Shown here: piece by piece, positions 1 through 37,978 of the stretch
How positions within the stretch are numbered: position 1 is the stretch's first letter
How the letters are laid out: the number at the start of each line of letters is the position of its first letter
Virus record (IMG/VR): IMGVR_UViG_3300037234_000381
Location: 1-37,978 of that record
Origin: a virus
Reading direction: 5' to 3' (one strand)
Length of the DNA stretch: 37,978 nucleotides
The notes under the pieces: model-generated
What the model saw: the letters and a program-made list of their open reading frames with translations, nothing else
What the model was told of the DNA's origin: nothing
The model's database searches: none
Program-made: the position numbers and the translations under genes

Positions 1-1102
1 CCTGGCTGTCTATAAAGTACTCTATTTCTGTACAGTCCGAGTAATCATCAAAGTTAGGTATTTTCCCAACCTTGAGCCATTCGGCCATTAAACACCATGA
101 TTCAGTCCTAGAGTTTGCGTATTTCTTAGGCTTAGATGCGTTATTTGCTCCATTGAAATCCATAACAGGACATACTACTTCAAGAGCTTCTTTCAAGTGG
201 TCCACTATAGGACCGCCAAGCCCGCAACCGTCCACAACTAGAGCCTCTATTTCAAAAGGGAGTAGTGCCTCTATAACCACACGCTCTAGGTTTGGAGCTG
301 ATAGCCCTTGCCATTTACGTGTTAATAGTATTTCATGGCCCCTACGAATAATAAGGACTGACTTATCTTTGCCATACCTGGCAACGTCTAGCGCCCCCAC
401 TATGGGCTCTGAGGTGTCTATTATTATCGTACGTTCTGAAGCATGACGTATAACTACAAGCGGTATAAGTTGTGCGTCTGCATTAGCATCAAGGAAGCTG
501 GCCCCTAGCTCTTGGTCTGCAAACTCACCCGAGTATTCCGCATATATTCTCTTTAGGTACTCAGGAGGAAGGAATGGATTATCCCTAGTCGTTGCGTGTA
601 TAAAATGGGTTGACTCTTGAAGGTGTAGGTCATAAACCCAATTCTTACCCCTGGGCGTAGTAGTGAGCCAAATTTGATAAGGGAATTTTCCACGCCTCAA
701 CCTACCACAAAGAACCTCATAAGTGTATCGGTCATACAGTGCAGCCTCATCGAGTATGGCGTTATCTACGGTTACACCACGCATATTTTCCACAGAGTCC
801 ATTGAGAACCCCATGATTTTACCACCTGTCTCTTCCACCTCAATAACCATATCAGCTTTATAATAAGTGCAAGCTATCCCATGGTCTCTAAGTCTTTGCA
901 AGATTTCCGCAAACATCACAAGCTTTAACGTCTTGTAGCTCTGAGCCATCACAATAGTGTGAGCCCCAATCGCCAACTGTTGACAAGCCTTTTCGGAAGC
1001 TACAAAGGATTTACCCGAACCAATGCCCGCCAGGTATAAAACTACAGGCGACTTTGATTGGAGAAACTCTTTCTGCTTAGTGGAAATCTGTATTTTAGCC
1101 AT
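1..1102 (-). CDS. terL: Terminase large subunit, N-terminal 367 codons (gene continues at 37978)
   Basis: Motor and nuclease that packages DNA into the prohead. Translating the minus strand from the ATG at 1102 gives a Walker A-like LAGIGSGKS near residues 24-32, a Walker B ILDEA near 115-119, a coupling motif TTTP near 142, and the start of the nuclease domain (ALDVARYGKD near 230, VVDGCGLGGP near 285). There is no stop before the window edge. One base is left over at position 1; joined to the two leftover bases at 37977-37978 it forms an Ala codon and the frame continues into the C-terminus at the right end, for a total of 423 aa. The gene starts six bases after the preceding small gene. 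Confidence 0.95.
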   Translation of the reverse strand, partial: MAKIQISTKQKEFLQSKSPVVLYLAGIGSGKSFVASEKACQQLAIGAHTIVMAQSYKTLKLVMFAEILQRLRDHGIACTYYKADMVIEVEETGGKIMGFSMDSVENMRGVTVDNAILDEAALYDRYTYEVLCGRLRRGKFPYQIWLTTTPRGKNWVYDLHLQESTHFIHATTRDNPFLPPEYLKRIYAEYSGEFADQELGASFLDANADAQLIPLVVIRHASERTIIIDTSEPIVGALDVARYGKDKSVLIIRRGHEILLTRKWQGLSAPNLERVVIEALLPFEIEALVVDGCGLGGPIVDHLKEALEVVCPVMDFNGANNASKPKKYANSRTESWCLMAEWLKVGKIPNFDDYSDCTEIEYFIDSQ

Positions 1103-1107
1103 ATATT

Positions 1108-1407
1108 CTAAATAGCTCTTCTTGGGTCCATGTTCGGGTTCATTTGATGATTCATACCAGGACCATTAGGCATAGGCGCTTGAGGCTGCCCGAGTGCTTC
1201 AAGCGTTGCGGGTCTTTGTACCATTTGCAAAGCCCTGTCAAACCCATCCCTTAGATTCTCGTGGTGTGACGTTCTTTTTTCTTCTGATAGTACTCGAGCC
1301 TGTGGATTATCTTGTGATTGATAACTTGGTACACCAAACTCAGCCTCCGCTGCCAAATCCATATCGTCTAGCCCTTGCCCGAGGCCTCCTAGTTCTTCTA
1401 AAAGCAT
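1108..1407 (-). CDS. Hypothetical protein between terminase subunits (99 aa)
   Basis: Not recognised. The chosen ATG at 1407 lies 8 nt after a GGAG that directly follows the terS stop codon; a longer reading frame would start inside terS and lacks such a site. The protein is Met/Pro/Asn-rich at its C-terminus and probably partly disordered, with an acidic N-terminal half. Its place between terS and terL in the packaging operon suggests an accessory role in packaging or simply a moron-type insertion; nothing in the sequence decides between these. Confidence 0.75.
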   Translation of the reverse strand: MLLEELGGLGQGLDDMDLAAEAEFGVPSYQSQDNPQARVLSEEKRTSHHENLRDGFDRALQMVQRPATLEALGQPQAPMPNGPGMNHQMNPNMDPRRAI

Positions 1408-1417
1408 AAGCTTCTCC

Positions 1418-1828
1418 TTAATCCTGTTTGGGTACTTCAACCTCTTCATAGGTCATTTCTATCGTAGTTTTTTGTTTGACGTTTGCATCAATCTCTTGCT
1501 TGTCTCTCCAACCGTATCTATTTTTCATATTCATGTACCACATGGTTGAATTTATCTCTTGAGAGTCTACTCCTGAGCGCCCTTTTTTCTCCCACCAAGA
1601 GTTTGCAAATATGCGACCGCTTTTTATGGTCACCGAAAACTCTTCCTCCTCTTTCAGCCACCTATGCCAAAGGTCGTCTGAAAACGAGCCTCTTTTTTGC
1701 CATATTAACGCCTTGATTTCTACATCACTAGCACCGTCAATGTATAGGTCTATAATTTCCTTAGACCACCCCTTCCATAAATCAAGAGCTTTCTTAGGTC
1801 TTCCAACCTTTCTCTTCTTTGCAACCAT
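1418..1828 (-). CDS. terS: Terminase small subunit-like protein (136 aa)
   Basis: Probable DNA-recognition subunit of terminase, first gene of the late (packaging-head-tail) operon. A basic start (KKRKVGRPKK) is followed by a short helical region with a likely DNA-binding helix-turn-helix (SDVEIKALIWQKRGSFSDDLWHRWLKE, roughly residues 34-60, quoted here as one region of two helices). It then has the W-rich segment (NSWWEKKGR, NSTMWYMNMKNRYGWRDK) typical of phage small terminases of this type. The ATG at 1828 follows AAGGAG by six bases. Its position two genes before terL supports the call; identity is by organisation and residue pattern, not strong motif. Confidence 0.8.
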   Translation of the reverse strand: MVAKKRKVGRPKKALDLWKGWSKEIIDLYIDGASDVEIKALIWQKRGSFSDDLWHRWLKEEEEFSVTIKSGRIFANSWWEKKGRSGVDSQEINSTMWYMNMKNRYGWRDKQEIDANVKQKTTIEMTYEEVEVPKQD

Positions 1829-1839
1829 ACCACACTCCT

Positions 1840-1938
1840 TATTGAGTTATTAAACTACTTAAGGGGCCAACAACTAAGCTAGACCCCCTCGTATAATGTA
1901 AATATATGTTCTTTAATGGTGCTATGGAGATAATACCG
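1840..1938 (-). promoter_or_regulatory. Leader of the late operon, possible late promoter and hairpin
   Basis: About 110 bases separate the last early gene from terS. On the minus strand there is an AT-rich stretch with ACATTATACG (candidate -10, no convincing -35) and a small hairpin, AGGGG pairing with CCCCT around 1861-1889, ahead of the terS ribosome site. No intrinsic terminator is seen between the early genes and terS, so read-through from upstream is equally possible. Confidence 0.3.
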
Positions 1939-2118
1939 TTAATTCTTTAGGTCCATCCATGCTACAACTGCACTAACAGGCATCAAAGGTACAGCTAATA
2001 CTCTAACTACTTCCTCTTTGTATCCAGGTTCAAAATCAGCAGCCGTAAGCTTATATACGTTTGTTCCCCAGCTTACGAGTAAGAAGAGTGATATAAGTAG
2101 GGTGTAAAATGCTTTCAT
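1939..2118 (-). CDS. Single-span membrane protein (59 aa)
   Basis: Unknown small membrane protein. The ATG at 2118 is preceded by AATCAAGGAGTAACT, a strong ribosome site that is also a degenerate copy of the recurring early leader, so it is preferred to an upstream in-frame ATG. Residues 2-18 (KAFYTLLISLFLLVSWG) form a signal-anchor segment and a second moderately hydrophobic stretch (VLAVPLMPVSAVVAW) lies near the C-terminus. It is the last gene of the early minus-strand cluster and has its own promoter at 2146-2173. Together with the neighbouring lipoprotein it may act at the cell envelope. Confidence 0.7.
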   Translation of the reverse strand: MKAFYTLLISLFLLVSWGTNVYKLTAADFEPGYKEEVVRVLAVPLMPVSAVVAWMDLKN

Positions 2119-2145
2119 AGTTACTCCTTGATTACGATAATCTAA

Positions 2146-2173
2146 AGATAAGCTATAAACGTGAAAAGAGCAA
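2146..2173 (-). promoter_or_regulatory. Early-type promoter, degenerate copy
   Basis: On the minus strand TTGCTC and TTATCT are separated by 16 bases, the same spacing as the three clear early promoters. The bases after the -10 (CTTTAGA, then CGTAATCAAGGAG) align with the 12.4-kb promoter leader. The -35 lies inside the stem of the terminator of the upstream lipoprotein gene, so the two signals are interlocked. Confidence 0.55.
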
Positions 2174-2190
2174 CCTTTTAGAGTTGCCCT
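2164..2190 (-). terminator. Intrinsic terminator after the lipoprotein gene
   Basis: On the minus strand AGGGCAAC pairs with GTTGCTCT (8 bp, one G-U) around an 8-base loop, followed by TTTT. It starts a few bases after the stop codon at 2195-2197. Confidence 0.65.
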
Positions 2191-2194
2191 AGTT

Positions 2195-2461
2195 TCACTC
2201 GCTTTCATAAATAAACCTTTCCTTTCCATCCTTTACGCATCTTGCACCGATTGAGACACCTTTGTCATTAAGTACATCGTCACATTTTTCATCAAGGTCA
2301 AATCCCTCTTCACCCTCTTTGAAGCAGTGTCGCCCTACCTCGTTTAGATTCTCGTCTACCATGGGTACGCACCGCTCAGGGACTTTCACCTCTTTCTCCT
2401 CCTCAGAGAATAGGCATCCTGTTAGTAGTGTGATTGTAATTGTAAGTATTAGGGTTTTCAT
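2195..2461 (-). CDS. Outer-membrane-type lipoprotein with two tandem Cys repeats (88 aa)
   Basis: Predicted secreted lipoprotein: a basic start, a hydrophobic segment (LILTITITLL) and the lipobox L13-T14-G15-C16. The +2 residue is Leu, not Asp, which favours the outer membrane. The mature part contains two diverged repeats, each with two cysteines separated by 14 residues (C...GRHCFKEGEEGF and C...GARCVKDGKERF), suggesting one disulfide per repeat in the periplasm. The ATG overlaps the stop of the preceding gene (ATGA). A superinfection-exclusion or receptor-masking lipoprotein is a reasonable guess; an outer-membrane spanin is less likely because no inner-membrane spanin lies beside it. Confidence 0.8.
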   Translation of the reverse strand: MKTLILTITITLLTGCLFSEEEKEVKVPERCVPMVDENLNEVGRHCFKEGEEGFDLDEKCDDVLNDKGVSIGARCVKDGKERFIYESE

Positions 2462-2700
2462 TTCTTAGCCTCTTCCCATTTCTTTTCTAAGTCTTCGGTC
2501 AATTCTATTGTGAGCAAAGGGGCTATTTTAAACTTCACCTCATTTAGCTTATAGAATTTTGTTAGCTCCTCATCTTTCCAAGTTTCCGCAAACATTTCAA
2601 TTATTTTCAGTTGCTCTTCTGTTATTGGGATTCTTTGCGTAGGTTCCCTATGCCCTGTTGAGATATTTAAACTTTCTCCTATTTGTATTTCAAACATCAT
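2458..2700 (-). CDS. Hypothetical protein (80 aa)
   Basis: Unknown. Two adjacent ATG codons at 2700 and 2697 could start it; the ribosome site is weak (GGTGG), consistent with translation coupled to the gene just upstream, whose stop is three bases away. The protein is acidic and largely helical in its C-terminal half (EEQLKIIEMFAETWKDEEL, TEDLEKKWEEAKK). Its stop overlaps the lipoprotein start by ATGA. Confidence 0.7.
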   Translation of the reverse strand: MMFEIQIGESLNISTGHREPTQRIPITEEQLKIIEMFAETWKDEELTKFYKLNEVKFKIAPLLTIELTEDLEKKWEEAKK

Positions 2701-2703
2701 TTC

Positions 2704-2961
2704 TTATACCACCCTAAATTCAGTTTCATTACATTCTTTGCATACATATTTTTTACGAGGTGGGTCACTGTGTAAGGTTGCCCCTGTTGCTACCATTCGC
2801 CCCGCACATATACAGCAAGAATTGGTTAAGTCGCTGTAGGTCATAGTTAGCTTTGGCTTAGTCTCAATCAATTGGAGTAACTGAGAAACGGACTTTTCAA
2901 ATACTTCTTTTAGGTGTAGGTCACCCTCTAATATTTCTCTGATTGTTTCTTCATTGCTCAT
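2704..2961 (-). CDS. Zinc-ribbon-like protein (85 aa)
   Basis: The N-terminal half is helical and acidic. The C-terminal half carries CCICAG and CKEC about 25 residues apart, a four-cysteine arrangement that fits a zinc ribbon. Such small phage proteins often bind nucleic acid or a host protein, but no function is recognisable. The ATG overlaps the stop of the upstream gene (ATGA), so translation is coupled. Confidence 0.75.
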   Translation of the reverse strand: MSNEETIREILEGDLHLKEVFEKSVSQLLQLIETKPKLTMTYSDLTNSCCICAGRMVATGATLHSDPPRKKYVCKECNETEFRVV

Positions 2962-3152
2962 TTCTTAGCCTCCTGTTCATCTTGGAACCTGTTTAGGGCA
3001 TCGTATAGGTATTGGGGGATTTCTTCAGACCACCCGCCATATCCATCTATTTCCCAATAAGGTTTATCTTTAGGCCCTGTCAGTGGGCTTCCGTCACCTA
3101 TTCCAATATTTAAACTTCCGTACTCGTTGCTTATTGTTCCGATTTCTCTCAT
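2958..3152 (-). CDS. Hypothetical protein (64 aa)
   Basis: Unknown. The ATG at 3152 follows the recurring leader AACGCAATCAAGGAG with ideal spacing. The N-terminal half is Gly/Asp-rich (GSLNIGIGDGSPLTGPKDKPYWEIDGYGG in two short pieces), the C-terminal half helical. The leader overlaps the end of the small membrane gene upstream. Confidence 0.7.
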   Translation of the reverse strand: MREIGTISNEYGSLNIGIGDGSPLTGPKDKPYWEIDGYGGWSEEIPQYLYDALNRFQDEQEAKK

Positions 3153-3162
3153 AATATCTCCT

Positions 3163-3172
3163 TGATTGCGTT
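3163..3172 (-). promoter_or_regulatory. Copy of the AACGCAATCA leader motif
   Basis: Exact 10-mer followed by AGGAG and the start at 3152. Upstream is TATAGG but no convincing -35, so this copy may act at the RNA level or with a weak promoter. Confidence 0.7.
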
Positions 3173-3174
3173 TG

Positions 3175-3270
3175 TTACCAGCCTATAAAAATTAACACTA
3201 GAATAAACGTTATGAATATTGCAAGTGAAATGATATTTAGTCGGCGCTCTTTTTCTTTGTTTGTCTTCAT
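3175..3270 (-). CDS. Membrane miniprotein (31 aa)
   Basis: A very short gene of the membrane-peptide type: a charged start (MKTNKEKERR) followed by one hydrophobic span (NIISLAIFITFILVLIFIGW) to the C-terminus. It lies three bases after the neighbouring membrane gene and is followed at once by the leader of the next gene. The ribosome site is poor (GGTGGTAACAC), so translation may be coupled. Confidence 0.55.
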   Translation of the reverse strand: MKTNKEKERRLNIISLAIFITFILVLIFIGW

Positions 3271-3273
3271 GTG

Positions 3274-3447
3274 TTACCACCCTAAGTCAAAGAACACTAT
3301 ACTTAGCCCTAGGGGTAGAAGTACATAGTCCCAATCTTTGTTTAATGAGAATCTTATAAACATAATGAAGAGTACTATACTTATTATTTTATAAGGTAGT
3401 GTGTCTAGGTCTAGAAAGTAGTGTATGAGTTGCTTTATTTTATCCAT
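3274..3447 (-). CDS. Two-span membrane protein, possibly leaderless (57 aa)
   Basis: Two hydrophobic segments (KIISIVLFIMFIRF and YVLLPLGLSIVFFDLGW) connected by a short charged loop give a holin-like topology. The ATG at 3447 lies only six bases after TATACT, so an mRNA started there would be leaderless. A TTG at 3483, overlapping the stop of the upstream gene, would add 12 residues and place GAGGTG very close to the start. Both are possible. Function unknown. Confidence 0.55.
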   Translation of the reverse strand: MDKIKQLIHYFLDLDTLPYKIISIVLFIMFIRFSLNKDWDYVLLPLGLSIVFFDLGW

Positions 3448-3453
3448 GTGATA

Positions 3454-3483
3454 AGTATAGTTTAAAATATTTGTTACGCTCAA
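3454..3483 (-). promoter_or_regulatory. Possible promoter (TTGAGC-N18-TATACT)
   Basis: The minus strand has TTAAACTATACTT immediately before the ATG at 3447. The same 13 bases precede the gene at 16029. TTGAGC sits 18 bases upstream. The -10 is good, the -35 weak. Confidence 0.4.
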
Positions 3484-3947
3484 ATCACCTCAAAGTTTTC
3501 TTTTAGCCATTGTAGGGAGGGTTTTAACTCGTAAGGCTTAAAAATAAGATTTTTCGCTAAAGACCTAACAACCATATTATTCTCTGTATTTATCCAAATT
3601 TTATTGCGTGAGACGGTTTCTATCATAGCCCTCACCCCATTAACTTCCACTTCCACATCTTCACACATCAATAGCCTTGGCTCTAGCTTTATGTCTGAGA
3701 TTTTCAAGTTGATTTCATAAACTAAGGCATCCCCCAAGCAAAAACGCTTACCCCAAATGCCAACTAAATTAGAGCCTACATTGTCTGCAAGCATACTCCC
3801 TACAATAGCCTTAACAAACGCCAGCTTCTTAGGGTCTTGTAAGTCTTCACTCTTGATTATTAGGGTAGGTTCGGTCTTCTTTATAGCCTCTACACCTTCC
3901 TGCATTGTTTGATATTCTTTTTGTCCGTAAGGTTTCATTTCACTCAT
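3480..3947 (-). CDS. Hypothetical protein (155 aa)
   Basis: Unknown mixed alpha/beta protein with no visible motif. The start at 3947 is chosen because AACGCAATCAACAAGGAAATACT precedes it in two parts, leader plus AAGGA; an upstream in-frame ATG lies inside the tRNA-like element and has no ribosome site. It follows the tRNA-like element by about 35 bases and may be co-transcribed with it. Confidence 0.75.
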   Translation of the reverse strand: MSEMKPYGQKEYQTMQEGVEAIKKTEPTLIIKSEDLQDPKKLAFVKAIVGSMLADNVGSNLVGIWGKRFCLGDALVYEINLKISDIKLEPRLLMCEDVEVEVNGVRAMIETVSRNKIWINTENNMVVRSLAKNLIFKPYELKPSLQWLKENFEVI

Positions 3948-3960
3948 AGTATTTCCTTGT

Positions 3961-3970
3961 TGATTGCGTT
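3961..3970 (-). promoter_or_regulatory. Copy of the AACGCAATCA leader motif
   Basis: Exact 10-mer between the tRNA-like element and the gene starting at 3947. No promoter is seen; the message is probably made by read-through and processing of the tRNA-like RNA. Confidence 0.6.
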
Positions 3971-3983
3971 GTGCTAGTGTGAA

Positions 3984-4062
3984 TGTAAGAGGGTAAGGAT
4001 TTGAACCATAGACAAATGCCATTGTAGACACTTCGCTCTACCACTGAGCTAACCCCTCTTAC
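3984..4062 (-). tRNA. tRNA-like element, atypical; anticodon not assignable
   Basis: The minus strand holds a consensus D-arm (TTAGCTCAGTGGTAGAGC), a T-loop (GGTTCAAATCC) and a perfect pairing of the ends, GTAAGAGGG with CCCTCTTAC. The features of a tRNA are therefore present, but spacing is off. Two extra bases lie between the acceptor helix and the D-arm, the T-stem has one mismatch, and the anticodon stem AAGTG/CATTT encloses 10 bases, or can extend to 7 bp around TACAAT. No CCA is encoded. It could be a decayed tRNA, an unusual functional tRNA or the tRNA-like domain of a larger RNA with the hairpins upstream. Confidence 0.55.
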
Positions 4063-4066
4063 ACTC

Positions 4067-4190
4067 TAACCCTATATTGGGGGTTAACCATTTTGCGATA
4101 ATCCCGAATCTTCTCGTATTTAAGGGTTTGCGGCCCAGTTTACGCCACACTGTAATTCTTACAGCAAGCTATTTCTAGCGATTATCACAC
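4067..4190 (-). ncRNA. Candidate structured RNA upstream of the tRNA-like element
   Basis: No gene is visible here. Reading the minus strand, GATAATC (4186-4180) pairs with GATTATC (4103-4097) and closes four hairpins: GCTA-GAAA-TAGC (4168-4179, GNRA loop), CTGTAA-GAA-TTACAG (4150-4164), TGTGGC/GCCGCA (4129-4149) and CGAG-AAGA-TTCG (4105-4116). The first abuts the closing helix and the second and third abut each other. A fifth hairpin, TAACCC/GGGTTA (4067-4086), lies between this domain and the tRNA-like element. A TATATT box at 4196-4201 would start an RNA at about 4189, just before the closing helix. No known class was recognised. Confidence 0.5.
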
Positions 4191-4214
4191 TTATAAATAT
4201 AGTAAATTCTAGCC

Positions 4215-4379
4215 CTAAACGTTACTCAAATCTAAGCTAGTTATGCCCTTCATTCTAAAATTAAGCCTAGTCTTTCTGCTATCCACTTTTGTAACTATTT
4301 TGCAATCAAACTTTGTTATAAACTCCTTGTATTCCCTTAGTGCTTGTTCGTGTACTTGGCTTTCTTGTTGGCTGTTCAT
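4215..4379 (-). CDS. Hypothetical protein (54 aa)
   Basis: Small charged protein, helical at the N-terminus (QQESQVHEQALREYKEFITKF) with a basic, beta-prone C-terminal half. Its ATG overlaps the stop of the upstream gene (ATGA). It ends about 25 bases before the start of the structured-RNA region. Function unknown. Confidence 0.6.
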   Translation of the reverse strand: MNSQQESQVHEQALREYKEFITKFDCKIVTKVDSRKTRLNFRMKGITSLDLSNV

Positions 4380-4546
4380 TCTTTCACCTCTTCAATTATA
4401 CAGCCGTTTTCATCAAGATGTATAGGGGCTAGTTTTTCCTCATCAAATTTCTTTTGAATCTCTGCTGGGGTTATTGATTTAATTAACTCCCCCTTTGAGT
4501 CTCTAATTTCAAGGTTTCCATTCTCTTGATTAACTGATGTAATCAT
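4376..4546 (-). CDS. Hypothetical protein (56 aa)
   Basis: Unknown acidic protein. The ATG at 4546 is chosen because AAAGGAGGAAGA precedes it, the strongest ribosome site in the cluster; an in-frame ATG at 4567 has none and lies within the leader hairpin. It contains a short beta-rich N-terminus and a helix (PAEIQKKFDEEKL). The leader has two stable hairpins that end next to the ribosome site. Confidence 0.7.
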   Translation of the reverse strand: MITSVNQENGNLEIRDSKGELIKSITPAEIQKKFDEEKLAPIHLDENGCIIEEVKE

Positions 4547-4554
4547 TCTTCCTC

Positions 4555-4620
4555 CTTTGGGTGACACAATATCACCCTATTTGGTGTGCTATACGCACCT
4601 ATCTGTCAGTTAGGTGAATA
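4555..4620 (-). promoter_or_regulatory. Structured 5' leader with alternative hairpins
   Basis: On the minus strand CACCTA pairs with TAGGTG and GGGTGA with TCACCC; the second hairpin ends three bases before AAAGGAGG. A competing pairing, GGTG with CACC (or GTGC with GCAC), uses the 3' arm of the first hairpin. This is the geometry of a translational switch or of a protein-binding operator on RNA. No known riboswitch was recognised. Confidence 0.35.
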
Positions 4621-4630
4621 AAGCCCCATG

Positions 4631-4801
4631 TTATACACAAACTTTTCCACATATAGTGCATAATCCGTGCTTTTTAGAGCATTCGTCACATATTTTGTTA
4701 CAAGGTGTGTGGCTAGTGGTTATCGGTTTTGTGCATTTTACACAAATCCCCTTTGAGAATCCCATTAGCACTATTCTGTCTTTGTGTTTTTCACATTGCA
4801 T
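4631..4801 (-). CDS. Cys-rich zinc-binding-type miniprotein (56 aa)
   Basis: Nine cysteines and several histidines in 56 residues, in four clusters: CEKH at the start, CVKC, CNKICDEC and CTICGKVC at the end. This spacing is that of two small zinc knuckles or ribbons. The ATG at 4801 follows AGGGGAAAG by five bases. Similar Cys-rich miniproteins recur elsewhere in the genome. Role unknown; nucleic-acid or host-protein binding is plausible. Confidence 0.75.
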   Translation of the reverse strand: MQCEKHKDRIVLMGFSKGICVKCTKPITTSHTPCNKICDECSKKHGLCTICGKVCV

Positions 4802-4883
4802 TTTTACTTTCCCCTTTCATCTTTCGTCAGTGTATAACTAAGTATATGTTCCATCACTTCGTGACATCACATACACCCATTCG
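4802..4883 (-). promoter_or_regulatory. Intergenic region with possible -10 box
   Basis: The minus strand contains ACATATACTTAGTTATACACTG in two pieces with TATACT as candidate -10, preceded by TCACGAAGTGA, a small hairpin or operator-like inverted repeat. No good -35 is seen. Confidence 0.25.
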
Positions 4884-5078
4884 TTATAGTGAATTATATT
4901 CTCGTAATGCGATTTCAAGAGAGCCTGTTCTGATTACAACCTCCCCGCCCTTGGAAATTTCGTAGTCTCCATTTAGATAAACACACATCTCTCTCTTATA
5001 TTTACCGCTACTTGCGTATTGTATCTTATGTTCAGACTCCCACACCCTGAACTCTTCAATATTAATTTTGTGTTTCAT
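4884..5078 (-). CDS. Hypothetical protein (64 aa)
   Basis: Unknown, charged, beta-prone protein with one Cys. The ATG at 5078 follows AGGAAAG by seven bases. It is flanked by non-coding gaps of about 80 and 100 bases with no recognisable signal in the latter (5079-5178). Confidence 0.65.
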   Translation of the reverse strand: MKHKINIEEFRVWESEHKIQYASSGKYKREMCVYLNGDYEISKGGEVVIRTGSLEIALREYNSL

Positions 5079-5178
5079 AATTGTCTTTCCTATTTAATTT
5101 TGTCGTGTTTCTCTTAACTCACTATAACTACACCCTCATACAATGCTACGCACTGAATAAGGCTTCAAGCGTTATCGT

Positions 5179-5385
5179 TCAGCTTCTTGATGGAAATTTA
5201 GTTTTCATCATTGTAATGATGTTTTCTTTTTGTCTCAAGCATCTGCAACAATCAACATTTTCCCATTCATCAGTAACTCCTTGAGTACCGCTCTTTGATT
5301 TACTAGCTTTTGAACCGCATAAAAAGCTAGTAGCCATAACCCCCCCAAAAGGGTCATAGTGTGTTTTTAGTTCCATAATTTCCAT
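5179..5385 (-). CDS. Small Cys-motif protein (65-68 aa)
   Basis: Contains KTHYDPFGG, FLCGS, a Trp and CCRCLR. The order Tyr-Cys-Gly...Trp...Cys-x-x-Cys-Leu resembles short phage proteins with a TLCGK/VTCKRCL pattern that probably bind one zinc ion. Two starts fit: 5385, with AAAGGG only a base away, or the ATG at 5376, which keeps the whole motif and has a better distance. Role unknown. Confidence 0.6.
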   Translation of the reverse strand: MEIMELKTHYDPFGGVMATSFLCGSKASKSKSGTQGVTDEWENVDCCRCLRQKENIITMMKTKFPSRS

Positions 5386-5409
5386 ACCCTTTATTTTGTC
5401 AGCCGAAAC

Positions 5410-5462
5410 GATAACTAAGTTTCTATTTCATTAAAACGAAAATAGAGACTTGGCTCGTTATC
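5410..5462 (-). terminator. Long stem-loop at the end of a membrane gene
   Basis: Twelve bases, AAGTCTCTATTT on the minus strand, pair with AAATAGAAACTT (one G-U), and outside them GATAAC pairs with GTTATC. The hairpin overlaps the stop codon of the upstream gene. There is no T-run, so it may be an RNA-processing or stabilising structure rather than an intrinsic terminator. Confidence 0.45.
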
Positions 5463-5628
5463 TAAAATCCACGCCACACTTGGCTAGGATGATTATTGTT
5501 AATACTGAGCCTATTGCCATTGATAAAACTATTGTTACCCAATCCTCTCCCATTCTGTTGCTTATCCACATTAGGTAAAAAAGCACTATTAAAAGGAAGT
5601 CAAATATTAGGTATGCTGGGTAGGGCAT
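5458..5628 (-). CDS. Two-span membrane protein, holin-like topology (56 aa)
   Basis: Two hydrophobic spans (AYLIFDFLLIVLFYLMWI and WVTIVLSMAIGSVLTIIILA) with a short polar loop carrying RMGED, the layout of small holins. It is far from the endolysin gene, so the resemblance alone is weak. The ATG at 5628 overlaps the stop of the upstream gene (TAATG); a TTG four codons earlier is the alternative. Confidence 0.6.
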   Translation of the reverse strand: MPYPAYLIFDFLLIVLFYLMWISNRMGEDWVTIVLSMAIGSVLTIIILAKCGVDFR

Positions 5629-6113
5629 TATTGAATCCAACTTTTGTAATACTTTGAGCGCTCATCGGTAGACGTGTTCACCCATGATACGAATTGCTCC
5701 ATGCAAACTTTTGACCAAAGCATTTTATGTAGGGTGACAAACGCCTTGCCTTCTCCTTGATTTAAGGTTATAACCGCAGAGCCAAATAAAGCCTCCTCAT
5801 ATCGCTCACAATACCCATCATCCGTTTCAACCTCTGTAAGCCTACAAAAGTCTACCCATTTAGCGTATAAGCTCTTTAGGTGCGCCCTTGCAATCATTGC
5901 GTGCATTTTTGCCCCTCTTTCTATAAGATGTACTAACTCATAGATTAAATCCCTTGCTACTAGGTCACGCTCCTCCTCAGGAGCTTCATACCATTCAGCC
6001 ACATGCTTTTTTAGTAAACTTTCAGGGGTGGCCACTTTCTCACTGCTTGACACTGTATTGGGGTTTCTATTTCTGTCTTTCCTTTTCCCCTTTGTTGCTA
6101 GTACGCTACTCAT
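5628..6113 (-). CDS. Hypothetical protein (161 aa)
   Basis: Unknown. A basic, Ser/Asn-rich, probably disordered N-terminus of about 30 residues precedes an all-helical domain (LLKKHVAEWYEAPEEERD, LIYELVHLIERGAK, with three Cys scattered later). Start overlaps the upstream stop region by eight bases. Length and helical content would suit a host-directed early protein, but no family is recognised. Confidence 0.65.
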   Translation of the reverse strand: MSSVLATKGKRKDRNRNPNTVSSSEKVATPESLLKKHVAEWYEAPEEERDLVARDLIYELVHLIERGAKMHAMIARAHLKSLYAKWVDFCRLTEVETDDGYCERYEEALFGSAVITLNQGEGKAFVTLHKMLWSKVCMEQFVSWVNTSTDERSKYYKSWIQ

Positions 6114-6381
6114 TGCCTCTTACCTCTTCTAGATTAATTAGGGATTCTTTCCAATCGCCATCGTAAGGGAGGGTCAAAGGTAATACCTCTTCATCCCCCT
6201 CAGACACCCACCAATCATAATCCCCAAGTCTGCGGTAATTGGGAGCTATTTTAGGCCTACCAGCGTGTAGCGCAAAGTCGCCATCTCCATTCCTTGCTAA
6301 CCATTTATACTTAGGGTCAATGAATTTTACAATATCCACTAGAGCACTTTCTAGGTCGTGAATGTTTCCTGTTGTTTCCAT
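6106..6381 (-). CDS. Hypothetical protein (91 aa), first gene of an early promoter
   Basis: The ATG at 6381 follows AACGCAATCAAGGAG by seven bases, directly behind a clear promoter, so it opens the transcript running to about 5.4 kb. The protein is acidic and Trp-rich (PKYKWLARNGDGDFALHAG, DYDWWVSEGDEEV). The segment pattern recalls short phage phosphoadenosine-like or nucleotide-modifying fragments only superficially; no family is assigned. Confidence 0.7.
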   Translation of the reverse strand: METTGNIHDLESALVDIVKFIDPKYKWLARNGDGDFALHAGRPKIAPNYRRLGDYDWWVSEGDEEVLPLTLPYDGDWKESLINLEEVRGNE

Positions 6382-6393
6382 GTTTGTTCTCCT

Positions 6394-6437
6394 TGATTGC
6401 GTTTACTACAATATAGAAACCCTATCTAAAATAACAA
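6394..6437 (-). promoter_or_regulatory. Early promoter with AACGCAATCA leader
   Basis: Minus strand: ACCC, TTGTTA (6437-6432), 16 bases, TATATT (6415-6410), six bases, then AACGCAATCAAGGAG (from 6403). Transcription would start at or next to the first A of the conserved 10-mer. Architecture matches the promoters at 9.15 and 12.37 kb. Confidence 0.8.
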
Positions 6438-6456
6438 GGGTATTCTACATCTTTTT

Positions 6457-6765
6457 TTATTTCTTTTGTGTCCAATAGAACCCCTTAGCCCTAGCTCTTG
6501 GATTGTTCAGTACCCTATAAATGTTTTTTGCACTACAACCCACGGCTTGAGCACACTCTTCTATCGTCTTAAAAGTGGCTATTACATCGCCCTCTTTCCC
6601 CCTTTGCTGTATTCTCTTTGGGATTGTTGGGGGTCTAACTTGATTCCCTAGGATTACCCATTGGTGCCCATTCTTTTGGGCAATAATTTTTCCTGAGTTT
6701 ATTAATTGTTGAACCCTTGTTCTTGTTATTCCGTTCTTTTTTGCAAATGTTGTTACTGTATCCAT
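6457..6765 (-). CDS. HTH protein with NUMOD1-like C-terminal domain (102 aa)
   Basis: Residues 1-40 (TVTTFAKKNGITRTRVQQLI, then SGKIIAQ) form a MerR/excisionase-like winged helix-turn-helix. Residues about 60-100 (GDVIATFKTIEECAQAVGCS, then AKNIYRVLNN) resemble the NUMOD1 module, a DNA-binding repeat of homing endonucleases and regulators. No nuclease domain is present, so a DNA-binding regulator is the likely role. It sits upstream of an early promoter. The domain assignments rest on sequence pattern alone. Confidence 0.7.
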   Translation of the reverse strand: MDTVTTFAKKNGITRTRVQQLINSGKIIAQKNGHQWVILGNQVRPPTIPKRIQQRGKEGDVIATFKTIEECAQAVGCSAKNIYRVLNNPRARAKGFYWTQKK

Positions 6766-7116
6766 CTAGTAAAACTCCTTTTTTAAATAATCCTTCACAA
6801 ACTTGGTTAATCCAACTTGTAACTTTTCGTCTTTCTTTGCGTAGTTTAACGCTGTTTGAATATCTAGGCTATCAATCTTTTCCCTGCTGGGCTTCCTATA
6901 CTTAGCTTTTAGGATTTCAGGCACGTCACAAAATAGCTGTGGTGGGTCGGTCTCTCTCCACTTGTGGCCCCTGAGTTTAAACCACCCTTCTTTTGTGTAG
7001 TGATACACTTGGATAAGTGAGGGGGTCATTTTCCCTTTATCAGTGGGGTGTCCTAGAACCTTCTCTTTGTCTTGTGTGGGGTCGTATTCCCAAATTGGGA
7101 GAAAGTGGAGCTTCAA
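6766..7116 (-). CDS. Hypothetical protein (116 aa)
   Basis: Unknown basic, Trp- and Tyr-rich protein (WEYDPTQDKEK, YHYTKEGWFKLRGHKWRETD) with a helical C-terminus ending in KDYLKKEFY. Its start overlaps the stop of the upstream gene by four bases (ATGA). The aromatic/basic composition would suit nucleic-acid binding, which is inference only. Confidence 0.65.
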   Translation of the reverse strand: MKLHFLPIWEYDPTQDKEKVLGHPTDKGKMTPSLIQVYHYTKEGWFKLRGHKWRETDPPQLFCDVPEILKAKYRKPSREKIDSLDIQTALNYAKKDEKLQVGLTKFVKDYLKKEFY

Positions 7117-7337
7117 AAGTTATCAAACTCAATAATAGGGACGATTAACCAAGTAGCATGCTTATCAAACTCATAGGCATTCTCAAGGGCTTCTTGTTCA
7201 GTGTCAAATACTTCTTTTGGTGTATCTTCGCTATACCAAGAACCTTGAACTCTTCCATACGATAACTTTACATTTACATCTTGGTCTACTCTTTGGGATT
7301 CTACTTGAATAGCCGTGTATTTTTTCATTACTTTCAC
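7113..7337 (-). CDS. Hypothetical protein (74 aa), GTG start
   Basis: Unknown, acidic, mixed alpha/beta protein. The GTG at 7337 overlaps the stop of ninB (GTGA) and has GGAG five bases upstream; an ATG three codons later is the alternative but has worse spacing. Contains DTEQEALENAYEFDK, a typical short helix. Confidence 0.65.
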   Translation of the reverse strand: MKVMKKYTAIQVESQRVDQDVNVKLSYGRVQGSWYSEDTPKEVFDTEQEALENAYEFDKHATWLIVPIIEFDNF

Positions 7338-7747
7338 AGTTTCTCCGATGGTTCAGGAACTACAAAATTGTAGTAATCCCTTAAATATTCAATTATCACA
7401 AAGATGTAGTTTGCAAATTCATCTACTTTCATTGTGGTTGTGGATTGTGGGACTTTAAAACTTCCCTCTTTTGTTTCTACTTCCATTGATAGAAATTTCA
7501 AGCGCATTGCTTCGTGGGCTTGCTCGTGATTCACTAGCTTGATTCCCATTTCAGCAAAGGCTTTAAATACGCTTGGAATCACTACACCCCAGTAGTACCT
7601 GTTTGCTCGGTTCCTGCGTGTGTTTTTCCATTCCTTGATGGCTATCTCTACCTTTTTTCCATTAAGCTCCTTGAGGGCTTCTATGGTTTCCCACGCTTTG
7701 TCAAGGTGCAGGACTTCGCCCTCTACGCTTCCAAGTAGTTTAGCCAC
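7334..7747 (-). CDS. ninB: NinB-like recombination protein (137 aa)
   Basis: Member of the NinB/Orf family, which in lambdoid phages binds single-stranded DNA and can replace host RecFOR functions in phage recombination. The family signature is visible in the middle: EIAIKEWKNTRRNRANRYYWGVV (two pieces), then a helix with HEAMRLKFLSME, and the C-terminal TTTMKVDEFANYIFVIIEYL. Length is close to the family norm of about 140. It pairs functionally with ERF, Gp157-like and RusA proteins encoded on the other strand. Confidence 0.85.
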   Translation of the reverse strand: MAKLLGSVEGEVLHLDKAWETIEALKELNGKKVEIAIKEWKNTRRNRANRYYWGVVIPSVFKAFAEMGIKLVNHEQAHEAMRLKFLSMEVETKEGSFKVPQSTTTMKVDEFANYIFVIIEYLRDYYNFVVPEPSEKL

Positions 7748-7982
7748 CTAGCACCGCCCTTTTTAATTTGGCGGTATTTATGCACCTAAGTATGTAAAAC
7801 TTTTCACAAATTCCAAACATTCCAGTATTAGGGTAAGAATCAACAAAAAAAACTCCGTTACCAGTCCAAATACTTATTTCTTTGCTATTAAAAGTGCAGT
7901 GGGTCTGAGTCCACTTTGTAGGATTGTTTACAATATACTCCCCTAGTTTCCTCACTTCTTCCCTTATTAGCCAATCAAACAC
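7740..7982 (-). CDS. Hypothetical protein (80 aa), GTG start
   Basis: Unknown. The GTG at 7982 follows GGGAGGTGTTAG at good spacing and overlaps the preceding stop by eight bases. The first 20 residues are amphipathic (FDWLIREEVRKLGEYIVNN) and the rest is beta-prone with three cysteines. No family recognised. Confidence 0.65.
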   Translation of the reverse strand: MFDWLIREEVRKLGEYIVNNPTKWTQTHCTFNSKEISIWTGNGVFFVDSYPNTGMFGICEKFYILRCINTAKLKRAVLGG

Positions 7983-8172
7983 CTAACACCTCCCTTTTTA
8001 TATCCGTGTGCGTTTTCCCATTCAAAACACTATGTAGCTTCTTACAGCCGTTAAAAGCCAGCGTGTAAGCAATTAAGCTATACCCCACGCTTTGAAGTGT
8101 TAGCTCTACATTGTGAGTATTGAAAAAAGTCACTATGTATGCTACTATTGAGATTCTTAAAAGGTTTTTCAT
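7975..8172 (-). CDS. Two-span membrane protein (65 aa)
   Basis: Two hydrophobic spans (NLLRISIVAYIVTFF and VGYSLIAYTLAFNG) with a short polar loop and a basic C-terminal tail, again a small holin-like topology. The ATG at 8172 follows AAAAAGGAAGTT. Its leader contains the strong hairpin at 8198-8222. Function unknown. Confidence 0.65.
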   Translation of the reverse strand: MKNLLRISIVAYIVTFFNTHNVELTLQSVGYSLIAYTLAFNGCKKLHSVLNGKTHTDIKREVLGV

Positions 8173-8197
8173 GTTCTTTCAACTTCCTTTTTAGTGT

Positions 8198-8227
8198 AGA
8201 GGTTCCCCCCTAGGGAGCCTCTTTTTT
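8198..8227 (+). terminator. Intrinsic terminator facing the plus strand
   Basis: AGAGGTTCCC pairs with GGGAGCCTCT (10 bp, one G-U) around CCCTA, followed by six T on the plus strand. All nearby genes are on the minus strand, so it would stop antisense transcription, while on the sense RNA it is a leader hairpin before the gene at 8172. Confidence 0.6.
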
Positions 8228-8230
8228 GTT

Positions 8231-8434
8231 TTAGTTTAAGCTTCTGATTACTATGTCAAGTATTTTTATACTTGATTTGTGGTCATACCACGCTTTCAGC
8301 ACTTCTGGCCTCTCCCTCTCAAGTATAGGCTTGAGCCTTTCAAAATCAGTGAATCTATCTAAGTCGCCTATGTATTCCCAAAAATATGTAAGATTGTTAA
8401 TATCCGCTTCTGTCAATTTATTCTCAATGGCCAT
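8231..8434 (-). CDS. Hypothetical protein (67 aa)
   Basis: Unknown, mostly helical (KLTEADINNLTYFWEYIGDL, RFTDFERLKPILERERPEVL) with a basic end. The ATG at 8434 follows AAGGAG by six bases. The stop is immediately next to the T-run of the terminator-like hairpin downstream. Confidence 0.65.
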   Translation of the reverse strand: MAIENKLTEADINNLTYFWEYIGDLDRFTDFERLKPILERERPEVLKAWYDHKSSIKILDIVIRSLN

Positions 8435-8449
8435 CCCTTACTCCTTTAC

Positions 8450-8466
8450 GCCCCTAGAGGGCTTTT
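8450..8466 (+). terminator. Short terminator-like hairpin facing the plus strand
   Basis: GCCC-CTAGA-GGGC followed by TTTTATTTT on the plus strand. Four base pairs only, but the same arrangement (hairpin then T-run antisense, ribosome site sense) as at 8198. Confidence 0.35.
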
Positions 8467-8530
8467 ATTTTCTTGTTACTCTGATAACTAAGCCTATACC
8501 CCATTGCAAGCAACAGGTTATAGACGACAG

Positions 8531-8710
8531 TTATAAACCATCTCTTTTTTGTTCTTCTTTCATTATTTGTATTTCAAGAGTCAATTTCTTTTTTAATAGT
8601 CTAGTCATTTCCTTTTCATTGTTTTCATATTGTATTGAATATCCACAGTACGCACCGAATAGAAATATTAATAATAATAACAGTGTCGCTTTTACATTTT
8701 CGTTTTTCAT
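8531..8710 (-). CDS. Membrane-anchored coiled-coil protein (59 aa)
   Basis: One N-terminal transmembrane span (ATLLLLLIFLFGAYCGY) is followed by a charged helix (YENNEKEMTRLLKKKLTLEI) likely to form a coiled coil. This N-in, periplasmic-coil layout recalls inner-membrane spanins, but the protein is much shorter than typical Rz. The ATG at 8710 follows AAAGGA by eight bases. Role uncertain. Confidence 0.6.
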   Translation of the reverse strand: MKNENVKATLLLLLIFLFGAYCGYSIQYENNEKEMTRLLKKKLTLEIQIMKEEQKRDGL

Positions 8711-8722
8711 TTTGTATATCCT

Positions 8723-8851
8723 TTATGCCTTTGGCATCAAAAAGAGACCGTTCATAACTAGCGATATATTCCACGGCTCCACCGCATCATATACCGCCAC
8801 TGCGTTATCGCTTGCTAATTCTCTCAATTTCCTGCCACGCTCTTTTTTCAT
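8723..8851 (-). CDS. Possible miniprotein (42 aa) overlapping the preceding frame
   Basis: An ATG at 8851, eight bases after AAAGG, opens a frame shifted relative to the 40-codon gene upstream and overlapping it by 47 bases. The product has a basic start (KKERGRKLREL) and a semi-hydrophobic end (WNISLVMNGLFLMPKA). It could be a separate coupled gene or the product of a frameshift from the upstream gene. Confidence 0.4.
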   Translation of the reverse strand: MKKERGRKLRELASDNAVAVYDAVEPWNISLVMNGLFLMPKA

Positions 8852-8927
8852 CAAGAGCCTTTCGCTTTGCTTCCACCTCTACCCTGCCCTGTTGGACTTG
8901 TAGCTTGTAGGTGGATAGGTTAAACAT
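8805..8927 (-). CDS. Hypothetical miniprotein (40 aa)
   Basis: Short, charged helical protein (KLQVQQGRVEVEAKRKALDE, then KRAWQEIERISKR). AGGAGG precedes the ATG at 8927, a strong ribosome site located inside the end of the upstream gene, so translation is likely. Function unknown. Confidence 0.55.
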   Translation of the reverse strand: MFNLSTYKLQVQQGRVEVEAKRKALDEKRAWQEIERISKR

Positions 8928-8929
8928 TA

Positions 8930-9112
8930 CTAACCCTCCTTTTTTTTAGTAAAAACATAATAGCAAGGGTTCTCAAAAACAACTTGAGCAAATTTTCCAT
9001 TTTTACGAAACTCTACCGCTTTTGCTTTTGCATCTTCTAAACGAAAGCGAGCTTTACCTATGTGTTGAGCGGAATACCCTGCATCTATTAGATTTGATTC
9101 TCTAGTCGTCAT
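8930..9112 (-). CDS. Early protein (60 aa), paralogue of the gene at 12415
   Basis: First gene behind the promoter at 9.15 kb, with leader AACGCAATCAACAAGGA. The protein aligns end to end with the 58-aa product of 12415-12591: both start MT(T)RE, share GY, KAR, an acidic helix with A-K-x-x-A, G-x-x-AQ(V/I) and end in FTKKK. The first bases of the genes are also alike (CTAGAGAA). The shared ending suggests a small beta-sheet-plus-helix fold, but no family is recognised. Confidence 0.75.
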   Translation of the reverse strand: MTTRESNLIDAGYSAQHIGKARFRLEDAKAKAVEFRKNGKFAQVVFENPCYYVFTKKKEG

Positions 9113-9126
9113 GTTAATTTCCTTGT

Positions 9127-9173
9127 TGATTGCGTTGTTGAGTTAATTATAGAATAATAGATTTAGATTACAA
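9127..9173 (-). promoter_or_regulatory. Early promoter with AACGCAATCA leader
   Basis: Minus strand: ACCC, TTGTAA (9173-9168), 16 bases, TATAAT (9151-9146), nine bases, then AACGCAATCA (9136-9127). The -10 is a perfect consensus. The -35 overlaps the stop codon of the upstream gene. Confidence 0.85.
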
Positions 9174-9356
9174 GGGTTTTCTATAAATAAAATCAATTAT
9201 TTTATATCTAGGCTCTAATTCCTCCTTTATAAACTCATCCATCATCTCGGGCTCGCTGGCTACTTCCCTGCATAGTAGCTCTTTGATTCTCTCCCTTGAG
9301 TAGACAGGTGCGGATTTTGTGATTAGAGCTTCTTTCATCATTTCTTTTTCAGTCAT
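9168..9356 (-). CDS. Hypothetical protein (62 aa)
   Basis: Unknown acidic helical protein (TEKEMMKEALITKSAPVYSR, RERIKELL). The ATG at 9356 follows AAAAGGAAGCGCA. Its last codon and stop are part of the promoter for the next gene. Confidence 0.65.
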   Translation of the reverse strand: MTEKEMMKEALITKSAPVYSRERIKELLCREVASEPEMMDEFIKEELEPRYKIIDFIYRKPL

Positions 9357-9410
9357 TGCGCTTCCTTTTGTTCAATTAAGTCTGCTTTTGTTCTGAAATT
9401 CCTCCTTTCC

Positions 9411-9566
9411 TCACCTTAGGGCTCTAGATATGATAACATTGTTTAGCCACTCCTTAGCGTTTTTTAGGCTCATAGATGTGACTTTGATTTTTGGGGTGCA
9501 TTTGTGCGTTTCCCCTACTACTTGAGAGCAAGTGGGGCATTTGTGTAGGCCGTGTGTGGTTCTCAT
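9411..9566 (-). CDS. Small zinc-finger-like protein (51 aa)
   Basis: The first 25 residues contain H-x6-C-P-x-C...H-x-C (KCPTCSQVVGETHKC), a typical single zinc-binding motif, followed by a basic helix (SLKNAKEWLNNVIISRALR). The ATG overlaps the stop of the upstream gene (ATGA). Role unknown. Confidence 0.65.
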   Translation of the reverse strand: MRTTHGLHKCPTCSQVVGETHKCTPKIKVTSMSLKNAKEWLNNVIISRALR

Positions 9567-9748
9567 TCTGACAACCCTCTTAAATTCTCTAAACTTCCAA
9601 TTATTGGAATTAGGGTTATAAGTAGCTTTCTATCCTTCATTCTAGATTCCGCCAAAATGGGGTTCATTCTCTTCATCGCATCAGGAATGTGAATTTCCCT
9701 AGCCATACACTGTAATCTGTCCACTGCATCTTCTATGTCTATTTTCAT
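9563..9748 (-). CDS. Hypothetical protein (61 aa)
   Basis: Unknown amphipathic helical protein with a hydrophobic stretch (LLITLIPIIGSL) near the C-terminus that is too short to be a clear membrane span. Start and stop both overlap neighbours by ATGA, so it is translated in a coupled chain. Confidence 0.65.
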   Translation of the reverse strand: MKIDIEDAVDRLQCMAREIHIPDAMKRMNPILAESRMKDRKLLITLIPIIGSLENLRGLSE

Positions 9749-10032
9749 CTTTGCGACCTCTTCAATAGTCTATCCTTACGCTCAATCTTCTTTAGCAGTT
9801 CTAAAATCTTTAGGCTGTCAGACCTAGACCTGTTGTTCATGCGTACTATCTGAGCACCTTGGGCTATTATTTTGTCTCTTTGCTCGTCTAGTTTGTTTTG
9901 GAGTAGTTGGGCTTCGGTATTTGTTTTAGACTCTACAAAAGACAGCATGCGCTCAACAGCATCATAAAACTCTCCTGAATCTTGGTCATAAGTTCCCACC
10001 AATCTCTTTATTGTTTCAATATCATTCTTCAT
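9745..10032 (-). CDS. Coiled-coil protein (95 aa)
   Basis: Almost entirely helical. Residues 35-90 (NTEAQLLQNKLDEQRDKII, then SLKILELLKKIERKDRLLKR) have heptad-like spacing of Leu/Ile. Unknown role; it overlaps both neighbours by four bases. Confidence 0.65.
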   Translation of the reverse strand: MKNDIETIKRLVGTYDQDSGEFYDAVERMLSFVESKTNTEAQLLQNKLDEQRDKIIAQGAQIVRMNNRSRSDSLKILELLKKIERKDRLLKRSQR

Positions 10033-10463
10033 AGCTCTATTACCTCTATACCCTCTGTTTTTTGGAGTTTTTCGGGGTCTATTTGGATTTCATCGGAATT
10101 AATTACAAACTCATTCCCCAAAATATCTCTACATTTAATCACATATTGGTAGAGTTCTTCGCCCTCTTCTATGGAAATAATACCGCATTTGTGAAAAACT
10201 CCAAAACCTGCATCTACGAGTAAATTAATCCCATATTTTAAGCACATAAAAGGGCATACTTTTAGGGTGTCTAGGGGGAGGGTGATTTCTCTAGCCCTGT
10301 CTGTACCATCACCCATTATGAATTTAAAATCACTTTCATAGGGGTTTAACCCCACCAATTCACCAATACAAGTTTGACTACCCCTCAAGCACTCAGCCAC
10401 TTCAAGTACTCGATTATTCACTTCGCCTTTGTCGTTTGTTGCGTTTATTTTAATTGCTTTCAT
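10029..10463 (-). CDS. Hypothetical protein (144 aa)
   Basis: Unknown, beta-rich protein with five Cys (VAECLRGSQTCIGELVG, VCPFMCLKYG, KCG). No signal peptide and no catalytic motif. The ATG at 10463 follows AAGGTGCAAA and lies inside the end of the upstream gene. A repeat of basic ATTAAAATAAACGCAAC in the start region is coding and not a copy of the leader motif. Confidence 0.65.
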   Translation of the reverse strand: MKAIKINATNDKGEVNNRVLEVAECLRGSQTCIGELVGLNPYESDFKFIMGDGTDRAREITLPLDTLKVCPFMCLKYGINLLVDAGFGVFHKCGIISIEEGEELYQYVIKCRDILGNEFVINSDEIQIDPEKLQKTEGIEVIEL

Positions 10464-10626
10464 TTTGCACCTTATTTATTTCAAATTTCTTTGCTGGCTT
10501 TATAGTTATAGCTTCAACAGGCTCACTTTGCTTAGGTATAAAAGCCGCATCTAGCCTTTTGTTTATCCTTGATGTCTCTGCTAATAATTCGCGTATTTGC
10601 TCAATTGATAATTCCTCTTCTCTCAT
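10450..10626 (-). CDS. Hypothetical protein (58 aa)
   Basis: Helical N-terminus (EEELSIEQIRELLAETSRI) then a Pro/Lys-rich tail. The ATG at 10626 follows GGGGAGAGGGAT. It overlaps the next gene by 14 bases. Unknown function; size and acidic helix are typical of early phage miniproteins. Confidence 0.65.
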   Translation of the reverse strand: MREEELSIEQIRELLAETSRINKRLDAAFIPKQSEPVEAITIKPAKKFEINKVQNESN

Positions 10627-10656
10627 ATCCCTCTCCCCTCGTTAGCCCTACTCTGT

Positions 10657-10899
10657 TTATTTGGTTTCATTATTGGCCTCAAGTTCTTCAATTAAAAAGT
10701 CAAGATTTATTTTATCAACTGCATAGACACCATCATAAACGCCATAATTCACAGATAGAGATTCTAGTTTTTCAATCACACTATTAGCGTATTGTGTCTT
10801 ATAAATCTCCATCGCTTCATAGATGTAGGGCAAAAGTCTCTCATTCAAGTGGAACGGCATTATTTCATCCATTTCCTTAATAATCTCTTCTTTACTCAT
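10657..10899 (-). CDS. Hypothetical protein (80 aa)
   Basis: Acidic helical protein with many Glu/Ile/Leu (SKEEIIKEMDEIMPFHLNER, then a C-terminal DFLIEELEANNETK). The ATG at 10899 is six bases after TTGGAG and overlaps the upstream stop (ATGA); a TTG four codons earlier is less likely. Unknown function. Confidence 0.65.
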   Translation of the reverse strand: MSKEEIIKEMDEIMPFHLNERLLPYIYEAMEIYKTQYANSVIEKLESLSVNYGVYDGVYAVDKINLDFLIEELEANNETK

Positions 10900-11273
10900 T
10901 TTTTTCTCCAATCAAAGTTCGCCAATTTATTTCTGTTCTTTTCAAACTCCTCTTGCTTGCCTTGTGACAGAGGAAGGGTTTTCATTAGGTTGTCGCTTAC
11001 AAATGCTTTTCTTGGAAATTCTTTTTTGAACTTATCGGTCAAATAAGCCTTCTCAAGCTCTGTTAAAGCTGGGTTCCATGACTTAGGTCTAGAAATGTCA
11101 AAAAGTAGCTCTATGTGCTTAGATTCAATGCGAGGATTGAGTTTAGCGTCTATAAGCGTGGCTTGTAATGCTAATTCTTGGATAGGTGGGGTTTTTTGCC
11201 CTCTAATCAAGAAACTAAATCCTAGCTGTTTTTCAATTTCTGCCAGCCTAGTAGATTTGTTGTGGTTCTGCAT
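10896..11273 (-). CDS. Hypothetical protein, possible replication accessory (125 aa)
   Basis: Basic protein directly behind the DUF1376-type gene and overlapping its end by 26 bases, with AGGAGGGG ahead of the ATG at 11273. No Walker or nuclease motif is visible. The tight coupling suggests a partner in replication, for example a loader or adaptor, but this is inferred only from position. Confidence 0.6.
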   Translation of the reverse strand: MQNHNKSTRLAEIEKQLGFSFLIRGQKTPPIQELALQATLIDAKLNPRIESKHIELLFDISRPKSWNPALTELEKAYLTDKFKKEFPRKAFVSDNLMKTLPLSQGKQEEFEKNRNKLANFDWRKK

Positions 11274-12063
11274 TTTGCACCCCTCCTAGTAATCCGTGTT
11301 TTTCCAAAAAGTCCGTTGTGTTTTTGTTTCCGTCCTCTTTGGGTTTGTTTTGGTCGTAATCCCTTAAAAAATAAGTGAGCTTTTGTTTCCAATTAATCGG
11401 CTTTTGGTTTGAGTCCGTCCATCCACAAGATTGCTGGTGCTCAAAAAACTCAATACACCTTTCAGGGATGGGTTTCCATTTGCCACAGAATTGATAAGCG
11501 TGGTCTACGACTTCTTGAGAGGTTGTTGGGTATCCTGAATTAAAAGAAATCTCATTTTGTGCGTGTGTGTCGTTTTTCAATTCTTCATATACTTCTAAAG
11601 AACCCACACTCTCTATTTCTTTTATTTCCTTATGATTATGATTATGATTATGATTGCTTTCAATCGGCTTAGCCTGTGGGTTAGCCATGGGTTTATTTTG
11701 GGTTTGAGTTGGCTTAGGATTGGGTTTTGATTTATCAGTTGTTTTTCTAGGCCTCCCCCCTTTCTTCCCATTGTTTACTTGGGCTTCATGCTTTTTAGAA
11801 GCTTTGATTCGCTCCTCTTCTAACCTACGATTATAAAAAAGTCCATTTTCGTCAATTTGCAAAAGTTCAGCTACGGGTTCCCATTCGCTTAACCCAACAC
11901 TAACCGAGCCAAAACCCACGGCTTTTAGGTAGCTTTCTTTAGAACGCTCTTTTTGCCATAAAAAGCAAAGTATTTTAATATACGCCCCTGTTTGCTCTGC
12001 ATTTAAGTGGCAAGTAGCACCAATGAAGTCATTAGGGTAAAAGGCAAAATATGCTAAACTCAC
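11248..12063 (-). CDS. DUF1376 replication-initiator-like protein (271 aa)
   Basis: Residues 1-95 match the DUF1376 pattern: YFAFYPNDFIGATCHLNAEQ, then TGAYIKILCFLWQKE and RLEEERIKASKKHEAQVNNG. A long low-complexity linker (Lys/Pro/Asn/Gln, with an Asn-His run) follows, then a C-terminal domain with HAYQFCGKWKPIPERCIEFF and HQQSCGW. This layout, an N-terminal winged-helix-like domain, a linker and a C-terminal partner domain, is that of phage replisome organisers; recruitment of the host helicase is likely. The start is GTG at 12063, six bases after AGAGGTG. The linker carries a four-fold hexanucleotide repeat. Confidence 0.75.
   Translation of the reverse strand: MSLAYFAFYPNDFIGATCHLNAEQTGAYIKILCFLWQKERSKESYLKAVGFGSVSVGLSEWEPVAELLQIDENGLFYNRRLEEERIKASKKHEAQVNNGKKGGRPRKTTDKSKPNPKPTQTQNKPMANPQAKPIESNHNHNHNHKEIKEIESVGSLEVYEELKNDTHAQNEISFNSGYPTTSQEVVDHAYQFCGKWKPIPERCIEFFEHQQSCGWTDSNQKPINWKQKLTYFLRDYDQNKPKEDGNKNTTDFLEKHGLLGGVQNAEPQQIY
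11637..11661. repeat. Hexanucleotide tandem repeat (about four units of TTATGA)
   Basis: The plus strand reads TATGAT repeated around 11637-11661, encoding the Asn-His run in the DUF1376-type protein. Changes by whole units keep frame. Confidence 0.8.
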
Positions 12064-12065
12064 AT

Positions 12066-12254
12066 CTACACCTCTTGTCTACTCATAACAGAGGCTACTT
12101 TGTCCAAGTGGCTTTGTTCTGTTGTGGCGATGTCGTTAAAGATTAAGTGGCGAACCCAACTAGACAAGGTCATACCCTTAGCCCTAGCAAATTCCTTAAA
12201 TACTTTTTTCTCGTGGTCGTCTTCTACCTTGAATGTCATTATTGATGATGCCAT
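12066..12254 (-). CDS. Ribbon-helix-helix DNA-binding protein (62 aa)
   Basis: Pattern of an Arc/CopG/mobilisation-type RHH protein: strand IMTFKVEDD, helix EKKVFKEFARAKG, turn, then MTLSSWVRHLIFNDI. It is the first gene on the minus side of the divergent control region, behind TAGGAG and near an AT-rich inverted repeat, so it is the best candidate for the regulator of the two early operons, possibly autoregulatory. DNA binding is by family; the target is inference. Confidence 0.75.
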   Translation of the reverse strand: MASSIMTFKVEDDHEKKVFKEFARAKGMTLSSWVRHLIFNDIATTEQSHLDKVASVMSRQEV

Positions 12255-12298
12255 GTAAACTCCTATTTGTTAGTGTACCTTAATTATAACTTAATAAA
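12255..12298 (-). promoter_or_regulatory. Promoter of the minus-strand early operon
   Basis: TATAAT on the minus strand (about 12277-12282, within AAGTTATAATTAAGG) is followed by TAGGAG and the ATG at 12254. Sixteen bases upstream is TTCAAT, a weak -35. It does not carry the ACCC-TTG/AACGCAATCA module. Confidence 0.55.
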
Positions 12299-12308
12299 AG
12301 ATAAATTG

Positions 12309-12349
12309 AAGATAATTTAATTAAAATTAATAAAAATTAAATTAATCTT
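12309..12349. repeat. AT-rich inverted repeat, possible operator or origin element
   Basis: AAGATAATTTAATT and AATTAAATTAATCTT are near-perfect inverted copies (one extra base) separated by 12 A/T bases. It lies between the divergent early promoters. Confidence 0.6.
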
Positions 12350-12359
12350 ATAAAAACCC

Positions 12360-12408
12360 TTGTTTTCTATTTTCATTAAGCTATACTTTAGAAAACGCAA
12401 TCAAGGAG
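12360..12408 (+). promoter_or_regulatory. Early promoter with AACGCAATCA leader
   Basis: ACCC, TTGTTT (12360-12365), 16 bases, TATACT (12382-12387), six bases, then AACGCAATCAAGGAG (from 12394). Transcription would start at the conserved 10-mer. Controls the plus-strand early operon. Confidence 0.85.
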
Positions 12409-12414
12409 AATAAC

Positions 12415-12591
12415 ATGACTAGAGAATATGATTTGATTTCTAAGGGGTACGGCTTGAGGGGCATCAGTCGTAAGGCTAGGATTGATATAGAAGTTGCAAA
12501 AGAAGAGGCTAAGGCACTTCGTGAGCGTGGATTTTACGCTCAAATAATTTCTTGCAGAGATGGTCATTTTATTTTCACCAAAAAGAAATAA
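12415..12591 (+). CDS. Early protein (58 aa), paralogue of the gene at 8930
   Basis: First gene of the plus-strand operon. Product begins MTREYDLISKGYG and ends HFIFTKKK; it aligns along its whole length with the 60-aa product of 8930-9112 on the other strand. The helix EVAKEEAKALRERGFYAQI matches DAKAKAVEFRKNGKFAQV. The ATG at 12415 is seven bases after AAGGAG. Unknown function; being first in two operons suggests a very early role. Confidence 0.75.
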   Translation: MTREYDLISKGYGLRGISRKARIDIEVAKEEAKALRERGFYAQIISCRDGHFIFTKKK

Positions 12592-12593
12592 CA

Positions 12594-12648
12594 AACGCAA
12601 TCAAGACAACTATTCGGAATTACCCAATAGTTCAATCAAGGAGATACA
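12594..12648 (+). promoter_or_regulatory. Second leader copy with hairpin
   Basis: Directly after the stop codon at 12591, AACGCAATCAAG is followed by a hairpin (AACTATT/AATAGTT, 12608-12632) and a second CAATCAAGGAG before the ATG at 12649. No promoter is seen; it looks like a duplicated leader split by a stem-loop. Confidence 0.65.
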
Positions 12649-12828
12649 ATGTTAAATCAACAACAAATAGAAAGCCTAGTGGACAAAGTGGAGACACTAG
12701 AAACTAGAATAGAGCTACTAGAAAAAATGGTAAGCTCCACAAAGACCGACCAACAAAGGGAGTACTCAAGAAGAGAGGCTAATCAAAAAAGATATTTAGC
12801 GGAATCCTTGGGGATGAAAAAATGTTAA
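12649..12828 (+). CDS. Coiled-coil miniprotein (59 aa)
   Basis: Residues 3-30 (QQQIESLVDKVETLETRIEL, then LEKMV) show Leu/Val/Ile at heptad positions, so a dimeric or trimeric coiled coil is likely. The rest is polar and basic. AAGGAG lies five bases before the ATG. The stop overlaps the next gene. The first 12 bases are repeated at the start of the next gene. Confidence 0.7.
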   Translation: MLNQQQIESLVDKVETLETRIELLEKMVSSTKTDQQREYSRREANQKRYLAESLGMKKC

Positions 12829-12917
12829 ATCAAACGATAATCAAAAAGAACCAAACGCTGGCTAAGGCTCAGAACCCTACCCTAGTTAAACTGCTTAGAG
12901 ATAAGGGGGCTATCTAA
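12822..12917 (+). CDS. Basic miniprotein (31 aa)
   Basis: Starts MLNQ like the gene it overlaps, then a basic segment (IIKKNQTLAKAQNPTLVKLL). Its stop overlaps the next start (TAATG). A GGGG four to eight bases before the ATG can serve as ribosome site. Short, but well embedded in a coupled chain. Confidence 0.5.
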   Translation: MLNQTIIKKNQTLAKAQNPTLVKLLRDKGAI

Positions 12918-13132
12918 TGGGACAAGTAACAAATATTGAACAATTAGCAATTAAGCAAGGGGTACAGATAGAAGCCCTAGAATGGTTCTTTGAGTATGTA
13001 AACGAGCACTCTAACCCTACTATCGAGAAAGCTGTTGAAAAGCTAGATGACCTTGGGAGAGAATTACACAAAGAGGTTCTTATTGAGCTTTTTGAAAAAC
13101 AGAACGCACCTTACAAATGGAGTCACGACTAA
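12917..13132 (+). CDS. Hypothetical protein (71 aa)
   Basis: Unknown acidic helical protein (TNIEQLAIKQGVQIEALEWF, then TIEKAVEKLDDLGRELH). The stop overlaps the ERF start by TAATG. May be a small partner of the annealing protein, on position only. Confidence 0.65.
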   Translation: MGQVTNIEQLAIKQGVQIEALEWFFEYVNEHSNPTIEKAVEKLDDLGRELHKEVLIELFEKQNAPYKWSHD

Positions 13133-13758
13133 TGGTTAAGAAAGAAGAAACCGCACCTATTCCAACAAATGTTTACGCTTGTTTGAATAAGGTACAAACA
13201 GAATTAAACGCCCCTAAGAATCAAACTAACGCTTTTGGTAAATATAAGTATAGAAGCTGTGAGGATATTTTAGAGGGTGTTAAAGGACTTCTAAAAGAGG
13301 TTGGGTGTGTGATTGTAATCAGTGATACAATAGAGGCTGTAAGTGACAGGATTTATGTTAAAGCGACAGCTAAATTTGTATCAATGGAATCAGGTGAGTC
13401 TGTAGAAAGTACCGCATTCGCAAGAGAAGAACTCTCCAAGGCTGGAATGGCTCTACCACAAGTAACAGGGTCAACCTCCTCTTATGCAAGAAAGTACGCT
13501 CTTAACGGCCTCCTACTTTGTGATGATTCAAAAGATGCTGACTCTATGGATAACTCACAATCAGGAACCACTCCCCCACCAACACAGAATAAAAATGATG
13601 GTGACGATAAAGAGTGGATGGATAACATAAGTAAAACAAAGGCTATTCATTATGGCAAAGAAAAGAAAATGTCAGGTGAGGAAGTTGTGAAAATGGCTAG
13701 AACCACTTACAAAGTAAGCACTAAAATTGCAGATGAAATCAAAGAGGCTTTAAAATGA
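13132..13758 (+). CDS. erf: ERF-family single-strand annealing protein (208 aa)
   Basis: Promotes annealing of complementary DNA strands, used by phages such as P22 for recombination and genome circularisation. The ERF signature is clear: FGKYKYRSCEDILEGVKGLL at residues about 27-46, an internal beta region (VKATAKFVSMESGESVESTA), and TGSTSSYARKYALNGLLLCD. A polar linker and a short helical C-terminus follow. The ATG at 13132 overlaps the previous stop and has GGAG nine bases upstream; a longer frame from 13117 would destroy that spacing. Followed by the Gp157-like gene with ATGA overlap. Confidence 0.9.
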   Translation: MVKKEETAPIPTNVYACLNKVQTELNAPKNQTNAFGKYKYRSCEDILEGVKGLLKEVGCVIVISDTIEAVSDRIYVKATAKFVSMESGESVESTAFAREELSKAGMALPQVTGSTSSYARKYALNGLLLCDDSKDADSMDNSQSGTTPPPTQNKNDGDDKEWMDNISKTKAIHYGKEKKMSGEEVVKMARTTYKVSTKIADEIKEALK

Positions 13759-14258
13759 ACATCTACCAAATAGAGCAAGCCCTAAGGGATGTAATTGAAA
13801 ACGGAATTTGTATAGATATGGATACAGGGGAAGTTCTCTTTGATGAATCCAGCCTAAACGAGCTAGAAATTACAAAGGATGAAAAACTATTAGCTTACGC
13901 AAAGGTGATTAGGGAAAAAATAACTTTTGAAAAAGCATTGAAGGAGCAAGCAGAAAGTATTGCACTTAGAAGAAAGATTCTAAACAATACAATTGAAGAG
14001 CTAAAGGAGAGGGTGATAAAATACAGCCCTGACAGGAAAGCCCTTGAGGATAAGCAAATCAAAATCACATTTGCAAAAGGTTCTGAATCCTTGAAATACT
14101 CAGACACCTACGAAATGGAAAACCTCTCCCCTGAATATATTATTACAAAACCACCTGTAAGGAGTGCCGATGCCAAAATGATACTTGCAGACTTGAAAAA
14201 AGGCGTTAAACTTGAGGGTGTTACTCTAGTGCGTAAGGCACAAGTGAGGATTAAATAA
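13755..14258 (+). CDS. Gp157-like protein (167 aa)
   Basis: Matches the pattern of the siphovirus Gp157 family: an N-terminal helix, the strand-turn ENGICIDMDTGEVLFD, a long helical hairpin (KLLAYAKVIREKITFEKALK, ALRRKILNNTIEELKERVIK) and a C-terminal KITFAKGSESLKY...ITKPPVRSADAKMI region. The family is usually beside annealing proteins and is thought to assist recombination or to counter host interference; its biochemical role is not settled. Overlaps the ERF stop (ATGA). Confidence 0.8.
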   Translation: MNIYQIEQALRDVIENGICIDMDTGEVLFDESSLNELEITKDEKLLAYAKVIREKITFEKALKEQAESIALRRKILNNTIEELKERVIKYSPDRKALEDKQIKITFAKGSESLKYSDTYEMENLSPEYIITKPPVRSADAKMILADLKKGVKLEGVTLVRKAQVRIK

Positions 14259-14425
14259 TGAGCTGTCATGGTGAATTTAAAGTCAGTACTGAGTTAAGCC
14301 ACAAGAACTGTGACGATTGCGGTTGCTTTGTGGATAGTGCAGGTTTTAGCGTAGAGCAGTGTTGTATCTATTCACCTCGTGTCTGTGAAAAATGCGATGA
14401 CCAACCTTGTGATAAGAGCTGTTAA
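14258..14425 (+). CDS. Cys-rich miniprotein (55 aa)
   Basis: Eleven cysteines in 55 residues: CDDCGCF in the middle, CC, then CEKCDDQPCDKSC at the end. The paired C-x-x-C motifs fit zinc or another metal. Start overlaps the Gp157-like stop (TAATG). Function unknown. Confidence 0.65.
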   Translation: MSCHGEFKVSTELSHKNCDDCGCFVDSAGFSVEQCCIYSPRVCEKCDDQPCDKSC

Positions 14426-14593
14426 ATGAGCGTTAAAATAATGATACTAGCAGAAGAGGTTAAGACCACACACGGCACTTTTTACAAAGGTGCTTGTGTA
14501 GAGGTGGAAGATAGCCCAAAGCTACAAAAAGCAGAAACAGAGGGGTTGATTGAGTATTGTAACCCTAACCAAGTGGGGTTGTTTGATGTCTGA
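14426..14593 (+). CDS. Hypothetical protein (55 aa)
   Basis: Small beta-strand protein with TTHGTFYKGACVEVED, resembling an SH3-like barrel, followed by a helix. Starts on the base after the preceding stop. Eight-base overlap with the next gene. Unknown. Confidence 0.6.
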   Translation: MSVKIMILAEEVKTTHGTFYKGACVEVEDSPKLQKAETEGLIEYCNPNQVGLFDV

Positions 14594-14765
14594 GCAAGAG
14601 GAAATTGAAGCGTTCAAAAAGATACTATTAAAACATAATATCAAAATGGATATTTGGGGGTGCGGTTGCTGTGGTTCCCCTGACATAACAATGGAGTATG
14701 AGGGTGAACACGTTCTTTGTACTTCGGGTGAGGAAATTAAAATGATAGATGTTAAAGATGAGTAA
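14586..14765 (+). CDS. Cys-motif miniprotein (59 aa)
   Basis: Helical start (EQEEIEAFKKILLKHNIKMD) followed by WGCGCCGSPDITMEYEGE, a Cys/Gly turn and beta-hairpin probably binding metal. The ATG at 14586 is inside the end of the upstream gene. Unknown function; it is one of several Cys-rich miniproteins in this operon. Confidence 0.65.
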   Translation: MSEQEEIEAFKKILLKHNIKMDIWGCGCCGSPDITMEYEGEHVLCTSGEEIKMIDVKDE

Positions 14766-15024
14766 AGAATCTAAATACGATATTTGGGTAACTGGTCTTG
14801 ATGAGGATGGGGAGCCTCACACAATAAAAGTGGATTGGTACGCCATAGTTGAGAATCAGACTGTCACCTCTGCTGTTGAGCATTGCCTAAAAAAGGGTTT
14901 TAAGATGGGTGAAAGGTCAGGTGGTAAAACTTACGCCCAAGACTTAGACGATATGATTTGGAGCCTTGAGAGAGAAAAGAAACAAAAGGCTATGGTAAAG
15001 AAAGTTACGGATTGGATAGAATGA
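14758..15024 (+). CDS. Hypothetical protein (88 aa)
   Basis: Unknown alpha/beta protein (YDIWVTGLDEDGEPHTIKVD, then a basic helical end). Start at 14758 overlaps the upstream stop; an ATG three codons earlier is possible. The leader motif copy at 15045 follows the stop. Confidence 0.65.
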   Translation: MSKESKYDIWVTGLDEDGEPHTIKVDWYAIVENQTVTSAVEHCLKKGFKMGERSGGKTYAQDLDDMIWSLEREKKQKAMVKKVTDWIE

Positions 15025-15044
15025 AAGCTAAACGAATGAACACA

Positions 15045-15054
15045 AACGCAATCA
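15045..15054 (+). promoter_or_regulatory. Copy of the AACGCAATCA leader motif
   Basis: Exact 10-mer, then AAAGGAAATAAA and the ATG at 15066. No promoter is visible upstream, so this copy probably serves translation or RNA processing. Confidence 0.6.
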
Positions 15055-15065
15055 AAGGAAATAAA

Positions 15066-15347
15066 ATGGCAACAATAGCAGAAAGAAAAACTTTTAAGGT
15101 GTGGAAAGAAAGAGTCCATGTGAAAATTACAGAAAGAAAGAAGGAATATGTTAGCAAGGAGGACGGAACAAAGATTTTTAAAAGGTGCTGTGTTGGGAAA
15201 ATTTGCGCTAAGAAAAAGCCGGCTGATAGAAATGTAGTTCCAAAAGTGGGCGAAGAGTGTCACAGGTGCTACACTCAAGACTTAACAGGGTTTTTACCAA
15301 AGCCTACCTTTTTTGACTCTCAAACACTCACAAGGTTTGCTCTGTGA
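15066..15347 (+). CDS. Basic Cys-containing protein (93 aa)
   Basis: Lys/Arg-rich N-terminus (ERKTFKVWKERVHVKITERK) and a Cys region (KRCCVGKIC and ECHRCY, 20 residues apart) that would bind one zinc ion. The ATG at 15066 is preceded by the leader motif, which decides the start over an upstream ATG at 15012 inside the previous gene. Probable nucleic-acid binder, by composition only. Confidence 0.65.
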   Translation: MATIAERKTFKVWKERVHVKITERKKEYVSKEDGTKIFKRCCVGKICAKKKPADRNVVPKVGEECHRCYTQDLTGFLPKPTFFDSQTLTRFAL

Positions 15348-15544
15348 CTTTCTCAGACGATACATACAAAGCTTGGGACTCCCTACTTGCTCACATAGAG
15401 CTTGTAGGTGCTTTTGAGTTTTCCAAAGAAGTTTTTGCACTCTTGGGTGTAACTTGGACCATGCTACTTTCTGTTAAGATTCTCTTTTTTTTTTCCACTT
15501 GGTCAAAGCCAAAACACCCACATCAAATACAAGGCAGAATATGA
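15344..15544 (+). CDS. Single-span membrane protein (66 aa), GTG start
   Basis: A hydrophobic stretch, FALLGVTWTMLLSVKILFFF, spans the middle. The GTG at 15344 overlaps the previous stop (GTGA) with AAGG eight bases upstream. The segment LLAHIELVGA recurs as LTHIQLVGA in the 40-aa product at 17657, and 14 bases are identical. Unknown function. Confidence 0.55.
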   Translation: MTFSDDTYKAWDSLLAHIELVGAFEFSKEVFALLGVTWTMLLSVKILFFFSTWSKPKHPHQIQGRI

Positions 15545-16014
15545 GCATTTTAGAAAAAGACAAAGGGCTTGCTTTTCCACGGCATGAGAAGAAAAAGAAA
15601 GCTCCCTCTCCCCTACGCTCAAAGCCAAAGAAATATCAAAAGGCTACAGTGTCCGAGGAAATGCTCCAGAACCAATCAGAGGAAGCGTGTATCAAACATA
15701 ATTTAGATTATGACCATACGCCACAAGAGGTTTATCAATGGCTACTATCGGGCAGTGAGTATTGCCCCCCTGAAATAATTGCATATATCAAAAAGCTTTT
15801 GTGGGGTCGCCCTGATTTAGAACTTCTTAAAAAAATAGAAGGTACTGACTTTATGCTTTTGGGGCTCTTGGAGCTAAAGACTGACAGCCCACAAAGTAAA
15901 CTCAGAGCTACCCAAAAACGCTTCTTAAAAGGTAAAAACTTTGGAGTAGCTAGGGACAAGGAAGAAATAAATCAGTTTGTAGAAGACTTTAACAATTTTG
16001 AACTAGAAAATTAA
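15541..16014 (+). CDS. Hypothetical protein (157 aa)
   Basis: Basic, probably disordered start (HEKKKKAPSPLRSKPKKYQK) followed by a helical domain (EVYQWLLSGSEYCPPEIIAY, LLWGRPDLELLKKIEG). The ATG at 15541 overlaps the previous stop and follows AAGG. No known domain; a DNA-associated role would suit the basic tail. Confidence 0.65.
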   Translation: MSILEKDKGLAFPRHEKKKKAPSPLRSKPKKYQKATVSEEMLQNQSEEACIKHNLDYDHTPQEVYQWLLSGSEYCPPEIIAYIKKLLWGRPDLELLKKIEGTDFMLLGLLELKTDSPQSKLRATQKRFLKGKNFGVARDKEEINQFVEDFNNFELEN

Positions 16015-16043
16015 ACTATACTTTACTTATGACAACGCAATCA
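16015..16043 (+). promoter_or_regulatory. Possible promoter and leader-motif copy inside a gene start
   Basis: TTAAACTATACTT (with TATACT as -10) ends eight bases before the ATG at 16029, and the AACGCAATCA 10-mer (16034-16043) is codons 2-5 of that gene. The -35 is poor. The same 13 bases occur before the gene at 3447. Confidence 0.4.
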
Positions 16044-16364
16044 CTACTTAAAGAAATCAAGAATGATAAATATTCTAGGGCTACTATACAAGCCTTAGTT
16101 TCTCAATCTAGCCTTGCAGTTTCTCAATACCTCGCAAATATGCAAGACCCATCTAAGCACTCAGATTTAAATAGACAGCTTGCTTCTATTGTGGGTGAAT
16201 GGTACAGAATCCAACCCACTTTTGAGTTTGAGTTCCCTGATAATTTCATAGAGAGCGCAATCTTTGGAACGTGTGGTGATGTTGTCAGAGGTACTTTTCA
16301 CGACTTAGGCCTACATATAAACTTAAAGTTATCTAGAGAGCTTTATAAGTGGCTGTATGAGTAG
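16029..16364 (+). CDS. Hypothetical protein (111 aa), possibly leaderless
   Basis: Helical protein (SLLKEIKNDKYSRATIQALV) with no recognised domain. No ribosome site precedes the ATG at 16029; instead a -10 box lies eight bases upstream. The conserved AACGCAATCA is inside the coding region. The stop overlaps the next start. Confidence 0.6.
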   Translation: MTTQSLLKEIKNDKYSRATIQALVSQSSLAVSQYLANMQDPSKHSDLNRQLASIVGEWYRIQPTFEFEFPDNFIESAIFGTCGDVVRGTFHDLGLHINLKLSRELYKWLYE

Positions 16365-16533
16365 GCAACAAGCTTGGGTGGATGTGTTTCTAGACAACAC
16401 AGCTCACGAACGTAAAACAAACGGCATTCAGTCCGATATGGTTTTTAAAAACTCCATAAGATTCGCAAATGATTTTTTAATAGAATTTGATAATACATTC
16501 AAAAAGGAAGAAGATGGAAGAAAAAATTTATAA
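16357..16533 (+). CDS. Hypothetical protein (58 aa)
   Basis: Small protein (SRQQAWVDVFLDNTAHERKT) ending in a charged tail. Start overlaps the previous stop (ATGAGTAG); end overlaps the next gene by 20 bases. Unknown. Confidence 0.6.
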   Translation: MSRQQAWVDVFLDNTAHERKTNGIQSDMVFKNSIRFANDFLIEFDNTFKKEEDGRKNL

Positions 16534-16945
16534 AATAGCAATCGCAAACGCTGACAATGAAAACTTTGCAGGGGCTTACCTTTCAGGTAGTATTAAGGAT
16601 GAAGAAGGGGTGATGTTTCTAAATCTCAAAATGATAGCTGAACATGCCAACAACACAAAAGAATACATTGATGGAATACATGAGACAGTTGTTCACGAAT
16701 TTTGTCACCTTATGCAGGACTTTCTTAATAAAGATATGTCAGAACTTGAGACTGATAGAATACTAAAAGGATTGAATCCAGCTTGGGGTGAGCGTGATGA
16801 ACAGCCTGAGTTTTCAGTTTATGAACTTTTGGATTGGCTAGGAAAACAAGGCGACACTATCAAGAAAAAAGATATAGTACATTTATTTAGAGCAATGACT
16901 TCACAATATGCAGAGCATAGAAACATTCCACTTGCGGAAATTTAA
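16514..16945 (+). CDS. HExxH metallopeptidase-like protein (143 aa)
   Basis: Contains ETVVHEFCHLMQDF with H61-E62-x-x-H65, the zinc-binding motif of gluzincin-type metallopeptidases, preceded by a beta-strand (GVMFLNLKMIAEH) and followed by an acidic helix with Glu77/Glu79 that could supply a third ligand. The fold looks like a minimal SprT/ImmA-type domain. AAGGAAGA lies just before the ATG. Substrate unknown; cleavage of a host regulator is one possibility. Confidence 0.65.
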   Translation: MEEKIYKIAIANADNENFAGAYLSGSIKDEEGVMFLNLKMIAEHANNTKEYIDGIHETVVHEFCHLMQDFLNKDMSELETDRILKGLNPAWGERDEQPEFSVYELLDWLGKQGDTIKKKDIVHLFRAMTSQYAEHRNIPLAEI

Positions 16946-16958
16946 CAAAGGGTAAAAA

Positions 16959-17252
16959 ATGACAGAAATTGACAATCAAGAAGAACAACCAAACGAGGTG
17001 AAACTTACAGCTTATGAAAAGTTTCAATTGGATATTGAAAAGGCCAAGGAATCGGCTGAGATAATCGTAAACAAGGCGCTTGATGAAAGAGCCCTCAGGG
17101 AATCTATGGGTGTTGACCTCGAAGGTTTAGTTGAGAACCTAGAGGAGCAAAAGAATCGTTTGCTCACAACTGAGGAAGAGATTGAGGAAGAACTAGAGCC
17201 GATGGAAGACCTTGACCCTAGCCACCCTGAATATGTCCAGCCAATTGGATAA
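16959..17252 (+). CDS. Acidic coiled-coil protein (97 aa)
   Basis: Very acidic (TTEEEIEEELEPMEDLDPSH) with a central helix that could form a coiled coil. AAAGGG is seven bases before the ATG. Overlaps the RusA gene by 20 bases. Charge distribution would suit a DNA mimic, but this is only a possibility. Confidence 0.65.
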   Translation: MTEIDNQEEQPNEVKLTAYEKFQLDIEKAKESAEIIVNKALDERALRESMGVDLEGLVENLEEQKNRLLTTEEEIEEELEPMEDLDPSHPEYVQPIG

Positions 17253-17664
17253 ACTAGATTACAATCCTACCATTTTTATAAGTGGTAGGCATCCCTCTAA
17301 AAAGAACAGCCAAGAAATCAGGACTAAGTTTGTAGGTCGCAAAAGAGTTCGGTTTATCGGCCCATCAGATAGGTACCTAGCTTGGGAAAAAGGAGCTATA
17401 CTTGAGGCTAAACTAAAGTGGGCTCATCCAAAAATTAAAGTATGCAAAACCATACGCTATGATTTTATATTTGCAGATAATCGCAAAAAAGACAGTGGGA
17501 ATGCTTGTGAGGGTATTCAAGATATTTTCCAAAAAAAAGGAGTTGATGTTTTAGTAGATGACTCTTGGCAACTAACAGGATATGTAACGCATGGCGGTAG
17601 GCTTGCAAAAAAGGGTGAAGAGTGCGGGTGTCACATTACTTTTGAGGTATTAGAATATGAATAA
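17233..17664 (+). CDS. rusA: RusA-family Holliday junction resolvase (143 aa)
   Basis: Cleaves four-way DNA junctions left by recombination and replication, preparing DNA for packaging. Family motifs: FISGRHPSKKNS near the N-terminus; the metal-binding core with DSGNACEGIQDIF near residue 90; and VLVDDSWQLTG about 25 residues later, giving the conserved acidic set. The start is uncertain: ATG at 17233 has a weak ribosome site, and TTG at 17212 (150 aa) has GGAAG close by. Confidence 0.88.
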   Translation: MSSQLDKLDYNPTIFISGRHPSKKNSQEIRTKFVGRKRVRFIGPSDRYLAWEKGAILEAKLKWAHPKIKVCKTIRYDFIFADNRKKDSGNACEGIQDIFQKKGVDVLVDDSWQLTGYVTHGGRLAKKGEECGCHITFEVLEYE

Positions 17665-17779
17665 CATCCCAATCTTTAACGATACCAACAAAGTATTAAC
17701 ACACATCCAGCTTGTAGGTGCTGTGGTAAATGGAAAAATAGGAGTTTATAAACTTTTTACTCCCAAAGCGAAAAAATAA
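17657..17779 (+). CDS. Last gene of the plus operon (40 aa)
   Basis: Short protein with a central LTHIQLVGAVVNGKIGVYKL and basic tail. Start overlaps the end of rusA by eight bases. The segment HIQLVGA repeats in the 15344 product. Unknown. Confidence 0.5.
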   Translation: MNNIPIFNDTNKVLTHIQLVGAVVNGKIGVYKLFTPKAKK

Positions 17780-17815
17780 GTTATCTTGTAATTAATCATT
17801 GGTCTCCTTAGACTT

Positions 17816-17825
17816 TGATTGCGTT
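17816..17825 (-). promoter_or_regulatory. Copy of the AACGCAATCA motif beside the terminator
   Basis: Exact 10-mer on the minus strand directly after the T-run of the late-operon terminator, followed by AAGTCTAAGGAGACC and a 17-codon frame from ATG. It looks like a leader left from a lost gene or a landing site for one. Confidence 0.5.
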
Positions 17826-17862
17826 AAAAGCCCTCTTCCCTAATAAGTTGAGGGCTTTTTTT
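17826..17862. terminator. Bidirectional terminator between convergent operons
   Basis: AAAAGCCCTC pairs with GAGGGCTTTT over 10 bp with a 14-base loop and T-runs on both strands. It ends the plus early operon and the minus late operon and overlaps the endolysin stop codon. Confidence 0.9.
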
Positions 17863-18295
17863 ATGGATTGAAAAAATAAATTGACTCTACAAACTCTCTT
17901 GTAAATTCAATATGGCACCAAGTAGGCGTATTTATAAACGTTTCTACTCGCTTAATACCATAAGTAGCACCATGTTTTTTAATAAATTCCTGCAAGGGCT
18001 TAATATTACTTTCATCGTAATGCTTCAAGTCAAAAGCATAGCCGAACTTGTGAGAACTTCTTGAAGCTCCAGTAGTTGTGTGAATGTCTCTAAGCCCACT
18101 TTCTGAATATCTCCCACCGCTCACCCAATCATTGATTTTCAAAGCCTTTCCATAGTCATTTCTAAGATTGTCTAGTGATTGTAGGGCTTTCTCATCAAAG
18201 AGCTTAAAGGCGTACTCCCCTAGCTTGTCATAGGTTTTGGGAGTGACTAGCTCCTGAATAATAAAGTTGGTCGTTTTATATGTGTGATTTGGCAT
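17861..18295 (-). CDS. M15-family peptidase, endolysin (144 aa)
   Basis: Probable peptidoglycan peptidase. The zinc site of the M15A/M15_3 type is complete: SSHKFGYAFD with His82 and Asp89, and WCHIEF with His128. The preceding GGRYSESGLRD and GASRS match the fold. No signal peptide, so release to the periplasm would need a holin, which is not identified with certainty. It is the last gene of the late operon and overlaps the lipase gene by 20 bases. Length fits single-domain phage enzymes of this group. Confidence 0.88.
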   Translation of the reverse strand: MPNHTYKTTNFIIQELVTPKTYDKLGEYAFKLFDEKALQSLDNLRNDYGKALKINDWVSGGRYSESGLRDIHTTTGASRSSHKFGYAFDLKHYDESNIKPLQEFIKKHGATYGIKRVETFINTPTWCHIEFTREFVESIYFFNP

Positions 18296-18953
18296 ACTGT
18301 CCCAATTCCTTTTCTAAAAGTTTTTCATACGTTGATATTTTGTGATTCTTAAAGTTGAAATAGTCAGGCGTTTTAACACATAACATATCACTTGACTTGT
18401 GTTTGAATATTCTGAACACCCACCCGAAAATAAAAGGCATCTTTGTTACAGGGTCGCTGTCAATCTGAACCCTCAAATGTAACCCCTTAGGCTTTGCTCT
18501 AGGTAGCCATACCCTAGGGCTTCCAAATGTTACACACTCGGAATCTATCCTATGCTGCGTTCTCAAAAGTTGCTGAATTACTTGAGCAATAGCACCGCCG
18601 TAGCTGTGACCACTCAAGACTATCTTAAAGCCCCTTTCCTTAGCGTGGTTAAGCTGTGGCAAGCAATAGTTTAAAATACTCTTAGAGGAGCTTAAAAAGC
18701 CTCCATGTAAATAACCCACCCCTTTTAATCTGCTTGGAAAAATTGACATATCTTTGAGCAAGTCTACCAAGTCATCAGTTCCACGGAATGACAAAAACAA
18801 AATCTTATCTTCATTGTCAAAGTGCCAAATCCAAGAGTCATTTTTGAAAGAATCGCTTTTAAGGTCGTCAGTCAAAAAAGCCCCCTTATCATACGATAGG
18901 GAGGCGTAAAAAACTGATTCAATAGCTAGGCTAAGTTTCGTATTGCGTTTCAA
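18276..18953 (-). CDS. Class 3 lipase in the lysis region (225 aa)
   Basis: Alpha/beta hydrolase of the lipase class 3 family. It has the oxyanion motif FRGT (56-59), HGGF (83-86), nucleophile elbow GHSYGG with Ser117, FGSPRV after the next strand, Asp165 or Asp167 in QIDSDPVTKMP, and His204 in KNHKIS. The full triad suggests activity on a lipid ester. No signal peptide. The start is TTG at 18953, overlapping the upstream stop, since no ATG keeps the FRGT motif. Next to the endolysin, it may help disrupt membranes at lysis or act in the virion. Confidence 0.85.
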   Translation of the reverse strand: MKRNTKLSLAIESVFYASLSYDKGAFLTDDLKSDSFKNDSWIWHFDNEDKILFLSFRGTDDLVDLLKDMSIFPSRLKGVGYLHGGFLSSSKSILNYCLPQLNHAKERGFKIVLSGHSYGGAIAQVIQQLLRTQHRIDSECVTFGSPRVWLPRAKPKGLHLRVQIDSDPVTKMPFIFGWVFRIFKHKSSDMLCVKTPDYFNFKNHKISTYEKLLEKELGQYAKSHI

Positions 18954-19582
18954 ACGCCAGCTACTTCCACCTGTGGAACTTCTGCTTTTGGCTCCTCAAT
19001 TTCCTTTTTTTCCAATAGCTTTTTTAACCTACTCTTTGGCTTTGGTTCTTCTTGATATAAAACACCTGTCTCTAGCCAAATATCAGCGCCAAACTCTAGG
19101 TTATGTTGGAACCTCAAAAGCTCATCTTCCAAGCTATCTACTTTACCACTGCCAGCGTTAGGGTTTGACATTTGCTCTAATAAACAATCAAGCAAGAACG
19201 CTCTTTTTTCAGTCCAAGCGTTTATGGTTGAATGAATGTAAATCTCCAAAGGAGCGCCTTTATAAGTAGCACCACGGCTAAGTTTTAACATTCGCTTCCA
19301 CTTGTCTTGCCATAGAGAATTAAACTGATAAGCTATGTCCATTGGCTTACCAACTAAACCCCTATCGCTTTGGATTTTCCTAATCTTAAGACCTAGATTT
19401 TCGGTTGTCGCCTCAAACATCCAAGTCAAAAGTGAGACTGCATGTTCATGGCTCACATCTTTTGAACCCTCTTTGATAAATCTGATAACTCTATCGGCCG
19501 CCAATTTGATTGCAATTATAATCAAACCTGTCGCTGTCGTATTCGCTCCAAATTTCTCAAGTAAAAATAAAAAGTATTCCAT
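18950..19582 (-). CDS. Membrane-associated protein in the lysis region (210 aa)
   Basis: Residues 1-35 contain a hydrophobic start (YFLFLLEKF) and a candidate span (TTATGLIIIAIKLAADRVI); the remainder is soluble, helical, and ends in an acidic/basic Pro-rich tail (KPKSRLKKLLEKKEIEEPKA). AGGAG precedes the ATG at 19582. Its position just before lipase and endolysin suggests a role in lysis, perhaps as the holin or its partner, but the length is unusual for a holin. Confidence 0.6.
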   Translation of the reverse strand: MEYFLFLLEKFGANTTATGLIIIAIKLAADRVIRFIKEGSKDVSHEHAVSLLTWMFEATTENLGLKIRKIQSDRGLVGKPMDIAYQFNSLWQDKWKRMLKLSRGATYKGAPLEIYIHSTINAWTEKRAFLLDCLLEQMSNPNAGSGKVDSLEDELLRFQHNLEFGADIWLETGVLYQEEPKPKSRLKKLLEKKEIEEPKAEVPQVEVAGV

Positions 19583-19590
19583 AAATTCTC

Positions 19591-19869
19591 CTAAGTTGTT
19601 GGGTCTGCCAAATAAGCATTGAGTGAAGTGAAAGCCTCTACAAATGGATTACCACCTTGATACTCAAAGGGGTGGTTATACTTGTTTAGGAAGTCCAAAG
19701 TTTCCACACCCTCCACCACCTTTACGGCTGAAACTGTGTGCTCTGTGAGGGCTGAAATTTTCGTACCCTCTTCATTTGAAACATCGGTCAAATGAACCTT
19801 TGTCATGTTTATCTCTACAAGAGGGAAAGTCCCTGTCTTGTAGTTAAAATTTGCAATTCTTGTTTTCAT
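19591..19869 (-). CDS. Hypothetical protein downstream of tail fibre (92 aa)
   Basis: Beta-rich small protein (KTRIANFNYKTGTFPLVEIN) ending in a helix. The ATG at 19869 follows AAAGGAGAGTAC and is preferred over an upstream ATG that lies within the fibre gene. Could be a fibre chaperone or accessory judged by position; no homologous pattern recognised. Confidence 0.65.
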   Translation of the reverse strand: MKTRIANFNYKTGTFPLVEINMTKVHLTDVSNEEGTKISALTEHTVSAVKVVEGVETLDFLNKYNHPFEYQGGNPFVEAFTSLNAYLADPTT

Positions 19870-19904
19870 GTACTCTCCTTTTGAGTCCAAAATATAACAC
19901 AAAC

Positions 19905-22667
19905 TTATGAACTTGTGATTGTTTCCCACGCACTGCCGTTGTAAAAGCACATTTTCTTTAAAGTGCTGTCATAAACTTGAGTACCTTCAGGAACAGAAAG
20001 AGCGTTTTTTTCAGTTGTTGTGTACAGCTTATTTGAGACACCGCCATCAACTGTAAGTCCATTGAAAAATTTAGCTGACAAATCAGAGAATAAAAACAAT
20101 GAGTGGCTAGTTCCATCACCTAAGCTTAGAGCACCGCTTGCACCGCCTGATAGATAGTTTATGTAGCTAACTCCATTTCTAGTAAATTTAATAGAGTTCC
20201 CTGTCTTGTCTGTATTTACAGGGGATTCGCCTACAACCACAGAGCCTAATGTTCCCTCAAAAGTACCGCTACCCTCAGCCTTCAAACTCTCACATATAAT
20301 CCCTTCGCCCGTGTCTGTGACGGGGCCCTGTAATAGTCTAGATGATAAGCTTAAAATGTCGGTACTTCTGTCAATGGAAATAACAACAGAGTCACTTCCC
20401 AAGTTACTATCTACTGCATTATGTACACCCATTTCAAACTTATTAGTGTTTCCATCATATCTGGCAAACGCTCCTTGAAAAGTAGACCCTTCTGTATAAC
20501 GAATAGTGGCGTTAATTGACGAAGATTCAGTGCCTCCTACAATAAGTTGACTATTGGCTGTAATTAAACCCCCAAAAGTACCAGCCCCACTCATACCCAA
20601 AGAGGTTCCGTTTATAGCACTGTCAAAAGTCTGAATCCCTGCCCAAGTTACCGCCCCTGCTACGTTCTGAGGGTCAACGGTTGCTTTGTCTAGGAAAGCG
20701 CCAGCAGAGCCTACTCCACCGCCTCCTGCAAGACCAAAGCGGTTGTCTTCTTTCCAAAAAGCATTGTCAAGATTTGTCATTCCTTTTTCAACAATCAAAT
20801 CTCCTGCATGAATAGCATTGTTAGGCTTGTTTGCAAAGAGAGGGTGGTTTGTGAAGGTGTATGTTCCAAGGGCTAGAGCATCCAGAGCTTCGTTTTTAGT
20901 TCCATAAGTCACCTCTTGGCCTTGGAAAAGGAAAGGGAACCCATTAGCACCGATATACATTGTGAGAATTGACCACTTAGCATTATTTGGAATCGTGGTT
21001 AAAACTCCACTTACTAGGTATTGGTCTACATTGATTGTATTTACAGGCGCATTTTGTAACTCTGTAGGTGTAGCTGGAACCCAATACAGAGGACTTGTGG
21101 CGCTAAGTGGTATCCTGTTAGGATTCTTAGGATTGTTGTAAAAATTCGCACCTAAGAGCGTCAAACTCCCTTCACCTTGAGCAAGATTCAAAGTGCTCAT
21201 GACTGTTGAAATCATAGCGCCTGTTCTAATAAGTCCAATCCCTGCGGATAAGTCAAGCATGTGAGTCATAGGGGAGAATGACAGGTTTGGAAGTGGCACG
21301 ACTTGAACAATTACACCGCCGAATACACCTAGAGCACCTAAGCTAATAAGGCCGTCATGCTTCCGTTCATCGTCTTGAGAACTGAACTCTTGTATAGCCC
21401 CTGTTTTGTCCATGTAGAGAAACATAGAGGGGGAAATAGTGTCTACTATCTCATAGGTAAATGAAGAGGCGAAAGTGGGCTTATAGAGCTTTGGAGTGAG
21501 TGCGTCAGGGTCTTCTCGGTCTAGCACAAACCCTTGGCCTAAATCAATTGTAACCTCAGTTCCAAAAAGAACTGTATTCCCTATGGATAGGCCGTAGTTC
21601 ACACCTGTTGATATTTGGTTAATGAATACTTCTTCATTTGGAGAAACAGGGTCGCCTTTCACCATGTCTCCACTTCCATCTTGTCCGTAGAATTTTGTTG
21701 GTGTTCCATCGGGTACGTTTACAAATCCATACTGACCGCTTAATCCATTTAATCTAATACCATTCGTACCCATACTTATATTAGAGGTCGTGTTTGACAT
21801 TTCCGCATTTGTGGATGTTAGATAGAACCCTCTGCCCGATTTACTTTGTAGTTTAAGCGTCTCATTCTCTAAAGTCAAGGAGTCTTGACCCACCCCAGCT
21901 ATGTTACGCTTGAGTATTACACGGTCATCAAATATAATTAATGAGCCAAGAGAGTCATTACCATCACCAGCAGTCAACTCTGTGTAGCCATCTGTCAATT
22001 GGAGTACTGAATTAGATGTACTAGGGTCTACACCATTTGTAAGATACAAAGCCTGCTGTGCAGTTTGGGGCATAATCCAAGAGTTGTCAGGCACTCTAAT
22101 TGCGGAACTATCAGGGTTAACGCCTGTAATGTCCAAGCCTTGCTTTAACTCAACCTCAGAAACTACACTTTGCGCTCCTGCTTGCACCTTGTCTAGTTTG
22201 TCCGCAATAGCATCGCTTAAATCTGCAACGTATAAGCCACCTGTAGTGATTCCTAGAGCGTTGGCACTTATGGAGCTTATTAAAACACTAGCCGATAGAG
22301 GCATAGTGAGCGTGCCTAAACCCTCAAGAGAGATTGTGGTGCTGTCAGTGTGGGCGACTTGCGTAAGCCCTGAAACCTCACCGCTAGCTAAAACGGTCAC
22401 ATTATCTTGAAACCATACCTCAGCACCATTTTCATCCTCAAGGGACATTTTATAAGCTACTTGAGTACTGAGCCACCATTCACCAGGTATATCCCCCCTA
22501 TTATCAAGAATTATAGGGTTATCGTGAGTCGAAGTCTCACCGATGTTTTTATAAGTGTCAAAATTGGTCGTGGTTCCCGCTATATAAGTGTGAAGCTTGT
22601 AACCCCCCGCAGGGGCTCCGATTAATGTACTGAAGTTTGGTTTAAACCAAGGAGCTAATCCTGCCAT
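19905..22667 (-). CDS. Tail fibre/spike protein with shared N-terminal anchor (920 aa)
   Basis: Receptor-binding-type protein. Residues 1-90 form an anchor-like domain (GGYKLHTYIAGTTTNFDTYK, then DNPIILDNRGDIPGEWWL) that resembles the start of the adjacent 924-aa protein. The rest is Gly/Ser/Thr/Asn-rich and beta-repetitive, and the C-terminus has VPEGTQVYDSTLKKMCFYNG, a common fibre end. No chaperone-peptidase motif was recognised. It follows the other spike gene by 12 bases. Host binding specificity unknown. Confidence 0.82.
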   Translation of the reverse strand: MAGLAPWFKPNFSTLIGAPAGGYKLHTYIAGTTTNFDTYKNIGETSTHDNPIILDNRGDIPGEWWLSTQVAYKMSLEDENGAEVWFQDNVTVLASGEVSGLTQVAHTDSTTISLEGLGTLTMPLSASVLISSISANALGITTGGLYVADLSDAIADKLDKVQAGAQSVVSEVELKQGLDITGVNPDSSAIRVPDNSWIMPQTAQQALYLTNGVDPSTSNSVLQLTDGYTELTAGDGNDSLGSLIIFDDRVILKRNIAGVGQDSLTLENETLKLQSKSGRGFYLTSTNAEMSNTTSNISMGTNGIRLNGLSGQYGFVNVPDGTPTKFYGQDGSGDMVKGDPVSPNEEVFINQISTGVNYGLSIGNTVLFGTEVTIDLGQGFVLDREDPDALTPKLYKPTFASSFTYEIVDTISPSMFLYMDKTGAIQEFSSQDDERKHDGLISLGALGVFGGVIVQVVPLPNLSFSPMTHMLDLSAGIGLIRTGAMISTVMSTLNLAQGEGSLTLLGANFYNNPKNPNRIPLSATSPLYWVPATPTELQNAPVNTINVDQYLVSGVLTTIPNNAKWSILTMYIGANGFPFLFQGQEVTYGTKNEALDALALGTYTFTNHPLFANKPNNAIHAGDLIVEKGMTNLDNAFWKEDNRFGLAGGGGVGSAGAFLDKATVDPQNVAGAVTWAGIQTFDSAINGTSLGMSGAGTFGGLITANSQLIVGGTESSSINATIRYTEGSTFQGAFARYDGNTNKFEMGVHNAVDSNLGSDSVVISIDRSTDILSLSSRLLQGPVTDTGEGIICESLKAEGSGTFEGTLGSVVVGESPVNTDKTGNSIKFTRNGVSYINYLSGGASGALSLGDGTSHSLFLFSDLSAKFFNGLTVDGGVSNKLYTTTEKNALSVPEGTQVYDSTLKKMCFYNGSAWETITSS

Positions 22668-22679
22668 GTTTATATTTCC

Positions 22680-25454
22680 TTAAAGTGAATTTCTTTGAGT
22701 TAAAACTGCTATGTCGTATGAAGTCGTAGCAATCGCCGTCCCTGCTAGTCCAATAGCGCATGTGATAGATGCGATGCCTTTGTAAAATCGCAAAGGTTTG
22801 GTAATTTCCCCAGGTCCGTCTGGGCCTAGAATGTAGTCCGCACTTGTTGACCTTATAGATGTACCGTAACCACCATAAACAAGGTTTACATCACTCTTGG
22901 CGTTCAGTATTGACCAAGCTACATTAGGACTAAAAATCTTATCTTCAGGACCAGGGGCGGCCACTGTTAGCGCCACCGTTTCTACACTCTCGGTAGCCCC
23001 AAGAAGCCACCCAGTATATACGTTTTCTTTAACTGTACAAGGCCCATGACTGACTGATAAAGAAGGTGCGTTGATTAAACCCTCTTGTACAATCTTACGA
23101 GCGGCGGTAAGTACATTAGATGAGGAGAATGTATTGCCTGTAATCTTCAAACCTGAGTATGTCGAAGTTGCAGCATCCTCTAGAATAACGTGGCTTAGAT
23201 TATAAACCCCGCCCAGGTTATCAGTGGCTGAAGCCGTGGTGTGAAACTGATTGTTATCTATAGTAGAGTTAACAGCAGCGTTGACCTTTAGGGTTGTATC
23301 TACAAAATTGCAGTCAGTTACAAAACCACTACCTGTCAACAGCATGGGTGAATCACTACGGAAAGAGCAACTTGCGTATTTAGCTCTATTGGTAGCTATA
23401 GCTTGTGATTGCACATTAACCTCAGTGAATATCATTAGTGCGGTTGACGCAGTATCTACAGTTAATCCACCTTTGATACTACCACCATTTATTGATACGA
23501 TGTGGTTTCCCACTGTGGCGCTTATAGCCTCCGCAGTGATTAAACTCATTACAATATCACAGTTAGTATATTTTACTAAAGCGTCAGTGCTAACCGCTGT
23601 TGAGAAAACAATTGAGCCCGCAGTGTTTTCTGCGTAACAATCGGTAAATTCTACAAGCTTAGGAGAGCCTACGCCATTAAATACATACGTGCCTGGAGCA
23701 GTGGTTGAGCCTATTCCAAAACTAATCTCTTTAAACTGTACCGATGCTGAAGTTCTAATTATTTCTTTGGTGGAATCATAACCCACATCTTTAACTAATA
23801 TACCCTCTCTAATCCTAAAGGCAGCAGAGGCATCAATAAATAATTGACTACTAAGGCTAACCGTTGCACCGTCTAAGCTAACCCAAGGGTGTTGTCTAGG
23901 GTCAAGGCTTGCAGAGTTATACTCTATAGATGTATTTACGGCAGTAGTAAGACCTATAATGTTCGATACATTAGGAGCTGTATTAACTCCCCACCACTGT
24001 GCAAGAAGTTCAGTGTTTGAAACTAGCGGGTAAATCTCGCTTGTACCTGTATCTGTTTTAAAGATGTGTTGCGGTCCGTTGATTACATTACCAAACCAGC
24101 AAGTGCCGCCCGCTAACCCTACAAATTCTATCAAAGACTCAGGAGCTACGATAGTATCGATCAAGAAAATTTGAGGCCCAAGGTTGGCGTTAATCTGCCA
24201 CAAAGGATACAGACCCCATGTAATAGATACCTTATTTCCGCCTGATAAGTTAGTTATAAGTTGCGTGTATTCAGCTGTGGATAGACTAGCATCTGTGAAA
24301 TGTTGCGCTTTAAATTCTCTTTGGTCGCCCCAAATGATTGCATCGTAATTATCAAAAAACAACTGACCTCGAAGAGTTTCAGTTTCATAAGATGATATAG
24401 TGAAATCAGGCAAGACTTCAGAAAATGTCATTGTCCCATTGTTTCTAAATAGTATTGGTCCGTGTGATAAAACCACAGGGGCTGGACCTGTAACCTCTAA
24501 ATCCACAGGGGTGCTTACAATTAAGCGACCATTGTATTTACTTTCAGCCCTAGACCATGTGGAGTAATCACCATTACCCCACCACAGAATATTGGCGTCC
24601 CTCTTCGTAGTTGGCTTATAATCTACAAAGGCGTTACCCGATGATACTTGGTACTCTCCTTGTATGTTGACGTCTTGTGTTGAAAGTATGATGTCAATTA
24701 TAGAAGCCGAGGCGGTCTCAAACACAGCGCCCACTTCAAGTATTAAATTAATAGCGCCTGTAAGTGTTATATCACCCCCAATCCTGTAAGTGGATTCAGG
24801 TAAGACGCAGTTTGAGATTGAATTCGTAGCCGTTGCGTAGTCAATCATAGATAACAATCTACCATCAACAACACCAGGAGCTGACTCCATAGCGCCCCAT
24901 TCAAAAGAATTTATACTCTCTGCGTTAAAAACTCGCTCCCATCTACCTAGTGCGGGAGCGCCTGCTGGTGAAAATATTGATCCTGCGTCATCAACAGCGG
25001 AAGAAGTGCCATTCCAAATACACCACCCGCCCCCCTGGTCACCTGGCGTGTAATACCCAAGAACGTAAGCGGCAGAATATTCTCCAATAGGCAAAGTTTT
25101 TAGAGCTGCTATGTTACCAACAACGATAGAACTGAAAATGCCAGCGGGTGTAATATCTGCGCCGTTAACAGGGTCAACCGTCCACCCTGGTAAATAACCG
25201 CCGTTGTTATCACTCTCTTCAAGAACTACTTTGTATTCACCCTCACCAAGATACAAACCCCCTGTGACATTTAAATATCCCGATGCGTCTAATACTGAAG
25301 GGTTATCAGCGGGAGTAGTAGCCTCCTTACTGTTATAAACTTCCTTTAATGTGGTTGTATTAGGGTAGAGAAAGGAAACCCTACCTAGTGCGGCGGGCTG
25401 TCCTTTTTTGTTAGGAAATTGAGGTCTTGGATTATAAAATAATTGTGTTGCCAT
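22680..25454 (-). CDS. Tailspike protein, beta-helix type (924 aa)
   Basis: Large Gly/Ser/Thr/Asn-rich protein. The N-terminus (QLFYNPRPQFPNKKGQPAAL, VSFLYPNTTTLKEVYNSKEA, DNPSVLDASG, GEYKVVLEESD) is a P22-gp9-like head-binding pattern. The next segment (IGEYSAAYVLGYYTPGDQGG, GWCIWNG, FEWGAMESAPGVVD) matches the entrance of right-handed beta-helix spikes, and the body has many short strands with Asn/Ser turns. Such spikes usually bind and often cut O-antigen; catalytic residues cannot be assigned by eye. Ribosome site AAAAAAGGTAACCT. Confidence 0.85.
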   Translation of the reverse strand: MATQLFYNPRPQFPNKKGQPAALGRVSFLYPNTTTLKEVYNSKEATTPADNPSVLDASGYLNVTGGLYLGEGEYKVVLEESDNNGGYLPGWTVDPVNGADITPAGIFSSIVVGNIAALKTLPIGEYSAAYVLGYYTPGDQGGGWCIWNGTSSAVDDAGSIFSPAGAPALGRWERVFNAESINSFEWGAMESAPGVVDGRLLSMIDYATATNSISNCVLPESTYRIGGDITLTGAINLILEVGAVFETASASIIDIILSTQDVNIQGEYQVSSGNAFVDYKPTTKRDANILWWGNGDYSTWSRAESKYNGRLIVSTPVDLEVTGPAPVVLSHGPILFRNNGTMTFSEVLPDFTISSYETETLRGQLFFDNYDAIIWGDQREFKAQHFTDASLSTAEYTQLITNLSGGNKVSITWGLYPLWQINANLGPQIFLIDTIVAPESLIEFVGLAGGTCWFGNVINGPQHIFKTDTGTSEIYPLVSNTELLAQWWGVNTAPNVSNIIGLTTAVNTSIEYNSASLDPRQHPWVSLDGATVSLSSQLFIDASAAFRIREGILVKDVGYDSTKEIIRTSASVQFKEISFGIGSTTAPGTYVFNGVGSPKLVEFTDCYAENTAGSIVFSTAVSTDALVKYTNCDIVMSLITAEAISATVGNHIVSINGGSIKGGLTVDTASTALMIFTEVNVQSQAIATNRAKYASCSFRSDSPMLLTGSGFVTDCNFVDTTLKVNAAVNSTIDNNQFHTTASATDNLGGVYNLSHVILEDAATSTYSGLKITGNTFSSSNVLTAARKIVQEGLINAPSLSVSHGPCTVKENVYTGWLLGATESVETVALTVAAPGPEDKIFSPNVAWSILNAKSDVNLVYGGYGTSIRSTSADYILGPDGPGEITKPLRFYKGIASITCAIGLAGTAIATTSYDIAVLTQRNSL

Positions 25455-25504
25455 AGGTTACCTTTTTTGTGTTTTAAAAATAGCTTGTTACTAGCTTATA
25501 AGGA

Positions 25505-27541
25505 TTATTTATATCTGCGCTTCTCATCCCTTGACACACGAGCTGCATAATAAGGCGCTCTAGCAGCTTTAACTGCTTTACCAACTCCCTTTTTTAGAGC
25601 CATAGCGGTTTCAAGCGAACCTAAATCTTCCAAAGTCTTAGTATTCTTGAAAACCTTAGCTGTTTTATGTGCGCTCTTCCCTAAATCCTCAATCGTTCCA
25701 CCAACTACAGGCAGCTCAGTCAAGGCTCTAGATATTGGACCCTTACCAAAACTAGAGTAAGATTTAAGGGCAAACGATTCTACATCACCAGCGTTGGTAA
25801 TTACTGGGTGAGCGTATTTTCGGATATTCCACAACTTACGGATGTTGTCCGCATAGTCAGTGCCGTATCTTTTATCAATAGTCTCAAGCACACGATAGCT
25901 TCTATTAGTCTTAATATTCCTAGCATCGGTAGAGTTAAGTATATCCTTCATGTGCTTCTTAACTTCCTTAGTCGCTTTTGCAAAACTCTGTCCAGCGGTC
26001 AGCTTGCTATCCTTAGGTTTGTTAAGGCCGCTCATGATATTACTCACAACGTTTCTCTTCATGTGGGCATCACTAGCTAATACACTACTCATAGCTTTGT
26101 AAACTTCCTCGCCCTGGTCGGCAGACTCTAAAGCCTCCATTAAATCATTAGGTACTATTTTACGCAACTCTTCAATTTTCTTTTTAGGGATAAACTGCTT
26201 TGAAGCGGGCGTAGACTCAAGAACATTTAAATACTTATCAAAGTCGGCGTCTGAAATGTCAGAATTACGAGCTGCCAATGTCTCACCTAGTTCCTTGTGT
26301 TCTTCTGCCATCTTCATATTATCAATAGCGATTTTTTGGTATTTATCAGTAGGGTCTAGTTTAGCCGTACCTATCCTATTCATTGCTGCGGCGTCATCTG
26401 TTGTGTGAATCAACCTAGGGTCTAGAATAGCCTCCCCGCCTTGAGTGTAAGCCTCCGAGATTTCATCAAGAGAGCTAGGGGTGTACTTTTCGGGTACGGT
26501 AAAGAAAGGAGCGGCTACATCGCCCGCAAATTCGTCTGTAATCTCAACAGGGCCCCTTATCTCTGTACCTTTAGGGGTCTGCATAGCTTTAGAGCCTTTT
26601 GCATATTTCGTAAGTATTTCAGTAGTCGCTTCTTTCTCTGAAATCAAATCTTTAACGACGTCAGCTTGATTTGTTGGTATATCCGTTTTTGTTAATCTAG
26701 GTATGATAGGTATAGCGTCAGCCTTAGCTGCTATTTTAGCTGCTAGTTTAGGTGCTTTTTTAGCTGCAATTTTACCAACAGCTAGGCCTGCATCAACTAG
26801 AGCCGCTGGGTCTGTAATAATAGTTTCACCTAAATCTTCTGCTACATCGGTCCAATTCACACTACCTTTGAAGTTGTCACGCTCACGCTGCGCTTGCCTT
26901 CTTAAGTCACGAATTTTAGCTTTGATTTGTGGAGTACTTGCGCCTTGCTCTTTTGCATAAAGAGTTTTTACATTACCTGTCATCCAATCTAGTCTAGCTT
27001 GTTTGTTAGCTCTTTTCTCCTTAACACTCTTTGAAGTCCAGGGTCGGGTGCTCACATCAGACATTTCACCCTCACCCATTAGAGAACCTAAAGCACGTTG
27101 AGGAGCACCAGCGAGGCCCATAGCTGCACTACCCGCCGCTTTGATACCACCCCAAATAGTATTATCATTAGCCTCAATATCTTCTATGGTTTGCTTACCT
27201 AGTAGAGCTTCAGAGATTTCCTCTCCAATACTTCTTGGAGCTTCTAACTTAGCCTGGTTAACCTCTTGATTTACCATACTTGCATCAAGAGCGTTATTTG
27301 CGTCTTGAGCCTCTAAATCAACAGGAGCGCCTTTTTCTTCAGCGGGTTTGTAAAGGTTTAGATAGTCGGTGTAAATACTATCATTTTTGAGAATACTTCT
27401 ACCCTGCTTAGATAATGGGTCCGCTAAAGATTTCCAAGCTGGGTCTTTGGCATATTCTAAGTATTCAGCGTAGATAGCGTCGTCTTTAAGGACACTTCTC
27501 CCCTCTCTTGACATTCTATCCATTAGTTCTTGTTTAGTCAT
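25505..27541 (-). CDS. Ejection protein, gp16-like position (678 aa)
   Basis: Virion-internal protein likely injected with DNA; the third of three large helical proteins before the spikes, the place of P22 gp16. The N-terminus has two similar units, GRSVLKDDAIYAEYLEYAK and GRSILKNDSIYTDYLNLYK. A Gly/Ala-rich segment (WGGIKAAGSAAMGLAGAP) and an Ala/Lys-rich one (KIAAKKAPKLAAKIAAKADA) could contact membrane. No lysozyme or transglycosylase motif found. The ATG begins on the base after the preceding stop. Confidence 0.7.
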   Translation of the reverse strand: MTKQELMDRMSREGRSVLKDDAIYAEYLEYAKDPAWKSLADPLSKQGRSILKNDSIYTDYLNLYKPAEEKGAPVDLEAQDANNALDASMVNQEVNQAKLEAPRSIGEEISEALLGKQTIEDIEANDNTIWGGIKAAGSAAMGLAGAPQRALGSLMGEGEMSDVSTRPWTSKSVKEKRANKQARLDWMTGNVKTLYAKEQGASTPQIKAKIRDLRRQAQRERDNFKGSVNWTDVAEDLGETIITDPAALVDAGLAVGKIAAKKAPKLAAKIAAKADAIPIIPRLTKTDIPTNQADVVKDLISEKEATTEILTKYAKGSKAMQTPKGTEIRGPVEITDEFAGDVAAPFFTVPEKYTPSSLDEISEAYTQGGEAILDPRLIHTTDDAAAMNRIGTAKLDPTDKYQKIAIDNMKMAEEHKELGETLAARNSDISDADFDKYLNVLESTPASKQFIPKKKIEELRKIVPNDLMEALESADQGEEVYKAMSSVLASDAHMKRNVVSNIMSGLNKPKDSKLTAGQSFAKATKEVKKHMKDILNSTDARNIKTNRSYRVLETIDKRYGTDYADNIRKLWNIRKYAHPVITNAGDVESFALKSYSSFGKGPISRALTELPVVGGTIEDLGKSAHKTAKVFKNTKTLEDLGSLETAMALKKGVGKAVKAARAPYYAARVSRDEKRRYK

Positions 27542-29137
27542 CTATCGGCCTCCGCTGTCTGCGTCAAATGTGACGGCGTTAGTTTTTGCTTTTGGTTGAT
27601 TGGAGGTTGTAAACCCTACATTACCCGACCATTTAGGAGCCGCTTTATAATCTTTACCTATTACAGAGCGAATAAATCTACCCTTAGAGATAGAAGTGTC
27701 TTGACTCGACCCAGCTTTCCAATCACCATAACCCTTGTGAAGTGCGCCATCTTTTGAATTAAGTGTTTTTTCTAACCCTTTGGTAAGTTGTTGATACACT
27801 TCCCTCATGTTTTTAGCGTCCCTCTCTGTTATAAGAGCGCCTGTACCAAGAGCCCTATTAGGGAGATTGCTCATCCATGCCATAGCTGATTTATCTAGTC
27901 CTAAATCCATTTCACCAATATTGATGGCTTCATCTGAAGAAGCACGAGATAAAACACTAGCAACCATTTTAAGAGCTTGAGGGTTTCCCCTCCCTGCTAG
28001 CTCTAGCTGACCTGATAACTTCTGTAAGCTACCTAAAAGCTTTATCTCAGGCTTCAAGGTTCTTTGCATGTTATCACGATGGTCTTTATATTTAACATCA
28101 TCGTACTTAGTCTTATTCAATGCTAATTCTTCAGCTTTACGTTTTTCGTTTTCGGTAGCTCTAACAAAATCAAGAGTGGAGTCTTTCTTATCCCATTTCA
28201 TACTAGGCTTAAGGGCTAACTTATCATGCTCAAGTATTAGATTATCAAAGGCGTCTTTAACCTCTTTATATCCCTCATCCCCTGGATTCATACCGCCAAA
28301 TTTAACAGAAAGGTTGTTTAGCTTTTGAGCTACGTCCGCTTGTTGGCCCATGTGCTCTTTCATAATAGCCATGTTACCAGTGACACCACTACCCTTTTTA
28401 GGGATCATAAGGTCAAAGCCCACTTTTGGAGAGTATTGCCCAATATTTGAAAGAGATTGATTTTCAAACCCTGGCGCTTCTTCTGAAATATCAAACCCTT
28501 GCATCTCCGCAGTGCGGTCTTCAATACCTCTACGAACTCCACCCATGCGCTGTTTATACCATCGGGCGTTTTCCGCTTCCTGTGCTTTCCTGTGCTTACC
28601 CTGTAGCTTCTTGATATTCTCTTCTACCTTCTGAGAGAAAAGCTCTTCATAGATTGGAGGCCTATTCAAGGCAGCCTCTTCTGCGTTTACGTCAATATCA
28701 TCTATAGTACCGTCAACAGAAACAGAGGGAGCTGTATATGTAGCAGAATCTAAAGCCATAGCCTCATCACTAGAGATAGTATCAACACCCTCAAGCTCTG
28801 CCTGTGCTAATCGTTGAGCCTCTTGCATTAGTGCGGGTGGTACTTCAGATTTACCTAATGAATCTAAACTCGCTCTTTGCTCACCCATTTGTTTATTAAT
28901 CGCATCCTCTTCAACTTCAGCAGCTCCATAAACATAACGCTCAGGGGTTTTAAACTGCTCCTGCCTCTGTTTAGCTTTGGCCAACATATCAAACAAACGT
29001 TTCTTTTTAGCCTCTTCCTCTGCGTACAAACGATTCTGTTTAGCTCCACGCCCTAGAGCCTGGCCAATAGAACCACCTTGGCCCCCAAAGTCAGGGGTCC
29101 GAAATGTTGCGTTAAAAATATCAATTCCTGAAGCCAT
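27542..29137 (-). CDS. Ejection protein, gp20-like position (531 aa)
   Basis: Second of the three putative ejection proteins. Highly helical, Lys/Glu/Gln/Ala-rich (GAKQNRLYAEEEAKKKRLFD, KAKQRQEQF), with a soluble, charged middle and a Ser/Gly C-terminus. No motif of known enzymes. Identification rests on order and composition, as these proteins diverge strongly. One-base gap to the upstream gene. Confidence 0.65.
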   Translation of the reverse strand: MASGIDIFNATFRTPDFGGQGGSIGQALGRGAKQNRLYAEEEAKKKRLFDMLAKAKQRQEQFKTPERYVYGAAEVEEDAINKQMGEQRASLDSLGKSEVPPALMQEAQRLAQAELEGVDTISSDEAMALDSATYTAPSVSVDGTIDDIDVNAEEAALNRPPIYEELFSQKVEENIKKLQGKHRKAQEAENARWYKQRMGGVRRGIEDRTAEMQGFDISEEAPGFENQSLSNIGQYSPKVGFDLMIPKKGSGVTGNMAIMKEHMGQQADVAQKLNNLSVKFGGMNPGDEGYKEVKDAFDNLILEHDKLALKPSMKWDKKDSTLDFVRATENEKRKAEELALNKTKYDDVKYKDHRDNMQRTLKPEIKLLGSLQKLSGQLELAGRGNPQALKMVASVLSRASSDEAINIGEMDLGLDKSAMAWMSNLPNRALGTGALITERDAKNMREVYQQLTKGLEKTLNSKDGALHKGYGDWKAGSSQDTSISKGRFIRSVIGKDYKAAPKWSGNVGFTTSNQPKAKTNAVTFDADSGGR

Positions 29138-29138
29138 A

Positions 29139-29981
29139 TTATCTACCGTATTGGTTAGCTAAGTACTGACCACCCATGTTAATAAGTTGGCCGCCTAAAG
29201 CTTGTTTAGTTTTGCCTGATTGTATCTGAGATAACCCCGAAGAGGAGGGCATGAGAGGTGCGCTAACAGGTGCTAGGTTTCCACCAGCTCGGCCCGCCGT
29301 TCCAAATCTTATAGCGCCCGCTGTATTATCAATAGCACCAAGCCCCAAAGAAGCTAAATTGCTTGCCTTATTATACCTGGTGTCTTCTGCGTCAACATCT
29401 AGGCCGTAATCTGTGTAGTGTTTACCTTGCTCAAAGTTACGGTCTTGAACCATACGATTAGAAGCGTCACCATATCCTTTTTTCCCGATTTGTTGAGCCC
29501 TGTCTGCTATCGCTTTCTGAGCTGCACCCGATAACATAGAGCCTGTAGCTGCTCCACTTGCATTTACCGCCCTGGTAGCTTGTTCTTTTTGGTAATCAAT
29601 AGAAGGGTCTAAAAAATCCTCAACAGTCTTCCCATACTTGAAATCTTCACGTACAGGGCCGCCTTCTCTTTGCATCTCCTCGACACCTTGGCCCGCTAAT
29701 CCTGAAAATGGTGCATATAATTCTGCTAGTTTTTCCTCAGAAGGGTTATAAATATCTTGCATTGACTGCATGTACTCTTCACGAGAAATCTTATTTTGTT
29801 GAAATTGAAGCTCCAACATTTCTTTTTGTGCTTGGATTTGGCTTTCAATACCCGCCGCCTGGTCATCGCTACCCATGAGAGACAATAAACCACCCGCTCC
29901 CGCACCAATAGCAGCACCCCAAGGGCCCGCCACAGAGCCCGCCGCCGCTCCTCCCGCTACTCCACTTGCTAAATCAGCCAT
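29139..29981 (-). CDS. Ejection (DNA transfer) protein, gp7-like (280 aa)
   Basis: First of the three ejection-type proteins. The start is a Gly/Ala-rich hydrophobic segment (ASGVAGGAAAGSVAGPWGAA, IGAGAGGLLSL) typical of DNA-transfer proteins that enter the host membrane, followed by a coiled helix (QIQAQKEMLELQFQQNKISR) and an Ala/Gly region. The genes overlap by one base with the 145-aa gene upstream. Good fit to P22 gp7 in place and composition. Confidence 0.75.
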   Translation of the reverse strand: MADLASGVAGGAAAGSVAGPWGAAIGAGAGGLLSLMGSDDQAAGIESQIQAQKEMLELQFQQNKISREEYMQSMQDIYNPSEEKLAELYAPFSGLAGQGVEEMQREGGPVREDFKYGKTVEDFLDPSIDYQKEQATRAVNASGAATGSMLSGAAQKAIADRAQQIGKKGYGDASNRMVQDRNFEQGKHYTDYGLDVDAEDTRYNKASNLASLGLGAIDNTAGAIRFGTAGRAGGNLAPVSAPLMPSSSGLSQIQSGKTKQALGGQLINMGGQYLANQYGR

Positions 29982-30418
29982 TACGAGCCTCCTCTTTTAC
30001 TTATCTTAGTTAAAATAGTTCCTTGAACGATAACACGTCCACTATATGCTGCACTCGTGAAAGAAATAATATTGTCTTTACAATAAGCGCCTGATACTAA
30101 TGTAGAATTTTCCCAAACTTGTAACATACCTGGGAGCACAGTTAAGTCCTGTCTACCTAATGTAAAAGTACCATTTGTAAATGTAACCCCATTATCCCAT
30201 ACAAACAGAAAAGAAACCTCCCGACCTGTTGAGGAAACGTAGGAATCATCGGGCACCGTATCAATACCTGAAGAGGAGAACAGCCTAGAATCAATATTCC
30301 ATTGACCATTTAAAGAAGTCCCAAGGTCTGCGAACCACTGAAGCCAAGCATCACTTGGTATGTTAGCCTCAGAGCTCAAGAAATCATCTTGAATGGGGGC
30401 GTATGCAATTGTAGCCAT
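29981..30418 (-). CDS. Small beta-rich virion protein, needle/gp26 position (145 aa)
   Basis: Unknown. It lies between the gp10-like and gp7-like genes, where P22 encodes the tail needle gp26 and gp14. However it is predicted beta-rich (VSFLFVWDNGVTFTNGTFTL, LPGMLQVWENSTLV) with no long coiled coil, so it is not an obvious needle. It may be a tip, plug or adaptor. Overlaps neighbours by one base on each side. Confidence 0.6.
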   Translation of the reverse strand: MATIAYAPIQDDFLSSEANIPSDAWLQWFADLGTSLNGQWNIDSRLFSSSGIDTVPDDSYVSSTGREVSFLFVWDNGVTFTNGTFTLGRQDLTVLPGMLQVWENSTLVSGAYCKDNIISFTSAAYSGRVIVQGTILTKISKRGGS

Positions 30419-32181
30419 TAGAAGTTTTGACCTTTCGTATAAGTTAGTTTTGCGCCTGTTATGTAAGCATCCACAGGGTCAGATATTGAAATCCTAACTA
30501 CGTTGTCACGACCACGCCCACACCTACGAGCAGAAGCTCTTTGTGAATATTTACCGACCTTACCAATAGGGATATTTCGCATCGTATTGAACGTATTACC
30601 TGAATCGTTTGATATTTCTAACATAAGTATTGGGTCTGTACCACGCATGCCCTGTATTTGATTCGTAAACTCTCCATAATTGGCTTGAAGACCCACACCT
30701 GTTTGCATATCAATATCCAACCTATCCATAAACATTAGCTGCATATCATCAAAATAAATAGGTGATTCATGAGTCCTGACTATTGGCCTTCCATCCCACT
30801 CCACCTTTCTATCAGCCTCCAGGGTGAACAGAAGAGGGCCCGCATTAGAGCCACAAATAACCCTTTCAAATGCAAACGTAGCAAACAGCACAGCCCAACG
30901 CCTATTAACGTTAGTGAAAGCGTCCCTTGTGGCTCTCTCACTCCATAGCCCAGTCGCTAAGTCTAGGCACCAAGTCATATTCAAATGAGTAAAATTCAAC
31001 GTGTAAAACGTATGCCCTGCCTTTTGGTGTGTAAATCCCACGGCGTCTTGGGTTGCCTCAGGGGTCTTATCTAGTAAAGACTCTAAAGCATGGTTAGACA
31101 CCCTTAGACTCTTATTACCTTGTGATTTGTAGACCACGTTTTTTCCAGCTTCAGAAGAACCTAGCCAGAACACTTGGTCACCTATTGAAGCGGTAGAATA
31201 ACGAGCTCCACACCCTATTTGAGAGTTTGAACCACCTATACGCCTGAAAGGTAAATCATCATTAATATCGGTTCTCCACACCTCAATAGACCTAGGACCA
31301 AAGAACCAAATATCACCGTTCCTTATTTCCATAGATATAATAGGGTCCGCTGAACCCTCGGCAACCGCAAAGCCTAAAGGTTCAATCACCTTAGCTTGTC
31401 TAGGCAGTGACCAAAAGAATTTGTTATTGTTTTCTAAATCGGTATCATTGTTTATGATTATAATACGTTGATTTATAAACTTTAATTTTGCAGGGTTTTG
31501 AAAGCCCGCAATATTCTGTGTGTCGATAACCTCAGCAATATTATTGTCTAGTGGCATAACTACATACTGAAATCCATCAGCTAGGCACAAACTAACGCCA
31601 TCGTCTACGATTGAAACCCTAGTTGTCAAATCAGTTATAGTAAAACGCTCTACTGTTGAGCCATCTGCAAAGCCTTCAAATACGGACCCTGCAAAGCAAG
31701 TAAATAGCCTACCTGTGCTAGTTGTGTATAATCCCCTACATTCTGCGTTAGGGTCCACACCTGGTATTGGACTCTCACCTGTAGTTACAACTAAACCCCC
31801 GAGCTCTTCAGTAGTAGAATCAGAAATAAAAGAGAAATAGGTAAATGATGTGGCTGAATTAACAGAAACCACCTTCACATTAGTTTCATCATAGGAGGTA
31901 GTCCCGCCTATTGTAACGATTTGGTTAAGTATTAAGTTGTGAGGGTCGGAGGTCTCAACCGTTATACCGTTTGGATTGGTCCCAACCCCTTGAATACTTG
32001 TGATAAGTTGGTCAGGGAGTGGATTGGTAGTAAAAGTTTTGGTGCCAGGTGTAGGTATCAAAGCAGTAGGTCTTTTACCTTGACCCTCTGTTGATTCAGG
32101 AAACCAATTAACAGTTTTACGGACGCTAATACTTTTGGAGCTTGCAGGGTATGAGCCTGTTACAAAGTCAATAGTAGGCAT
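30418..32181 (-). CDS. Packaged-DNA stabilisation/tail hub protein, gp10-like (587 aa)
   Basis: Forms the tail hub under the portal that seals the packaged DNA. Typical P22-gp10 features: an opening with KTVNWFPES and PTPGTKTF; the beta-propeller-like middle with IRNGDIWFFGPRSIEVWR, GDQVFWLGSSE and TWCLDLATGLWSERATRDAF; and a C-terminus with MLEISNDSGNTFNTMRNIPI and RVRIS-like strands. Longer than P22 gp10 (472 aa) because of an N-terminal insertion. Order coat - gp4-like - gp10-like supports the call. Confidence 0.82.
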   Translation of the reverse strand: MPTIDFVTGSYPASSKSISVRKTVNWFPESTEGQGKRPTALIPTPGTKTFTTNPLPDQLITSIQGVGTNPNGITVETSDPHNLILNQIVTIGGTTSYDETNVKVVSVNSATSFTYFSFISDSTTEELGGLVVTTGESPIPGVDPNAECRGLYTTSTGRLFTCFAGSVFEGFADGSTVERFTITDLTTRVSIVDDGVSLCLADGFQYVVMPLDNNIAEVIDTQNIAGFQNPAKLKFINQRIIIINNDTDLENNNKFFWSLPRQAKVIEPLGFAVAEGSADPIISMEIRNGDIWFFGPRSIEVWRTDINDDLPFRRIGGSNSQIGCGARYSTASIGDQVFWLGSSEAGKNVVYKSQGNKSLRVSNHALESLLDKTPEATQDAVGFTHQKAGHTFYTLNFTHLNMTWCLDLATGLWSERATRDAFTNVNRRWAVLFATFAFERVICGSNAGPLLFTLEADRKVEWDGRPIVRTHESPIYFDDMQLMFMDRLDIDMQTGVGLQANYGEFTNQIQGMRGTDPILMLEISNDSGNTFNTMRNIPIGKVGKYSQRASARRCGRGRDNVVRISISDPVDAYITGAKLTYTKGQNF

Positions 32182-32189
32182 TTATCCCC

Positions 32190-33218
32190 CTAGTAAGAGT
32201 TGTTTCTGACGTTGTAGCGCCTATTTGAGCCACGAACAGCGCCCCGAGTAGATAGAATTTGCGGGTTAACCTGAGCCCTTTTGATTCCATTTAAATACTT
32301 AAGGGCTAGTCTAGCCATTTCTTGAAGCTTTGGTCCGCCATATTGAGACGCTAAAATCTCTGATACTGCGTACTGTAGAGCTATAAAGAACCCATTAGGG
32401 AGATTGATAACATCATTAAGGTTGTATTCACCCATCACAACCTCATTAGAAAGCCTATAGTCAGCATTAATAGAAGAGAACACCTCAATGGTCATTAGAG
32501 GGTAATCAGTCCGCACAGTGTACTTATTGCCTAAGCCTAGTGTAATACCCCCCGCATCTGAAAGATACTGAAGCCTTCCCGAGTCTGCCGAAATAGGGTC
32601 TACATATTCCATCGGGTACAATTGGCCCGCACCACCCTGGGCTAGATTAATGATCTTGTTAGGTCTTTTTATGAACACATCGGCGTATAAGAAAACACCT
32701 TCAGTCGTGGTTAGTGTCATATTTGAGAAATAAAGGGTTTCCCCTGCGGTTATATCGGGCCCAACAAATGAAGATAGAGTAGCATCGTAAACACTGACTG
32801 TAAATGTGGGGTCTGTTGAAACCTTACCTAGTGTCAATGTGCTAGAGCTTGGGATTATAAACTTATCGCCATTGTCTAGGGTCATAACAGCATCACTAAA
32901 GGCGGGTACGGTTCCCACACCTGTAATTGTATTGGATAATCCTGTTATGGTGCCGCTAACTAGGTTCGAGGTTTCCCCAGGGTCCTGCTCTAAATGCTTA
33001 CCGACTGTAAATGTACGCCCAGTAAGTCCGTTTAATGTAAAATCGGTTAGTGTTTCAGTATAGGGTACAAGGGCCTCGTTATCCCAAAAAGATAAGATTC
33101 CGTTCATTTCATCAACCGCTTGAGAAGCCTCATTAGCTTCTAAAGTTTCTTGGGGCTCAATAATACCAGCTGAACGTGCTGCCCGAGTGACTAAATCCCT
33201 TGCTGTCTTGGATGACAC
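32190..33218 (-). CDS. Tail accessory/adaptor protein, gp4-like (342 aa)
   Basis: Probable head-to-tail adaptor that binds the portal. The start (RDLVTRAARSAGIIEPQETL, ANEASQAVDEMNGILSFWDN) and the C-terminal helical region (NGFFIALQYAVSEILASQYG, ALKYLNGIKRAQVNP) match the P22 gp4 adaptor fold, but a beta-rich insertion of about 100 residues separates them, so the protein is twice as long as P22 gp4. P22 gp4 also has muramidase activity; that cannot be judged here. Confidence 0.75.
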   Translation of the reverse strand: MSSKTARDLVTRAARSAGIIEPQETLEANEASQAVDEMNGILSFWDNEALVPYTETLTDFTLNGLTGRTFTVGKHLEQDPGETSNLVSGTITGLSNTITGVGTVPAFSDAVMTLDNGDKFIIPSSSTLTLGKVSTDPTFTVSVYDATLSSFVGPDITAGETLYFSNMTLTTTEGVFLYADVFIKRPNKIINLAQGGAGQLYPMEYVDPISADSGRLQYLSDAGGITLGLGNKYTVRTDYPLMTIEVFSSINADYRLSNEVVMGEYNLNDVINLPNGFFIALQYAVSEILASQYGGPKLQEMARLALKYLNGIKRAQVNPQILSTRGAVRGSNRRYNVRNNSY

Positions 33219-33222
33219 GCTA

Positions 33223-33444
33223 TTAGCCCTCTTCTTTTAATAGGTCTAGCGCCGCTGCTGCCGCCGCTTCTGCTTTTTTTCTGTTTGTGATAGCTGCTTT
33301 TTGTTGAGGCGTCAAAGGTGGCACAAGAGACTTACCTTTATACTGAAAGCCTATTTTGTTTAGTCTAAGCTCATCCTCTTTGTCTATTGCCAAGAATGTT
33401 CTGCCTCTGTCACCTGTAAATGTTAACGTCTTAGGATATTCCAT
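33223..33444 (-). CDS. Hypothetical protein between coat and gp4-like (73 aa)
   Basis: A beta-strand N-terminus (YPKTLTFTGDRGRTFLAIDK) and a basic, Ala-rich helical C-terminus (RKKAEAAAAAALDLLKEEG). It follows the coat-gene terminator, with TTGGAG before the ATG. Could be a small decoration or completion protein; no family recognised. Confidence 0.65.
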   Translation of the reverse strand: MEYPKTLTFTGDRGRTFLAIDKEDELRLNKIGFQYKGKSLVPPLTPQQKAAITNRKKAEAAAAAALDLLKEEG

Positions 33445-33467
33445 GTGTTACTCCAATTTGATAAAAG

Positions 33468-33498
33468 AAGAGGCCAACATTATTACAGTTGGCCTCTT
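33468..33498 (-). terminator. Terminator/attenuator after the coat gene
   Basis: AAGAGGCCAAC pairs perfectly (11 bp) with GTTGGCCTCTT around nine bases, followed on the minus strand by CTTTTAT. The weak T-run suggests partial termination, keeping coat expression above the tail genes. Confidence 0.75.
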
Positions 33499-33527
33499 TA
33501 GTGATATTGTGAAGCTTAAGAGATCTC

Positions 33528-34835
33528 TTATTCTTCGATGTAACGCACAGCTAGTTCTTGGCGTAGAATTTGGTAACCAAATAATACATCTAGGCGTGAA
33601 ATGAACTTATTGTTTTTAGTGTCAAAGTCACGAACAAAGCGAAGTGAAATTCCATCATACACCTGGCGTGAAGCCATGTCTGTTCCTGTAGGTAGTACAA
33701 GGTCAGCGAATCCGATTGTAAACGCATCTTTGTGGAAACCAACAGATTGAGCTTTAACACCCGCACCGCCCGCTGTACCAATAAATGCGATTGCACTACC
33801 ACTTGCAGTAAGTGTAGACTGATTCGCTTGTGCTGCCCAAAACTTTTCGTCTTGAGTCGTAACTGTTCCAGGAACTACATAAGAAATAGCACCTAGTTCA
33901 AGGCCACGACTTGTAAGGCGTGTATTACCTGGACCCGCACCAACTTCTTGATTAAGAGAGCTGTAATCAGCAAGAGCTTGATACTTAATGGATGTTGCAG
34001 CACTAAGAGCTTTTTCAGCTACTACGAATTTACGAAGTGTAGCGTAGACTTTTTTGGTCTCATCATGCACCTCGTAAACGCCAGCTACAGTAAATACAGT
34101 ACCCAACTCTACATCAGCAGGGAGAGCTGAAACAGTTAAGGCAGACCCGCCTTGAGTAAAGTCAGACCCAGCAGTTACACCAGCAAGAACGTTGTTTAGT
34201 GTAATTGTAGGAATACGGCTAGATTGAACGAAGTCAAACCCGCCTGTTTTACCAATGTACCCCTCTGTGTATTGCTTAGAGATTGAAGACGCTGATTGGA
34301 ATAATCCTTTAGTGTCATCAAGGATGCCCACTTGTTGGATTGGGTCAATCATGAAACATCTGTTTGCATCAGCAGGAGCTAGATTTTGGTCCATAACAGC
34401 CTTAGCCATAACCACATCTTTCCAAACAGGTGCAGAGCTTGAAACAGTCGCAGCGATACCGTTCACCATGCTCAAAGCCGTAGCTTCAACAGTGGACGCT
34501 AGTTGAGCCATCGCAGGTTCAAGAACGTTCTTAGAGAAGTTGTCTAGGCCTAGTGTAAGCTCAGTAGAACTAAAGTCGAAGTCTACACCAAGTAGCTTGG
34601 TAAGAGTCAACTGTGTGTTAGTCTCACGGAAATCTTGAGCGTCAGACACATCACCTTCACGAGTGATAAACTTAGCTGGTTTTCTAATACGGATTGAATC
34701 ACCAATACTAGCGCCATCAGTAGAGAATGATTTGTCGTATTGACGGTTAATTTTACCCACAAAGGATAGTTTTTCATGAAGGATTCTTAGTCCCTCTTTT
34801 GTAATTTGGTCAGCTGTTAATATTTGATTAGCCAT
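33528..34835 (-). CDS. Major capsid (coat) protein, P22 gp5-like (435 aa)
   Basis: P22-type coat of HK97 fold. Recognisable pieces are the start (ANQILTADQITKEGLRILHE), the GDSIRIRKPAKF strand, TKLLGVDFDFSSTELTL, the LEPAMAQLASTVEATALSMV helix, the FDFVQSSRIPT region and the beta-rich telokin-like insertion after VTAGSDFTQGG. Length matches P22 coat (430). AAAAAGGTAACAC precedes the ATG. A hairpin after the stop attenuates downstream genes. Confidence 0.92.
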   Translation of the reverse strand: MANQILTADQITKEGLRILHEKLSFVGKINRQYDKSFSTDGASIGDSIRIRKPAKFITREGDVSDAQDFRETNTQLTLTKLLGVDFDFSSTELTLGLDNFSKNVLEPAMAQLASTVEATALSMVNGIAATVSSSAPVWKDVVMAKAVMDQNLAPADANRCFMIDPIQQVGILDDTKGLFQSASSISKQYTEGYIGKTGGFDFVQSSRIPTITLNNVLAGVTAGSDFTQGGSALTVSALPADVELGTVFTVAGVYEVHDETKKVYATLRKFVVAEKALSAATSIKYQALADYSSLNQEVGAGPGNTRLTSRGLELGAISYVVPGTVTTQDEKFWAAQANQSTLTASGSAIAFIGTAGGAGVKAQSVGFHKDAFTIGFADLVLPTGTDMASRQVYDGISLRFVRDFDTKNNKFISRLDVLFGYQILRQELAVRYIEE

Positions 34836-34879
34836 GTGTTACCTTTTTAGTTTAGTGTGTTTTTGGACTATCGTCCTAG

Positions 34880-35668
34880 TTATCCATGCACTTTCCTGGA
34901 CCTTGCTTTCATCCAATCTTCGATTGACATGCTCGATTCAGATACTCGTGCTTTCCCCTTACTTCTATTTTTAGGAGTAGGAGAAGCGTTTGTGGTTGTT
35001 GACTCTTTAGGCTGTACAGCTTTCCTATACAGCTTTCTTTCCAACAGCCTTATATGTTCGGAACGCTCAGCTACTGACATGTCAATGACATCATAAGCCT
35101 CTTCAGGATTTGACGCAAGGTGAAAAGCTATTCTAGGGCCTATTACTGAGCCTGAAATAACTTGCAGCACATCAACTGGGAAGTCCACATCAAGTGAAGA
35201 AACAACTTCTCTATAATTAGGCATTTCCTCCCCAAAGTCTTGTAGTTTTTCGTTCCATGCTTCAGATGCTTTAGATGACGCCGCCTTTTGAGCATTATCA
35301 GATTGCGTAGCCTCGTCCCTTTTATCGAACAACGCTTGTGCTTTCTTTTCTATTTGCAAATCCATCCATTCATCGTCAGTATAATCATCTCTGTTTAATT
35401 CTGGCTCTTTATGGTTAGACTCCTGACTCGCCTTAAGTTCATCAATTTCACGCTGCATTTCCTTTTTTTGTCGGGTTAATGCTGCAAATCTTTTGGTTAC
35501 ACCTTTGGGCAACTGTTCTTCTTTAGGTTTCTCAACTTCTTCAGGTGCCCCTGTTTCCGTTTCTTCCCCTGTAGGAACCTCACTGTTTATACTGTTAGCT
35601 TCAGTAGGCGTTTCGGTGCCTTCGTCCTCGGATAAATCTAGGTGTTCGATGATTTCTTCGTCCATCAC
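34880..35668 (-). CDS. Scaffolding protein, P22 gp8-like (262 aa)
   Basis: Directs capsid assembly and leaves before packaging. An acidic N-terminus of about 60 residues is followed by a helical, coiled-coil-like middle (KRFAALTRQKKEMQREIDEL) and a short basic C-terminus (IEDWMKARSRKVHG) where P22-type scaffolds bind coat. Slightly shorter than P22 gp8 (303 aa). Located between portal and coat as in P22. AGGAG sits before the ATG. Confidence 0.82.
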   Translation of the reverse strand: MMDEEIIEHLDLSEDEGTETPTEANSINSEVPTGEETETGAPEEVEKPKEEQLPKGVTKRFAALTRQKKEMQREIDELKASQESNHKEPELNRDDYTDDEWMDLQIEKKAQALFDKRDEATQSDNAQKAASSKASEAWNEKLQDFGEEMPNYREVVSSLDVDFPVDVLQVISGSVIGPRIAFHLASNPEEAYDVIDMSVAERSEHIRLLERKLYRKAVQPKESTTTNASPTPKNRSKGKARVSESSMSIEDWMKARSRKVHG

Positions 35669-35807
35669 ACTCTCCTATAGAGTTAAGTAGCAAAGTTGTA
35701 CCGCAACTAAGAACGGTTATAAGCAAAACCTATCACCTTGCATAAAGCAATAGATTTCACTTATGATTAAAATATACCTAATTTTTTACATACATGCCAA
35801 ACTTATT
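35669..35807 (-). promoter_or_regulatory. Portal-scaffold intergenic region, possible promoter
   Basis: The largest gap in the late operon (139 bases). Minus-strand candidates for -10 boxes are TATATT (in GGTATATTTTAATC) and TATAAC (in GCTTATAACCG), each without a clear -35. A secondary late promoter for scaffold and coat is possible. Confidence 0.3.
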
Positions 35808-37793
35808 TTAAGGGGCTGGTTCAGGCTTACTTGCAAGCTCTGCTTTTGCCACCTCTGCGGCTGCTTTAGTGAAGTTACCCCTTGCGTCCGCTTCAATCTG
35901 TGCCGCTTGCCTATCATCGGCAGAAGTTTCTTGTATCCTAACAGCTGCGATTTTAGCTTCTGCTTTGATAATCTCTTCTTGTATGTCGGTGCTTCTGTCT
36001 TTCTCATTATCAATGATTTTAGTTTGAAGTTGGTTAAGAGTAGCCTTAAGCTCTGCGTTCTCCGCTTCCAACTCTTGAGACTTCTGCAAAGTTTCTTCAG
36101 CGTTAAACCCATCTTGAAGAGAAGCGGGCAGCATCTTCTCAAGCCTATCAGCTATCTCACCTGTGCCTGGTAAGTCTAGATTCCTAACCAATTGGTCACG
36201 CATTAGAGGCATGGCTGTTGGGTCCACTTGAGCTATTGCTAGAATCGCCTGGATAGATTGAGTCTTCTTGTCTGCGTGTGCTGGCCCTCCGTCCGTGGTC
36301 ACGTCCATAGTCCTTAAAACTTGTGGTGTGATTATCTCGGATAGGTTGGCCGTTATCTTCTGTACTTCTCCGTGTTCGTCACGTACTGATATAAGTCTAG
36401 GAGTATCAAAAGCATAGGGTATTGTGTGCAAAACTACACGAGCTACCTGAGCCAAAGACTGCCTAAAGTTGGACGCATATTGAGCCGTGTTTAATTCGCC
36501 TTGTGATTTACGAGTCAATACAGCTAACCCTGTTTCTTGAGAAGTCTGCTTCTCACCTAACTGATTGTCAAATATTCCCGATGCCCTGCCCATGTCAGCT
36601 TGCGCCTGGTTACGAGATTCAATCAAGCCTGTGGACTGTACAGTGTTGTTTGCTCTTTGAGGTGGGCCGATGGGTGTACCATCAATGCTTGTAGCCTTGT
36701 AAGGGAGAAAAGAGTGGTTCTTTGTATTAGCAGTAGCCCAAATATCGGTGTACTTAGCTATCTGCGACTCTTCTGCGATGTAAGGCGCTTTGGGTGCAAG
36801 AGAAGCTAGTTCAGCCTCATTTGATGCGTAAAAGTTTACCATCTTCTGTGAGTCTTTCACCCAATGTACGATACCAGCCCAAAGGAAGTTACCAACATCA
36901 CCCGAGTGCAGTCTGTCACCATAAAAAGGAATAAGAGGGATGAAAGGCAGAGGTAAAGTAGACTCTTCTACAAGTAATTGACCTACAAAGCGGTAGCATT
37001 TACAAACTTTCTTGTCAATCATGCGTGAACGCTTTAGGACAGCGCCCTCAATCTCTTCGTCAGAGTAAGATTCTTGACCTTCATACCAATAACGAGGAGC
37101 TTTCTCAGTCTCCATTACATAATACATTAAATCAGCCACTGAATCTTCAGGAACCGTCCAATTATCGTAAACGTTTATGCCCTCAAGTGCGGTGTTCCCT
37201 ACATCTTCACCAAATTCTTCCTTAGCCGATTTAGAATCAACATACTCAACTTGAACACCGTAGTTTGCATCTGAGCCGTCTATCATGTTCGAATAAGGGT
37301 CCAGGAATACCGTAAGAGGATTACGCACAGGATCAATACAAATCTTTTGGTCTAGCCCTTCGTCATCTTCATAGTCTAAGCCTATCTTAACAAATCCAAA
37401 CCCACATGTAACAGCGTTTTCATAGGCTATATCGTAAGACTCTTGAGCCCTCGATTGATACTCGACACTTCTGAAAATATCACTTACAAGCTCTGTAAAC
37501 TCTTCATTCTCACTAGATACCTTGATGCCCATAGGGTGTAGTCTAAGTGGATTAACTACGTTATTAATCAAGGTTCTTGTGAAGTTCATAACTAGGCTAG
37601 GCCTATCATCTTCTTCACGCTCCGCTTCCGTATCGGGGTCCCATTGATAGCCTGAGCTAAACTCTAGCTCTCTATTTGCCTTGTCGTACTGCTCAGACCA
37701 AAAGCCATTTACAGTGTGTAGTCTTTCCCGAAGTTCAGACCTTATGTTATCAGAAACAATACTAGAAGGTTTCTTCTTGTTCTTTCCATCCAT
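35808..37793 (-). CDS. Portal protein, P22 gp1-like (661 aa)
   Basis: Forms the dodecameric ring for DNA entry and tail attachment. The N-terminal core is typical of the P22 portal family: FWSEQYDKANRELEFSSGYQ, W-D-P, DDRPSLVMNFTRTLINNVVN, with an Asp/Glu-rich loop, IDPVRNPLTVFLDP and the SQKMVNFYASNEAELASLAP helix. The C-terminus is a long Glu/Ala/Gln coiled coil (ETLQKSQELEAENAELKATL), which suggests a barrel. P22 portal has 725 residues. Sixteen bases after terL, with AAAAGGAG. Confidence 0.9.
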   Translation of the reverse strand: MDGKNKKKPSSIVSDNIRSELRERLHTVNGFWSEQYDKANRELEFSSGYQWDPDTEAEREEDDRPSLVMNFTRTLINNVVNPLRLHPMGIKVSSENEEFTELVSDIFRSVEYQSRAQESYDIAYENAVTCGFGFVKIGLDYEDDEGLDQKICIDPVRNPLTVFLDPYSNMIDGSDANYGVQVEYVDSKSAKEEFGEDVGNTALEGINVYDNWTVPEDSVADLMYYVMETEKAPRYWYEGQESYSDEEIEGAVLKRSRMIDKKVCKCYRFVGQLLVEESTLPLPFIPLIPFYGDRLHSGDVGNFLWAGIVHWVKDSQKMVNFYASNEAELASLAPKAPYIAEESQIAKYTDIWATANTKNHSFLPYKATSIDGTPIGPPQRANNTVQSTGLIESRNQAQADMGRASGIFDNQLGEKQTSQETGLAVLTRKSQGELNTAQYASNFRQSLAQVARVVLHTIPYAFDTPRLISVRDEHGEVQKITANLSEIITPQVLRTMDVTTDGGPAHADKKTQSIQAILAIAQVDPTAMPLMRDQLVRNLDLPGTGEIADRLEKMLPASLQDGFNAEETLQKSQELEAENAELKATLNQLQTKIIDNEKDRSTDIQEEIIKAEAKIAAVRIQETSADDRQAAQIEADARGNFTKAAAEVAKAELASKPEPAP

Positions 37794-37808
37794 TTGATAC
37801 TCCTTTTA

Positions 37809-37978
37809 TTAACCCATGAATCCTCTACCCCTACGATTACCGCCAAGGAGAGCATCTATTAATTTCTGTTCATTCTTATGTGATAATGCTCTTATGTCTA
37901 TTAGAGTCATAGCTAGAGCATCAGGTACATCAGGTGAGCGCTTGTTTCTTATCCTTAAAACCTCTTTACTTACTAGAG
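37809..37978 (-). CDS. terL: Terminase large subunit, C-terminal 55 codons (gene begins at 1102)
   Basis: The right-edge frame reads LVSKEVLRIRNKRSPDVPDA then LAMTLIDIRAL and ends RRGRGFMG with TAA at 37811-37809. RSPDVPDALAMTL is the conserved third acidic motif of terminase nuclease domains. Two leftover bases at the edge join one base at position 1 to make an Ala codon in frame with the N-terminal part, so the window ends are contiguous in the genome. Confidence 0.95.
   Translation of the reverse strand, partial: LVSKEVLRIRNKRSPDVPDALAMTLIDIRALSHKNEQKLIDALLGGNRRGRGFMG

What the first reader, a model, noticed from the sequence alone, without database searches (positions are those of the whole stretch)
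4067..4190. Unrecognised multi-hairpin RNA upstream of a tRNA-like element
A gene-free stretch folds by eye into a closed domain: a 7-bp helix around four tightly packed hairpins (one with a GAAA loop), then another perfect hairpin, then the tRNA-like element. A -10 box would start the RNA just before the closing helix. The packing with few spare bases argues for selection. It could be a tRNA-linked phage RNA of unknown type or one RNA with a tRNA-like 3' domain.
Basis: partly seen in the sequence, partly recalled or inferred. Interest (0 to 1): 0.8.

Follow-up and report, generated by a model that had tools for sequence, protein, structure and literature searches.

The report
Orphan phage RNA beside tRNA-like element
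A virus of bacteria carries, between two genes, a stretch that very probably folds into a compact branched RNA sitting directly against a misshapen tRNA; no relative of it could be found, so it is a believable new small phage RNA whose function is unproven.

Summary
A 6-bp hairpin (4086-4067) follows, then with no spacer a tRNA-like cloverleaf (4066-3981). Against shuffles: 22 of 10,000 reach the energy, 1 of 10,000 reaches the architecture, none both. Energy z alone is not exceptional in this genome, but no other sampled stretch (15-nt steps) gives a four-branched domain closed by a >=10-bp helix. It fills the longest gap (267 nt) of the leftward operon of a P22-like podovirus. The tRNA-like scores as tRNA (34.1 bits, cut-off 29) and keeps the elbow bases, but has a 13-bp acceptor stem, no 7-nt anticodon loop and no CCA.

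Interpretation is only partly supported. No Rfam family, phage, plasmid or viral contig gave a credible homologue; the two close relatives (L083, L084) end before this region, so covariation was untestable. The -10 box exists but lacks a -35. Best reading: an orphan phage structured RNA, processed by tRNA-maturation nucleases at the adjoining tRNA-like element (known analogues: phi80 M3 RNA, P1/P7 C4 RNA). Function inferred, not shown.

The parts
4094..4189 (-). Closed multi-branch domain: 10-bp helix UGUGAUAAUC (4189-4180) / GAUUAUCGCA (4103-4094) enclosing four hairpins
   Evidence: MFE structure, pair probabilities 0.94-1.0 except the outermost pair
4168..4179 (-). Hairpin 1, GCUA-GAAA-UAGC (GNRA tetraloop)
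   Evidence: fold
4149..4165 (-). Hairpin 2, GCUGUAAGAAUUACAGU, 7-bp stem
   Evidence: fold
4130..4148 (-). Hairpin 3, GUGGC...GCCGC, 5-bp stem
   Evidence: fold
4105..4116 (-). Hairpin 4, CGAGAAGAUUCG, 3-4 bp
   Evidence: fold
4067..4086 (-). Hairpin 5, UAACCC/GGGUUA, directly abutting the tRNA-like element
   Evidence: fold
3981..4066 (-). tRNA-like cloverleaf with 13-bp extended acceptor stem (4066-4054 / 3993-3981), D arm 4049-4035, anticodon-like arm 4033-4014 (6-, 8- or 10-nt loop), T arm 4010-3994
   Evidence: ARAGORN 'tRNA-???', Rfam RF00005 34.1 bits, fold
4196..4201 (-). -10-like TATATT; start of transcription would fall near 4190; no -35
   Evidence: sequence; not listed by promoter scan
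3952..3970 (-). Phage-wide 5'-leader motif AACGCAATCAACAAGGAAA before the 155-aa gene
3480..3947 (-). Downstream gene, 155 aa, no known family, no relative found
4215..4379 (-). Upstream gene, 54 aa, overlaps the stop of 4376-4567, no known family

Best explanation
A phage-encoded structured non-coding RNA about 100-125 nt long (4190-4067), made as part of the leftward operon or from a weak or activator-dependent start near 4190, followed without spacer by a degenerate tRNA that no longer looks able to decode. The tRNA-like element most likely acts as a processing signal: host RNase P (and possibly RNase Z) recognises its acceptor/T-arm fold and cuts there, releasing the upstream structured RNA as a stable small RNA and leaving the downstream mRNA a new 5' end in front of the phage's standard leader. 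Shown: the sequence, the predicted fold and its excess over shuffles, the tRNA-like match, the gap between genes. Inferred: transcription, processing, stability. The activity of the released domain is unknown; a trans-acting RNA (decoy or antisense) seems likeliest but nothing here tests it.
For: Fold beats shuffles and does not depend on context. Longest gap in an operon of overlapping genes. The tRNA-like passes the Rfam cut-off and keeps U8, A9, G18-G19, a UUCAAAU T loop and a possible G15-C48 pair, the elbow features tRNA-processing enzymes recognise (sequence; established tRNA knowledge), while the anticodon arm cannot form a 5-bp stem with a 7-nt loop. Precedent: RNase P processes phage M3 RNA (phi80) and the phage P1/P7 C4 antisense RNA precursor (PMC11143913). 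The gene after the tRNA-like has the common leader motif but no upstream promoter of the type seen before 12394(+), 9136(-) and 6403(-).
Against: No homologue, so no covariation. No expression data. Other windows in the genome have equal or better energy z. The leader and trailer of the tRNA-like pair with each other (13-bp stem), which can hinder RNase P, and no CCA is encoded. Folding energy does not favour the T stem (pair probability at most 0.3) and the D stem is only 0.33.
Confidence: 0.4

Rival explanations
1. A cis-acting leader element: the whole 4190-3981 structure stays in the operon mRNA and controls read-through or translation of the 155-aa gene and the packaging genes beyond it, comparable in role to lambdoid late leaders or antiterminator RNAs such as HK022 put.
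For: It lies in the mRNA upstream of the 155-aa gene's leader, between the ninB-like region (7334-7747) and the small terminase gene (1418-1828), about where lambdoid phages keep Q and the late promoter (own knowledge; PBR31 has an annotated Q between early genes and terminase).
Against: No terminator was found just downstream on this strand except a weak site at 3792-3774; no scanned gene matches a known Q; a tRNA cloverleaf is not expected in such leaders.
Confidence: 0.25
2. A decaying relic: a captured tRNA (and perhaps a second, older tRNA upstream) losing its function; the fold is left over, with no present role.
For: The tRNA-like is degenerate (no 7-nt anticodon loop, weak score of 34.1 bits against 40 to 72 for tRNAs of one bacterial genome). 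The upstream domain also has four arms in a closing stem.
Against: The 13-bp acceptor stem has no mismatch, unlike a decaying gene; the upstream domain has no tRNA sequence signal even at E<=10; packed phage genomes usually shed relics (own knowledge); no integrase was seen among the proteins scanned, so an attachment-site relic is unlikely.
Confidence: 0.18
3. The upstream domain is a chance fold in a gap of the genome and only the tRNA-like is meaningful.
For: Energy z scores this good occur in about 2% of windows of this genome; no relative supports the fold.
Against: The four-branched domain with >=10-bp closure arises in 1 of 10,000 shuffles and nowhere else in the sampled genome.
Confidence: 0.15

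Closest known systems
RNase P-processed phage RNAs: phi80 M3 RNA and P1/P7 C4 antisense RNA (PMC11143913)
   Same: Small phage RNAs whose maturation uses host RNase P, as proposed here
   Different: No sequence match to any Rfam family, and RNase P cleavage is untested here; this one is joined to a nearly complete tRNA cloverleaf
GOLLD and ROOL ornate phage RNAs (PMC12286853)
   Same: Structured phage RNAs of unknown function encoded near phage tRNAs; [quoted passage not shown]
   Different: GOLLD members often exceed 800 nt; this one is about 125 nt and no Rfam model other than tRNA matched even at E<=10
T4 RNA C and RNA D (own knowledge; one search found no paper)
   Same: Small stable phage RNAs of unknown function next to tRNAs
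   Different: No sequence match seen; T4 has a cluster of working tRNAs, here one degenerate tRNA-like
tRNA (RF00005)
   Same: Cloverleaf, D-loop GG, T-loop UUCAAAU, U8-A9
   Different: 13-bp acceptor stem, 20-nt anticodon arm without a 7-nt loop, no encoded CCA, weak score

Membership tests
tRNA (for 3985-4059) | Covariance-model score above the Rfam gathering cut-off | tested here: met
   34.1 bits against 29
tRNA (for 3985-4059) | Five-bp anticodon stem with 7-nt loop and an assignable anticodon | tested here: not met
   ARAGORN gives 'tRNA-???' with a four-base anticodon; the 20-nt arm folds as 7 bp with a 6-nt loop
tRNA (for 3985-4059) | Aminoacylation and use in translation | not testable with these tools
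   needs biochemistry
GOLLD / ROOL / C4 RNA / any Rfam family (for 4067-4190) | Match to the family covariance model | tested here: not met
   cmscan with permissive filters, E<=10: only tRNA at 3986-4058
RNase P-processed phage RNA | Cleavage by RNase P at the tRNA-like element | not testable with these tools
   needs an in vitro cleavage assay
Conserved structured RNA | Compensatory changes in homologues | tested here: inconclusive
   no homologue reached; close relatives L083 and L084 end before the region

The most novel reading that the evidence does not exclude
A single phage RNA of about 210 nt (4190-3981) made of a five-way-junction domain, a linker hairpin stacked end to end on the tRNA-like stem, and a tRNA-like 3' domain with an altered anticodon arm, acting in trans as a tRNA mimic, for example as a decoy for a host tRNA-targeting defence or as a frameshifting tRNA with an 8-nt loop.
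Probability: 0.08. Interest if true: 0.8.

Novelty: new member of a known kind. Interest (0 to 1): 0.38.

Why it matters
Phages carry small structured RNAs that annotation pipelines ignore. If real, this is an unclassified RNA with a built-in processing signal in a P22-like podovirus genome, and a small, testable case of a tRNA-like element kept for something other than decoding.

Tried and rejected
Rfam at the gathering score and at E<=10: nothing but tRNA. DNA similarity in phages and plasmids: nothing beyond tRNA-like or chance matches. Close relatives through head, TerL, Erf, primosomal, NinB and two neighbouring proteins: only L083 (97% head identity) and L084 (80%) are close, and both end before the region. 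Two genome-contig scans: none for TerL, six distant Erf relatives. Single-sequence covariance model R1 on 95 sources (window plus 94 loci) and on 8 P22-like phage records: nothing credible but the window itself. R1 on 298 Campylobacterota genomes: four weak hits, best E 0.09, taken as chance; that phylum is probably not the host (head protein in 1 of 298). A three-part DNA pattern over viral contigs gave 15 matches, none confirmed by R1. An outer helix GUGUGA/UCACAC round the whole RNA is possible but improbable (pair probabilities at most 0.024). A tRNA-integrase attachment site: no integrase among the proteins scanned.

Full report
Setting. The window is a near-complete 38-kb genome of a P22-like podovirus: coat, portal, scaffold, head-closure and DNA-ejection proteins match PHROGs families, and its two ends lie together inside the large terminase gene, which L083 spans. 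Genes on the minus strand run from about 12.25 kb down to 1 and on through the structural genes. A ninB-like gene (7334-7747) and a small terminase gene (1418-1828) frame the region of interest. The host is unknown; the closest coat proteins belong to phages of Pseudomonas and Xanthomonas, at 33-36% identity.

Observation. Between a 54-aa gene (4215-4379) and a 155-aa gene (3480-3947) lies a 267-nt gap, the longest among the leftward genes I took as likely, whose median gap is -4. Its minus strand folds at -37.9 kcal/mol for 4190-4067, z -3.5, and at -71.5 kcal/mol with the tRNA-like included, z -4.7. The four enclosed hairpins, the GAAA loop, the following perfect hairpin and the tRNA-like are as described. 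The closing helix of the branched domain, hairpin 5 and the 13-bp stem keep their pair probabilities in 221 to 871 nt of surrounding transcript.

Chance. Of 10,000 dinucleotide shuffles, 22 reach the energy, 50 give a four-branched domain with a closing helix of at least 7 bp, 1 with at least 10 bp, and none with this energy. Along the genome, energy z alone is not remarkable: about 25 of 1,222 windows are as good. The combination of four branches and a closing helix of at least 10 bp occurs only here among 5,048 windows. The test was designed after seeing the structure, so I read it as good but not conclusive.

The tRNA-like. ARAGORN calls 'tRNA-???' with a four-base anticodon and Rfam gives 34.1 bits, against 40 to 72 bits for the tRNAs of one bacterial genome. 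Elbow features are present (U8, A9, GG in the D loop, UUCAAAU T loop, a T stem UAUGG/CCUUA with one U-U mismatch), but the acceptor stem extends to 13 bp, the anticodon arm is 20 nt and folds as a 7-bp stem with a 6-nt loop, and no CCA is encoded. It is unlikely to decode normally.

Transcription. A -10-like TATATT (4201-4196) would start RNA near 4190, at the closing helix, but no -35 is present. Three other places in the genome carry a clear TTGTWW-16-TATAWT type promoter followed by the leader AACGCAATCAA (12394 +, 9136 -, 6403 -, read by eye). The 155-aa gene has the same leader just after the tRNA-like but no such promoter. This fits, without proving, the idea that processing at the tRNA-like supplies that mRNA's 5' end.

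Relatives. None was found for the RNA. The two near relatives of the phage are fragments that stop short of the region.

Mechanism. Host RNase P is known to process phage RNAs (phi80 M3, P1/P7 C4; PMC11143913), and a tRNA-like elbow directly abutting a compact RNA domain is what such a processing signal would look like. I give this 0.4. A cis-acting operon leader is the main rival. Membership of GOLLD, ROOL, C4 or any other Rfam family was tested for 4067-4190 and not met.

Verdict. A credible orphan structured phage RNA: observation confirmed with small corrections, interpretation partly supported, function open.

Noticed in passing
window 3162-3170 -, 3960-3968 -, 6393-6401 -, 9126-9134 -, 12396-12404 +, 12596-12604 +, 15047-15055 +, 17815-17823 -: The 5'-leader motif CGCAATCAA occurs 8 times (0.25 expected), mostly as AACGCAATCAAGGAG-like sequence just before a start codon on both strands; possibly a phage-wide translation or regulatory signal.
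   Followed up: partly
window about 12360-12395 +, 9170-9136 -, 6440-6403 -: Shared promoter-like pattern CCCTTGT...16 nt...TATAWT right before the leader motif (read by eye).
   Followed up: partly
window 6457-6765 -: 102-aa protein with helix-turn-helix and NUMOD-like similarity below the Pfam cut-offs.
   Followed up: no
window 18276-18953 -: Class 3 lipase (PF01764, E 5.7e-17) in the late region, among the genes after the tail proteins.
   Followed up: no
window ends; L083 2400-2520: Window ends are an arbitrary cut inside the large terminase gene; the IMG/VR record is a near-complete genome lacking only about 10 bases there by comparison with L083.
   Followed up: yes
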